From positions 1 through 46,086 of the forward strand of contig CALHIV010000012.1 of NCBI GenBank assembly GCA_938030895.1: DNA of 46,086 nt, read 5' to 3'. Both the position numbers and the translations under genes were made by a program. This document shows positions 1-46,086 of this stretch, piece by piece. The notes under the pieces were generated by a model. It made no database searches, was not told where the DNA came from, and was given only the letters and a program-made list of their open reading frames with translations. Origin of the DNA: an uncultured Nitrososphaerales archaeon. GTDB taxonomy: Archaea > Thermoproteota > Nitrososphaeria > Nitrososphaerales > Nitrosocaldaceae. Position 1 is the stretch's first letter. Each line of letters opens with the position of its first letter.

Positions 1-705
1 CTTTGTCCATCCTGATGTCTTGGTCTGGATCTTCCTTCTCTTCTTGAAGTATCTATCTCTGATGTACTTAGCCTCGCTGATATCTATCTTGATGAACTTA
101 ACTTTATCTGGCTTAACCACCGTTAGGTCTATGCTCTTCTCGTTTATATCGATGCCTAAGACTCCTTCAGCACTCCTTTCTTCAGTAAACCTTCTAAATG
201 TTATGTGTAGAAAGAACCCATCATCTTTCCACACAAGTCTTGAGCCTTTAACTTGCCAGTTTACGAATCTCTTAGCGTGTTCGTGGACTTTGAATGGTAT
301 GGTTATATGTCCTCTTTGTGTGGCTAATTTTAAGCTTCCCCATCTAAACCAGAATAGATGGGTATCGTCTAAAAGGACAGCGTTCAAATCTTCAATGCTT
401 GGGGTGATATATTTCTTTTTCATTTTCTTTTTCATTTTCTTTTTAGTCGTCGTCGATAACCTCCTATACGATTTGAAGATTGCTAAAGCCTGCGTTATTG
501 CTTTGTAAATGTAATGCGAGGGATAGTGTTGGAATCTGGCTCTCAACTCTCTATAGGCTATCCCATGCAATCTCTTCCTAGAGGTTATATTCGCCTTTAC
601 AGCTTTATCTAGACACTCTTTAACCATGCACTTATAGGCTTCGAAGAGCTCTTCCAATAATGCCTTTTGCTCTCTACTAGGTTCAAGTTTAAACTTGCAC
701 GTCAG
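1..705 (-). CDS. tnpB: IS607-type TnpB, RNA-guided nuclease-like protein (3' end outside window)
   Basis: TnpB is the accessory protein of IS200/IS605 and IS607 elements, and the family includes RNA-guided DNA endonucleases related to Cas12. The minus strand is open from position 705 to the left edge (235 codons, no stop), so the C-terminus with the zinc finger and remaining RuvC residues is missing. The N-terminus (TCKFKLEPSREQKALLEELF) is the typical TnpB start. The first RuvC-like catalytic Asp lies in LGIDINEKSIDL at about residue 186, followed by the usual Lys/Arg-rich stretch (YFKKRRKIQTK). The reading frame begins right after a TGA at 706-708 with CTG and has no ATG until codon 27, so the start is uncertain. 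It is translationally coupled to, or frameshifted from, tnpA, which ends at 702. The family is clear; activity cannot be judged on a partial gene. Confidence 0.88.
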   Translation of the reverse strand, partial: MTCKFKLEPSREQKALLEELFEAYKCMVKECLDKAVKANITSRKRLHGIAYRELRARFQHYPSHYIYKAITQALAIFKSYRRLSTTTKKKMKKKMKKKYITPSIEDLNAVLLDDTHLFWFRWGSLKLATQRGHITIPFKVHEHAKRFVNWQVKGSRLVWKDDGFFLHITFRRFTEERSAEGVLGIDINEKSIDLTVVKPDKVKFIKIDISEAKYIRDRYFKKRRKIQTKTSGWTK

Positions 706-1331
706 TCAGCAACAAGCTGTTTGACCCCTTCAACAACCTTCTCATACTTATGGCTCCTCATTCCGTATAGCTTCCTAGCAAAACTTGAGACTAAAGTAAC
801 CAGGTCTTCAACAAGCTCTTGGTAAGCATCTTTCGGCTCTTCACCATTGATAACTTCAACTCTAACATTATGGGAGGCAAAGTACCGCTCTAAATACCTG
901 AGGCCGAACCTCGTAAGCCTGTCCTTAAATTCGACTATAACTACATCGATTTCTCTTCTACCAACCATATCTAAGAGTTTGTTCAAGGACTTTCTATCCT
1001 CGTTAAGCCCGCTTGCTACATCCTCTAAGACAGCTACAACATCATATCGCCTCGATTTAGCATACTCTAATAGACTTTGCTTCTGCCTTTCTAAATCTCC
1101 CTTCTGCTTCTGGTCATGAGAAGAGACTCTAGCATAGATTACAGCCTTGATAGACATATTTGGTTTAATGGTTCCCATTAACCGCTCTACCTCGCTCTCA
1201 GGTATCCTCCTTCTGCCACCAACAGTTCTAATAACACGTATCTTCCCTTGCCTATCCCACTTCCTAAGTGTGTTCGGATGAATGCCTAGCCTTTTACAAG
1301 CCTCGTTAAGCGTCAGCAACCTCTCTGTCAT
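702..1331 (-). CDS. tnpA: IS607-family serine recombinase (transposase TnpA)
   Basis: This small serine recombinase catalyses transposition of IS607-type elements through a circular intermediate. At 209 residues it is full length. Residues 5-50 form a MerR-like winged helix-turn-helix (LTLNEACKRLGIHPNTLRKW, then GGRRRIPESEV). Residues 60-200 form the resolvase domain, with the catalytic Ser in IYARVSSHDQ and the Arg-containing segment FKDRLTRFG. The stop overlaps the tnpB frame by four bases, the normal arrangement for this family. The ATG at 1331 begins a typical N-terminus. The frame is intact, so the element may still be mobile if tnpB and the far end, both outside the window, are also intact. 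Confidence 0.93.
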   Translation of the reverse strand: MTERLLTLNEACKRLGIHPNTLRKWDRQGKIRVIRTVGGRRRIPESEVERLMGTIKPNMSIKAVIYARVSSHDQKQKGDLERQKQSLLEYAKSRRYDVVAVLEDVASGLNEDRKSLNKLLDMVGRREIDVVIVEFKDRLTRFGLRYLERYFASHNVRVEVINGEEPKDAYQELVEDLVTLVSSFARKLYGMRSHKYEKVVEGVKQLVAD

Positions 1332-1417
1332 TATGTAAATAAATGGTTAGAAATGATATATAAAGTTAGCTATCTAAGAACTGCTGACAAAACCCACTAT
1401 ATTATAGGTGGATGGGA

Positions 1418-2641
1418 TCAAGATGATAGTAGAAGTGCTCTATGCACTACCTCCTCTACACCATTCATATTGACTGCTATCTCCCTTACCTTCGCCAAGT
1501 TCTTCTCATACCTATTGTAATCATCAAGTATGTTATGTACTGCTTCATACACATGCTCTGCTCTTAGATACTTCTCCCTGAGCTTTATCCCTATACCTAA
1601 CCTCTCTACCTTACTTGCATTGCCTAACTGCTCGCTATGATTCTCTATAGGTATGCATACCAATGGTTTGCCTTGGTGTATAGCCTGTGCTATGGTTGAG
1701 TGCCCCCCACGCATAACTATAACCTTGCTCATTGTGAACAACTCATCCTTGCATGGACACCACTCGAAGTACCAACCATTACGAATCCTTCTAGGTACTG
1801 TATCCCCTCTCGGTCTACCCTCAGATACCACCACAGTTATATTATTACTACCACTGCTCCCATCATATCCACCCACGTTGCTCAGCCCTTCCACTATGCT
1901 CCTGAGTAGGTATTTTGTCTCAGGAGGTCCGCTTATATGCACGAATACAACATTACTAGAGTTGATACCATTACCATAATCACTATACCCATTGATCTCT
2001 AATGCCCTTGCTACCTTCTCAACCCTAGCCTCATCCAGTGTTACTCTCGGTATCATGAAGCCAGAATACTCCATCTTAGAGGTATTACCTATATGCCATA
2101 GATTCTGCTCTGATATGGTGTATGGTGGAGGAAGATCTGGGGCAAGTAGTGTATCACCTCTACTCCATAGCATCCCAAGCAACTCACCAAGCATATCCTC
2201 GAATAGCCTAACTACCCTGAACTCTCTTAACCTTGGGGATAGGAGTAGTTTGATCTGGTTGAGTATTACCATACATGGTATACCTAGCATGATCCCTGCA
2301 AAGAGTGTAGAGAGCCTAGTATCACTTATCACAATATCTGGTTTCAACCTTGCAATACTCTCCATCTCAAGCCTCAACTGCCTTGTAAAGTTGAAGAGGT
2401 TCTCAGGTATCTTCATTATACTCCTCTTCACATTAAAGCCAGAGATAGGATTCCATCCAAACTCAACCTCTGGCACTACATTGCATCTATAACCATGCAT
2501 AGTTAGATAATCTACAGCATCGCCAAACGATGAGAACTCTAAAGTATAACCATGAGCCCTTAACCTCTCTGCCACCATGAGCATCCTGCTTGCATGCCCT
2601 AAACCAACACCATACACTCCGATATATGCTCTCTTGCCCAT
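1418..2641 (-). CDS. GT-B fold glycosyltransferase (MurG / GT28-like)
   Basis: Predicted to transfer a sugar from a nucleotide donor to an unknown acceptor at the cytoplasmic face. The N-terminal Rossmann domain opens with YIGVYGVGLGHASRMLMVAE, the glycine-rich acceptor-side loop of MurG-like enzymes. The C-terminal half contains MRGGHSTIAQAIHQGKPLV followed by PIENHSEQLGNASKVERLG, the donor-binding signature of this superfamily. An ATG at 2665 would add eight residues (MMIRVDQR). I prefer the ATG at 2641 because the first strand starts directly after it, giving about 407 residues. It stands alone between the IS element and an AMMECR1 gene, so the context gives no substrate. Confidence 0.8.
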   Translation of the reverse strand: MGKRAYIGVYGVGLGHASRMLMVAERLRAHGYTLEFSSFGDAVDYLTMHGYRCNVVPEVEFGWNPISGFNVKRSIMKIPENLFNFTRQLRLEMESIARLKPDIVISDTRLSTLFAGIMLGIPCMVILNQIKLLLSPRLREFRVVRLFEDMLGELLGMLWSRGDTLLAPDLPPPYTISEQNLWHIGNTSKMEYSGFMIPRVTLDEARVEKVARALEINGYSDYGNGINSSNVVFVHISGPPETKYLLRSIVEGLSNVGGYDGSSGSNNITVVVSEGRPRGDTVPRRIRNGWYFEWCPCKDELFTMSKVIVMRGGHSTIAQAIHQGKPLVCIPIENHSEQLGNASKVERLGIGIKLREKYLRAEHVYEAVHNILDDYNRYEKNLAKVREIAVNMNGVEEVVHRALLLSS

Positions 2642-2780
2642 ACGCTGATCCACTCTGATCATCATTATTATGCTTATTATTAACGTAATAGCAATAGCAA
2701 TAGCAATGCCTACATATCTTACTTACTTGATTGGGTTGCACATTCACCCCCTCTACCTTATCTGCACCTACACTTGACCA

Positions 2781-2877
2781 TCATACAATCATTATTATTC
2801 AAAGTCTTACGATAGCACGATGGTGGAGGAGAGATAGAAATGTCGAATCATACAATCATTATTATTCAAAGTCTTAC
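2781..2877. repeat. Pair of perfect 30-bp direct repeats, 67 bp apart
   Basis: Copy one is 2781-2810 and copy two is 2848-2877; both begin tcatacaatcattattattc and are identical over 30 bases. The second copy contains the last 12 bases of the AMMECR1 gene, including its stop, so the 3' end of that gene and its downstream flank are duplicated. The 37 bases between the copies are unrelated. No gene was recognised between 2666 and 2865. Confidence 0.92.
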
Positions 2878-3540
2878 CCTTATAACTGGGCCATTAGGCT
2901 TTATCTCCTTGAATATTATGGCCTCGAACCTATAAACCCTTGTATCTTGATAGAACCAGCAGTCTGGCATTGCCCCGGCCTTTATGCACGTCTCGCATAA
3001 GAACCTCTCCTCATCCCACCCATACTCAACAGCAACCTGAGGTAGCAAGAGTCCAGAGCCATAACTCCATACTATCATAAGACCATCCCTTCCCACCTTG
3101 ATCTTATCCTTGTACTCCCTTGGGTCTCTAACCTTTATGAGTTCTGGCTCAGTTAGTATGCTCAACTCGAATGTTATCCTATCCAGTTCTGAGCTGTTCA
3201 CTGGCTTGAACCTAGGATCGCTTGTTCCTGCTGCTACTGCAGCATCTATAACACCATCGTAGAGCTCCTTGCTTGGCAGTGGGAATCCTATGCAGCCCCT
3301 CAACTCCTCCCTCACATCCTTTGCATAATCGATGTATACACCCTTGCCATGGGTTGCGCTATCATTACTGCTTATACCAATCAACTCATTTATAGTTACA
3401 AATACTCCAGCCTTCATTGAATATCTAGATCTTGTATGCTCATCCACATCCATCATCTTGCCATGCTTTAGGTAATGCTCTAGAGCACTCCTTGCAAGCC
3501 TTATCAGTGTATAGCCATCCTCATCACTCAGCATCAGCAA
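2866..3540 (-). CDS. AMMECR1 domain protein
   Basis: This is a member of the AMMECR1/TIGR00296 family, conserved in archaea and eukaryotes and of unresolved biochemical function. The family hallmark LRGCIG is at residues 80-85, followed by the usual DPRFKPV segment and a C-terminal region with clustered cysteines (CETCIKAGAMPDCW). At 224 residues it is full length. The start overlaps the end of the upstream Mut7-C gene by 17 bases, so the two are probably co-transcribed and translationally coupled. The last 12 coding bases lie inside a 30-bp direct repeat. Confidence 0.92.
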   Translation of the reverse strand: MLMLSDEDGYTLIRLARSALEHYLKHGKMMDVDEHTRSRYSMKAGVFVTINELIGISSNDSATHGKGVYIDYAKDVREELRGCIGFPLPSKELYDGVIDAAVAAGTSDPRFKPVNSSELDRITFELSILTEPELIKVRDPREYKDKIKVGRDGLMIVWSYGSGLLLPQVAVEYGWDEERFLCETCIKAGAMPDCWFYQDTRVYRFEAIIFKEIKPNGPVIRVRL

Positions 3541-4012
3541 GCCTGCTGTTCACCCCCTTCTCAAACTCGAGTATCCTCTTGATATGACTACCCTCCCAGT
3601 AGACCTTGCCACAGTTACTGCAGATGTAGAAGTTCTCATACCGCTCAAGCACTCCATCTGGCAATCCTGTTGAAGTTAGGGAATCCTTGCTAACATGTCT
3701 TATCGTTGAGTTGCATAAGGAGCATCTTGCATTGTTGATATCAAACCCAATGGATCTTATGCCTAACGATCTTAACAGATATGCCATATCATCCATACCA
3801 TTACCCTTCACGAGTATGCTCCTTACACCTAGCCTAGAGGCATGATGGAATAGTTCCTCATCTCCAGTTATGAGCACCCTACAATCCTTTATACACTTAT
3901 CAAGAAGAGTAGAGTCATCCAATCCATTATAGTATAGTGTATCGAACCCAAACATCCTTAATTTTCTAGCCATGCTTCCAAGCATACCATCTAAAAGCAG
4001 TCTTACCATCAT
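3524..4012 (-). CDS. Mut7-C RNase-fold protein with zinc ribbon (PF01927-type)
   Basis: Predicted PIN-like ribonuclease-fold domain (Mut7-C, DUF82). Residues 4-20 (RLLLDGMLGSMARKLRM) carry the conserved N-terminal Asp and Lys motif, and LITGDEELF at 47-55 supplies further acidic residues. A zinc ribbon follows, with C97/C100 (CSLC) and C131/C134 (CSNC), and a short basic tail. At 162 residues it is of normal family size. It overlaps the AMMECR1 gene downstream. RNase activity is inferred from the fold only. Confidence 0.85.
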   Translation of the reverse strand: MMVRLLLDGMLGSMARKLRMFGFDTLYYNGLDDSTLLDKCIKDCRVLITGDEELFHHASRLGVRSILVKGNGMDDMAYLLRSLGIRSIGFDINNARCSLCNSTIRHVSKDSLTSTGLPDGVLERYENFYICSNCGKVYWEGSHIKRILEFEKGVNSRLADAE

Positions 4013-4090
4013 AACCCTATATATCTATCTGACTCATCTTATTATCCTTATTATTGTCCATCTCTACTATCACCTTTTAACCCATCGTTC

Positions 4091-4118
4091 TTATTTGCTT
4101 ATTTGCTTATTTGCTTAT
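4091..4118. repeat. Octanucleotide tandem repeat (TTATTTGC)n
   Basis: More than three copies of an 8-bp unit (ttatttgc) lie in the 135-bp spacer between the Mut7-C start and the CBS gene stop. It is one of several simple-sequence tracts confined to spacers in this window. Confidence 0.85.
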
Positions 4119-4147
4119 CTATTTACTTGCATGTATCTATATTCACC

Positions 4148-4738
4148 TTATCCACCAGTCCTACACTCATCGCATAGGAACTTACCATCAATGTATGCAA
4201 GATAATCGGACCATTCCTCACACTCATCGCAGTAACCTGAGATCAAGGTTGGGTTCCTTCCAAGTTCTCCTCTCATCATGCTTGCCTTCTCAGATATGAC
4301 ATCTACAAGCTCTGGCATAACTGCTATGACATCAGAGGAGGATACAACTCCTACAAGTTTGCCCTTGTAGATGACACCAAGCCTCTTCACATTATGCTTG
4401 CGTAGTAGCCTAGCAGCATCTGTAACATTTGCCTCGCTCTCTATAGTTATGAGTTGCTGCATTATATCTCTAGCCTTTATACTACTGGGCTTCTCATCCT
4501 TTATAGATGCTCTACTCACTATATCCCAGTCTGTAACTATCCCAACAGGCTCACCATCAGCTCTACCATTATCAGTTATAATTATACTACCAATCTTCAT
4601 ATCGCTCATCATCTTTGCAAGTTCGTTGACCTTGCTATCTGGACTAGCAGTTATCACTGGGCTGTTCATCACATCCTTAACGAGTATCCTAGTAGTTACA
4701 TGTGGATCTGTACTCTCCCTATCCCTTCTTGCTACCAT
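4148..4738 (-). CDS. CBS-pair protein with C-terminal zinc ribbon
   Basis: This protein probably senses an adenine nucleotide or SAM-type ligand through a Bateman module. Two CBS domains are visible: VKDVMNSPVITASPDSKVNE and onward, then ARDIMQQLITIESEANVTDA to VVSSSDVIAVMPELV. A C-terminal zinc ribbon follows with two CxxC pairs (CDECEEW and FLCDECR). The open frame extends back to 4852, but that part encodes repetitive MVITITIT and MVMVMVM residues out of a microsatellite. The ATG at 4738 (MVARRDREST), about 196 residues, is therefore the preferred start. The next gene is divergent, so the shared spacer should hold both promoters. What it regulates is unknown. Confidence 0.85.
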   Translation of the reverse strand: MVARRDRESTDPHVTTRILVKDVMNSPVITASPDSKVNELAKMMSDMKIGSIIITDNGRADGEPVGIVTDWDIVSRASIKDEKPSSIKARDIMQQLITIESEANVTDAARLLRKHNVKRLGVIYKGKLVGVVSSSDVIAVMPELVDVISEKASMMRGELGRNPTLISGYCDECEEWSDYLAYIDGKFLCDECRTGG

Positions 4739-4797
4739 ACCCTTCCATCCCCCTTCATCTATTAAGAATGAATGGCAATATAAGTTAAGCCATGTGA

Positions 4798-4850
4798 TCA
4801 TAACCATAACCATAACCATAATCGTAATCGTAATTGTAATCGTAATAACC
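4798..4850. repeat. Hexanucleotide microsatellite (ATAACC / GTAATC)n
   Basis: About nine imperfect six-base units (ataacc changing to taatcg) lie between the divergent CBS and EMC6-like genes. The tract resembles a telomere repeat in sequence but is internal and short. Its length sets the spacing of any promoter elements for both genes. Confidence 0.85.
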
Positions 4851-4886
4851 AAAAGGAATTAAACCATCATTAGAGTATACAAGGCG

Positions 4887-5192
4887 ATGAGCCCCATAGA
4901 CAAGGTATTCTGGCTTAGAATAGGCTTTGCTGTACTCGCAGGGATAGTAGCAGGGGCAATGGGGTTCTTGAGTATGAACCCTCAAGCATTCAGGGGCATA
5001 GGTATAGGGTTCCTACTCTACTTCATAACCTATCTCATCGCTAGATTCTCATTTGGCAAGAGGATACCCCCATCAGAGTCTAGGAAGCTTGTTACTACAG
5101 GCATGGGAGGGTACGTATTCATGTTCCTCCTAGTATGGATACTCTACAACACATTCGTCTATCAGCAGTTAGTAGTTGAGCAGGGTCAGTAG
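4887..5192 (+). CDS. Small three-helix membrane protein, EMC6-like
   Basis: A 101-residue membrane protein with three predicted helices at about residues 9-29, 36-52 and 70-93. The pattern resembles archaeal homologues of EMC6 (PF07019), a core subunit of the eukaryotic ER membrane protein complex: a charged N-terminus, a Gly-rich first helix (IGFAVLAGIVAGAMGFLS), then TGMGGYVFMFLLVWILY. The assignment comes from layout and composition, not an alignment, and could be wrong. It is followed 36 bases later by cbiT, possibly in one transcript. If correct, the role would be in membrane-protein insertion or folding. Confidence 0.6.
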   Translation: MSPIDKVFWLRIGFAVLAGIVAGAMGFLSMNPQAFRGIGIGFLLYFITYLIARFSFGKRIPPSESRKLVTTGMGGYVFMFLLVWILYNTFVYQQLVVEQGQ

Positions 5193-5228
5193 ATAGGTTA
5201 GGCGGATGAATTAAAATTGGTGATGGAT

Positions 5229-5834
5229 ATGAACTCTAATCTCTGGCCTTATAGAACACCTGGCATACCCGATGAACTCTTTGCTAGGGCTGAGAGCGTT
5301 CCAATAACCAAGGAGGAGGTTAGGGTTATAGCCTTAAGTAAGGCTAGGCTGAGAGAGGGTTACAAGGTTATAGATGTAGGTTCTGGGACAGGGAGCATAA
5401 GCATAGAGGCTGCCATACAGGTAGGTAGCAGTGGAAGGGTCTATGCGATAGATAGGGATGCTGATGCTATAGCATTACTTTGGGAGAATGTAAGAAGGTT
5501 CAACATAACTAACATAGAGGTCATACAAGGGGATGCGATGGATGTGCTTGCTTCCATCCCTGAGGATGCAGATGTAGTATTCATAGGGGGTGCTGGGGGC
5601 AAGATGTATGATATAGTTAAACTGGCATATACTAGGCTTAAGAGCAAGGGTAGGATAGTTGTAGACTCGATAATGGTTGAGAGCATGAATGGTGCATTGA
5701 GCGCTATATATGAACTAGGGTTAAAGGATATAGATGTTACCCAAGTTACTATAGCGAAGGGGAAGAGGATAAAGGCTGGTACAATGTTGATAGCAAGGAA
5801 CCCAGTGCTAATAATCTCAGCAGAGAGGCCATAG
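5229..5834 (+). CDS. cbiT: Cobalt-precorrin-6B C15-methyltransferase (decarboxylating), CbiT
   Basis: CbiT methylates C15 and decarboxylates the C12 acetate side chain during anaerobic cobalamin ring synthesis. The N-terminus (LWPYRTPGIPDELF, then ITKEEVRVIALSKARL) and the SAM-binding motif VIDVGSGTGSISIEAA are diagnostic, and the later segment VFIGGAGGKMYDIV is typical. Upstream in-frame TTG, GTG and ATG codons exist at 5217-5223. A Shine-Dalgarno sequence GGTGAT at 5219-5224 lies four bases before the ATG at 5229, so that start (about 201 residues) is preferred. No cbiE is fused or adjacent. cbiL and cbiF follow on the same strand. Confidence 0.9.
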   Translation: MNSNLWPYRTPGIPDELFARAESVPITKEEVRVIALSKARLREGYKVIDVGSGTGSISIEAAIQVGSSGRVYAIDRDADAIALLWENVRRFNITNIEVIQGDAMDVLASIPEDADVVFIGGAGGKMYDIVKLAYTRLKSKGRIVVDSIMVESMNGALSAIYELGLKDIDVTQVTIAKGKRIKAGTMLIARNPVLIISAERP

Positions 5835-5903
5835 CAGAGTAAACATGGCACATTATTAAATATAGCATTACAATACAATACATAGCACGTATAGATTCTC
5901 ACG

Positions 5904-5913
5904 ATTTAAATAC
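5904..5913 (+). promoter_or_regulatory. TATA box for cbiL-cbiF
   Basis: The sequence atttaaatac matches the archaeal TATA consensus and lies 34 bases before the cbiL ATG. It predicts transcription starting about 10 bases upstream of the gene, separate from the cbiT transcript. It was found by eye only. Confidence 0.5.
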
Positions 5914-5946
5914 CACTATAACACACCTTGCTCAGGATAAAGATGT

Positions 5947-6747
5947 ATGAAGGATAAGAGTGTTGATGATGCTGGCAGGTATAAACTCTACTGTATAGGA
6001 TGTGGTCCAGGGGATCCGATGCTCTTAACCCTTAAAGCACTTGATGTGCTTAACCGTTGCAATGTGATCTTTGCACCAACATCTAGAGAAGGGAGGGAGA
6101 GCATGGCATTCAAGATAGTTAGACCACTCATAGAATCAAGGATAAAGAGTGGAGAGGTTGAGGTTAATAACCTCATATTCCCAATGGTGAAGGATAAGAG
6201 TAGGCTAGTGGATGTGTGGAGGAGTAACGCTGATGAGATAGCGAGTACATGCTTGAGAGGCAATATGGTAGCATATCTATGCGTTGGAGACCCTTCACTC
6301 TACAGCACATTTACATACATATACAGTGAGTTGAGCTCTAGATACCCAGAGATAGAGGTTGAGATTGTGCCAGGGATAACATCATTTACATCGTTTGCAT
6401 CACAAGCAAAGATGAATCTGGTCGAGGGTGAGCAGATAATGGCTGTAGTACCAGCATGCTATGACCTCGAGAGGGTGAAGAGGATAGCCAGCAGTTGTGA
6501 TACCATAGTATTTCTGAAGGATGGTAGGTACTTTGATGATGTGATAAGGATAATGAGGGAGTATATGCCAGACGATGCATACGTCGCTATAGCACAGGAT
6601 GTAGGGTCTGAAGGACAGGTTATAAAGGCGACTAGACTCAAGGATATAGATACTAGTAAGGTGAGTAAGTACTTCTCAATGATGGTAGTGAAGCGTGAGC
6701 ATCGCCAACATAACAATACTCGTTGTAGAAGTGATGTAGCAGAGTAG
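5947..6747 (+). CDS. cbiL: Cobalt-precorrin-2 C20-methyltransferase, CbiL
   Basis: This SAM-dependent tetrapyrrole methylase adds the C20 methyl group to cobalt-precorrin-2. The family blocks occur in order: GCGPGDPMLLTLKAL near the N-terminus, the CbiL-type segment FAPTSREGRESMAFKIV, CVGDPSLYSTF, and VPGITSFTSFASQAKM. It is 266 residues, slightly longer than usual owing to a polar N-terminus and a Lys/Arg-rich tail. The ATG at 5947 gives the longest sensible protein; GGCAGG upstream of YKLYCIGCGPG does not suggest a later start. cbiF follows after 13 bases, so the two are very likely one operon. Confidence 0.92.
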   Translation: MKDKSVDDAGRYKLYCIGCGPGDPMLLTLKALDVLNRCNVIFAPTSREGRESMAFKIVRPLIESRIKSGEVEVNNLIFPMVKDKSRLVDVWRSNADEIASTCLRGNMVAYLCVGDPSLYSTFTYIYSELSSRYPEIEVEIVPGITSFTSFASQAKMNLVEGEQIMAVVPACYDLERVKRIASSCDTIVFLKDGRYFDDVIRIMREYMPDDAYVAIAQDVGSEGQVIKATRLKDIDTSKVSKYFSMMVVKREHRQHNNTRCRSDVAE

Positions 6748-6760
6748 GGTAGGGTAGGGC

Positions 6761-7600
6761 ATGGGTGAAGATCTTATGGAGGAGCAGATAGGCAGTTATG
6801 CAGATAGCAATAGTAAGGGCAAGGTATACTTCGTTGGTGCTGGTCCAGGGGATAAAGAGCTCCTAACCCTTAAGGCAAAGAGGCTCATAGAGCAGGCTGA
6901 TGTTATAGTATACTCTGGCTCTCTGCTGAACCCTGAGATACTTGCATATGCCAAGAATGGCGCACTATTATACGATGCATCATCCATGAGTAGAGAGGAG
7001 ATATACTCAGTGCTAAAAGATAGTGCATTGAAGGGAAGGATCACTGTAAGGCTCCATGACGGTGACCCCTCACTCTACTCCGCTAGTAGGGAGCAGATAG
7101 ATGCCCTTGCTATGGATGGGATAGAGGTTGAGATAGTGCCAGGGATAAGCGCTCTATTCGCTGCAGCTGCCAGACTCAAGACAGAACTCACCCTTCCAGG
7201 AGTCACACAATCTGTTATAATAACTAGGGCAGAGTTCAGAACCCCAGTACCAGAGAGGGAGAGCATAAGGGAACTTGCAAAGCATAGATGTACTATGACC
7301 TTCTACCTTAGCGTTCATCTGATACAGGATATAGTTAAGGAGTTGATCGCTGCTGGTTATGGCGAGGATACTCCTATTGCTGTAGTATATAGGGCAACAT
7401 GGGGCGATGAGAAGGTTGTGGTTGGTACACTAGGGGATATAGTGGAGAAGGTTAGGGATGCTAGGATAAACAAGACTGCTGTTATAATAGTAGGAGATGT
7501 AGTAAAGCCAAGAGGGTATGAATTCTCAAGGGTATACGATGCTGGGTTCACACATACATATAGGAGTGCAAGTAGAGTAGGGAGAATAGAGGAGATCTAG
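6761..7600 (+). CDS. cbiF: Cobalt-precorrin-4 C11-methyltransferase, CbiF
   Basis: CbiF methylates C11 of the contracting corrin ring using SAM. Typical blocks are VYFVGAGPGDKELLTLKAK, the CbiF-specific VYSGSLLNPEILAYA, LHDGDPSLYSA, and VPGISALFAAAARL. It has 279 residues from the ATG at 6761. A second ATG at 6776 is preceded by GGTGA at a better spacing and would give MEEQIGSYAD; either would leave the enzyme domain intact. It ends the cbiTLF block. The genes for the intervening ring steps (cbiG, cbiH, cbiD, cbiE, cbiC) are not in the window. Confidence 0.93.
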   Translation: MGEDLMEEQIGSYADSNSKGKVYFVGAGPGDKELLTLKAKRLIEQADVIVYSGSLLNPEILAYAKNGALLYDASSMSREEIYSVLKDSALKGRITVRLHDGDPSLYSASREQIDALAMDGIEVEIVPGISALFAAAARLKTELTLPGVTQSVIITRAEFRTPVPERESIRELAKHRCTMTFYLSVHLIQDIVKELIAAGYGEDTPIAVVYRATWGDEKVVVGTLGDIVEKVRDARINKTAVIIVGDVVKPRGYEFSRVYDAGFTHTYRSASRVGRIEEI

Positions 7601-7612
7601 TAAATATAAGAC

Positions 7613-7644
7613 AGATGGATGGATAAATAAATAGATAAATAAAA
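7613..7644. repeat. Tetranucleotide-rich tract (GGAT / AAAT)n
   Basis: The spacer between the convergent cbiF and cdvB stops is built from gatggatggataaataaat-type four-base units. No gene fits in the spacer. Confidence 0.7.
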
Positions 7645-7680
7645 ATTATAGGTAGCAACTAGGACTTCCATCAATCTTTA

Positions 7681-8316
7681 TTAGAACCTTGGCAGCTCCT
7701 CTGTAGAGGCTGTGGTGACTGATGGTAACCTGCTATCAAGATTCTTCTCTGCCACTGCTGCAGCCTCTGCAAGTATCCTCTCAACCTCCTCATTACTAAC
7801 ATCGTTAACGAAGTTGAAGTTGCCTCCCTGCATGGTATCTACCATGAGGTTGCTCAACGTACTTGTCATCTCATTTATCTCACCCTCAGCCTCTGGCATG
7901 AACCTACTTATACCCTGCTTCACACTCTTCATCACACCTATAGCAGGCGCAAGTGATACAGCAAGATCACCTATATCATGCACAGTACTTAGCCTGAGGT
8001 GCACCTGCTCCAACGCCATCTTCGCATTACCCATCGTCTTGCTTACCCTCCTCACCTCAGCCAACTCATTAGAGAGCATCCTACCAGTCTCCATGTCATG
8101 CTTGTGTACAGCCTCAACTATCCTCCTGAAGAGCATGGCATCCCTCTCGCGCATCTTCGCTAGCATAGAGTCTATCTTCTGTATCTGTAACTGTATCCTA
8201 TTCATAGCCTGTTCAACCCTTGGCCTCAGTGGTCCTTGTGGCTTGAGAGCCTCCTTAACTCTATTACCCATTCCCCTATCGTCCTTCTTTACCCACTTGC
8301 TACTAAACTCTGTCAT
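7681..8316 (-). CDS. cdvB: CdvB / ESCRT-III-like cell division protein
   Basis: This Snf7-domain protein polymerises at the membrane neck during Cdv-type archaeal cytokinesis. The sequence is mostly alpha-helical: a basic first helix (RVKEALKPQGPLRPRVEQAM), a long helical hairpin from IQLQIQKIDSMLAKMRERD to about EVRRVSKTMGNAKMALEQVH, and an acidic C-terminal half with EEVERILAEAAAVAEKN. The open frame reaches 8346, but MIIIAISILS is unlike the family. The ATG at 8316 (MTEFSSKWVKKDD), 211 residues, is preferred. cdvA and cdvC are not adjacent here, and archaea of this group carry several CdvB paralogues, so the exact paralogue is uncertain. Confidence 0.87.
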   Translation of the reverse strand: MTEFSSKWVKKDDRGMGNRVKEALKPQGPLRPRVEQAMNRIQLQIQKIDSMLAKMRERDAMLFRRIVEAVHKHDMETGRMLSNELAEVRRVSKTMGNAKMALEQVHLRLSTVHDIGDLAVSLAPAIGVMKSVKQGISRFMPEAEGEINEMTSTLSNLMVDTMQGGNFNFVNDVSNEEVERILAEAAAVAEKNLDSRLPSVTTASTEELPRF

Positions 8317-8408
8317 GCTAAGAATGCTTATAGCAATTATTATCATTGTATGTGCATAGTTCTTGACATGGTTAAGAAAGAAATGGTTATTAGTTGTATT
8401 TAGGTTAG

Positions 8409-9206
8409 ATGCTTATCATGCAACCTATAGGGGTGTTTGACTCTGGTCTAGGCTCCATATCTGTTGTAAAGGAGCTTATGAACGCATTACCAGATGAGCA
8501 TATACTATACCTTGCTGATAGGAGGAACTATCCATATGGCTTGAAGAGTAGAGAGGAGTTAAGGGAGATAATAGCAAGAGGAATAAGCAGGCTTGAAGAG
8601 TATAATCCAAAGTGCATAGTGGTTGCATCGATAACCCCATCCATGCTTGTCTTGAATGATCTTAGGTTGAGGAGCAGTACACTTCTATTTGGTGTATACC
8701 TTCACCACTCCCTTGCTAGAGCGGTAGAGGAGTCAAGTAGCAAGAGCATATCTATACTTGCAAGTAGAGCAGTTGTAAGGAGTGTTGATCTTCAGGATGT
8801 ATTCAAGGCATACATGAGTAGAGCAAGTATAACGCTTGTTGATGCTACAGAACTCATAGATCTGGTAGAGTCATGCAGGTTCCTTGAGGATGATGCTAAG
8901 CAGGTTATAGCCGATACGTGTAGAAGGTTACTGAAGGATGCAAGTATAGATACTCTAGTGCTAGGTAGCACACATATTGCACTTATAGAGGATACACTGC
9001 ACCAACTCTACCCCAATATTAGGATGATGAACCCTGTAGTCGATACAGTAGCAAGGGTCAAGGCATACCTAGAGGAGCATGGGATGCTCACTAAGAGTGC
9101 AGATGATGTGAGGTTGAGAGTATTGGATGTGGATGTGGATGTGGATAAGGACGAGCATCTTGCTTCTACACTTAAGAGGCTAGGGCTTATCTTCAGACCC
9201 ATCTAG
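8409..9206 (+). CDS. Glutamate racemase-like protein lacking both catalytic cysteines
   Basis: The fold is that of MurI-type Asp/Glu racemases. FDSGLGSISVV at residues 10-20 carries the N-terminal Asp-Ser motif, and YPYG at 41-44 matches the substrate loop. The two active-site cysteines of the family, in ACNT and GCTH motifs, are both serine here: S74 in VVASITPS and S187 in LVLGSTHIAL, read as codons tcg and agc. At 265 residues it is of normal size with no frameshift. Cysteine-based racemisation is therefore unlikely; another reaction, a binding role or a serine-based mechanism is possible. Archaea of this type have no known peptidoglycan to need D-glutamate. Its 3' end overlaps the convergent UDG gene by 27 bases. 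Confidence 0.82.
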   Translation: MLIMQPIGVFDSGLGSISVVKELMNALPDEHILYLADRRNYPYGLKSREELREIIARGISRLEEYNPKCIVVASITPSMLVLNDLRLRSSTLLFGVYLHHSLARAVEESSSKSISILASRAVVRSVDLQDVFKAYMSRASITLVDATELIDLVESCRFLEDDAKQVIADTCRRLLKDASIDTLVLGSTHIALIEDTLHQLYPNIRMMNPVVDTVARVKAYLEEHGMLTKSADDVRLRVLDVDVDVDKDEHLASTLKRLGLIFRPI

Positions 9207-9878
9207 CATATCTAGCATAAACCTAATCCTCCTGAATATATCTATCCACATACTCCAACTCAGCCTTCCTGTCTGTGTATTCTGCCTACTTGGATGGTAT
9301 GATGAGAGTAGTGTAATGGTTCTTCCTCCCCTATGCTTTACAGTATAGCATGAACCATGCCTGAACCTTGCAGATATACCATTGATACTACAGTACGCAC
9401 TGAATGCTAGCACACCTAGAGCAAGTACTATCCTTACATTCTTGAGGAGGGATATCTCATCTATTAGATATGGTATACAGTTATTCACTTCACTCTTACT
9501 TGGCCTGTTATCTGGGGGCGCACATCTAAGCACTGCTGTTATGTACACATCACTCAGCGTTAGACCATCATCCCTACTTATGCTTGTAGGTTTGTTTGCA
9601 AAGCCAGTCTCATAGAGTGCTCTAATAAGCCATGAACCCGATGAGTCACCAGTGAACATCCTCCCTGTTCTATTTGCTCCATGCGCAGCAGGTGCCAACC
9701 CTATTATCAACAGTCTAGCGTTGGTATCTCCAAACCCTGGGACTGGTTTGGCCCAGTACTCCCAGTCCCTGAACCTCCTTACCTTTATACTTGCTATATA
9801 CTCCCTGTACCTTACAAGCCTCTCACATGCTCTGCATGATACTATAGCCTCGTTGAGCAAATCTAGACTATCAAACAT
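9180..9878 (-). CDS. Type-5 uracil-DNA glycosylase (UDGb)
   Basis: This enzyme removes uracil and some other deaminated bases from DNA to start base-excision repair. The motif GLAPAAHGANRTGRMFTGD identifies family 5 rather than family 4, and the second motif is HPSRQNTQTGRL. Four cysteines suited to a 4Fe-4S cluster are present: C15 and C18 (CRACERL), LRCAPPDNRP, and VNNCIPYL. It has 232 residues. It is convergent with, and overlaps, the racemase-like gene. An endonuclease IV gene that could act downstream of it lies at 17058-17915. Confidence 0.92.
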   Translation of the reverse strand: MFDSLDLLNEAIVSCRACERLVRYREYIASIKVRRFRDWEYWAKPVPGFGDTNARLLIIGLAPAAHGANRTGRMFTGDSSGSWLIRALYETGFANKPTSISRDDGLTLSDVYITAVLRCAPPDNRPSKSEVNNCIPYLIDEISLLKNVRIVLALGVLAFSAYCSINGISARFRHGSCYTVKHRGGRTITLLSSYHPSRQNTQTGRLSWSMWIDIFRRIRFMLDMLDGSEDKP

Positions 9879-10012
9879 GTGAGCTATGCTGCAGAGATTC
9901 TATTTGTATATATCTGCTCTTTGTTGTGCTATGGCTGTGCTAGAACTCTATCTGTGGAGAAATCTGGTATGAACTACTATTACACTATACTATTACACTA
10001 GCCTAATCTAGT

Positions 10013-11233
10013 CTAGCCCCAGATCCTCTCCTTGAAGGTCCACTTCTTGTTTGATAGGAAGTTCCACGTAGATGCCAATCCTATGGCTATCAGTAGTGCA
10101 AGGTTATACTGCATCCCATAGATATGGTTCAGTAGATATGTTAGGAGGAACTGTAGTGCTCCACCCACTGAACTCAAACCCATGTAGTATGAGTACTGCT
10201 TAAGCGTGTATATAACAGCAAGATCTGTATCCTCGAACGTCCATAGCTTGTTCAGTATAAAGTTAGATGTTATGGAGCAGAGTATACCTACCAATGTTGC
10301 AATATGCATATTTGTAAGCATGCTAGCTAATGAAGCACTACCATAGTTTACAAGCAGCCCAGTCGCACCTACGGTATAGAACCTTGCTGCCCTTGAGAGG
10401 AAGAGTACGGATCCTCTCCTCTCTCCCCTCCTCCTCTTCCTACCATACCTGTAAAGTAGCCATACCGCTCTCAAGTACTCTATGGCTATCTTTGTACTGA
10501 ACTTGCTCTTCCCGTGGCATCTATTAACGAATGTGTATGGTATCTCCTTCACCCTTATGTTATCCACCTTGACCAGTACCTCAAGCAGTATCTTATAGCC
10601 TGAGGTTGTGAACTCTATACCCTCAAGTATCCATCTCTTACATGCAAAGAAGCCGGATACAGCATCCTTCACATCAAGGTTAAGGATCATCCTTGCAATC
10701 ATATTCGCTGATATACTCAACGCCTTGCGCTTCATACTCCAGTTCTCTACAGAGCCACCATCTACATACCTTGATGCTATAACAAGGTCACACCTATCAT
10801 GCATAAGCTCATCGAGCATCACAGGTATGAGTGCTGGAGGATGTGAGAGGTCAGCATCCATAACAACTACATTGCTACCCTGAGCCGTCTTTAGGCCATC
10901 AAGTACAGCAGATAACAAGCCCCTCTTACCATATCTGCGCAGTACCTTAACGCTCAGCCTCCCTTCATCTCTGATGCTTGTAGAGTAACCCTCTGCAACA
11001 TCTGCAGTACCATCTGGGCTATCATCATCAACTATTATTATCTCAGCCTTTGCATCGAGTTGCTTAAGCAATGAGTGTAGACCATCCCTTATGGATCTTA
11101 GGAGTTGGGGTATATTCTCCGATTCGTTGTATGTAGGTATTAGGATGGATAGTACTATATCCTTTCTATCTCCACCATCTCCACCATCTCCACCATAACC
11201 TATACCTACTACACTACCATCACTCCTCTGCAA
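10013..11233 (-). CDS. Dolichyl-phosphate sugar synthase (GT2) fused to a GtrA membrane domain
   Basis: This GT2 enzyme transfers a sugar, probably mannose or glucose, from a nucleotide donor to a dolichol-type lipid for protein glycosylation or cell-envelope synthesis. The catalytic domain spans about residues 27-260, with LSILIPTYNESENIPQLL, IIIVDDDSPDGTADVA and the DxD-like VVMDADLSHPP. Residues 285-402 form a four-helix GtrA domain with TFEDTD and the closing NFLSNKKWTFKERI. At 406 residues it is a full fusion. The N-terminal leader contains GGDGGDGGD, produced by a 9-bp tandem repeat at about 11180-11206, and the catalytic domain starts only after it. Specificity cannot be read from the sequence. 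Confidence 0.87.
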   Translation of the reverse strand: MQRSDGSVVGIGYGGDGGDGGDRKDIVLSILIPTYNESENIPQLLRSIRDGLHSLLKQLDAKAEIIIVDDDSPDGTADVAEGYSTSIRDEGRLSVKVLRRYGKRGLLSAVLDGLKTAQGSNVVVMDADLSHPPALIPVMLDELMHDRCDLVIASRYVDGGSVENWSMKRKALSISANMIARMILNLDVKDAVSGFFACKRWILEGIEFTTSGYKILLEVLVKVDNIRVKEIPYTFVNRCHGKSKFSTKIAIEYLRAVWLLYRYGRKRRRGERRGSVLFLSRAARFYTVGATGLLVNYGSASLASMLTNMHIATLVGILCSITSNFILNKLWTFEDTDLAVIYTLKQYSYYMGLSSVGGALQFLLTYLLNHIYGMQYNLALLIAIGLASTWNFLSNKKWTFKERIWG

Positions 11234-11394
11234 CGGTATAGGTCTGGTACAGCTTATTTAAGTATATTTCATAGTATACCTTGATAATAACTATGATCCA
11301 TTCCTTGTCATCATGAAATAGTTGTATCATTTTGGAATACTATACTTCTTATATGTAGATTTATAATCATCACCTCTATCAATATATCAATCAA

Positions 11395-12288
11395 TCAATC
11401 AGTACCCTTCATGCTATACACTATGCTTGGAGGTTCTATCCTTGCGTATGTGTATGACCAGTAACTCTCAAGCACAGTCTCAACCATGACGAGTTCAACG
11501 TCATCGGTGCTGAAGTACCAGCCCTTCTTCCTTGCAGCCTCCTGAGCCTTGTTAAGCAGTTCAAGCACATCTATACTGGTATGGGATGGTAGGTTTATGC
11601 TGTATATGAAGTTCTTGTTACATGGTTCTATCCTAGAGTACTCATCCTTCATACCCATATCCATTACTATGTTGAGCCCTCCACTCATTGTGCGATGGAA
11701 TACATCTATGCCTAGAACCTTCTCCTTGTAATGCTTTACTGTACCATCAGCCTCTATCGTAACATTCTCAACCTTGAACCATATATCTGTAAGCAGCGCA
11801 TACCATGATGGGAGTATGAACGGTGAGAGTGGTGCACCCCTGAACTCTTGAATGTTAAGATGAAGTACTAGGCTATCTAGCATCGCTACTCTGAGTGGTT
11901 CTGGCTGGTATACATTGTTATCACCATTCTCCTCCCATACATCACCTACACTTATACCAGCGACATACACATAATCCATCTCTGGCATGGTGAGTAGACT
12001 CATCTCTATGCTAGAGCCATCAGACCTAACATAGTTGTATACAGCGCCATCATTATGCATATCCAACGTTATGCTATTACACTCAAGGAATTCACGCCAC
12101 TTCCATATCTTGAACCTCCAAGGCTGAGGTTCCTTGCTATCGTTATCAACCCATCTAGAGCCAGAGGGTATAACACTTTCATCACTAGTTGTATACTGCT
12201 TTGGTACGCTAATAGTGAAGAGTACGTTGATGTAGGTTATGGCTAGCCATGATACTATTGCTATGATGAGTAGAATAGGCCTTCTCAT
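11395..12288 (-). CDS. Membrane-anchored extracytoplasmic protein of unknown function
   Basis: I do not recognise this protein. It has 297 residues. The N-terminus (RRPILLIIAIVSWLAITYIN) is a positively charged residue pair followed by a hydrophobic helix: a signal anchor or uncleaved signal peptide. The rest is a soluble beta-rich-looking domain with many Trp, Tyr and acidic residues and no cysteine cluster. It lies upstream of the DPM-GtrA gene on the same strand, about 160 bases away, and beside a decayed locus for surface-type proteins. A role at the cell envelope is plausible but not shown. Confidence 0.7.
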   Translation of the reverse strand: MRRPILLIIAIVSWLAITYINVLFTISVPKQYTTSDESVIPSGSRWVDNDSKEPQPWRFKIWKWREFLECNSITLDMHNDGAVYNYVRSDGSSIEMSLLTMPEMDYVYVAGISVGDVWEENGDNNVYQPEPLRVAMLDSLVLHLNIQEFRGAPLSPFILPSWYALLTDIWFKVENVTIEADGTVKHYKEKVLGIDVFHRTMSGGLNIVMDMGMKDEYSRIEPCNKNFIYSINLPSHTSIDVLELLNKAQEAARKKGWYFSTDDVELVMVETVLESYWSYTYARIEPPSIVYSMKGTD

Positions 12289-12408
12289 ATCCTGCTCTTA
12301 TCGTTTGTTTGTTAATCTGGTAGTTTTGTAATATAACTCATCCCATCCATCCTTGCAAGTAGGTGAGTTGATCATAAAACTGATGTATATCTGCAATAGA
12401 GTTAGTTT

Positions 12409-12974
12409 ATGGCCAAGATATGGCTATTAGTTGGAATAAATACCCTATTTATAGGAATATTCTCGGCAATATACACCATAAATGGCACCATAATAGGCAT
12501 AGTCGATAATGTCAGCAATAATATTGAGAGTACAGGGTTCTATGATATACTCATAGCTGTTGTGAGTAGGCAAGTTAATATACAGGTATGAGACCCATAA
12601 CCCCATAACAGATTCTGGGAAGGACTTTATAAAGCAGCAGGCATTTGGTACAGCATCAACTAGTACAGCACAGTACATAGCATTGAGCACAGACTCTACT
12701 ACACCTAGTGCAAGTGATACGCCTTAGCAGGATAGCAGGGCAAGGGCTTGAAAGGGCTCTAGGTACAGCAAGTAGTGGAGGGGCTGGGCAGATAACTATA
12801 AGTAAAACGTTCACCATGACATCTGACCAAAACCAAACCTTCACCATAAACAAGGCTGGGCTATTCAACGCTTCAAGTGGTGGTACACTGGTTGCTGTAG
12901 CATTGATAAACAATCCTCCAACCTTACAGGCTGGTGATTCAATAATTATAAACTGGCAGATAAACATAAACTAG
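12409..12974 (+). pseudogene. Frameshifted remnant of a phage-structural-like small protein
   Basis: Three adjoining frames read as fragments of a continuous protein. 12409-12591 starts with ATG, has a hydrophobic N-terminus and ends VSRQVNIQV. The next frame, running to a TAG at 12725, gives YETHNPITDSGKDFIKQQAF and AQYIALSTDSTTPSASDT. The third, 12708-12974, continues with RLSRIAGQGLERALGTAS and closes INNPPTLQAGDSIIINWQI. The phrase YIALSTDSTTPSASDT followed by GQGLERA resembles small structural proteins of head-tail viruses. The shift near 12711-12725 and another near 12585 break the gene. The first piece might be an unrelated short membrane protein. Sequencing error cannot be excluded, but the next locus is broken in the same way. 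Confidence 0.6.
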
Positions 12975-13078
12975 CATAATACTGGATTAGTTGGAGAGAG
13001 GTATAGCAAGTATGCGTATAGTAGCACTGTGTTTTGTTGTGCTTTGTCTTTTGTTGTATGTTAGGAGGCATAGCAAGT

Positions 13079-15523
13079 ATGCTCTACAAACCCCTACTCA
13101 TTGTAATCTTTTGTTCATCTATTCTGGTAATACCATCATTAGAGTATAGTAGAAGTATGCTCTACAAGGTTGATGAGTATACAGAGAGATACTGGAATGG
13201 GCATGAATGGGTTTACATACTCTATCCATTGCAGATTGAGAGTGCTGAAGCATTATCAGTAATAATTAATAACTGCAATAATCCTAGCATAGATGAGTGT
13301 AATGATGTATATGTGCGTAATGATAGTGGGAGTGGGCGAGTGAGTAGTACTGCTGCAGATATGAGGGTTGGTGATGATAATTATAAGAGTGAGTATAGAT
13401 CGTTTGTAAAATTCCCTATCTCACTATTATATGGCAAGACTCAATTCGGCAGAATTGAAGCTAGTCATACAGAAATCCCTTCGACGGTTCTAAATATAAT
13501 CCTCCACCGTTCAACAATCCAGGGCTAGGCAATACGCTTATTATACATTAACGATTATGGCACACTTCGCTAGTGATTTCAATGTGCAATCAATAGGCAA
13601 TGATCCTGGGTTCTTATAGTCTTATAGGAGCAAGCATAAATCCTTCTGCTACTGTAAGCATATAATTAAAAGATGCTAGGCAAGATGATATAAACAATAC
13701 AAGGGACTTATACATGATAAGAACCGCTAATGGTACTGACAACAAGGCAGACGGTTGGCACTTCTATACAAGTAACTCTAGGACTAATAATATTCCAAGG
13801 ATAGAGTAGAGTATACTCTGGCATTTGCAAGTGATGTCAGAGAGCTGGTGAAGTTGGCCGAGCATGATCTGCTGAGCAGGCAGATAGAATCAACACGAGG
13901 TATGACTATAACCCTTCAGATTCACAGACAAGGAGCATGGATCAATCAAGGCTACTTGTAGATCTGCCATCCATAAGCGATACTATAGCAAGATACATTA
14001 TATTACCAAGGCTTGTTGATGATACACTTGATGCTACAGATACCCTTACAAGATCTATAGATTTAGCAAGGTTGATCTCCTCCCTCTACAATATCAGATG
14101 AGATAGCAAGGATGCTAGATATCTCAAGGGATGTTCTGGATCTTTCTGCTATTGCTGATAGTATGGGTAGGGGATTTCTCTTAAGGCTTATCGATGAGGC
14201 ATAGATATCGGAGGTTATAGACTCTAGCATATCATACACAAGGCTTATCGTAGATTCTATAAATGCAGTAGATATAGTGTTCATCTCTTGTTTGTAAGAG
14301 CATTGCAGGACTCTCTCAGCTCTTCCGTTCTTGTTAATCATATGATCAACATCACCATAAGGGTTCTAGTAGATGGTATAGTTGTTACTGATGAGACTAG
14401 TAGGTTGATCGAGATCTCGAGAACACTCGATGAGCCTCTCACCATAGTTTCTGATCTATCTAGAATAGTGAGTGATATGAGCAGATCTCTAATAGAGCCG
14501 ATCTATGCAATTGATATACTAAGCAATGTTACAAGCCTCCAGAGGGATATAGGCACATTAACCTCCTTGGAGAATGTTAGGATTATAGATGTTTTGGATA
14601 GGAGTGTAGATGTAGTTAAAGGTATAGAGGAAAGTATGAATGTAGTTGATCTACCATCACCGTACACTGAATTTGTAATTCTTGGATTAGAGCATAAGTG
14701 CTGATCATACCCTTGGAAGAGTACTAGAACTAACCCTAGTAGAGGATTACCAAATTGGCGATCTACTCAATAGCTATATGAACTACTTCACAAGCATAGT
14801 GGATAGTCTATCTGCTCTGATAAACACGATGGTATAATCTTCGCAGGGAGGAGGTGCTGGCGGTACAGTACTTGCAAGGGACACATTCATAACTGTAGAT
14901 CTCAGCAGTTCAAACGATACCATACTTGTAGAAGGTTTCATCATGGATAGAGAAGGTGTAATCCTGTTCGATACAAGTCTAAACATAACCCTAGCAGATA
15001 CCTCAGATACAGCAAGAACATACAGGGATAGTGTGAACATGATAGAGGGAAGGTATAGATCTGCCATACCAATAGGAGCTGTTCAGTGTTATAGCCCCAA
15101 ATAGTGCTGAGATTGTAATAAAGGCTGTAGTAACATTCTATGGGGTTGAGTATACCAATCAAGGCATAAGGTATCTCTACCTCCAATCATCGGAGAGTAA
15201 TGAAATGAGGCTTGTAAGAGGTCTAGTATTTGAGGCACCAGCACTCAATATCTTACCCTCATACACTCGCTACAGTGGGGGAGAGGCTTCTCATAATACA
15301 TGTAGAGAATAATGAGAACGATATAGACTCTTTAAGGATAGTGATCAGTGAGGGTAAGGTGATCAAGGTAAAGGTTAGTAGGAACTGGAGTCTTACAGTT
15401 CAAGACGATGGGAGAGGATTACTACTAGAGGGTGTAGATGGTCATGCTCTAAAGCAGGGTAAGAGGTTAACTATGCTCATCTTAAAGCAAGGAGAACTCA
15501 ACTATATTGCAGCAGTACCATGA
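13079..15523 (+). pseudogene. Heavily frameshifted large DNRLRE-type surface protein
   Basis: A start with a strong RBS (ggagg at 13064-13068, ATG at 13079) opens a secreted protein with a hydrophobic leader. RVGDDNYKSEYRSFVKFPIS is typical of DNRLRE domains, and the domain continues in other frames: YRNPFDGSKYNPPPFNNPG from 13468, ASDFNVQSIGNDPGFL, DARQDDINN, and DGWHFYTSN. Beyond 13800 come broken helical segments rich in ISD, LARL and ISRTLD patterns, including the open stretch 14288-14704. A beta-rich C-terminal part follows (GGGAGGTVLARDTFITVDLS) and the last piece is 15230-15523. I count at least eight frame changes or in-frame stops. Neighbouring genes are intact, so this looks like true decay of one gene of about 800 codons, or of two adjacent ones. 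Confidence 0.72.
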
Positions 15524-15557
15524 TCAACCAACAGATCAACCATCGATCTATATACAA

Positions 15558-17036
15558 CTAACTAGGTAACCTAAGCCTTGCCATGAGTTCTTCCCTTAGA
15601 TCATCTATCCTTACCCTAATCTGCTCCATGGTATCCCTCTCCCTCACAGTTACAGTACCATCAACCAGCGTCTGCCTATCTACAGTTATGGCATATGGCG
15701 TACCTATCTCATCAAGCCTTCTATACCTCCTCCCTATAGAGCCAGAGTCGTCGTAGAATGCATCGATATCCTTCTTCAGCATATTGAATATCTCCTTAGC
15801 CTTTACATCCATCCCATCCTTCTTAACTATTGGTAGTACTCCAACCTGTATAGGGGCTAGATAGGGTTTGAGCCTTAACACCAGCCTATCATTCTCCCTA
15901 TCATCATACAATGAATGCTCCAGTATGCAGTATAGGCTCCTCTCTATCCCCATGGAGAGTTCGAATACATGAGGGAGTACTTTACCACTACTACCATCGC
16001 TATCATCAATATCCATAACCTCCATATTCTCCTTGCTAGCCTGCATATGCCCTTTCAGATCATGGTCTGATCTGTAGTTGCATGCTACAAGTTCTAACCA
16101 TCCAACGCTCGTCTCTACCTCAAAGTCATAAGCAACAGTAGCATAGAATGCCTTCTCATCATCTGCAAGCCTCCTGAACCTTGCTCTACTCATATCTATA
16201 CCAGTCTTGCTGTAGAACTCGTTTAGTAGTGAGAGATAGTATGCGATTAGCCTATTTGGGATAATGCCTTTACTGACTGCCTCTGATGCTTTAACCTCAT
16301 GAATACCATCGCTATCCTGAATCCTGAGCATCACATCCTTGACCTCATCAAACTTATCTATATCATCCAACCTTCTAGGGTTGCAGAATACCTCTATCTC
16401 TGCCTGATAGAACTCCCTTAACCTTATCAGACTCTGCCTAGGAGCTATCTCGTTCCTGAAGCTCTTGCCTACCTGTGCTATCGCTATTGGTAGTTTGCAG
16501 CGCATGATCTTGAAGAGCCTAGCAAAGTCAACGAATATACTCTGACACGTCTCCGGTCTAAGATAGGCCTCAGAGCCATCAGCCCCTATACTTACCCTGA
16601 ACATCATGTTGAACCTGCTCACCTTGCTCAACTCTCCCTTGCATTTTGGGCACCTTATACCATGCTTGAGTATAAGGGCATCCAACTCCTCATCTGCGAT
16701 GCGTTCAGGCACCATGGCATTAATCGCCTCACCAACCAGCCTATCAGCCCTGTATACGGATGAGCATTTGGAGCATCTAACTATGGGATCGTTAAAACTA
16801 TTCAGGTGCCCTGAGGCCATGAATACGCTCTTGCTCATTATCTGGCTACCATCTATCTCAAGCATCCCATCCCTCCTAACCAACTCCCTCCTCCATAGCT
16901 CTATGTACCTATTCTTCAGAGCAACTCCTAGAGGCCCATACTCCCAGAACCCTGCCTGTGCATCAGCGTATATCTCACAACTTGGGAAGTAGAACCCCCT
17001 GCTCAACGCTAGATCCGTCACTGCATCATAGTTCAT
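15558..17036 (-). CDS. glyS: Glycyl-tRNA synthetase (class II, archaeal/eukaryotic dimeric type)
   Basis: Charges tRNA-Gly with glycine in the cytoplasm. The N-terminus (SRGFYFPSCEIYADAQAGFW, then YGPLGVALKN) is typical. Zinc-binding CxxC pairs are present in VRCSKCSSVYRADRL and RCPKCKGEL. Motif 2 is visible as FRNEIAPRQSLIRLREF and motif 3 as ELSMGIERSLYCIL, with the C-terminal anticodon-binding domain after PIQVGVLPIVKK. At 492 residues it is shorter than eukaryotic forms but normal for archaea. The endonuclease IV gene ends 21 bases upstream on the same strand, so the two are probably co-transcribed. Confidence 0.96.
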   Translation of the reverse strand: MNYDAVTDLALSRGFYFPSCEIYADAQAGFWEYGPLGVALKNRYIELWRRELVRRDGMLEIDGSQIMSKSVFMASGHLNSFNDPIVRCSKCSSVYRADRLVGEAINAMVPERIADEELDALILKHGIRCPKCKGELSKVSRFNMMFRVSIGADGSEAYLRPETCQSIFVDFARLFKIMRCKLPIAIAQVGKSFRNEIAPRQSLIRLREFYQAEIEVFCNPRRLDDIDKFDEVKDVMLRIQDSDGIHEVKASEAVSKGIIPNRLIAYYLSLLNEFYSKTGIDMSRARFRRLADDEKAFYATVAYDFEVETSVGWLELVACNYRSDHDLKGHMQASKENMEVMDIDDSDGSSGKVLPHVFELSMGIERSLYCILEHSLYDDRENDRLVLRLKPYLAPIQVGVLPIVKKDGMDVKAKEIFNMLKKDIDAFYDDSGSIGRRYRRLDEIGTPYAITVDRQTLVDGTVTVRERDTMEQIRVRIDDLREELMARLRLPS

Positions 17037-17057
17037 GCTCTTAGCATTAACGATGAG

Positions 17058-17915
17058 TCATATAAGCATTGCAAGTTCCTTAACCTTCGTTATATTGCCT
17101 ACATCATCCCTCCTCGAGTCCACTGGGGTCTCCAGTATCCATGGGATGCGTCTGAACTCCTCTCTAGTAAGGATGTTCCTGAACCCTTCCTCCCCTATAT
17201 AGCCTAAGCCAATATGTTCATGCCTATCAGCGTTAGAGCCTAAAGCATGTCTTGAGTCATTGAGGTGTAGTAACTTTATATTCTTGAGCCCTAGATGTCT
17301 ATCCAACTCCTCAACAACTTTAGTCAGTGCATCGCTGCTCCTCAACTCGTAGCCAGCAGCGAATAGATGGCATGTATCTATGCATATACCAACCCTCTTA
17401 CCATTCAGCATATTGAATAACCTTCCTAGTTCATCTATCCTTGCTCCTATGCTGTTCCTCTGCCCTGCCATATTCTCTAGCAGTATTGTAACATCCTTGC
17501 TCTCTTCAAGGGCCTCGTTACAAGCATTAACTATGTTCTTCATCCCCTGCTCCTTGCTTGAGCCCATGTAACTACCCAAGTGGATGACAAGCATCTTTAT
17601 AGCAAGCATAGAGCATCTCCTAACCTCCTCAACCAGGACTGCCAATGACTTGCTGTATATCTCCTGTTTTGGCGATGCAAGGTTTGGTAGATAGGGCATA
17701 TGTGCAAATACCGCATCCCTATATATGCCGGAGGAATCCAACTTCATCTTGAACCTCTCAGCATCCTCCTCCTGTAGGGGCTTTGCTACCCATCCTCTAG
17801 GGTTTCTAGTGAATATCTGGAATGCACTGCAGCCTATGCGCAATGCGTTATCCACAGCCTTATCTATAGAACCTGAGATGGATACATGTACACCAAGGCG
17901 TACATCTGAGGGCAT
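17058..17915 (-). CDS. nfo: Endonuclease IV (AP endonuclease)
   Basis: Cleaves DNA 5' to abasic sites in base-excision repair using a trinuclear metal centre in a TIM-barrel fold. The N-terminus (RLGVHVSISGSIDKAVDNA) with FQIFTRNPRGW is the family signature. Metal-ligand segments are seen in LVIHLGSYMG, ILLENMAGQ, ICIDTCHLFAAGY, LLHLNDSRHALGSNADRHEH and IPWILETP. At 285 residues it is full length. It is divergent from the primase large-subunit gene with a short shared spacer and lies directly upstream of glyS. It could act after the type-5 uracil-DNA glycosylase found in the same window. Confidence 0.95.
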   Translation of the reverse strand: MPSDVRLGVHVSISGSIDKAVDNALRIGCSAFQIFTRNPRGWVAKPLQEEDAERFKMKLDSSGIYRDAVFAHMPYLPNLASPKQEIYSKSLAVLVEEVRRCSMLAIKMLVIHLGSYMGSSKEQGMKNIVNACNEALEESKDVTILLENMAGQRNSIGARIDELGRLFNMLNGKRVGICIDTCHLFAAGYELRSSDALTKVVEELDRHLGLKNIKLLHLNDSRHALGSNADRHEHIGLGYIGEEGFRNILTREEFRRIPWILETPVDSRRDDVGNITKVKELAMLI

Positions 17916-17964
17916 GGTCCTCCTCTATTCAAACTTTAATTTTAGGCTTGTTATTATCTATGGT

Positions 17965-19056
17965 ATGAGTGATGGTACCACTGGTAGCAGGTTACTTGCA
18001 AGGTACCCATTCATAGAGGATGGTGGTAACTACCTTAGACTACTTGATTACAGGCTTGAGGAGTTTGATGAGCCTTATATGAGCAGCATCGTAGATAGAG
18101 CAACTAAGAGGGTTATCTCTGCCATCAAAGGCATCGTATATGATCCAGAGGATATTGCAAGTGCCGATGAGGAGCTAGTATCATTCATACTTGCATGTAT
18201 AATTGTAAAGGCTATTAGGAGCAAAGCGCTCTACAGGAGGTTTGCTCTTAGCGAGGCGAAGAGGGCAGAGGTATTCCTTGTGGATGATCTTAAAAGTGTA
18301 GATAGAGGCAATATTCTTAACAAGGTATTCAAGGGCGTATTTGGCATAGATGCAATCTACAGTAGTAATGATCACTCAACCTATATGATAACTGTTGAGG
18401 ATTACCTCAGATACTCTACACGCTTCCACGATGATCATTGGAGACTTGTTAATAGGATAGTTCATAAGGGCTATGTCTATCTAAGCATCAAGGATACGGT
18501 AAGGCTCATAAGGGATGAGATATACACTCTAATAATCAATAGGTTGGAGAGGCTGAATATTGATCCTAGAGATCTACCTGAGGCTTTACAGAAGCGTGTA
18601 GGCGCATTGAAGAGCATGATGCTTGAGCTTGGCAATGATCTGATGGGGGATGAACCTGTAATAATAGACAGGAAAGGCCATCCTCCATGCATAATTAGCG
18701 TACTGAAGGCCCTTGAACAAGGCAATAATCCATCACATACAGCAAGGATACTCCTTGCAACGTATATGCTGGGGATAGGTAAGGATGTGGAAGAGGTATG
18801 TGAACTATTCAGGAACGCACCAGATTACAATGAGAGGATTACAAGGTATCAGGTGGAGCATCTGGCAGGGTTGAGAGGGAATAGGGTAAAGTACTCATGC
18901 CCATCATGCTCGAAGGTAGCAAGCCAAGGATTATGCTTTAGGAGCGATGAGTGTGATGGTATAAGCAATCCACTGCAGTTTGGAAGAGAGAAGAGAAGGG
19001 TAGGAGTAGTAAGAGGAGGAGAAGGGAAGAAGGGCGAAGGTGAAGATGTAGGATGA
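17965..19056 (+). CDS. priL: DNA primase large subunit PriL
   Basis: This is the regulatory, iron-sulfur subunit of the archaeal primase; it binds PriS and helps start RNA primers. The N-terminal domain begins LLARYPFIEDGGNYLRLLD. The C-terminal Fe-S domain holds four candidate cluster cysteines, in GHPPCIISVL, VEEVCELFR, YSCPSC and QGLCFRS, together with the family stretch ITRYQVEHLAG. The frame is open upstream to 17725, but that part overlaps nfo in antisense. The ATG at 17965 (MSDGTTGSRLL), about 363 residues, is preferred; an ATG at 17914 is possible. The last 25 residues are low-complexity Gly/Lys/Glu. priS follows 42 bases later in a likely operon. Confidence 0.93.
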   Translation: MSDGTTGSRLLARYPFIEDGGNYLRLLDYRLEEFDEPYMSSIVDRATKRVISAIKGIVYDPEDIASADEELVSFILACIIVKAIRSKALYRRFALSEAKRAEVFLVDDLKSVDRGNILNKVFKGVFGIDAIYSSNDHSTYMITVEDYLRYSTRFHDDHWRLVNRIVHKGYVYLSIKDTVRLIRDEIYTLIINRLERLNIDPRDLPEALQKRVGALKSMMLELGNDLMGDEPVIIDRKGHPPCIISVLKALEQGNNPSHTARILLATYMLGIGKDVEEVCELFRNAPDYNERITRYQVEHLAGLRGNRVKYSCPSCSKVASQGLCFRSDECDGISNPLQFGREKRRVGVVRGGEGKKGEGEDVG

Positions 19057-19098
19057 TGTTGGTAGAGAGGTGATGGCTTACTACTAAGCGGTGGTAGA

Positions 19099-20349
19099 AT
19101 GATGGATGGTAGAGAGGGCGATGATGTAAGGTTATATAGTACAAGACTCCTCAAGCAGGCATTCAAGGAGTATTACTTTAAGAATACAGCGATGGTAGAG
19201 GTGCCAGATGCCATACAGGAGAGGGAGTTTGGATACTCCAGATTCGATGGTACAATGGTAAGGCATCTTAGCATTAAGGATAGGAACGAGTTGATAGCGC
19301 TGCTCATAATGAATGTACCTGCAGATGTATACTGCTCAGCTGCATACTATACTAGCCCAAGCAGACCCATGGAGGAGAAGGGTCTAAAGGCTGCAGATCT
19401 CATCTTCGATATAGATGTGAAGGAGCTCAAGCCTAGATGCTCCAGCAAGCATGATATCAGCATATGTGAAGAATGCTCGGAGCCTATAGAGCAATCGTAC
19501 GCAGTTACATGTAACAGATGTGGTTCAAGGAAGGTCAATCATGTAATCATACCATGTGATGAGTGTATATCCCTAGGCAAGATGGAGGTGAAGAAGCTCG
19601 TTGGGATACTAGTCGATGATTTTGGTGTTGATGAGGATGACATCAAGGTATACTTCTCTGGCAATTATGGATTCCATGTATATGTTAAAGGTAGGTATAC
19701 CATGTTAGATTCAGCAGCAAGGCTAGAGGTTGTTAATTACATACTAGGTAGAGGACTTATTGATGCTCTAAGGAAGAGGTATGGTAAGAAGATGAGCAGA
19801 GAGGGTAGGGAGAGTAAGAGTAAGAGTAAGAGTGGTAAGGACTACACCCGTCTTAAGGGTAAAGATGGGAGGGATGATGTGAATAGTGATGGTAATGGCA
19901 GCGTTGATGGTAGCAGTGTATACATCCCAAGGTCTATCTTCAACGGAGTATATGGATGGGTGGGAAGGATAGGCAAGTATCTTGCTGGTGAGGATGCTTA
20001 TGTAAGTATGAAGGGTGTTGAGGATGCTATACTAGCATTATCTGCAAAGGTAGATCCAAATGTTACCATAGATATGCATAGGATATTCAGGCTCCCTGGT
20101 ACACTCAACAGCAAGAGTAGTCTAGCAAAGGTACCACTCAAGCTATCTGATATAGGTTCGTTCAATCCATTAGTAGATGCATGTCTTATAAGCGATAGAG
20201 AGGTTTATGTCTATGTGATAGATGCCCCAAGGTTCACACTGAGGGGAAATTCATTTGGGCCTTACATACATGAGGAGGTTAAACTACCGCTTTACGCTGC
20301 ATCATACCTAATATGTAAGGGCATAGCATATGCTAAACACAAGGGTTAA
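19099..20349 (+). CDS. priS: DNA primase catalytic subunit PriS
   Basis: This is the catalytic subunit of archaeal/eukaryotic primase, which makes primers for replication. The metal-binding Asp pair lies in LIFDIDVKEL (D104 and D106), and the nucleotide-binding motif SGNYGFHVYV starts at S187. Zinc-binding cysteines cluster between 114 and 156 (ICEECSEP, TCNRCGS, PCDECI). The late motif DMHRIFRLPGTLNSK is present. At 416 residues it is longer than typical (about 350-380) because of a polar insertion at about 228-278 made of Ser/Lys and Asp/Gly/Asn runs. It is clearly paired with priL just upstream. Confidence 0.95.
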   Translation: MMDGREGDDVRLYSTRLLKQAFKEYYFKNTAMVEVPDAIQEREFGYSRFDGTMVRHLSIKDRNELIALLIMNVPADVYCSAAYYTSPSRPMEEKGLKAADLIFDIDVKELKPRCSSKHDISICEECSEPIEQSYAVTCNRCGSRKVNHVIIPCDECISLGKMEVKKLVGILVDDFGVDEDDIKVYFSGNYGFHVYVKGRYTMLDSAARLEVVNYILGRGLIDALRKRYGKKMSREGRESKSKSKSGKDYTRLKGKDGRDDVNSDGNGSVDGSSVYIPRSIFNGVYGWVGRIGKYLAGEDAYVSMKGVEDAILALSAKVDPNVTIDMHRIFRLPGTLNSKSSLAKVPLKLSDIGSFNPLVDACLISDREVYVYVIDAPRFTLRGNSFGPYIHEEVKLPLYAASYLICKGIAYAKHKG

Positions 20350-20449
20350 TAGTATGCAACTGCTACTATAATATAATACAGTACCGTACCGTTGATTGTA
20401 CTGTTGATATGCTATCGTTTATAGTTAGCAGTAGTTGTATAGTTTATAG

Positions 20450-20463
20450 TAAATTAAAATATA
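20450..20463 (+). promoter_or_regulatory. TATA-like element upstream of the UPF0182 gene
   Basis: The sequence taaattaaaatata is centred about 34 bases before the TTG at 20491. With the usual 25-base spacing, transcription would begin within about ten bases of the start codon, consistent with a nearly leaderless message. The GGAG at 20487-20490 directly abuts the TTG and is too close to serve as an RBS. Confidence 0.4.
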
Positions 20464-20490
20464 AGTCCTCCCTATCATATTAGATAGGAG

Positions 20491-23310
20491 TTGTGGAGTA
20501 GAGCACAAGATAGACCTAGGCGGGAGCGTGATATCTCATCCTATATAAGGTTAGGACTTATAGTACTGATAAGTGTAATAATATTCATACTCATTGGTAG
20601 CCAGAGTGTTACCATCCTACTAAATATACAGGAGTTTGGTAACCTCTTCACCAAACCGCTCTACTACTCCATACTTAGTGGGCTCATACTCGCCTCTATA
20701 GCACTGATAAGGGTTGATATAAGGAATAGGAGATCGATGGTGTGGTGGATAGTATCCCTCTTCCTCTCCTATATAAGTAGTGGTGAACTCCTAAGATACC
20801 AAGACTTCAAGCTCAGCAGGGTGAACTTCATAATATGGCAGGCAACGAAGGTTGTGCTCCTTGCACCTCTCTTCAGCAATATAATGTTTGGTCTAACTCT
20901 AGCATATATGCTTGATGGCAATGATATAGGTTTAGCATCGGTACAGAACATATTCTCTCTACCATTCATAGTATCCCCAGATCCTAGCATAGCAGAGCAG
21001 CTTGTAATACCAATGATACCAGCACTAACACTCTTCATACCCCCCATCCTTGCTGTAATAGGGATAAGGTTGGTACTGTATGTTGGGTTACATAACATAA
21101 TAAGTGTAATAACACAATATATCGCAGATGTAGTAGAGCGTAGACCTAGATACCTTCTCTATATAGCAACTATAGAGATGATAATAGGTATAGGGCTCTT
21201 CTGGTCTGCATTCAACATGTTCTTCACATACAATATAGATTACAACACCAAATATGCTATAATAGGTACCATACTGGTAGGGTTAGCATTCATAGCATTC
21301 TCCATAATGGATAGGAGGATGTCTAAGGTTATAATACTGCCATCAAGGAGCCAGATATACATAAGGATACTAACCATAGTATCTATAGCAGTCATTATAG
21401 CATCTATAATGGCAGTTAATAATAGCATAGCAGACTCAAGGAAGATAGAGTGGTTAGGGCCTTATACAGCACAGCAGATAGCAGTGAACAGGTACCTTGC
21501 TGAACTTGATAAGGTGACAGAGTACTCATATGATGTGAAACTCTTCGCTGTAACACCATCGAGGATACCCCAGTATACCCTTCAGCACACAGATATTCTC
21601 AGCAAGATACGCATATGGGATTGGGATGCAGCGTTTGCAAAGCTCAAGCCTGCAATAGGTCTTATACCATATGTTGATTTTGCTGATTCAGATATCATAA
21701 GGTTCAACGGTAACCTCTACTGGAGTGCAGCAATGACACCCAAGTTGCCTGAGAGCATACCTATAGAGAATAGGTGGTTCGCTGAGCACTTCGTATATAC
21801 GCATGTACCAAATGGCTTCCTGATGCTGGATGCTCACAATGGTAATGAGGTAGATAGCAACAACTTCTTTGCACAGAGGAGGGTATACTATGGTGAAGGC
21901 AGGTTATTCACATCTACATGGGCAGCATTTCCTATAGACAGGCAGGTTAGCGATGAGGTAGATGGTCACTTCTACTCTGGGAGTGGAGGCGTTACTGTTA
22001 ACCCTCCCCTAACATGGCTATTCGAGCCTAACTTTATGTTCTCATACCCAGATAAGGCTATACACCTCTTGAGGTACAGGGATATACACGATAGGGTAAG
22101 CCTAGTCTATCCATACTTCCAGTATAGGTTCGGTAATGAGAAGGTTGATGTTGTACCAGTTACAGATGGTAATAATACCTACTGGCTCATGCCATTGATA
22201 GTTAGATTGGATACATCTAACGTGCCATGGAGTGCTAATAACCCACTGTATAGGCTTGTAGGCTATGCGCTCATAAATACCTACGATGGTACCATAGATG
22301 TAATAGTTAGGGGCGATGACTTCTTCACAAAGATGTTCGTGCAACAGTATGCAGATACAGATAACATGGGTATGGAAGTGCCCCAATGGCTCCATAACCA
22401 GTTGAGATACCCAGTAGAGCTGTTCTGGTGGAAGACTCAGATGTATAACTTCTACCATGTTACAGATATACCAACATTCATAACTGCTAGAGAGTTCTAT
22501 GAGGTACCTAGGGGGCTTGAACCATACTACATATATGCTAAGCCTCCAAACATAAACGATATAGAGTATATAGGGTTGCTCTCCCTAGAGTTGAGGGGCG
22601 CTGCGGGTAGGAACCTTGCAGGCTATCTGATTGTAAGGAATGACTATCCCAACGATGGCCAACTCATCTTCTACAAGGTACCCATAGGATCTAGCACACA
22701 ACTCTTAGGCCCAAGCGCTGTTCAAGAGGCACTTGATAGAGATCCAGACTTTGCTACACTCAAGACGCTGCTCAGGAATCCAAGGATAGGGGATAATATA
22801 CTCTACAGGATAGGGGAGCAGGATGTCTACTTCATCCCAATCTACACTGCAGGTACTGGAGGGGTAGTAGCACAGATAGGCAAGATAGCTGCAGTTGGGG
22901 CAGCGTTCACTGGCGCCTATTATGTTGGGCTAGGGAATACACCAGTTGAGGCGTTCAATGCGTATCTAGCAAAGCTTGCAGGGCTTGCTCAAGATCAGGT
23001 TGGTGTTGATAAGAATGCTAAGATAAACAACCTGCTCAAGGTATTCGAGGATAATGGTATAGCAGTAGTTAAACCCAGCAGTATAAGCATACCATTGACA
23101 TTCAAAGAGGGAGAGTTATCGTACTTGACGCAGGATGAGTTTGAGAGTGTGAAGGGTGCTATGGAGGAGTTCATAGCAGCGCAGGTTAAGGCAAGAAACC
23201 TATCTAGAGTTATTATATGGGAGGAGCAGGATAACATAAACTTTGGTGCCGTTAGCGTGGTTGATGGTATAGCTGAACTCCACTACATAACCGTAAAGAT
23301 AGGCAATTGA
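20491..23310 (+). CDS. UPF0182-family large membrane protein
   Basis: The function is unknown; the family (PF03699) occurs in bacteria and archaea. About seven transmembrane helices fill the first 330 residues, starting with LGLIVLISVIIFILIGSQSV. A large extracytoplasmic domain follows, with family-like segments such as WLGPYTAQQIAVNRYLAELD, HLLRYRDIHDRVSLVYPYF and YPVELFWWKTQMYNFYHVTD. At 939 residues it is of normal family length. The start is a TTG at 20491; no better ATG or GTG precedes the first helix. It is upstream of a glutamine amidotransferase gene on the same strand (spacer 39 bases), which may or may not be functionally related. Confidence 0.87.
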   Translation: MWSRAQDRPRRERDISSYIRLGLIVLISVIIFILIGSQSVTILLNIQEFGNLFTKPLYYSILSGLILASIALIRVDIRNRRSMVWWIVSLFLSYISSGELLRYQDFKLSRVNFIIWQATKVVLLAPLFSNIMFGLTLAYMLDGNDIGLASVQNIFSLPFIVSPDPSIAEQLVIPMIPALTLFIPPILAVIGIRLVLYVGLHNIISVITQYIADVVERRPRYLLYIATIEMIIGIGLFWSAFNMFFTYNIDYNTKYAIIGTILVGLAFIAFSIMDRRMSKVIILPSRSQIYIRILTIVSIAVIIASIMAVNNSIADSRKIEWLGPYTAQQIAVNRYLAELDKVTEYSYDVKLFAVTPSRIPQYTLQHTDILSKIRIWDWDAAFAKLKPAIGLIPYVDFADSDIIRFNGNLYWSAAMTPKLPESIPIENRWFAEHFVYTHVPNGFLMLDAHNGNEVDSNNFFAQRRVYYGEGRLFTSTWAAFPIDRQVSDEVDGHFYSGSGGVTVNPPLTWLFEPNFMFSYPDKAIHLLRYRDIHDRVSLVYPYFQYRFGNEKVDVVPVTDGNNTYWLMPLIVRLDTSNVPWSANNPLYRLVGYALINTYDGTIDVIVRGDDFFTKMFVQQYADTDNMGMEVPQWLHNQLRYPVELFWWKTQMYNFYHVTDIPTFITAREFYEVPRGLEPYYIYAKPPNINDIEYIGLLSLELRGAAGRNLAGYLIVRNDYPNDGQLIFYKVPIGSSTQLLGPSAVQEALDRDPDFATLKTLLRNPRIGDNILYRIGEQDVYFIPIYTAGTGGVVAQIGKIAAVGAAFTGAYYVGLGNTPVEAFNAYLAKLAGLAQDQVGVDKNAKINNLLKVFEDNGIAVVKPSSISIPLTFKEGELSYLTQDEFESVKGAMEEFIAAQVKARNLSRVIIWEEQDNINFGAVSVVDGIAELHYITVKIGN

Positions 23311-23349
23311 TAAAGGGAAAGGAGATTATAGGTAGAGGATGGTAGAGCA

Positions 23350-23919
23350 ATGTTACTAGTCGTGGATAACCTCTCATCCTTTATGCCATATCTCATACAT
23401 TCCCTGAGTATGATTGATGCTAGTTATGATGTGAAGAAGTATAGTGATCTTGCTACTTCATATCCTGATCGTATGGATATTGAGGAGTATGATGGTATAA
23501 TCCTCTCTGGTAGAAGGAAGAATGATAGAAGTATGAACGTTGTTAATATGCGCCTTGTGGATATAGCGTATAGAGAGGATAGACCCTTGCTAGGCATATG
23601 CTATGGTGCTGAGATTCTAGCATTGGCTATGGGTGGAACTATAAGGAAGGGGGAGAAGGTAGTAGGGGAGGAGGAGGTCTATGTGAGTGAGGATAACCCT
23701 ATCGCAAGTAATGATATTATGATGGTCTATGAGAGCCATGATTACAGTATAGCAACGTTACCATCAGTACTTAAATCTGTAGCATACTCTAGGAGTTGTA
23801 GTAACGAGATCATAATGCATCTATACAAGCCTATATTTGGTACACAGTTCCATCCTGAGGCTAGTAATGCTTATGGCCTAGATCTGTTAAGGAGGTTTGT
23901 AATGCTTACTAGGAGATGA
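23350..23919 (+). CDS. Class I glutamine amidotransferase, GuaA N-domain-like
   Basis: A stand-alone glutaminase domain that releases ammonia from glutamine for a partner synthase. The nucleophile elbow LLGICYGAE has C84, and the rest of the triad is H168 and E170 in FGTQFHPEAS. The 189-residue size fits the separate archaeal GMP synthase subunit A, but some expected segments differ (SGRRKNDRSM where GMP synthases usually have SGGPS-like sequence). The partner may therefore be another enzyme. No synthetase partner is adjacent. One speculative partner is the glutaminase-less CbiP at 41791, although the CobB/CobQ-type glutaminase is a different subgroup. Confidence 0.8.
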   Translation: MLLVVDNLSSFMPYLIHSLSMIDASYDVKKYSDLATSYPDRMDIEEYDGIILSGRRKNDRSMNVVNMRLVDIAYREDRPLLGICYGAEILALAMGGTIRKGEKVVGEEEVYVSEDNPIASNDIMMVYESHDYSIATLPSVLKSVAYSRSCSNEIIMHLYKPIFGTQFHPEASNAYGLDLLRRFVMLTRR

Positions 23920-23994
23920 TAGATAAATTATATACACAGATGATCTACAGCCCAAACAGAATATAGATAGAGAATCAAGCATATGTATATCTCT

Positions 23995-24162
23995 TTAGGA
24001 GCCACCTGCGCCACATGCACAGAGGCCGAACTCGTCTATCCTGCTGCTGCAGAAGATGCAAGGCTCACCATACTCAACATCTAGAGCGCTCTTGCCGTAT
24101 ATCCTATAATGATCGTCATAATAATACTCATAATCCATCTGATAGTAGTTATCATCACCCAT
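23995..24162 (-). CDS. Small cysteine-rich protein (55 residues), unrecognised
   Basis: An open frame from ATG 24162 to a TAA at 23995-23997 encodes an acidic Tyr/Asp-rich N-terminus (DDNYYQMDYEYYYDDHYRIY) and a C-terminal zinc-ribbon-like part with EPCIFCSS and LCACGAGGS. The CxxC then CxC cysteines could bind metal. A TATA box (atttaaatac, minus strand, 24184-24193) sits 22-31 bases upstream of the ATG, suggesting leaderless transcription independent of the dehydratase gene that ends at 24193. I do not know the family. The promoter fit and cysteine pattern make it likely to be a real gene. Confidence 0.6.
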   Translation of the reverse strand: MGDDNYYQMDYEYYYDDHYRIYGKSALDVEYGEPCIFCSSRIDEFGLCACGAGGS

Positions 24163-24183
24163 AAATCGCTAAAATAAAAGATA

Positions 24184-24193
24184 GTATTTAAAT
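24184..24193 (-). promoter_or_regulatory. TATA box for the 55-residue gene
   Basis: Read on the minus strand, atttaaatac ends 22 bases before the ATG at 24162. The box touches the stop codon of the upstream dehydratase gene, so the small gene probably has its own leaderless transcript. It is the same decamer as the cbiL box at 5904-5913. Confidence 0.5.
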
Positions 24194-25635
24194 TATTCTA
24201 TAGAGAGAAGGTTCTTAACGTACCTTACACATCTCTCTATATCGTACTCTGTGTAAGTGCTTATTATCTGCGCCTCTAGAGAACCTTCTCCATGTACTGA
24301 GAGTACGTAGTTGTACCCTCCAGTATAGGTGCTTGCTGTGAGATCCCTTATGTAGTTGAGTACTTTGAGCCTATTCCTTGTTGGTACATCATGCCTAGCC
24401 TTCAGATACTTCTCTATGTATCTAGCAGTCTCTGGATTCTCCAGATCCTTGGCTGTAGGCTGTGTTATCATCAACCCTCCTGCTAGATCCTGGACCGTCT
24501 TTGCTGCTTCATGGAAGTTATCCGCAAGGTGATACTTGCCTATATAAACGTAGACTGGGTTAGGTACAGCTATGCCAGTTGGATACACCTTATACTCTAC
24601 CGCTGCTGCCCTTATACATGCTCTTATCGTCTCAACATACCTTATCAACTTGACTATCTTGCTCCTAACATGGGGGTACTTTGCTATACCATTGTACTCT
24701 GCTATTAGAGCAGCAGCACCCAGCAGTTGATCCCCGATAGGCGGTTTGTACGATATCGCTGTGAATCTATGCCAGAGTGCGAATAACCTTGCCAATGCAC
24801 CAGCATACTCATACTCCCCAGCAAGGAATACCCTCTCCTTAGGTACGAATACATCATCGAAGACTGTTAGCGTCTCCTGAGCAGTTGCTCTAACGCTCAT
24901 GGGGTAATCGAACTCTCCCAACTCTTTGGATGCCTGTGTTCTACTTATTATCTTCACATTCTTATCATTGGCTGGTATAGCAAAGGCTACAGCATAGTCC
25001 TTATCCTCAGCAAGCATATTCCTTGTTGGCAGCACTATTATCTCATTAACTGCCTGTGTGCCTGTGGTATGCACCTTTGCACCCCTAACAACTATCCCAT
25101 CACTCTTCCTCTCAACTATATGCACGTATGCATCTGGGTCATCTTGCTCATGCGGTCTCTTACTCCTATCACCCTTAACATCTGTCTGTGCTACTGCCAT
25201 CGCAAGATCTTCTCTAACACATCTATCGTAGAACCTTAGAAGGTTGCTATAGTAATTGGTACCATGCCTCTTATCAACCTCTGAGCATATACTCATGAGT
25301 GCAAATATAGCATCTGTGCCTATTGCCTGTGCTATGTTGAACTGACCGTTACAGTATGCTGTAGTACTCTCTATGAGTTTGGCCCTTGCAAGAAGATCAT
25401 TGGCATCCCTTGGTATATTGAAGTATGCACTAGCCTCTCCATACTCATCCAGTCTCTTAACGAAGATATCCTTAACCTTAGGGTCGTGCTTAGCCTTGTA
25501 TAGCAGTGACCAGTGGTTAACGAATACTCTAAGCACTGGATGGGTTGTAACATCACTCACTCTCTCCCCATTGTAGTATACATTCCTACCATCTCTAAGG
25601 CTAGAGATGAACTCTTCCTGGGTCTTTAATGGCAT
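24193..25635 (-). CDS. 4-hydroxybutyryl-CoA dehydratase paralogue without Fe-S ligands
   Basis: A member of the 4-hydroxyphenylacetate 3-hydroxylase / 4-hydroxybutyryl-CoA dehydratase flavoprotein family, 480 residues. It shares the family body (KGDRSKRPHEQDDPDAYVHI, VVRGAKVHTTGTQAVNEI, FDDVFVPKERVFLAG) with the next gene upstream. Of the cluster ligands of the true dehydratase, only one cysteine of the CxxxC pair remains (C95 in AYCNGQFN, with Phe at 99). The late Cys after the conserved His (H289 in LWHRFTAISYK) is absent. It may bind FAD but is unlikely to hold the 4Fe-4S cluster. Sulfolobales and thaumarchaea are known to carry such second copies of unclear role. It lies 75 bases downstream of the complete copy, with a possible TATA-like gattaaattc between them. 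Confidence 0.86.
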   Translation of the reverse strand: MPLKTQEEFISSLRDGRNVYYNGERVSDVTTHPVLRVFVNHWSLLYKAKHDPKVKDIFVKRLDEYGEASAYFNIPRDANDLLARAKLIESTTAYCNGQFNIAQAIGTDAIFALMSICSEVDKRHGTNYYSNLLRFYDRCVREDLAMAVAQTDVKGDRSKRPHEQDDPDAYVHIVERKSDGIVVRGAKVHTTGTQAVNEIIVLPTRNMLAEDKDYAVAFAIPANDKNVKIISRTQASKELGEFDYPMSVRATAQETLTVFDDVFVPKERVFLAGEYEYAGALARLFALWHRFTAISYKPPIGDQLLGAAALIAEYNGIAKYPHVRSKIVKLIRYVETIRACIRAAAVEYKVYPTGIAVPNPVYVYIGKYHLADNFHEAAKTVQDLAGGLMITQPTAKDLENPETARYIEKYLKARHDVPTRNRLKVLNYIRDLTASTYTGGYNYVLSVHGEGSLEAQIISTYTEYDIERCVRYVKNLLSIE

Positions 25636-25710
25636 AAGATACCATTCTATACCTAGAATTTAATCCTTACTTTAGGATAATAGGGTATAGATTTTGAGCT
25701 TACTGTAAGC

Positions 25711-27201
25711 CTAAGCAGCAGATGATGGTATAGAGGCCTTTGTCTGTTGCTTATTATTGGAAGCATCATCTATCTTTGCTATCCTCTTTGCTAACCTCAT
25801 CTTCTCCTCTATGTTCATGTACCTCGCTATGAGTATCCTCTGTGCTTGAGGGGAACCTGCACCGTGGAGTGACTCACTTAGGTAGCCAACAGCATTTCTA
25901 CCCATGGTCATATTCTCTATAAGCCTAGCCATCCTTACCCTATGCTCTGGGTCTACACCCTCTCTAGTTGCAAGATACTTCATAAGTTTTGCACCAATCT
26001 CTGGATGCTTCAGATCCTTCTCCGATGGTAGGGTAGCAACTATACCTCCTGTAAGATCTTGAGCAAGTCTAGCGATCTCGAACGTGAACTTTGTTAGGTG
26101 GTGCTTGCATACGTTTGCAAGCATCTCATCGTTCAGATAGTTCCCAGCCTTGGTTGGTCTAGCCTTGTAGGATGAGGCTATCCCTGTACCGTAGACTATC
26201 TCATTGAGGAATGCCATCTCGACCAACTTCTCCCTTATATGGGATGCATCTAGCACACCGTTGTAATCTGCCATTGCTGCAGCAGCGCCTATGAGTACAT
26301 CCCCAACCCCTGCCTTACAGACGTAACTTCTCCTATGATAGGTTGTGAACCTCTCAACTAGTGCTGGTACGAACTCCGTCTCACCGCACATGAATACATA
26401 CTTCCATGGCACAAATACATCATCTATTATTATCATCGCCTCCTGCCCAGCATACATTGAGTTACCAACATCTATCTCACCATCCATACTTCTTGTATCA
26501 CATGACTGTCTACCATATACGAATGTTAAGCCAGGATCATCTACAGGTATTGCACACGATACAGCATACTCCTTCTCCTCAGGTTTTAGCCTCATAGTTG
26601 GCATGACAACTATCCAATGAGAGTTTATGCATCCTGTCTGGTGCATCTTTGCTCCCCTGATCGTTATACCCTCGCTATCCTGCCTCACTATATGCACGAA
26701 TACATCTGGATCATCCTGCTCTGATGGACTCCTACTCCTATCCCCTTTAGGATCTGTCATAGCTCCACCTATAACATAGTTCTCCTCCTGCACATATCTT
26801 ATAAAGTCGGTGAGGCGTTTATGGTACTCTGTACCATACTTCTCATCTATCTCATACGTAACAGAGTATAGAGCGTTCACGGCATCCATACCAACACAGC
26901 GCTGGAAGCATGTGCCAGTCAACTGCCCAAGCCTCCTCTGCATCTCATTCTGCTTTACAAGATCATCTGCACTCATTGCTATATGGAGGAACCTATTAAC
27001 CCTCTTACCTATGAGAGGCGAGTATGCTGTCGCAAGCTCTGGCTCTCTAACTGCAAGGTCGTATGTCTCTGCAACAGCGTTGATCGATGGTCTTATGATT
27101 GGATGATCTACAGGATTCTCTACAGGCTCACCGAATAGGTATACCTTTATCTTACGCCTCCTTAGGCTCTCTATGTACTCCTGTCCATTCCTTATAGGCA
27201 T
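25711..27201 (-). CDS. 4-hydroxybutyryl-CoA dehydratase (3HP/4HB cycle)
   Basis: Converts 4-hydroxybutyryl-CoA to crotonyl-CoA, the key radical step of the thaumarchaeal carbon-fixation cycle, using FAD and a 4Fe-4S cluster. Numbering from an upstream ATG at 27210, the cluster ligands are C101 and C105 in TGTCFQRCVGMDA and H292 and C298 in YHRRSYVCKAG. This matches the CxxxC plus His/Cys arrangement of the clostridial enzyme. The core KGDRSRSPSEQDDPDVFVHI is well conserved. The ATG at 27201 (MPIRNGQEYIESL) aligns with the paralogue's start and fits a TATA box about 25 bases upstream, so I choose it, giving 496 residues. The C-terminal tail is Gln/Ser/Ala-rich. Confidence 0.93.
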   Translation of the reverse strand: MPIRNGQEYIESLRRRKIKVYLFGEPVENPVDHPIIRPSINAVAETYDLAVREPELATAYSPLIGKRVNRFLHIAMSADDLVKQNEMQRRLGQLTGTCFQRCVGMDAVNALYSVTYEIDEKYGTEYHKRLTDFIRYVQEENYVIGGAMTDPKGDRSRSPSEQDDPDVFVHIVRQDSEGITIRGAKMHQTGCINSHWIVVMPTMRLKPEEKEYAVSCAIPVDDPGLTFVYGRQSCDTRSMDGEIDVGNSMYAGQEAMIIIDDVFVPWKYVFMCGETEFVPALVERFTTYHRRSYVCKAGVGDVLIGAAAAMADYNGVLDASHIREKLVEMAFLNEIVYGTGIASSYKARPTKAGNYLNDEMLANVCKHHLTKFTFEIARLAQDLTGGIVATLPSEKDLKHPEIGAKLMKYLATREGVDPEHRVRMARLIENMTMGRNAVGYLSESLHGAGSPQAQRILIARYMNIEEKMRLAKRIAKIDDASNNKQQTKASIPSSAA

Positions 27202-27223
27202 GCTCTTCATTACCCCTTACACT

Positions 27224-27233
27224 ATTTAAAAAT
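27224..27233 (-). promoter_or_regulatory. TATA box for 4-hydroxybutyryl-CoA dehydratase
   Basis: On the minus strand the sequence tttttaaata is centred about 27 bases upstream of the ATG at 27201, the standard distance to a transcription start. This implies a leaderless message beginning at that ATG and argues against the ATG at 27210. Confidence 0.5.
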
Positions 27234-27288
27234 TATGCATCCTCTTTCCTCTATATAGAAAGTTATATAATATAATATGGGCTGGATG

Positions 27289-27861
27289 TTACTCATCACT
27301 CCTCTCTACCAAACTATTCATATCTAATACCCTCTTCCCTCTAGCATTTGGGACTATCCTCATCCTCCCCTTGAAATCGATCCTCAACTCCTTCCCTTCA
27401 AATACCCTATCAAGGAATACTGCTAGGGCAGCAACCTCAGAGTGTGGTTGGTTACCTATCGCTATATTGTAATCGCTAACCTCATACACTATACGAGGTA
27501 CCTTCTCTGCACCAACTACAACCATCAGATCCTTGCCCTCATCCTTGCACCTATCCCTTACCTCTTGAATTATATCATCTATATGGAGTCCGTACATGGT
27601 TAGATGAACAACTATATTGCCACTCTTCCTCCATTCATTGATAGTATTAAGCCATATAGCCTGCTGGCTCCCTATACACTCGACCTCAAAGGAACCTCCC
27701 CAACGCTCATTGACAGCCCTTATACCTTCAACTATGCTAGAGTCATCACTTGCTAGGAGCATCTTGCTTGCACCGAATGCCCTTGCTACCAATGCTACAT
27801 GCATAGTAACCCTATAATCCCTGACGTATCTATGTCCTATCCTAAGTACTACTACTCTCAT
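27289..27861 (-). CDS. tRNA (cytidine(56)-2'-O)-methyltransferase, aTrm56
   Basis: This SPOUT-fold enzyme methylates the ribose of C56 in the T-loop of archaeal tRNAs. The start VVVLRIGHRYVRDYRVTMHV is diagnostic of the family. The knot region contains VVVGAEKVPRIVYEVSDYN and IAIGNQPHSEVAALAVFLD. At 190 residues it is full length. Its first 20 bases overlap the end of hflX on the same strand, so the two are translationally coupled. Confidence 0.93.
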   Translation of the reverse strand: MRVVVLRIGHRYVRDYRVTMHVALVARAFGASKMLLASDDSSIVEGIRAVNERWGGSFEVECIGSQQAIWLNTINEWRKSGNIVVHLTMYGLHIDDIIQEVRDRCKDEGKDLMVVVGAEKVPRIVYEVSDYNIAIGNQPHSEVAALAVFLDRVFEGKELRIDFKGRMRIVPNARGKRVLDMNSLVERSDE

Positions 27862-29071
27862 CTGGATCCAACCCTAACATCCTCATAAGCTCATCCTTAT
27901 TACTTGTATCTATACCCTCATCGATATCCTCATCCCCTTCATCCTCTGCGCCATCACCTACCTTGTAGCCCTTCTCTGCAAACCTCCTTATCATATCAAG
28001 GAGCATCTCTATGTTCTTGCCAGTCTTAGCTGATATAGCGACACACCTACTCCACTTATCTGTAGCATCTCTATCAATAACATCTATCCCAATGGACCTG
28101 GCCTTCATATACACCTCGCCCTCATCATTGCCTACTAGATCTATCTTGTTTAAAGCATAGATTATCTTATCCTCTTGTACCTGGAGTTCGTTGAGTATCT
28201 TCATACTGCTCTCGTACTTCTTCCTCATATTCTCTATGGGTTCACTGGCATCTATAACAAGTACTACAAGGTCAGAGAATGTAAGTTCCTCAAGGGTTGA
28301 TCTGAACGCTTCAATCATATATGCTGGTAACTTGCTTATGAACCCTACAGTATCTGAGAGCAGGTACTTGCTACCATCTATACTTATTGCCCTAGTATAG
28401 GTTAATAGAGTTGTGAACATACCTTGCCCAGTCTCATGCTCTTCCCTAGTCAGTGTATTGAAGAGCGTCGTCTTCCCTGCAGATGTATACCCAGCAAGGG
28501 AGATGGTTGGTAGCCCTTCCTTACTCCTCTGCCTCCTATATAATGCTCGCCTCTTCACAACCGCATCAAGCCTCCTCTTGAGTGTTGATATCCTCCTCTT
28601 CACATCCCTATAGTAATCATCTACCTCATACCTTCCAAGTCCGTAGAACCCTGGCTGCTCACCCCTCTTTGCCAACCTAACCTTCTCCCTTGCTCTAGCC
28701 ATCTCATACCTTAACTGTGCAAGTTTAACCTGTATCCTTGACTCTGCAGTGCTTGCTCTCCTCTCGAATATGTTTAGGATGAGCTTCTCCCTATCTATTA
28801 TCTCAACCTTCAGTACACTTGCGAGGTTGTACTCCTGTGTAGGCTTAAGGACCTCATCGAATATAACTACATCTGGCATTAGAGAGTCTACAAGGGCTCT
28901 AACCTCCATGAGTTTGCCAGAACCTATACCGTACTTTGACTTTGTTAGGTACCTTTGTGTTACAACATTTATAACCTTGTAGCCTGCTGCCTCTGCTAGG
29001 GCTAGAGCCTCATTAATAGAGTCTTCATATGGATAAGTTATTAGCAATGCCTTGTTCATATCACCATTCAC
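27842..29071 (-). CDS. hflX: HflX-type ribosome-associated GTPase
   Basis: HflX binds the large ribosomal subunit and can rescue or split stalled ribosomes. The N-terminal HflX domain includes YGIGSGKLMEVRAL and FDEVLKPTQEYNLA, followed by a basic helical linker (ARAREKVRLAKRGEQPGFYG). The GTPase domain has the P-loop GYTSAGKT at 194-201, DTVG at 240-243 and NKID at 308-311. At 409 residues it has a short acidic Asp/Glu-rich tail. There are two in-frame ATGs close together (29071 and 29059), with GGTGAT immediately before the second. It overlaps the aTrm56 gene downstream. Confidence 0.94.
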   Translation of the reverse strand: MNGDMNKALLITYPYEDSINEALALAEAAGYKVINVVTQRYLTKSKYGIGSGKLMEVRALVDSLMPDVVIFDEVLKPTQEYNLASVLKVEIIDREKLILNIFERRASTAESRIQVKLAQLRYEMARAREKVRLAKRGEQPGFYGLGRYEVDDYYRDVKRRISTLKRRLDAVVKRRALYRRQRSKEGLPTISLAGYTSAGKTTLFNTLTREEHETGQGMFTTLLTYTRAISIDGSKYLLSDTVGFISKLPAYMIEAFRSTLEELTFSDLVVLVIDASEPIENMRKKYESSMKILNELQVQEDKIIYALNKIDLVGNDEGEVYMKARSIGIDVIDRDATDKWSRCVAISAKTGKNIEMLLDMIRRFAEKGYKVGDGAEDEGDEDIDEGIDTSNKDELMRMLGLDPDESSST

Positions 29072-29136
29072 TCACTCACTTATCCATCCATCTATCCATC
29101 CATTCATGTATACATACATAAATCAATCAACCAACG
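29065..29136. repeat. Tetranucleotide-rich spacer (CATC / CATT / ATAC / AATC)n
   Basis: Runs of four-base units (ctcactcactt, tccatccatctatccatcc, atacatacata, aatcaatcaa) occupy the spacer between the hflX start and the AbrB-PhoU gene stop. No gene is visible there. Confidence 0.75.
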
Positions 29137-29190
29137 AATCTATCCCTACATCTACCTATCATGCTCTCTTTATAATATAAATTGATACTG

Positions 29191-30246
29191 CTAGGGTCTG
29201 CCTCTAAGTATCTGCTCTATCGTCATGTTAAGTACCAACTCTCCTATATCGCTCACATACTCTGCTATCCTCTTCACATTCTCAAGTATGAACCTAACCT
29301 TGTATGACGTTCTATCACTGCTATACCTAAACCCATCCATCAGGACCTTCTCACTCTCTATTATGCTCTTGGCCTTTGTTATAGCACCCTTTGCCTCATA
29401 GGCATCCATCTTGAAGAGTGCTAGAGATGTCTCATCCAGCACATTGATTATCTCATTGCTTACATCGATTATTCTGTTCATGATATCATCATCAACCCTC
29501 TCACTATTCTCAAGCGCTTGCTGTGCTATACCTGTAGCATGGTCAGCGATCCTCTCAACGCTCTTAACTATTAGCCTGTAATCTAGGCAATGAGCAAGCT
29601 TGGATAAGCCCATATCTGCTAGAAGGTACTCATTCTCAACTGCTATATTCAACTGCCTAACTATATAGAAGCTGAATCTATCAACCTCATCATCCCCTGC
29701 TATAACCTCTCTAGCGAGTTCAGCATTCGATTCTTTAACTGCAAGCAACGATTCTTTGAGCATAGACTTTGTCAGTAGGAGCATCCTCTTGAATGCATTA
29801 TCTATGCTGAGTTCCATGACATTGAGGAGTACCTGTATGGTTATGTTATCCATAGAGTCTGCTGTAACCTCAGCCCCCATTAGCAATCTCCTTGCAGACT
29901 CCTTCACAACCTTCTTGAGCTCAGGTGTAAGCCTACCCTGTTCAGCCCTTATGTTTATTATACTATAGCCTAGAAGGTAGAGCGAGATGAGATCCCTTAG
30001 AACACTATCTGCACTACTCTTGCTACCAACATGTATAGTAGCATCTCTTTGCTGCTGTTTGAGCATGTGTTTAGGCATTATCTGGATGGATGATATACCA
30101 TGCCTCACTATCATGACCTCATCCTTGGGCTTCAAGCCAAGTTCTTCGACCCACCGCTTTGGTATAGATACTATATAAGATGATTTGCCGGTTATCTGTA
30201 CCCTCCTAGTCTCCCCCTCTCTCATCCTAGCATAACTTACATGCAC
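29191..30246 (-). CDS. AbrB-PhoU phosphate uptake regulator
   Basis: Likely a transcriptional or signalling regulator of phosphate transport. Residues 10-60 form a SpoVT/AbrB DNA-binding domain (RRVQITGKSSYIVSIPKRWV, then KPKDEVMIV). Residues 110-340 form a two-repeat PhoU helical bundle with VDRFSFYIVRQLN and the metal-binding-type SVERIADHATGIAQ. At 351 residues the architecture matches archaeal PhoU-like proteins. Two ATGs are possible, MHVSYARM at 30246 and MREGETRR at 30225. No phosphate transporter gene is in the window. Confidence 0.9.
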   Translation of the reverse strand: MHVSYARMREGETRRVQITGKSSYIVSIPKRWVEELGLKPKDEVMIVRHGISSIQIMPKHMLKQQQRDATIHVGSKSSADSVLRDLISLYLLGYSIINIRAEQGRLTPELKKVVKESARRLLMGAEVTADSMDNITIQVLLNVMELSIDNAFKRMLLLTKSMLKESLLAVKESNAELAREVIAGDDEVDRFSFYIVRQLNIAVENEYLLADMGLSKLAHCLDYRLIVKSVERIADHATGIAQQALENSERVDDDIMNRIIDVSNEIINVLDETSLALFKMDAYEAKGAITKAKSIIESEKVLMDGFRYSSDRTSYKVRFILENVKRIAEYVSDIGELVLNMTIEQILRGRP

Positions 30247-30332
30247 TTAACTATATAGTTTTGGTTAATAGCTGGGCTATGATATATAGAGTATAGAGTA
30301 AGTATTTTATTATCCGTAATCATTGTCATAGT

Positions 30333-30803
30333 ATGCTAGATCCTAGGAGGAGGCTTGCATACACTATAGATCTGCTATTTGATAAGGGCTCATCTATAGC
30401 CTTGCCACTGGATAGGTTAGAGTTCACATTCTCAAAGCGTACGGGTAAGGTTAAGCATGTTATGCTTAATGCTGTGTTGCTATACACATTCAGGAGCGAT
30501 GGAGGATTAGCATTGACCGTTGATGGCGCGAGGATCCTTGCCAAGAGCGACTCATTCAAGGAGCACTGTATTGCAGTGAGTAATGATGTGGCAAGGTATG
30601 TTGCTGAAGGAAGGTCTGTATTCTGTAAACATGTAGTATGGCATGGAAGTAGGATAGATGTGGGTAGCGAGGTTGCTGTACTCAACGAAGATGGAGATAT
30701 AATAGCTGTAGGTAGAGCAGTGGTTCCATCAAGTCTGCTCAAGCATCTTAAGCATGGTGTTGCAGTAAAGGTTAGAGAGGGTACTGTTAGTAGGAAGAGG
30801 TAA
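30333..30803 (+). CDS. PUA-domain RNA-binding protein
   Basis: A 156-residue protein with an N-terminal pre-PUA-like region (RLAYTIDLLFDKGSSIALPL) and a C-terminal PUA domain. The PUA domain spans about residues 75-150: SVFCKHVVWHGSRIDVGSEV, then VLNEDGDIIAVGRAVVPSS. PUA domains bind structured RNA in tRNA- and rRNA-modifying enzymes. No catalytic domain is present, so this is probably an RNA-binding accessory factor. NAC lies about 100 bases downstream on the same strand, suggesting a link to translation. Confidence 0.87.
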   Translation: MLDPRRRLAYTIDLLFDKGSSIALPLDRLEFTFSKRTGKVKHVMLNAVLLYTFRSDGGLALTVDGARILAKSDSFKEHCIAVSNDVARYVAEGRSVFCKHVVWHGSRIDVGSEVAVLNEDGDIIAVGRAVVPSSLLKHLKHGVAVKVREGTVSRKR

Positions 30804-30900
30804 TAACAATCATCATATCATTGCATCTATACGTACCTTTCCCTCATATAATCCTCGACCTTCTATTAAATTTAATAACAAGGTTACTGCATTCTATATC

Positions 30901-31239
30901 ATGTTCAAGGGCAATAGACAGATGAGGCGTATGCTTGATAGGATGGGTCTGAATATGAATGAGTTGAGTAATGTACAGGAGGTTATAATAAGGACAGCGG
31001 ATAAGGAGATAATAATAAGGGAGCCAGTGGTTGCAGAGTTGAAGGCACAGGACTCGACCATATATCAGGTTATAGCAGGAGATGTGGAAGAGAGGGCAGT
31101 CGAGAGGAAGAGCTTCAGCGATGAGGATATAATGCTTGTTATGCAACAGGCAGGAGTATCTAGAGAGGTAGCGGTCAAGGCGCTCGAGGATGCTGATGGT
31201 GATCTAGCAAAGGCTATACTGAGCCTAACATCGAAGTAG
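30901..31239 (+). CDS. nac: Nascent polypeptide-associated complex protein (archaeal NAC)
   Basis: Binds ribosomes near the exit tunnel and contacts nascent chains. Residues 1-65 form the NAC domain (RRMLDRMGLNMNELSNVQEV, then DSTIYQVIAGDVEER). Residues 73-112 form the C-terminal UBA domain (EDIMLVMQQAGVSREVAVKA, then DGDLAKAILSLTSK). At 112 residues it is full length for archaea, where the protein acts as a homodimer. An attaaatttaata stretch about 30 bases upstream may be its TATA box. Confidence 0.95.
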   Translation: MFKGNRQMRRMLDRMGLNMNELSNVQEVIIRTADKEIIIREPVVAELKAQDSTIYQVIAGDVEERAVERKSFSDEDIMLVMQQAGVSREVAVKALEDADGDLAKAILSLTSK

Positions 31240-31337
31240 TATTGAATTATAAAAGCAGGCAGTACAGTATCTTGTAGACATTAGCATAGGCAGAGCAAAG
31301 CAATGATTTAATAGAGCAGTACAGCAACCAATCTGGG

Positions 31338-31703
31338 TTGCAGGAGCAAGGTCAAGAGGCTAGACATGAGCCAAGGCATGAATCAAATATAGTAGAAGAT
31401 ATACTGAGCAGACTCTCTTCTCTAGAGGGTGAGATGGATAGGTTAGCAGCATCGATAGAGGATGATAAGAAGAGGCTTGTTGCGCTAGTGGATAAGGAGA
31501 TAGAGTCGCTAAGGGAGAAGGTGATCTCGCTAGCAAATAGAGAGGCTGAGAGAGTGATAAGCAATGCTAGAGCAGAAGCAGAGGCAGAGTCTTCAAGGAT
31601 AGTGCAGGAGGGCGAGCATGTATCCAATGCAATAAGGGAGAGGATATCAAAGAGCTCTAGCAAGGCTGTGGAGATGGTCATAGATAGGATACTCTCACTC
31701 TAG
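31338..31703 (+). CDS. Coiled-coil protein, AhaH / V-type ATPase subunit G-like
   Basis: A 121-residue, almost wholly helical protein with heptad character from about residue 17 to 90 (ILSRLSSLEGEMDRLAASIE, then ANREAERVISNARAEAEAES). The pattern resembles the peripheral-stalk subunit H of archaeal A-type ATP synthase, which pairs with subunit E. No other ATPase subunit is adjacent, so the assignment rests on composition alone; another coiled-coil protein is possible. The start is a TTG at 31338, and no ATG or GTG gives the full N-terminus. Confidence 0.6.
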   Translation: MQEQGQEARHEPRHESNIVEDILSRLSSLEGEMDRLAASIEDDKKRLVALVDKEIESLREKVISLANREAERVISNARAEAEAESSRIVQEGEHVSNAIRERISKSSSKAVEMVIDRILSL

Positions 31704-31781
31704 GCGATGAGCAAGGTTTAATAAACTAGCAAGGGTAGATACGGTGATGGAGGGTGATGGAGCCCCCCTAGAGCTCCAAGG

Positions 31782-32423
31782 GTGGTTGTAGCAACACTGA
31801 ATGGTAGAGCATACTATAAGATAGTAAGCATCCTCAAGTCTATAGGCCTTAGATTCACATCTATACTGCCAGAGGAGCATATGCTCTTTGAGCATGCACT
31901 GATAATAACCAGTAAGGATGAGTACCAATATATCAGATTGGGTAGGGAGAGCGCTAATGGTAAGATCATCTTGGATGAGGAGTTGGATGGTGATAAGGCA
32001 ATAGTTAAGGCTAGGCTACTTAGGATGTTAAAGGATGCATACCATGATGATGTACTTATAATAGGCATAGATCCTGGGAGGAGGATAGGCCTGACAGCAT
32101 TGTATATGCGTACAGAACTTGAGAGCAGAGTACTCTTATCCGTTGTTGATGTGGTAGATGCAGTATGTGCACTTGTGCATGGTGTATCTGCAAGTAGGAG
32201 CATAGTCAGGATAGGCTATGGTGAGCCTAGGATAGCAATGGGCATCGCATCTATGCTGTACGATAGGCTGGTTAATAGCATAGAGATAGAACTTGTGGAT
32301 GAGCATGGTACTACATCATCCAATGGGAGCCCCAATAAGAGGGGTTCAAGGGATAAGGCATCTGCAAAGGTAATAGCGATGAGGAGAGGTAAGCAGTTCA
32401 AGCCATACAACGTAGTGGTATAG
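31782..32423 (+). CDS. RuvC/RNase H-fold protein of unknown function
   Basis: I do not recognise a named family. The central part VLIIGIDPGRRIGLTALYM, with D97, has the first strand and the DPG turn of RuvC-like nucleases. Further acidic residues occur in SVVDVVDAV and IEIELVDEHGT, where later catalytic residues of the fold could lie. The N-terminal part (residues 1-90) is a separate small domain. The C-terminus is basic (AKVIAMRRGKQFKPY). It has 213 residues from a GTG at 31782; an upstream TGA at 31755 limits the frame. It sits between the coiled-coil gene and a convergent Clp1-like kinase gene. Confidence 0.7.
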   Translation: MVVATLNGRAYYKIVSILKSIGLRFTSILPEEHMLFEHALIITSKDEYQYIRLGRESANGKIILDEELDGDKAIVKARLLRMLKDAYHDDVLIIGIDPGRRIGLTALYMRTELESRVLLSVVDVVDAVCALVHGVSASRSIVRIGYGEPRIAMGIASMLYDRLVNSIEIELVDEHGTTSSNGSPNKRGSRDKASAKVIAMRRGKQFKPYNVVV

Positions 32424-32490
32424 TTGGTAGAGATACCATCATATCCTAGCAGCATATCTATATGAAGAGGATGATGAGGATTATAGTAGA

Positions 32491-33609
32491 TCAGATGAGA
32501 TCCAGCCTATGTTCCATACTAATATCCCTTGTAAGCCTTATACTACTCAACATCACCGTATCGAACTCACCCTCATAGTTGGTCATCATACTTACAATAC
32601 CACCATCGACCTTATCCAGTATAGCAAAACCCATGACTCTATCCATCATTGCCAATGCTACAAACATCCCATGAAGCATATCAGCAGGTATCATCAGTAT
32701 ATCATCTACAACTATGCTATCATGTATGAGCGTAGCCCTCCTGCATAACATCACGAACCTCTTGCTCTTTGCCCTGAACCTGACCTCTCTACCCCCTGCG
32801 AGGAACCTCTTATACTGCTCTATCCTTCTTGCGATCCTCTCATCTCTGCTCTTCTGTATACTTGATGAGGTATCTACCCTTACCATAGCCCTACCCTTGA
32901 ATATATCCATCTTGCAATCTAAATCACCTAGCATTACTATCATATCTGCATCTACACTCTCTGCCATCCTTGCCTTGTACCTTAAACCCTGTTCGTTAAC
33001 ATAACCATCAGTGTTCACTATAACAATATCTGCATTCAAGTTGATGAGGTGCGTAACCCCCCTTAGGATATGATCTTCTACACCGGCAGGAGTGACCTTG
33101 CCTATGAAGTAGTAATCATCTGCCTTCAGGTCTCTAAGGTCCAGCACCTGCTCCCTTGTGGTGCATGAGCCTATACATGCTGGTGGTGCTATATCCCCTT
33201 GCCCTATATCGCTATCCACTATCCCAACTGTAAGCCCCTCTGCTACTGTTATGTTAGATATGTATGCTGCAAGCGTTGACTTGCCTGTATCCGTTGCCCC
33301 TACAAGCATAACCCTCTTCGGTCTTGAACCCTTTATAGCATCTATAACCTCTTGCCATATACCTGTACCAACTCTACTACTACCTCTCTCTACCATATAG
33401 TCTCCAACCCCTTCTTCTATAACCAATGATACGGTAGCAGGTCCATGAGCCTCTAGGGGTAGTATCTTTCCATGCCTAACATTCACTTCCCTTCCATCAA
33501 CATCCATTCCAAGTATAGTTACACTACCCCTACATCTTGCAGTTGCCCTTCCCTTCAATAGCAGTACACTTCCTGCATCAAGGCTTAGTATCTTGCTAAG
33601 CCTCCCCAT
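32491..33609 (-). CDS. Clp1/Grc3-family polynucleotide 5'-kinase
   Basis: Phosphorylates 5'-hydroxyl ends of RNA or DNA; archaeal members are related to eukaryotic Clp1 and Grc3/Nol9, which act in RNA processing. An N-terminal beta domain (residues 1-75) precedes the P-loop GATDTGKST at 104-112, followed by GIVDSDIGQGDIAPPACIG, the family's Walker B-like region. A lid segment with RRIEQYKRFLAGG and a C-terminal beta domain complete the 372 residues. It starts at the ATG at 33609, divergent from a small zinc-protein gene across an AT-rich spacer of about 200 bases. Confidence 0.9.
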   Translation of the reverse strand: MGRLSKILSLDAGSVLLLKGRATARCRGSVTILGMDVDGREVNVRHGKILPLEAHGPATVSLVIEEGVGDYMVERGSSRVGTGIWQEVIDAIKGSRPKRVMLVGATDTGKSTLAAYISNITVAEGLTVGIVDSDIGQGDIAPPACIGSCTTREQVLDLRDLKADDYYFIGKVTPAGVEDHILRGVTHLINLNADIVIVNTDGYVNEQGLRYKARMAESVDADMIVMLGDLDCKMDIFKGRAMVRVDTSSSIQKSRDERIARRIEQYKRFLAGGREVRFRAKSKRFVMLCRRATLIHDSIVVDDILMIPADMLHGMFVALAMMDRVMGFAILDKVDGGIVSMMTNYEGEFDTVMLSSIRLTRDISMEHRLDLI

Positions 33610-33771
33610 AAAGCTTATAGAGGTAAACTACCCTATATACTCTATCAAGAAAAGGATTAAATAATAATATTTCATACTTGTCCTAATAGGAAACTTTGAT
33701 ATCCAGCATAGGAAGGGTTTATAAGAAAGAGTTGAAATTTTTTATATTTGATAAGAAATCGCTTCAATAAT

Positions 33772-33781
33772 CCTTAAATAC
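33772..33781 (+). promoter_or_regulatory. TATA box for the small zinc protein
   Basis: The sequence ccttaaatac lies 30-39 bases before the ATG at 33811. It predicts a very short leader that still contains the purine run gggggat at about 33801-33807. It shares the core ttaaatac with the boxes at 5904 and 24184. Confidence 0.45.
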
Positions 33782-33810
33782 TTTTGTGAAGAATAGTATA
33801 GGGGGATAAC

Positions 33811-34053
33811 ATGACCTGCAAAGGTATATGTTCAAGATACAAGGCACAGAAACCTGTGGGTGCTGGAAGGTACGCATCTGGGCAGAAGCGATGCCAGATA
33901 TGCGAGATATTCATAAAGTGGGATGGGCTCTGGTGCCCCTGCTGTGGGTACAGGCTTAGGACGAAGCCAAGGAACCTAAAGTACAAGGCAAAGCTGAGGG
34001 ATAAGAAGGTAGCGGTAGCACAGCAGATACCAACCAGATCAAGTAGGCAGTAA
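33811..34053 (+). CDS. Small zinc-ribbon protein
   Basis: An 80-residue basic protein with four or more metal-binding cysteines: MTCKGICSRYKA, RCQICEIF and WCPCCGYRLRT. The last two pairs form a classic zinc ribbon around FIKWDGLW. The C-terminus is Lys/Arg-rich (RNLKYKAKLRDKK). I recognise the general type found in thaumarchaeal genomes but no defined function; nucleic-acid binding is likely. It has its own promoter-like sequence and is divergent from the Clp1-like kinase gene. Confidence 0.83.
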   Translation: MTCKGICSRYKAQKPVGAGRYASGQKRCQICEIFIKWDGLWCPCCGYRLRTKPRNLKYKAKLRDKKVAVAQQIPTRSSRQ

Positions 34054-34108
34054 TAGAAGTTAAGTACAGTAGAAGTAAATAAATAAACCCAACCTGCTAG
34101 TAATATTT

Positions 34109-34459
34109 GTGCAAAATAATAAGGTAGAATATAATATAAGGTTTGATAATAGAGAGTTCACTATATTTATTCTAAAGGCTTCAAACGGTTGCTTTGTATC
34201 GATCTCAGAAGGCATTACTCATAGGCTAGGGGCATTGAGTGTATCAGTCGTAGGTAGTGTAGGTGCTAGTACAGCAAGGGTTATACCAAGCAAGTATGAT
34301 AGCATCTTCTTAGACATGCTATCGCAGAGGATAGCATCTATGCTTAATGGTATATGCATAATATCCATGAGCATAAATGCACCACTGGATGCTGCGGTTA
34401 TGAAGTCCATAATGAATAATATAGTAGCGTATCTGAGTGATAGAAGTAATGCTACGTGA
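34109..34459 (+). CDS. Unknown 116-residue protein, PAC3/PAC4-like pattern
   Basis: I do not recognise this protein with certainty. The order of strands and helices (FDNREFTIFILKASNGCFVS, then HRLGALSVSVVGS, then MLSQRIASMLNGICIISMSI, then AAVMKSIMNNIVAYL) resembles the small proteasome-assembly chaperones PAC3/PAC4. This is only a visual resemblance. The start is a GTG at 34109. Its end overlaps the ubiD-family gene by about 11 bases, so the two are translated together, which may point to a different, ubiD-related role. Confidence 0.65.
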   Translation: MQNNKVEYNIRFDNREFTIFILKASNGCFVSISEGITHRLGALSVSVVGSVGASTARVIPSKYDSIFLDMLSQRIASMLNGICIISMSINAPLDAAVMKSIMNNIVAYLSDRSNAT

Positions 34460-35822
34460 TTACATAGAGTTGCTAAAGGAGAGAGGAGAGCTTGTATGTA
34501 TATCTAAAGCAGTATCTACAGTATTTGAGATAGCGGCACTAACAGCAAAGTTCGATGGGAGAGAAGCTCTACTCTTTGAGAATGTGAAGAATGAGAAGGA
34601 TTATGGTTATGGGAGTGAGAGATGTAGTAATAGTAAAGATAGAGATAAAGGAATAAAGGTTGTATCAAATCTATGTGGCACAAGGAAGAGATTTGCATAT
34701 GCATTAGGATGCGATGAGAAGAGCATACATAGCACTATAGCAAAGGCTACAACATCACCTATTAGGCCCAGCATGGATGATGGGATGCTAGCAAGTAACA
34801 CCTCAGATACACTAGATATACTCCCTATAGTCACGCACTTTGAGAAGGATGCTGGACCATTCATAACCTCGTCCATAGTATTTGCTAGGGATGAGGAGAA
34901 TGATAGGCAGAATGCATCTGTGCATAGACTACTCTACCTAGATGAGAGGCATATGGCAGTGAGGATGGTTGAGGGGAGGCATCTGCATAGATGCTACCAA
35001 TACGCTAAGGAGCGTGGAGAAGATCTTAAGGTTAGTATTGTAGTAGGTGTACATCCAGCAGTACTCATAGCAGCAGCATACCAAGCAGATTACAACGTCG
35101 ATGAACTCCATATAGCAAATGCTATACTCAGTAACAGACTCAAGGTTAGCAGAACTGGCAATGGTCTGTTAGTACCCTCTGATGCAGAGATCGTACTTGA
35201 GGGGAAGATATTGAAGGATGTGTACGCTGAGGAGTGGATGGTTGAGATGCTAAGAACCTATGATCATAAGAGGAAGCAGCCTGTCTTCGAGTTAGAGGCA
35301 TTGAGGTATAGGGATGGTGCAATATACCATGATATACTTGCTGGTTACTCTGAGCATAGGCTGCTGATGGGCATGCCTGTTGAATCAAAGATATTCAATA
35401 CTGTGAAGAGTGTAGTACCAACAACAAGGCAGGTAGTGCTAACAGATGGGGGATGTAACTGGCTCCATGCTGTAATCCAGATAAGGAAGAGGCTTGAAGG
35501 AGAATCAAAGAATGCATTGATAGCAGCATTCGCAGCCCATCCCTCACTGAAGCTTGCAATAGTTGTTGATGATGATATAGATCCAAACGATCCAAATGCT
35601 GTGGAGTATGCTCTAGCAACTAGGTTCCAAGCAGATAGAGGCTTGATAGTCATCAGAGATGCAAAGGGTTCAAGTCTAGATCCATCGAGCGATCAAGAGC
35701 ATCTGTTGACATCAAAACTTGGTATAGATGCAACTGCATCACTCCTTAAGGATAGATCTAGATTCGAGATAGCAAGGATACCAATGCTTGATGATGTAAA
35801 GATAGAGGATTACATTGCATAG
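34449..35822 (+). CDS. UbiD-family decarboxylase, candidate anhydromevalonate phosphate decarboxylase
   Basis: UbiD enzymes are reversible decarboxylases that use prenylated FMN. The N-terminus (MLRDYIELLKERGELVCISK) and segments such as LDILPIVTHFEKDAGPFITS, ASVHRLLYLDERHMAVRMVE and VSIVVGVHPAVLIAAAYQAD are typical. At 457 residues it is complete. In archaea with the modified mevalonate route, a UbiD homologue decarboxylates trans-anhydromevalonate 5-phosphate on the way to isopentenyl phosphate, and that is my leading guess for substrate. No prenyl-FMN synthase (UbiX) or mevalonate gene is adjacent. The ATG at 34449 is preferred over 34437. The coding region overlaps the gene upstream. Confidence 0.86.
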   Translation: MLRDYIELLKERGELVCISKAVSTVFEIAALTAKFDGREALLFENVKNEKDYGYGSERCSNSKDRDKGIKVVSNLCGTRKRFAYALGCDEKSIHSTIAKATTSPIRPSMDDGMLASNTSDTLDILPIVTHFEKDAGPFITSSIVFARDEENDRQNASVHRLLYLDERHMAVRMVEGRHLHRCYQYAKERGEDLKVSIVVGVHPAVLIAAAYQADYNVDELHIANAILSNRLKVSRTGNGLLVPSDAEIVLEGKILKDVYAEEWMVEMLRTYDHKRKQPVFELEALRYRDGAIYHDILAGYSEHRLLMGMPVESKIFNTVKSVVPTTRQVVLTDGGCNWLHAVIQIRKRLEGESKNALIAAFAAHPSLKLAIVVDDDIDPNDPNAVEYALATRFQADRGLIVIRDAKGSSLDPSSDQEHLLTSKLGIDATASLLKDRSRFEIARIPMLDDVKIEDYIA

Positions 35823-35834
35823 AGATTACCTTGC

Positions 35835-35886
35835 TCTATCAATCAATCTATCAATCCATCTATCCATCTATTATTCAATCTATCTC
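35835..35886. repeat. ATCA/ATCT/ATCC simple-sequence tract
   Basis: Four-base units (atcaatcaatctatcaatcc and similar) follow the ubiD stop. The remaining spacer to 36061 is AT-rich with TATA-like stretches near 35945-35960 and 35990-35998 that may drive the RTX gene. No other gene is visible. Confidence 0.75.
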
Positions 35887-36061
35887 TGTCTGTTCTGTGA
35901 TACTCTTTACTAATACCTTAGTTCCCGTCAATATGTATCATCTATGTTAAATATAAATTAAAGAACAAAAACACCTCTTTCTACTACCTATATTTAAGGA
36001 TTAGCGTAGAAATACTAGATACGTACAAACTGCTATTACATATTAGGCTATATATCAGACT

Positions 36062-37978
36062 ATGGCGGACAATCATATAGAGAGAGATGGAGATGGGCGA
36101 CTTGCAATCCCTGGTAGAGGATTGAAGGTAAGTATACTGATATGGGCTCTGCTATCACCAGTACTATCGGTCTCGGAGTGGGCATATGCAACAGATCCAT
36201 TCTGTCCTCCTAATCTTACACCTACTAAGCAGGGTACCGATGGCAATGACATAATTTATGGCACAAATGGCAATGACATAATATTTGCTGGCGATGGCGA
36301 TGATATAATATATGGTAATGGAGGAGACGATATAATATGTGGTGGTGGAGGTAATGATAAGATCTATGGAGGAGACGGGAATGATCAGATCTATGGTGGT
36401 TATGGCAACGATGAGATATATGGAGGTGCAGGGAATGACTTTGTAGATGGTGGGCCTAACAACGACCTAATCAATGGCGGTGATGGCAATGATACATTGC
36501 TTGGAGGCGACGGCAATGATACAATATATGGAGGTAATGACGATGATACCATAAATGGTGGTTTAGGGGCTGATATGCTTTATGGCGGTAATGGCAACGA
36601 TACCATACAGGGCGGTGAGGGTAATGATAGGTTGAGTGGAGGCGATGGGGATGACTTCCTGAACGGTAATGAGGGCAATGATAGGATAGATGGCGGTAAT
36701 GGTAACGATACCATATATGGAGGGCCAGGCAATGATTTCTTGAATGGCGGTGATGGCGATGATAAGATCTACGGAGAGGATGGTGATGATAGAGTTCACG
36801 CTGGTAATGGTAATGATTATCTAGATGGTGGCAACGGTAATGACTACCTCTATGGCGGTGATGGTGATGATGAGATCTACGGAAGAGATGGTGATGATCA
36901 GCTTTATGGTGTAAAAGGTAACGACAAACTCTATGGTGGTGCAGGGAATGACTGGCTCAGTGGCGGATTTAGTGATGGCGATGATGGTGTTGATATACTA
37001 TATGGAGAGGATGGAAGAGATTGGCTTGAGGGTGGCAGTAACGATGATGAGCTCTATGGAGGTAATGGTAATGATCATCTATTCGGTCAGGCTGGCAATG
37101 ATAAGCTCATAGACGATCATGGCGCAGATTTTCTAGTTGGTGGGGATGGTGACGACTACATAGATGGAGGTATGGATGATGATATGATATTCGGCGGTAA
37201 TGGCAATGATATACTCATAGGAGGTATGGGTATGGATATGATATTTGGTGGGCCTGGTGATGATATAATTTATGGTGGCGATGATGCTGACTGGCTTAGC
37301 GGTGAGGGTGGTAATGATACTATCTATGGTGGCAATGGAGTAGATCATATTATGGGAGGGCCAGGAGATGATAAGCTGTATGGTAATGCTGGTAACGACC
37401 ATATTGAAGGAGGCGATGGGAATGACTATGCTGATGGAGGAGAAGGGGCAGATTATATATTTGGTAATAATGGAGATGATGAACTCTACGGAAATGATGG
37501 TGATGATGTGAAGATAGATGGCGGTGATGGTAATGATAAGCTTTATGGTGGCGATGGCAATGACTGGCTAACAGGCGGTAGGGGCGATGATGAATTGCAT
37601 GGCGATGCTGGAGATGATAGGGTCGAAGATTACTTTGGCAATGATATACTCTATGGTGGCGATGGTAATGATATAATTGTAGGAGGCGTAGGCAATGATA
37701 GACTCTATGGTGGCGATGGCAATGATATTCTTGATGGTGGTGATGGTAACGATTACCTAGAAGGAGGCAATGGGGATGATTACATGACTGGTGGACAAGG
37801 AGATGATAAGCTTGATAGCAGAGACGGTATAGCGGATAATGATTACATGGATGGCGGTGATGGTAACGATAGCTGCATTGGCGATCCCGACACAACAGTT
37901 CTATGCGAAGTGAACCAACTACAAGCAACTACAGGCCTTCAATCTACCAATTTATTTATTTATTTATTTTATCTTTAG
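36062..37978 (+). CDS. Secreted RTX (hemolysin-type calcium-binding repeat) protein
   Basis: A 638-residue protein made mainly of calcium-binding nonapeptides of the form GGxGxDxUx. Residues 22-43 look like a signal peptide ([20 protein letters not shown], then AYA before Thr-44). From residue 58 to about 605 I count about 60 consecutive repeats ([18 protein letters not shown] and variants), with a few longer units (for example [14 protein letters not shown]). Such repeats fold into a parallel beta-roll that binds Ca2+ between turns. There is no catalytic domain and no obvious type I secretion signal; export is probably by Sec. Four cysteines flank or punctuate the repeats (FCPP, IICGG, SCIG, VLCEV). 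Function is unknown; a calcium-bound surface or matrix protein is plausible. Confidence 0.9.
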
Positions 37979-37989
37979 CTAATTTATAT

Positions 37990-38874
37990 TTATAAAAGTA
38001 GGTCAACTATCATAGCTATGAACAATACAGCAAGATATGGGCTTGAGAACTTGAATAGCCTCCATGCTTTATCTTCATCCGGCTTCCACAGTAGCTGTAT
38101 GCTCATAACAGCTACAATTGCGCCTATCACAACTGCTACTGTAAGGTAGATGTACCCGAAGTATCCTGTATATGTTAATGTGATGCTGAATACCACCATG
38201 AGCAGTGTTGTAGCAGCTATAACCCTTGTAGACGTGCTCACGCTATTGACAACTGGGAGCATAGGTATATTGGCGTTGTAGTAATCTCCCTTGAACCTTA
38301 GTGCTAGGCTCCATATATGCATTGGTATCCACAGGAAGACAAGTAGAGCAAGCATCACACCGACCTCTATATTTGCTAACGTAATTGATACATAACCTAT
38401 CAATGCTGGCATGCCACCAGAGAAGCCCCCAAGCACTATATTCGCCCTACTCCTCCTCTTCAGTAACTTGCTGTAAACTACAACATAATCGAATATACCA
38501 AACGCCATTAGCATGAGAGCATACAGATTTATCATCGCTGATGTTACCAATGCTATCGCTATGAGTATAGAGCCATAATATAGTGCATGCCTAGCATCTA
38601 TCCTCTTGCTTGGAATTGGTCTATGCCTAGTCCTCTCCATTATCGCATCTATATCCCTATCAATATAACTTGATACCGTATTTGCACCAGCAGAACCTGC
38701 GGTTACAGATATGAGGAGTAGTATCCAGATTATGATATCAGCATCAACACCACTTATATTGGATGCTATTATAGCAGATGCGAATGCAGTGAAGACTAGC
38801 AAGTACCATATCTTTGGCTTTGTCACCTCCCAGTAATTTCTTATGCTATATCCTACTCTGCTCTTAAGCAACAA
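37990..38874 (-). CDS. ctaB: Protoheme IX farnesyltransferase (heme O synthase)
   Basis: Adds a farnesyl-type group to heme B to make heme O for heme-copper terminal oxidases. This UbiA-superfamily membrane protein has about eight to nine helices and the catalytic Asp-rich motif DRDIDAIMERTRHRP, followed by the RPIPSKRI segment. A second polar loop contains ALRFKGDYYNANIPMLPVV. At 294 residues it is full length. It stands as a single gene, convergent with the RTX gene; the oxidase genes are not in the window. Confidence 0.94.
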   Translation of the reverse strand: MLLKSRVGYSIRNYWEVTKPKIWYLLVFTAFASAIIASNISGVDADIIIWILLLISVTAGSAGANTVSSYIDRDIDAIMERTRHRPIPSKRIDARHALYYGSILIAIALVTSAMINLYALMLMAFGIFDYVVVYSKLLKRRSRANIVLGGFSGGMPALIGYVSITLANIEVGVMLALLVFLWIPMHIWSLALRFKGDYYNANIPMLPVVNSVSTSTRVIAATTLLMVVFSITLTYTGYFGYIYLTVAVVIGAIVAVMSIQLLWKPDEDKAWRLFKFSSPYLAVLFIAMIVDLLL

Positions 38875-38933
38875 CTACTATCCTCACTCTTACTCTTATG
38901 GCTGCTAGATCTTATTTATAGTATTTCTCTACT

Positions 38934-38960
38934 ATTAGCATTAGTATTAGCATTAGCATC
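38934..38960. repeat. Hexanucleotide tract (ATTAGC / ATTAGT)n
   Basis: Four to five copies of a six-base unit (attagc or attagt) lie in the spacer between ctaB and the Lrp-family gene. This is probably the upstream region of ctaB. Confidence 0.75.
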
Positions 38961-38977
38961 ATTGTAATCTTTAGCCT

Positions 38978-39454
38978 CTACTTCGTCACTAGCGGTAGAA
39001 CAACCTCTGAGAACGTTGGTTCCTTTGTAGTCCTCTTCATCTCTATGAACGTCTCTGTCCTCTGCACCCCTTCTAATCTACCGATCTTATCTGATACTAT
39101 ATGATGGATCTCATCTAGAGTCTTTGCAGTTAATGTAACGAGCATATCGAACCTGCCTGTAACCTCTGCTATCTCTCTAACCTCTGGTATCTTCATAAGC
39201 CCTGAGATTATGCTATCCCTCATCTTTGAGTCCATGTTTATCCCCGTGATAGCTTTAACATTATAACCAAGCATCTCCTCATTTAGGATGATGGTATACT
39301 TCTTTATCAGCCCTATCTTGATCAGCCTCTTTATCCTGCTATAGACTACGGATGCATTGACATTTATCTTCTTGCTCAGTTTAGGTACTGATATACTAGC
39401 ATCCATAATAAGTTCACTCACTATCTGCATATCTAATTCATCTATTTTGGGCAT
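38978..39454 (-). CDS. Lrp/AsnC-family transcriptional regulator
   Basis: A 158-residue DNA-binding protein. Residues 1-50 are the Lrp winged helix-turn-helix (KIDELDMQIVSELIMDASIS, then VPKLSKKINVNASVVYSRIK). Residues 65-140 are the RAM ligand-binding domain (YNVKAITGINMDSKMRDSII, then VREIAEVTGRFDMLVTLTA). The tail is slightly extended. Members sense amino acids or related metabolites. The aspartate-semialdehyde dehydrogenase gene lies just upstream on the same strand and could be a target, but no operator is evident. Confidence 0.94.
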   Translation of the reverse strand: MPKIDELDMQIVSELIMDASISVPKLSKKINVNASVVYSRIKRLIKIGLIKKYTIILNEEMLGYNVKAITGINMDSKMRDSIISGLMKIPEVREIAEVTGRFDMLVTLTAKTLDEIHHIVSDKIGRLEGVQRTETFIEMKRTTKEPTFSEVVLPLVTK

Positions 39455-39518
39455 AGCTATCTAAATTATTTAGTGAGTACTCGTTAATAAACTTATTTCT
39501 TATACATAGGGCAGATGG

Positions 39519-40616
39519 TTAGAGGAGTTCTCTAACCTTGAGCATCTCTGCTAAGAGTACTGCGCCTTTTGCAGAGCCCATCTTCTCATTATGTGATAAT
39601 AGAACATACTTGATACCCCTCTCGAATGCTGTATCCTTCCTTATCCTCCCAACTATAGTGCTCATACCATCATTGACATCCCTATCGAGTCTAGGCTGTG
39701 GCCTACTTGGGTCATCATGCACTATTATGTAATCTGCTGGAGCGGATGGGAGATCCTTTATGCTAACACCTCTGGAGTATTTGAGCATTACATGCTTCAC
39801 ATCATCTGGCTCACAGTCCCTACTAGTCTCTACGAATGCACACTCTGTATGCCCATCTATCACTGGCACCCTAGTACATGTGCAGCTAACCCTGAATCTA
39901 GCATCATCTATTCTCCCATCACTGAACTTGCCAAGTATCTTCCTTGCCTCTACCTGTACCTTCTCCTCCTCCTTTGGTATGAAAGGTATTATGTTATCGA
40001 ATATGTCTAGGGCAGAAACCCCAGGACTCCTCCCTGCACCTGATACCGCTTGTAGAGAGGTCATTATAACCCTCTCTATGCCGAACGCATCCTGTATGGG
40101 CTTGAGTGTTATAGCCAAACCTGTGGTTGTGCAGTTAGGTAAGGGGGCTATGAACCCATTCCAACCCCTCTTCTCCCTCTGCACCTCTAGGAGCTCTGCA
40201 TGTGCATCATTTACCCCTGGTATGAGTATAGGCACATCCTGCTCATACCTGAATGCTGCTGCTGTGCTTATCACTGGTGTATGCTCAGCCAACCTTGGTT
40301 CTATAACCCTAGCATCATCGCTCTCAACTGCTGTGAATATGAGATCGTAATCTCTAGCATCTATCTCACCAACACTCTTGATTACCATCTCTTTAGCATA
40401 CTCTGGTATAGGCGTGCGTTGATGCCACTTCAGTATTCCTGTACTACTATCCCTTAATGCGTCTATATACCTCTTACCTGCAGAGCGCTCAGATGCTGCA
40501 ACTGCCTTAACCTCGAACCATGGATGCTTATCTAGCGCTACTATGAACTCCTGTCCTACTACCCCAGTTGCCCCTATAATCGCCACACTTAGCATGGTAT
40601 CTCTCTGCAGGGGCAT
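39519..40616 (-). CDS. asd: Aspartate-semialdehyde dehydrogenase / malonyl-CoA reductase family
   Basis: NADP-dependent enzyme that reduces aspartyl phosphate to the semialdehyde for Lys, Thr and Met synthesis. The Rossmann motif IIGATGVVGQEF, the nucleophile Cys in APLPNCTTTGLAITL, the segment SGAGRSPGVSALDIFDN and HTECAFVE with the catalytic His are all present. At 365 residues it is full length. In Sulfolobales a close relative acts as malonyl-CoA reductase of the carbon-fixation cycle, so that role cannot be excluded here. Context (Lrp regulator, CobD) favours amino-acid metabolism. It is divergent from the cobD-like gene. Confidence 0.9.
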   Translation of the reverse strand: MPLQRDTMLSVAIIGATGVVGQEFIVALDKHPWFEVKAVAASERSAGKRYIDALRDSSTGILKWHQRTPIPEYAKEMVIKSVGEIDARDYDLIFTAVESDDARVIEPRLAEHTPVISTAAAFRYEQDVPILIPGVNDAHAELLEVQREKRGWNGFIAPLPNCTTTGLAITLKPIQDAFGIERVIMTSLQAVSGAGRSPGVSALDIFDNIIPFIPKEEEKVQVEARKILGKFSDGRIDDARFRVSCTCTRVPVIDGHTECAFVETSRDCEPDDVKHVMLKYSRGVSIKDLPSAPADYIIVHDDPSRPQPRLDRDVNDGMSTIVGRIRKDTAFERGIKYVLLSHNEKMGSAKGAVLLAEMLKVRELL

Positions 40617-40688
40617 TATTTATTATTAATGCTTTATACACTGCTTCATGCTCGAACAAACCTAAATACTAGTGATAAAGAGGAGTAT

Positions 40689-41810
40689 ATGTTGGATAGT
40701 TTGGCCAATATCAAACCCAGTATACTAGCCATGAAGAGCATAGTTCATGGCGGCAAACACTACCTGCAATCATCCAATACCTTAATAGACTTCAGTACAA
40801 GCGTTAATCCACTGGGCCCCTCACCTAGGGTTAAGGAGGTTATAGTGAAGAGCATAGATGCTATAGCAGAGTACCCAGATAACAGTTGTAGGAGGTTCAG
40901 GAGGGCAGCTGCAGAGTATATTGGTGTGGATGATTCATGTATAGTGGTAGGGAATGGTAGTAGCGAGTTGATATACCTTATAGCAGATGCTTTCCTTGCT
41001 AAGGATGATACAGCCTTGATAATCCAACCAACATTCTCAGAGTATGAGCGTGCATCAATTAAGAACTCTGCAAAGGTTGAGCATCTATCATTGCCTTTAG
41101 GATTTGAATTCAAAGGTGAGCATATTGATATGCTGGATGAGCATATGAATGGTGCAAGACTACTCTTCATATGCAATCCTAACAACCCTACAGGCTCAGT
41201 TATAGAGAGGGAGATGTTATTGAGGATCGTTGAGAGAGCATATGATAAGGGTGTCATGGTGGTGCTGGATGAGTGCTTCATGGAGTTCTCTAGCGTAGAT
41301 TGCTCACTTGCAAGATATGTTGAGGAGTTCAATAACCTTATAGTGTTAAGGTCGTTAACTAAAGCATTTGGGTTTGCAGGGCTGAGGCTAGGCTACTGCT
41401 TAGCAGATTCCAAGCTTGCAAGTGTGCTAGCAGATGCAAAGGTGCCATGGAGTGTGAATGCCCTAGCAGAGGCAGCGGGTGTGGAGGCCCTAAATGATAG
41501 AGAGTATATAGAGATGAGCAAGGTTATACTCTCTAGGGAGAGGGATTATATGCATAGGATGCTTGAAGGGATAGGCTACTACCCATTGAGATCGAGCGTG
41601 AACTTCTTCCTCGTTAGGATACACGATGGTATGAACTCCACTCTTCTAAGGGATAAGTTACTGCATAAGGGTATGCTAGTTAGGGACTGTAGTAACTTCC
41701 ATGGGCTAGAGGATGGGAGATACATTAGGATAGCACCTAGGCTTAGAGCAGAGAATGAACTGCTCATAGATGCTATGGAGGGCATATTGAATGAACAGGG
41801 AAGATGCTAG
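40689..41810 (+). CDS. cobD: CobD/HisC-like PLP aminotransferase (threonine-phosphate decarboxylase candidate)
   Basis: A class I/II PLP enzyme. In cobalamin synthesis CobD makes aminopropanol phosphate from threonine phosphate; HisC is its close homologue. Here FSTSVNPLGPSPRVKEVI, VVGNGSSELIYLIADAF, CNPNNPTGS, VVLDECFMEF and the PLP lysine in RSLTKAFGFAGLRLGY (K225) are seen. The operon with cbiP, cbiB, cobS and cobY argues for CobD. The frame is open upstream to 40629, but the ATG at 40689 follows GAGGAG and begins MLDSLANIKPS, so it is preferred (about 373 residues). It overlaps cbiP by 20 bases. Confidence 0.87.
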   Translation: MLDSLANIKPSILAMKSIVHGGKHYLQSSNTLIDFSTSVNPLGPSPRVKEVIVKSIDAIAEYPDNSCRRFRRAAAEYIGVDDSCIVVGNGSSELIYLIADAFLAKDDTALIIQPTFSEYERASIKNSAKVEHLSLPLGFEFKGEHIDMLDEHMNGARLLFICNPNNPTGSVIEREMLLRIVERAYDKGVMVVLDECFMEFSSVDCSLARYVEEFNNLIVLRSLTKAFGFAGLRLGYCLADSKLASVLADAKVPWSVNALAEAAGVEALNDREYIEMSKVILSRERDYMHRMLEGIGYYPLRSSVNFFLVRIHDGMNSTLLRDKLLHKGMLVRDCSNFHGLEDGRYIRIAPRLRAENELLIDAMEGILNEQGRC

Positions 41811-42684
41811 ACTAGCAAGGTGCATAATGGTACAGGGCACAGCATCGAGTGCTGGTAAGAGCATAATAACAACTGCACTCTGCAGGATAATTGCAGATCT
41901 CGGCTATAAGGTTACACCATTCAAGGCACAGAATATGTCCTCAAACGTATACATAACGAATGATGGGTTAGAGATGGCAAATGCTCAAGCACTACAGGCA
42001 CTCGCTGCTAGAGTCGAGCCAGATGTTCATATGAACCCTATACTCCTCAAACCTATGGGAGATTATATGAGTAGTGTCATCATCCTAGGCAAGGAGTACA
42101 AGATAATGCATGCTAGAGATTATTACAGGTTTGCAATAAGCAAGGGTCTTGGTATAGTGTTATCATCATTGAGGCATCTATCATCCAAGAGCGAGATCAT
42201 AGTTATAGAGGGTGCTGGTAGTCCTGCTGAGATCAACATAGCAAGGTATGATATAGCGAATATGAGACTTGCAGAGGCGATAGGTGCACCAGTACTGATA
42301 GTCTCAGATATAGAGAGGGGGGGTTGCTTTGCAAGCATGATAGGTACTCTTACACTCCTCAAGAGGAGGGAGAAGGACCTTGTAAAAGGATTCATAATAA
42401 ACAAATTCAGAGGGGACCGATCCATACTTGCTGGAGCACTATCGAGATTTGAGAGGATGAGCGGTAAGAGAGTACTTGGGGTTGTACCATTCATAGATGA
42501 TCTTGCACTACCTGAAGAGGACTCGTTATCTAGCAAGGGAGGTTATAGATGTAGATGTAGAGGCGGAGGCGGAGGCTATGATGCTACTACACTTAATCCT
42601 AGGCTAGATGGTATGATAGATAGATTGAGCAAGGTAGTTAAGGATAGTATAGCAGTAGATGAGATAATGGAGATGCTCGTCTAA
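41791..42684 (+). CDS. cbiP: Cobyric acid synthase CbiP, short form without glutaminase domain
   Basis: CbiP amidates adenosylcobyrinic a,c-diamide at four carboxylates using ATP and glutamine-derived ammonia. The N-terminal ATPase domain is complete: P-loop GTASSAGKS at 16-24, PFKAQNMSSNVYITNDGLEM, EGAGSPAEINIARYDIANM, VSDIERGGCFASMIGTL and FINDLALPEEDSL-like FIDDLALPEEDSL. Usual proteins are 480-500 residues with a C-terminal class I glutaminase domain; this one is 297. After residue 250 a Gly/Arg/Cys-rich linker (GGYRCRCRGGGGGYD) leads straight to DGMIDRLSKVVKDSIAVDEI, which resembles the extreme C-terminus of full-length CbiP. No frameshift remnant of the glutaminase follows. It overlaps cobD and precedes cbiB. 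Confidence 0.88.
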   Translation: MNREDARLARCIMVQGTASSAGKSIITTALCRIIADLGYKVTPFKAQNMSSNVYITNDGLEMANAQALQALAARVEPDVHMNPILLKPMGDYMSSVIILGKEYKIMHARDYYRFAISKGLGIVLSSLRHLSSKSEIIVIEGAGSPAEINIARYDIANMRLAEAIGAPVLIVSDIERGGCFASMIGTLTLLKRREKDLVKGFIINKFRGDRSILAGALSRFERMSGKRVLGVVPFIDDLALPEEDSLSSKGGYRCRCRGGGGGYDATTLNPRLDGMIDRLSKVVKDSIAVDEIMEMLV

Positions 42685-42699
42685 GTCTCTCCTGTTGAT

Positions 42700-43701
42700 A
42701 TGGAGTTATCAGAATTATTACAGCAGATGCAAGGGATGATGGTACAGCAGCAACAGCAGCCACAACTAACTCTAACTATACATCTTACTATACTTGTTGG
42801 TGCGCTATTGCTAGATCTACTCTTTGGAGAGTATCCAGCAAGGCTACATCCCACCGTCTTTATTGGCAGAGCAATATCGCTACTCAAGGCTAGGCTTAAG
42901 CATAGATCTAAGATCAGGGAATATGCCAATGGCTTCATATCTGCTGTAGCACTCATCGCATCTGTGTATCTGTTAGCATATACCACGCTATCAATTCTAG
43001 AAGTTAATGGGATAGCACTGATAATAGCATCTGTATTCTTGTTGAAGAGTACATTCGCAATAAGGGCGATGGAAGAGCATGCATATGCAGTGATTAACTC
43101 ACTTAGGCTCAACGATATAGCAACCGCTAGATCCAATCTCTCAATGATAGTTGGAAGGGACACATCTAGACTAGATGAGGAGCATATACTCTCAGCAACT
43201 ATAGAGAGTATAGGAGAGAGTACGGTAGATGGTATAACATCACCACTCTTCTACTATGCACTACTAGGGGTACCTGGTGCACTTGCATATAGGACTATAA
43301 ACACACTAGACTCCATGATAGGATACAGGGATGAGTACCATAGGTATATAGGCTATGCATCTGCCAAACTCGATACAATAGCAAACTACATACCTGCTAG
43401 GCTTACAGCCCTAACCATGATACTAGCAGCGATGCTTCTAAGGCTGGATTGGAGGAATGCTTTGAGGATAATGCTCAGGGATAGGCATAACACGCAGAGC
43501 TTGAACTCTGGCTACCCTATGTCTGTTATGGCTGGATCTTTAAGGATAAGGTTAGAGAAGATAGGCTACTATACACTTGGGGATAGGGAGAATGCTATAA
43601 CGATAGAGCACTGTAAGATAGCCCTTAGGGTTATGAAGTTGAGTAGCATGATATTCATAGCGATCGTAGTGCTTCCATTATTGGTCATGGGGATTGCATA
43701 A
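42700..43701 (+). CDS. cbiB: Adenosylcobinamide-phosphate synthase CbiB
   Basis: This membrane enzyme joins aminopropanol phosphate to cobyric acid. Signature segments are ALLLDLLFGEYPARLHPTVF, RAMEEHAYAV, IVGRDTSRLDEEHILSATIE, ESTVDGITSPLFYYAL, YRTINTLDSMIGY and the late RDRHNTQSLNSGYPMSVMAG. At 333 residues it is full length, with a Gln-rich N-terminus (MVQQQQQPQL) in front of the first helix. It follows cbiP after 15 bases and precedes cobS by 41 bases, so it belongs to the same operon. Confidence 0.95.
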   Translation: MELSELLQQMQGMMVQQQQQPQLTLTIHLTILVGALLLDLLFGEYPARLHPTVFIGRAISLLKARLKHRSKIREYANGFISAVALIASVYLLAYTTLSILEVNGIALIIASVFLLKSTFAIRAMEEHAYAVINSLRLNDIATARSNLSMIVGRDTSRLDEEHILSATIESIGESTVDGITSPLFYYALLGVPGALAYRTINTLDSMIGYRDEYHRYIGYASAKLDTIANYIPARLTALTMILAAMLLRLDWRNALRIMLRDRHNTQSLNSGYPMSVMAGSLRIRLEKIGYYTLGDRENAITIEHCKIALRVMKLSSMIFIAIVVLPLLVMGIA

Positions 43702-43742
43702 ACTAGAAACTAGAATATATGCATGATTGGTAAGATGATCCC

Positions 43743-44501
43743 ATGGGTATAATCGATATCTTCTCAGCATTGATCTCATTTCTGAGCATAATACCTACAC
43801 GTAGATATGAGATAGAGTACATTGCAAGGTATGCATTCCTCTTCCCCTTGGTTGGTATACTCTTGGGCATTATAATAGGTCTCATAGCACTCTTGCTCTC
43901 ATCTACAGTACCGAATGGTATGGTAGTAGCATTGGTCGTGATAGCAATTATACTCTTACTTACTGGTATGCACCATACCGATGCCTTGGCGGACTTTGCT
44001 GATGGGGTTATGGCTAAGGGCAGTAGAGAGGATAAGATCAGGGCATTGAGAGACCCAGCCATAGGGTCTGCTGGCGCATCGGTCCTAATATTATACCTGC
44101 TTGGACTCTTTGTAGCATTGAACATGCTTAATGGGGTGAGCATGCTAAAGGCTATCGTGGTCAGTGAGTGTATAGCCAAATACTCTATGGTACTGCAAGC
44201 ATCTATCGGTAGGGCAGCATGGGAGGGCATGGGCGCACCATTCGTAAGGGCGATGAAGGGCAGAGATTGCAAGGGTGTTAACTGGCCGAGACTACTCATA
44301 GCAACGATTATAACAGTTGGTGTAGCGTATGCTATACTGGATCATCTAAGCGTATACGCATTGATAGGCTCTCTAGCAGTAACAATTCTGCTCCTTGCTG
44401 TAGCAAATAAGAACTTTGGAGGCGCATCTGGAGACCTCTTTGGTGCAACTAATGAGCTATCTAGGCTAGCATCTCTACTTATAATAGCATCATTACAATA
44501 G
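43743..44501 (+). CDS. cobS: Adenosylcobinamide-GDP ribazoletransferase CobS
   Basis: Joins alpha-ribazole to adenosylcobinamide-GDP in the last steps of cobalamin assembly. The N-terminus (LSIIPTRRYEIEYIARYAFL), the catalytic MHHTDALADFADGVMAKGS and later RDPAIGSAGASVLI are typical. It is a 252-residue membrane protein with about six to seven helices. The final part GGASGDLFGATNELSRLASL is the expected family ending. cobY follows 19 bases later. Confidence 0.95.
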   Translation: MGIIDIFSALISFLSIIPTRRYEIEYIARYAFLFPLVGILLGIIIGLIALLLSSTVPNGMVVALVVIAIILLLTGMHHTDALADFADGVMAKGSREDKIRALRDPAIGSAGASVLILYLLGLFVALNMLNGVSMLKAIVVSECIAKYSMVLQASIGRAAWEGMGAPFVRAMKGRDCKGVNWPRLLIATIITVGVAYAILDHLSVYALIGSLAVTILLLAVANKNFGGASGDLFGATNELSRLASLLIIASLQ

Positions 44502-44520
44502 AGATATGATAGGGTAGGGC

Positions 44521-45240
44521 ATGATCGCACTCTTGATGGCTGGAGGGAGAGGCTCTAGACTAGCAGTAGATGAGGAGAAACCGCTAGCCAAGTTGGATGG
44601 TAGGCCAATGATCTCATATGTAATGGATGCACTACTACACTCTAAATGTTTTAATACAGTGATAGTTGGGGTGAGTAAGAATACACCTAGGACTAGGATG
44701 TATATTATGAATGAGTATAGTATTGATAATGAGAATAGCAAGGCTATAGGTGAAGGTTACAATGACTGCAGGATAATGCTGGTCGATACATCTGGGGATG
44801 GTTATGTTATGGATCTCAACTCAATCATACTAAAGGTTAGAGATAACCATCCTTATCATGGATATGGATGCGGATATAGGAACGAACTCTACGATCTCTT
44901 TGTAACCCCAGCAGATCTTCCACTGCTGGATGAGTATATAGTTAGGAGTATAGTTGAAACGGTATACGAGGGAAGGTACAGCAAGGCATGGATAGCAGTT
45001 GTAACAAGCAAGAGATTTCTAGACTCTCTAGGCATATCTAACAGTGACTGCAATGTGAATCACAACTCAACACTCTGCTACACAGGCATAAGCATCGTTA
45101 ATTCAGATGGTGTAAGGGGGATGCCAGAAGTGGTGGAGGAGGAGCATCTAATCTTGGATGATGTAAGGGTAGCGGTGAACGTGAACAGGTTAGAGGATTT
45201 GAGGTTAGCAGCAAGTATTAAGCGTATTAAGGCTTTTTGA
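44521..45240 (+). CDS. cobY: GTP:adenosylcobinamide-phosphate guanylyltransferase CobY
   Basis: This archaeal non-orthologous replacement for CobU transfers GMP to adenosylcobinamide phosphate. The nucleotidyltransferase start ALLMAGGRGSRL, EEKPLAKLDGRPMISYVMD and VTPADLPLLDEYIV are characteristic. It has 239 residues, longer than the roughly 200 usual, with the extra length in a loop around residues 66-115. The sequence before its ATG (agggtagggcatg) is the same as that before cbiF, suggesting a shared translation signal. The C-terminal LAASIKRIK is encoded inside a 20-bp direct repeat found again 66 bp downstream. Confidence 0.9.
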   Translation: MIALLMAGGRGSRLAVDEEKPLAKLDGRPMISYVMDALLHSKCFNTVIVGVSKNTPRTRMYIMNEYSIDNENSKAIGEGYNDCRIMLVDTSGDGYVMDLNSIILKVRDNHPYHGYGCGYRNELYDLFVTPADLPLLDEYIVRSIVETVYEGRYSKAWIAVVTSKRFLDSLGISNSDCNVNHNSTLCYTGISIVNSDGVRGMPEVVEEEHLILDDVRVAVNVNRLEDLRLAASIKRIKAF

Positions 45241-45288
45241 GCAAGGACGGGTCTCTTTTGGCAAAATCGGTTAGCAGCAAGTATTAAG
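45203..45288. repeat. Pair of perfect 20-bp direct repeats, 66 bp apart
   Basis: ggttagcagcaagtattaag occurs at 45203-45222, within the 3' end of cobY, and again at 45269-45288, overlapping the S27e stop at 45284. The layout mirrors the 30-bp repeat at 2781-2877. Confidence 0.92.
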
Positions 45289-45490
45289 GGGCTTCGAATC
45301 TCTTGACCTCTACAGCATTGATTATTGCCTTTCCCCCTGTGCTCTCAACCAGCAGTGAGTTGCACCCTCTGCACCTTATGTTGGTTGTTGAGTGAGAGTA
45401 TACTATCCTCTCTGTATTGCAGGTCCCACATCTGACGAGTATGAAACTACTCCTAGGCTTAGGTATAAGTATATGAGCCCTTTTGCCCAT
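45284..45490 (-). CDS. rps27e: Ribosomal protein S27e
   Basis: A small-subunit ribosomal protein with a zinc ribbon formed by two CxxC pairs, VRCGTCNTER and IRCRGCNSLL. The conserved ending GGKAIINAVEVKRFEAP is present. An upstream ATG at 45517 lies within the L44e gene. The ATG at 45490 (MGKRAHILIPKP) has GGTGAT at 45495-45500 four bases upstream and is preferred, giving 68 residues. It is directly downstream of the L44e gene in the usual archaeal pair. Confidence 0.95.
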   Translation of the reverse strand: MGKRAHILIPKPRSSFILVRCGTCNTERIVYSHSTTNIRCRGCNSLLVESTGGKAIINAVEVKRFEAP

Positions 45491-45500
45491 ACCTATCACC

Positions 45501-45779
45501 TTAGGCAGCGATCTCAACCTTCCTGAGCCTTATACCATATCTCTGTAGTGTGTAGCCACAGTCCTTGCACTTGAACTTGAGGAGTTGCTTCTTGGTAGTC
45601 TTTGCGGTCCTCTTCTGCTCAGGATACTTCTGGCCTCCATAGCCCTTCTTCTCCTCCTCATGCCTCCTCACACCCCATGCTGTACCCCTCTCCTTACCCT
45701 TCTTGTAGAGCGAGATGGTATGTGTTGTGTGCTTCTTGCACCTAGGGCAGTACGTGTTTATCTCCTTCGGTACCTTCAT
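45501..45779 (-). CDS. rpl44e: Ribosomal protein L44e
   Basis: A large-subunit ribosomal protein near the E site. The zinc ribbon cysteines are in TYCPRCKKHTTHT and FKCKDCGYTL, joined by a basic region with YKKGKERGTAWGVRRHEEEK. At 92 residues it is complete. It is transcribed with S27e and divergent from the thermosome gene. Confidence 0.97.
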   Translation of the reverse strand: MKVPKEINTYCPRCKKHTTHTISLYKKGKERGTAWGVRRHEEEKKGYGGQKYPEQKRTAKTTKKQLLKFKCKDCGYTLQRYGIRLRKVEIAA

Positions 45780-45854
45780 GGGTAATCCTCCCCTATACTC
45801 TTATTTAAAGTACACTACAAAAGTTATAAATTGGAGTAGGGAAGAGATAGGATT

Positions 45855-45860
45855 GGTGAT
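45855..45860 (+). promoter_or_regulatory. Ribosome binding site deciding the thermosome start
   Basis: GGTGAT lies four bases before the TTG at 45865. It selects that codon as the start in the absence of a nearby ATG. Confidence 0.65.
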
Positions 45861-45864
45861 CTGA

Positions 45865-46086
45865 TTGGCTATACCAGTAACAACAGCAGGGGGTACTGTA
45901 CCAGTCCTGATACTGAAGGAGGGCGCGAAGGAGACCAGAGGAAGAGAAGCGCAGAGGAACAATATAACAGCAGCGAAGCTCGTAGCAGAGATAGTGAAGA
46001 CAAGCCTAGGTCCTAGAGGCATGGATAAGATGCTTGTAGATACCCTAGGCGATGTTACAATAACCAACGATGGTGCTACAATACTG
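45865..46086 (+). CDS. thsA: Thermosome subunit (group II chaperonin), 5' part only
   Basis: This ATP-dependent chaperonin folds proteins in the cytoplasm. The first 74 codons are present and run off the right edge in frame. [40 protein letters not shown] and [11 protein letters not shown] form the highly conserved equatorial nucleotide-binding start. The start is a TTG with a GGTGAT Shine-Dalgarno sequence four bases upstream. Which paralogue (alpha, beta or other) cannot be told from this part. Confidence 0.95.

Follow-up and report, generated by a model that had tools for sequence, protein, structure and literature searches.

Serine at both catalytic cysteine positions of a MurI-like protein in ammonia-oxidising archaea

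Glutamate racemases of the MurI/RacE type (TIGR00067, EC 5.1.1.3; structures 2GZM and 1ZUW) use two cysteines that act on the alpha carbon, one as base and one as acid (PMC8142540), and in bacteria they supply D-glutamate to peptidoglycan. PMC6927343, citing Glavas and Tanner 1999, states that in the L. fermenti enzyme a Cys to Ala change abolishes the activity and a Cys to Ser change cuts it about 1000-fold. Single Cys-to-Ser mutants of the histidine racemase HisR, which has another fold, lost most of their activity (PMC11602996). Natural replacements of a catalytic Cys are known in the superfamily, namely in EcL-DER (Thr/Cys), MMP0739 (Cys/Thr) and RacX (Ala79), but these variants retain one Cys and racemise, partly one-way (PMC8142540; PMC12838360), while the protein described here is without any thiol at the two positions. 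In ammonia-oxidising archaea the gene is annotated as a glutamate racemase, and a 2025 study from the Mariana Trench (PMC12363236) describes it as ubiquitous in this group, absent from non-oxidising relatives and of bacterial origin, and proposes from the annotation that these archaea cycle D-glutamate.

The window, a stretch of 46,086 nucleotides, belongs to a Nitrosocaldus-type genome of 1.37 Mb that is 98.7% complete and contains archaeal amoA. The frame that opens at the first ATG is intact and gives a MurI-fold protein of 265 residues (Table 1). Conservation with the closest relative does not extend to the first three codons, and Met4 (MQPIGVFDSG) is therefore probably the start. In Pfam the protein falls within the Asp/Glu/hydantoin racemase superfamily (PF01177, 44.1 bits with a gathering score of 31). 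With the NCBIfam profile TIGR00067 it scores 140.3 bits, below the equivalog cut-off of 146.65, as does a Nitrosopumilus-type protein (117.7), whereas a Nitrososphaera-type protein lies above it (171.3), and a match to the profile does not require the cysteines. Among solved structures, phmmer places MurI enzymes closest (2GZM, E 6e-28). In the alignment with 2GZM the segment VVASITPS stands opposite VIACNTAT and LVLGSTHIAL opposite LILGCTHYPI, so that Ser74 and Ser187 (codon AGC, 8967-8969) sit on the MurI catalytic cysteines, as the first-pass annotation of this DNA had proposed. The same annotation regarded an N-terminal FDSGLGS and a YPYG loop as kept, which holds for FDSGLG and YPYG, but not for the ending 'GS', where Ser16 is itself a change from the Gly of bacterial MurI.

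An AlphaFold2 model built on 56 sequences (pLDDT 93.6, pTM 0.91) resembles MurI crystal structures with TM values of 0.80-0.84, and the best PDB matches found by Foldseek are all MurI. At 24-30% identity, the window protein and bacterial MurI have in common the fold, the length and the two-domain layout as well as the Asp/Ser pair, YPYG, Thr76, Glu154 and Thr-His, and the role of D7 and S8 in MurI has been described (PMC6927343). They differ at both cysteine sites, and in addition Gly16 of MurI is replaced by Ser and Ala77 by Pro. The host was also expected to have no use for D-glutamate in peptidoglycan, and in agreement with this neither a Mur ligase middle domain nor an alanine racemase N-domain was found in the 98.7% complete genome.

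Table 1. Features of the MurI-like gene and its upstream neighbour (window coordinates)
Feature	Position	Strand	Remarks
CdvB1/B2-like (ESCRT-III/Snf7) cell-division gene	7681..8346	-	Divergent neighbour of the MurI-like gene
62-base spacer	8347..8408	.	Separates the CdvB1/B2-like and MurI-like genes, whose starts are head to head
Ser/Ser MurI-fold protein	8418..9206	+	First ATG gives 8409-9206; Met4 is the likelier start
Asp11-Ser12	8439..8444	+	Correspond to MurI Asp7/Ser8 (H. pylori numbering); invariant
Ser16	8454..8456	+	Gly in sampled bacterial MurI; signature of the Ser/Ser branch
Ser74 (TCG)	8628..8630	+	First catalytic cysteine position; clade codon always TCN
Pro77	8637..8639	+	Mostly Ala in bacterial MurI; Pro in 154/155 of the clade
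Glu154	8868..8870	+	Equivalent to MurI Glu150/152 (PMC6927343 for the MurI residue)
Ser187-Thr188-His189 (AGC ACA CAT)	8967..8975	+	Ser187 at the second catalytic cysteine position; clade codon always AGY

The double substitution is not peculiar to the window genome but extends through the ammonia-oxidising clade as a whole and occurs in at least two bacterial homologues. The sample comprised 157 loci from about 155 genomes, with G128 and G219 each counted twice, and Ser is present at site 74 in 155/155 of the loci that cover it and at site 187 in 155/155, corresponding to about 153 genomes in four families; at such counts chance or sequencing error is ruled out. The difference in codon usage between the two sites (Table 1) means that the two serines arose by different base changes, and Cys was never seen at 74 or 187 in the clade loci, though it is a single base away from both AGY and TCY. 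Read from these sequences, both serines were fixed before the radiation of the clade and have never reverted. The remaining polar site is kept as well, with Asp11, Ser12, Ser16, Tyr43 and Gly44 invariant in all 154 readable clade loci, Thr76 and His189 present in 155/155, Glu154 in 153 with Asp in the other 2, and Thr188 also retained in the pocket. Between five Nitrosocaldus-type genomes dN/dS is 0.11-0.27, which corresponds to purifying selection. The alignment with relatives that the first-pass annotation had suggested as a check thus gives Ser/Ser throughout the clade and no relative with Cys at either site, and the view taken there, that the substitutions reflect selection for a changed function and not decay, is borne out by the absence of Cys in the clade, by the purifying selection and by the grouping of Ser/Ser sequences into one clade.

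MurI-like matches were obtained in 173 of 300 genomes of the order, all within the listed families f1, f2, f7 and f9, and none came from the non-ammonia-oxidising families among the 300 genomes searched. When these genomes are scored for archaeal amoA and the MurI-like gene, 160 have both, 99 neither, 29 only amoA and 12 only the MurI-like gene, and the last 12 are members of the same ammonia-oxidiser families; the Fisher p for this association takes no account of kinship between the genomes. Copies broken by stops or fragmented are found in the ammonia oxidisers G149, G167, G118, G128 and G152 (loci L155, L156, L158, L179 and L180), and there was no match in three other ammonia oxidisers, G170, G173 and G188, the last of which we take to be Cenarchaeum symbiosum. 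The gene is therefore not indispensable and has been lost or broken in some lineages. Genome G219 carries two copies, of which the Ser/Ser gene on contig 4 is intact and the one on contig 3 is split (L157, L262).

Bacterial Ser/Ser members were sought in plasmid, phage and viral collections and in one genome scan. Two were found, both in the plasmid collection, one from Phyllobacterium zundukense (WP_262291953.1) and one on a 733 kb record of Fusobacterium vincentii (NZ_CP084075). Like the window protein they have Ser at both sites, Ser16 and Pro77 and belong to the same tree clade, and the motif SSTHLPW is a further shared feature. They differ in that their hosts have peptidoglycan and in having Ala in place of Ser12 and Thr76, which may mean different ligands for different members. 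The F. vincentii record also encodes a separate, ordinary Cys/Cys MurI, and the two kinds of protein are therefore not interchangeable there. Adjoining the Phyllobacterium gene in convergent orientation is a PLP-dependent protein (L188:4817-6097) that resembles serine/threonine dehydratase but scores under all equivalog cut-offs, and it is possibly a clue to the substrate. The genome scan with the window protein returned, besides one Nitrosocaldus, bacterial homologues that are all Cys/Cys. The same pair is found in E. coli, Listeria, Sinorhizobium, Bacteroides, Nonomuraea and five viral contigs, and no viral scan produced anything other than Cys/Cys proteins. Outside the order but within the phylum, G455 yielded the only MurI detected in an archaeon that does not oxidise ammonia, and it is Cys/Cys; this copy (L176, G455:C25) has the motifs ACHT and GCTH, and its neighbour in the tree is a MurI of Omnitrophota type. 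In a maximum-likelihood tree built without the signature columns 16, 74, 77 and 187, the Ser/Ser sequences form one side of a branch with a support of 99/97, and one change on the tree suffices for the trait. The bacterial Ser/Ser pair joins Nitrosopumilaceae with weak support (90/73), and the ammonia-oxidising archaea alone as one clade are not rejected (p-AU 0.32), so that the gene may have passed between bacteria and archaea in either direction.

This distribution agrees with that described in PMC12363236, both in the ubiquity among ammonia oxidisers and in the absence from non-oxidising relatives. The paper also states that the catalytic residues are intact, which does not fit the sequences, and no mention of the Ser/Ser substitution was found in the text consulted. 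The distribution of the gene was accordingly already known, and the universal double substitution was not found in the literature searched. Cys to Ser changes cost MurI and HisR most of their activity and known natural variants retain one Cys, so efficient glutamate racemisation is improbable for a protein that lacks both thiols. What is annotated as glutamate racemase in these archaea probably does a different job.

On balance, we think that the gene represents an ancient branch of the MurI fold, marked by Ser/Ser, which probably still binds a ligand resembling an acidic amino acid and in which two-thiol racemisation has probably gone. The ligand, an acidic amino acid or a near analogue, would lie in the pocket between the two domains, flanked by Asp11 on one side and by Glu154 and His189 on the other. 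Ser74 and Ser187 would hold or protonate the substrate, and the Asp, His and Glu residues could serve as acids and bases, with a substrate of higher reactivity undergoing elimination, isomerisation or hydrolysis. Such an altered chemistry on an acidic-amino-acid-like substrate is favoured over a ligand-binding regulator and a slow racemase because conservation is strict for the hydroxyls as well as for the acid-base residues, and the apparent strict need for both hydroxyls points to an enzyme more than to a dead remnant. The human trans-3-hydroxyproline enzyme, which has a fold of the proline racemase/DapF type and in which a single Cys is changed, differs from the window protein in both respects. 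In that enzyme a Cys-to-Thr change turned a relative of a hydroxyproline epimerase into a dehydratase, which provides a precedent for loss of a thiol giving a lyase (PMC8142540). A more far-reaching proposal, which we put forward only tentatively, is that of a new enzyme class on the MurI scaffold, with a Ser/Ser site and a substrate that is not glutamate or is a modified form, of single origin, near-universal in ammonia-oxidising archaea and present in a few bacteria, and perhaps tied to cell division through CdvB.

The surroundings of the gene bear on the first alternative, a non-catalytic regulator that would use the MurI pocket to bind glutamate or some related metabolite and signal by protein contacts, perhaps to the Cdv machinery. 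The divergent pair of CdvB1/B2-like and MurI-like genes recurs in families f1, f2 and f9 with a gap of 58-114 bases, making co-regulation of the two genes possible, and the loss of both thiols takes away the known chemistry. Bacterial MurI moonlights as a protein inhibitor of gyrase, which is a precedent for a regulatory role, but GyrA gave no match in the host genome while the control genomes were positive, and with no gyrase in the host this version of the regulator is ruled out. A pure binder need not keep Asp11, Glu154 and His189 as strictly as the ligand residues, the CdvB link is broken in Nitrososphaeraceae, and cobalamin genes belong to the linked block too; the linkage to CdvB may thus be plain synteny. 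We regard a regulator as unlikely. The cobalamin genes lie three in a row at 5217-7600 and encode methyltransferases of the CbiT, CobI/CbiL and CobM/CbiF types; in f1, f2 and f9 the genes for CbiT, CobI and CobM lie close to the MurI-like gene. A functional tie to cobalamin synthesis was rejected and the arrangement read as synteny, since the gene order varies and Nitrososphaeraceae are mostly without the link. That family mostly lacks the CdvB and the cobalamin links alike, and the neighbourhood is therefore weak evidence of function and points to no pathway. HyuA adjoins the MurI-like gene in some Nitrososphaeraceae (Nitrosocosmicus-like genomes), but none was found in the host or in any Nitrosocaldaceae tested, which rules out a partnership of the two as a hydantoin/oxoproline utilisation pair.

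Less probable still is a glutamate (or aspartate) racemase that is slow or one-way and serves D-glutamate turnover, as PMC12363236 proposes; it annotates the protein as GLUR and says that the residues required for catalysis are present in the protein of N. maritimus. The fold and the remainder of the pocket are intact, racemases with a single Cys exist, and the about 0.1% activity kept by Ser mutants of MurI, as given in PMC6927343, is a level that in a Ser/Ser protein could suffice for a slow-growing autotroph. The natural variants nevertheless all keep one Cys, while both are gone in every member of the clade, and the host has no peptidoglycan pathway. Were thiols of use, reversions to Cys by a single base would be expected, and none is seen in the clade loci. 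The loss of both includes G092, presumably N. maritimus SCM1, which reads ASNTPS and SSTHLP and thus has Ser at both cysteine positions. That the gene is a decaying relic of an acquired bacterial murI, as the broken or missing copies in some genomes might suggest, is hardly credible given the low dN/dS, the invariant pocket and the frames that run full length in about 150 genomes.

Ammonia-oxidising archaea rank among the most abundant organisms of soil and sea, and the MurI-like gene marks them nearly as well as amoA does. All the sequences read from them are without both catalytic thiols, and the proposal of D-glutamate cycling therefore needs a biochemical test first. Should the Ser/Ser protein prove to have a new activity, a group of global importance would have a core gene with a so far unrecognised function.

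Downstream of the MurI-like gene, on the opposite strand, positions 9180-9878 encode a member of the uracil-DNA glycosylase superfamily (PF03167, 102 bits; 79.4 against 250 bits for the type-4 UDG equivalog), and in f1, f2 and one genus of f7 such a gene adjoins the MurI-like gene. In the window the 3' ends of the two genes share 27 bases (9180-9206). Within the MurI-like gene an in-frame GATGTG repeat at 9123-9150 adds Asp-Val units to give DVDVDVDK, where relatives have a single DVDK.
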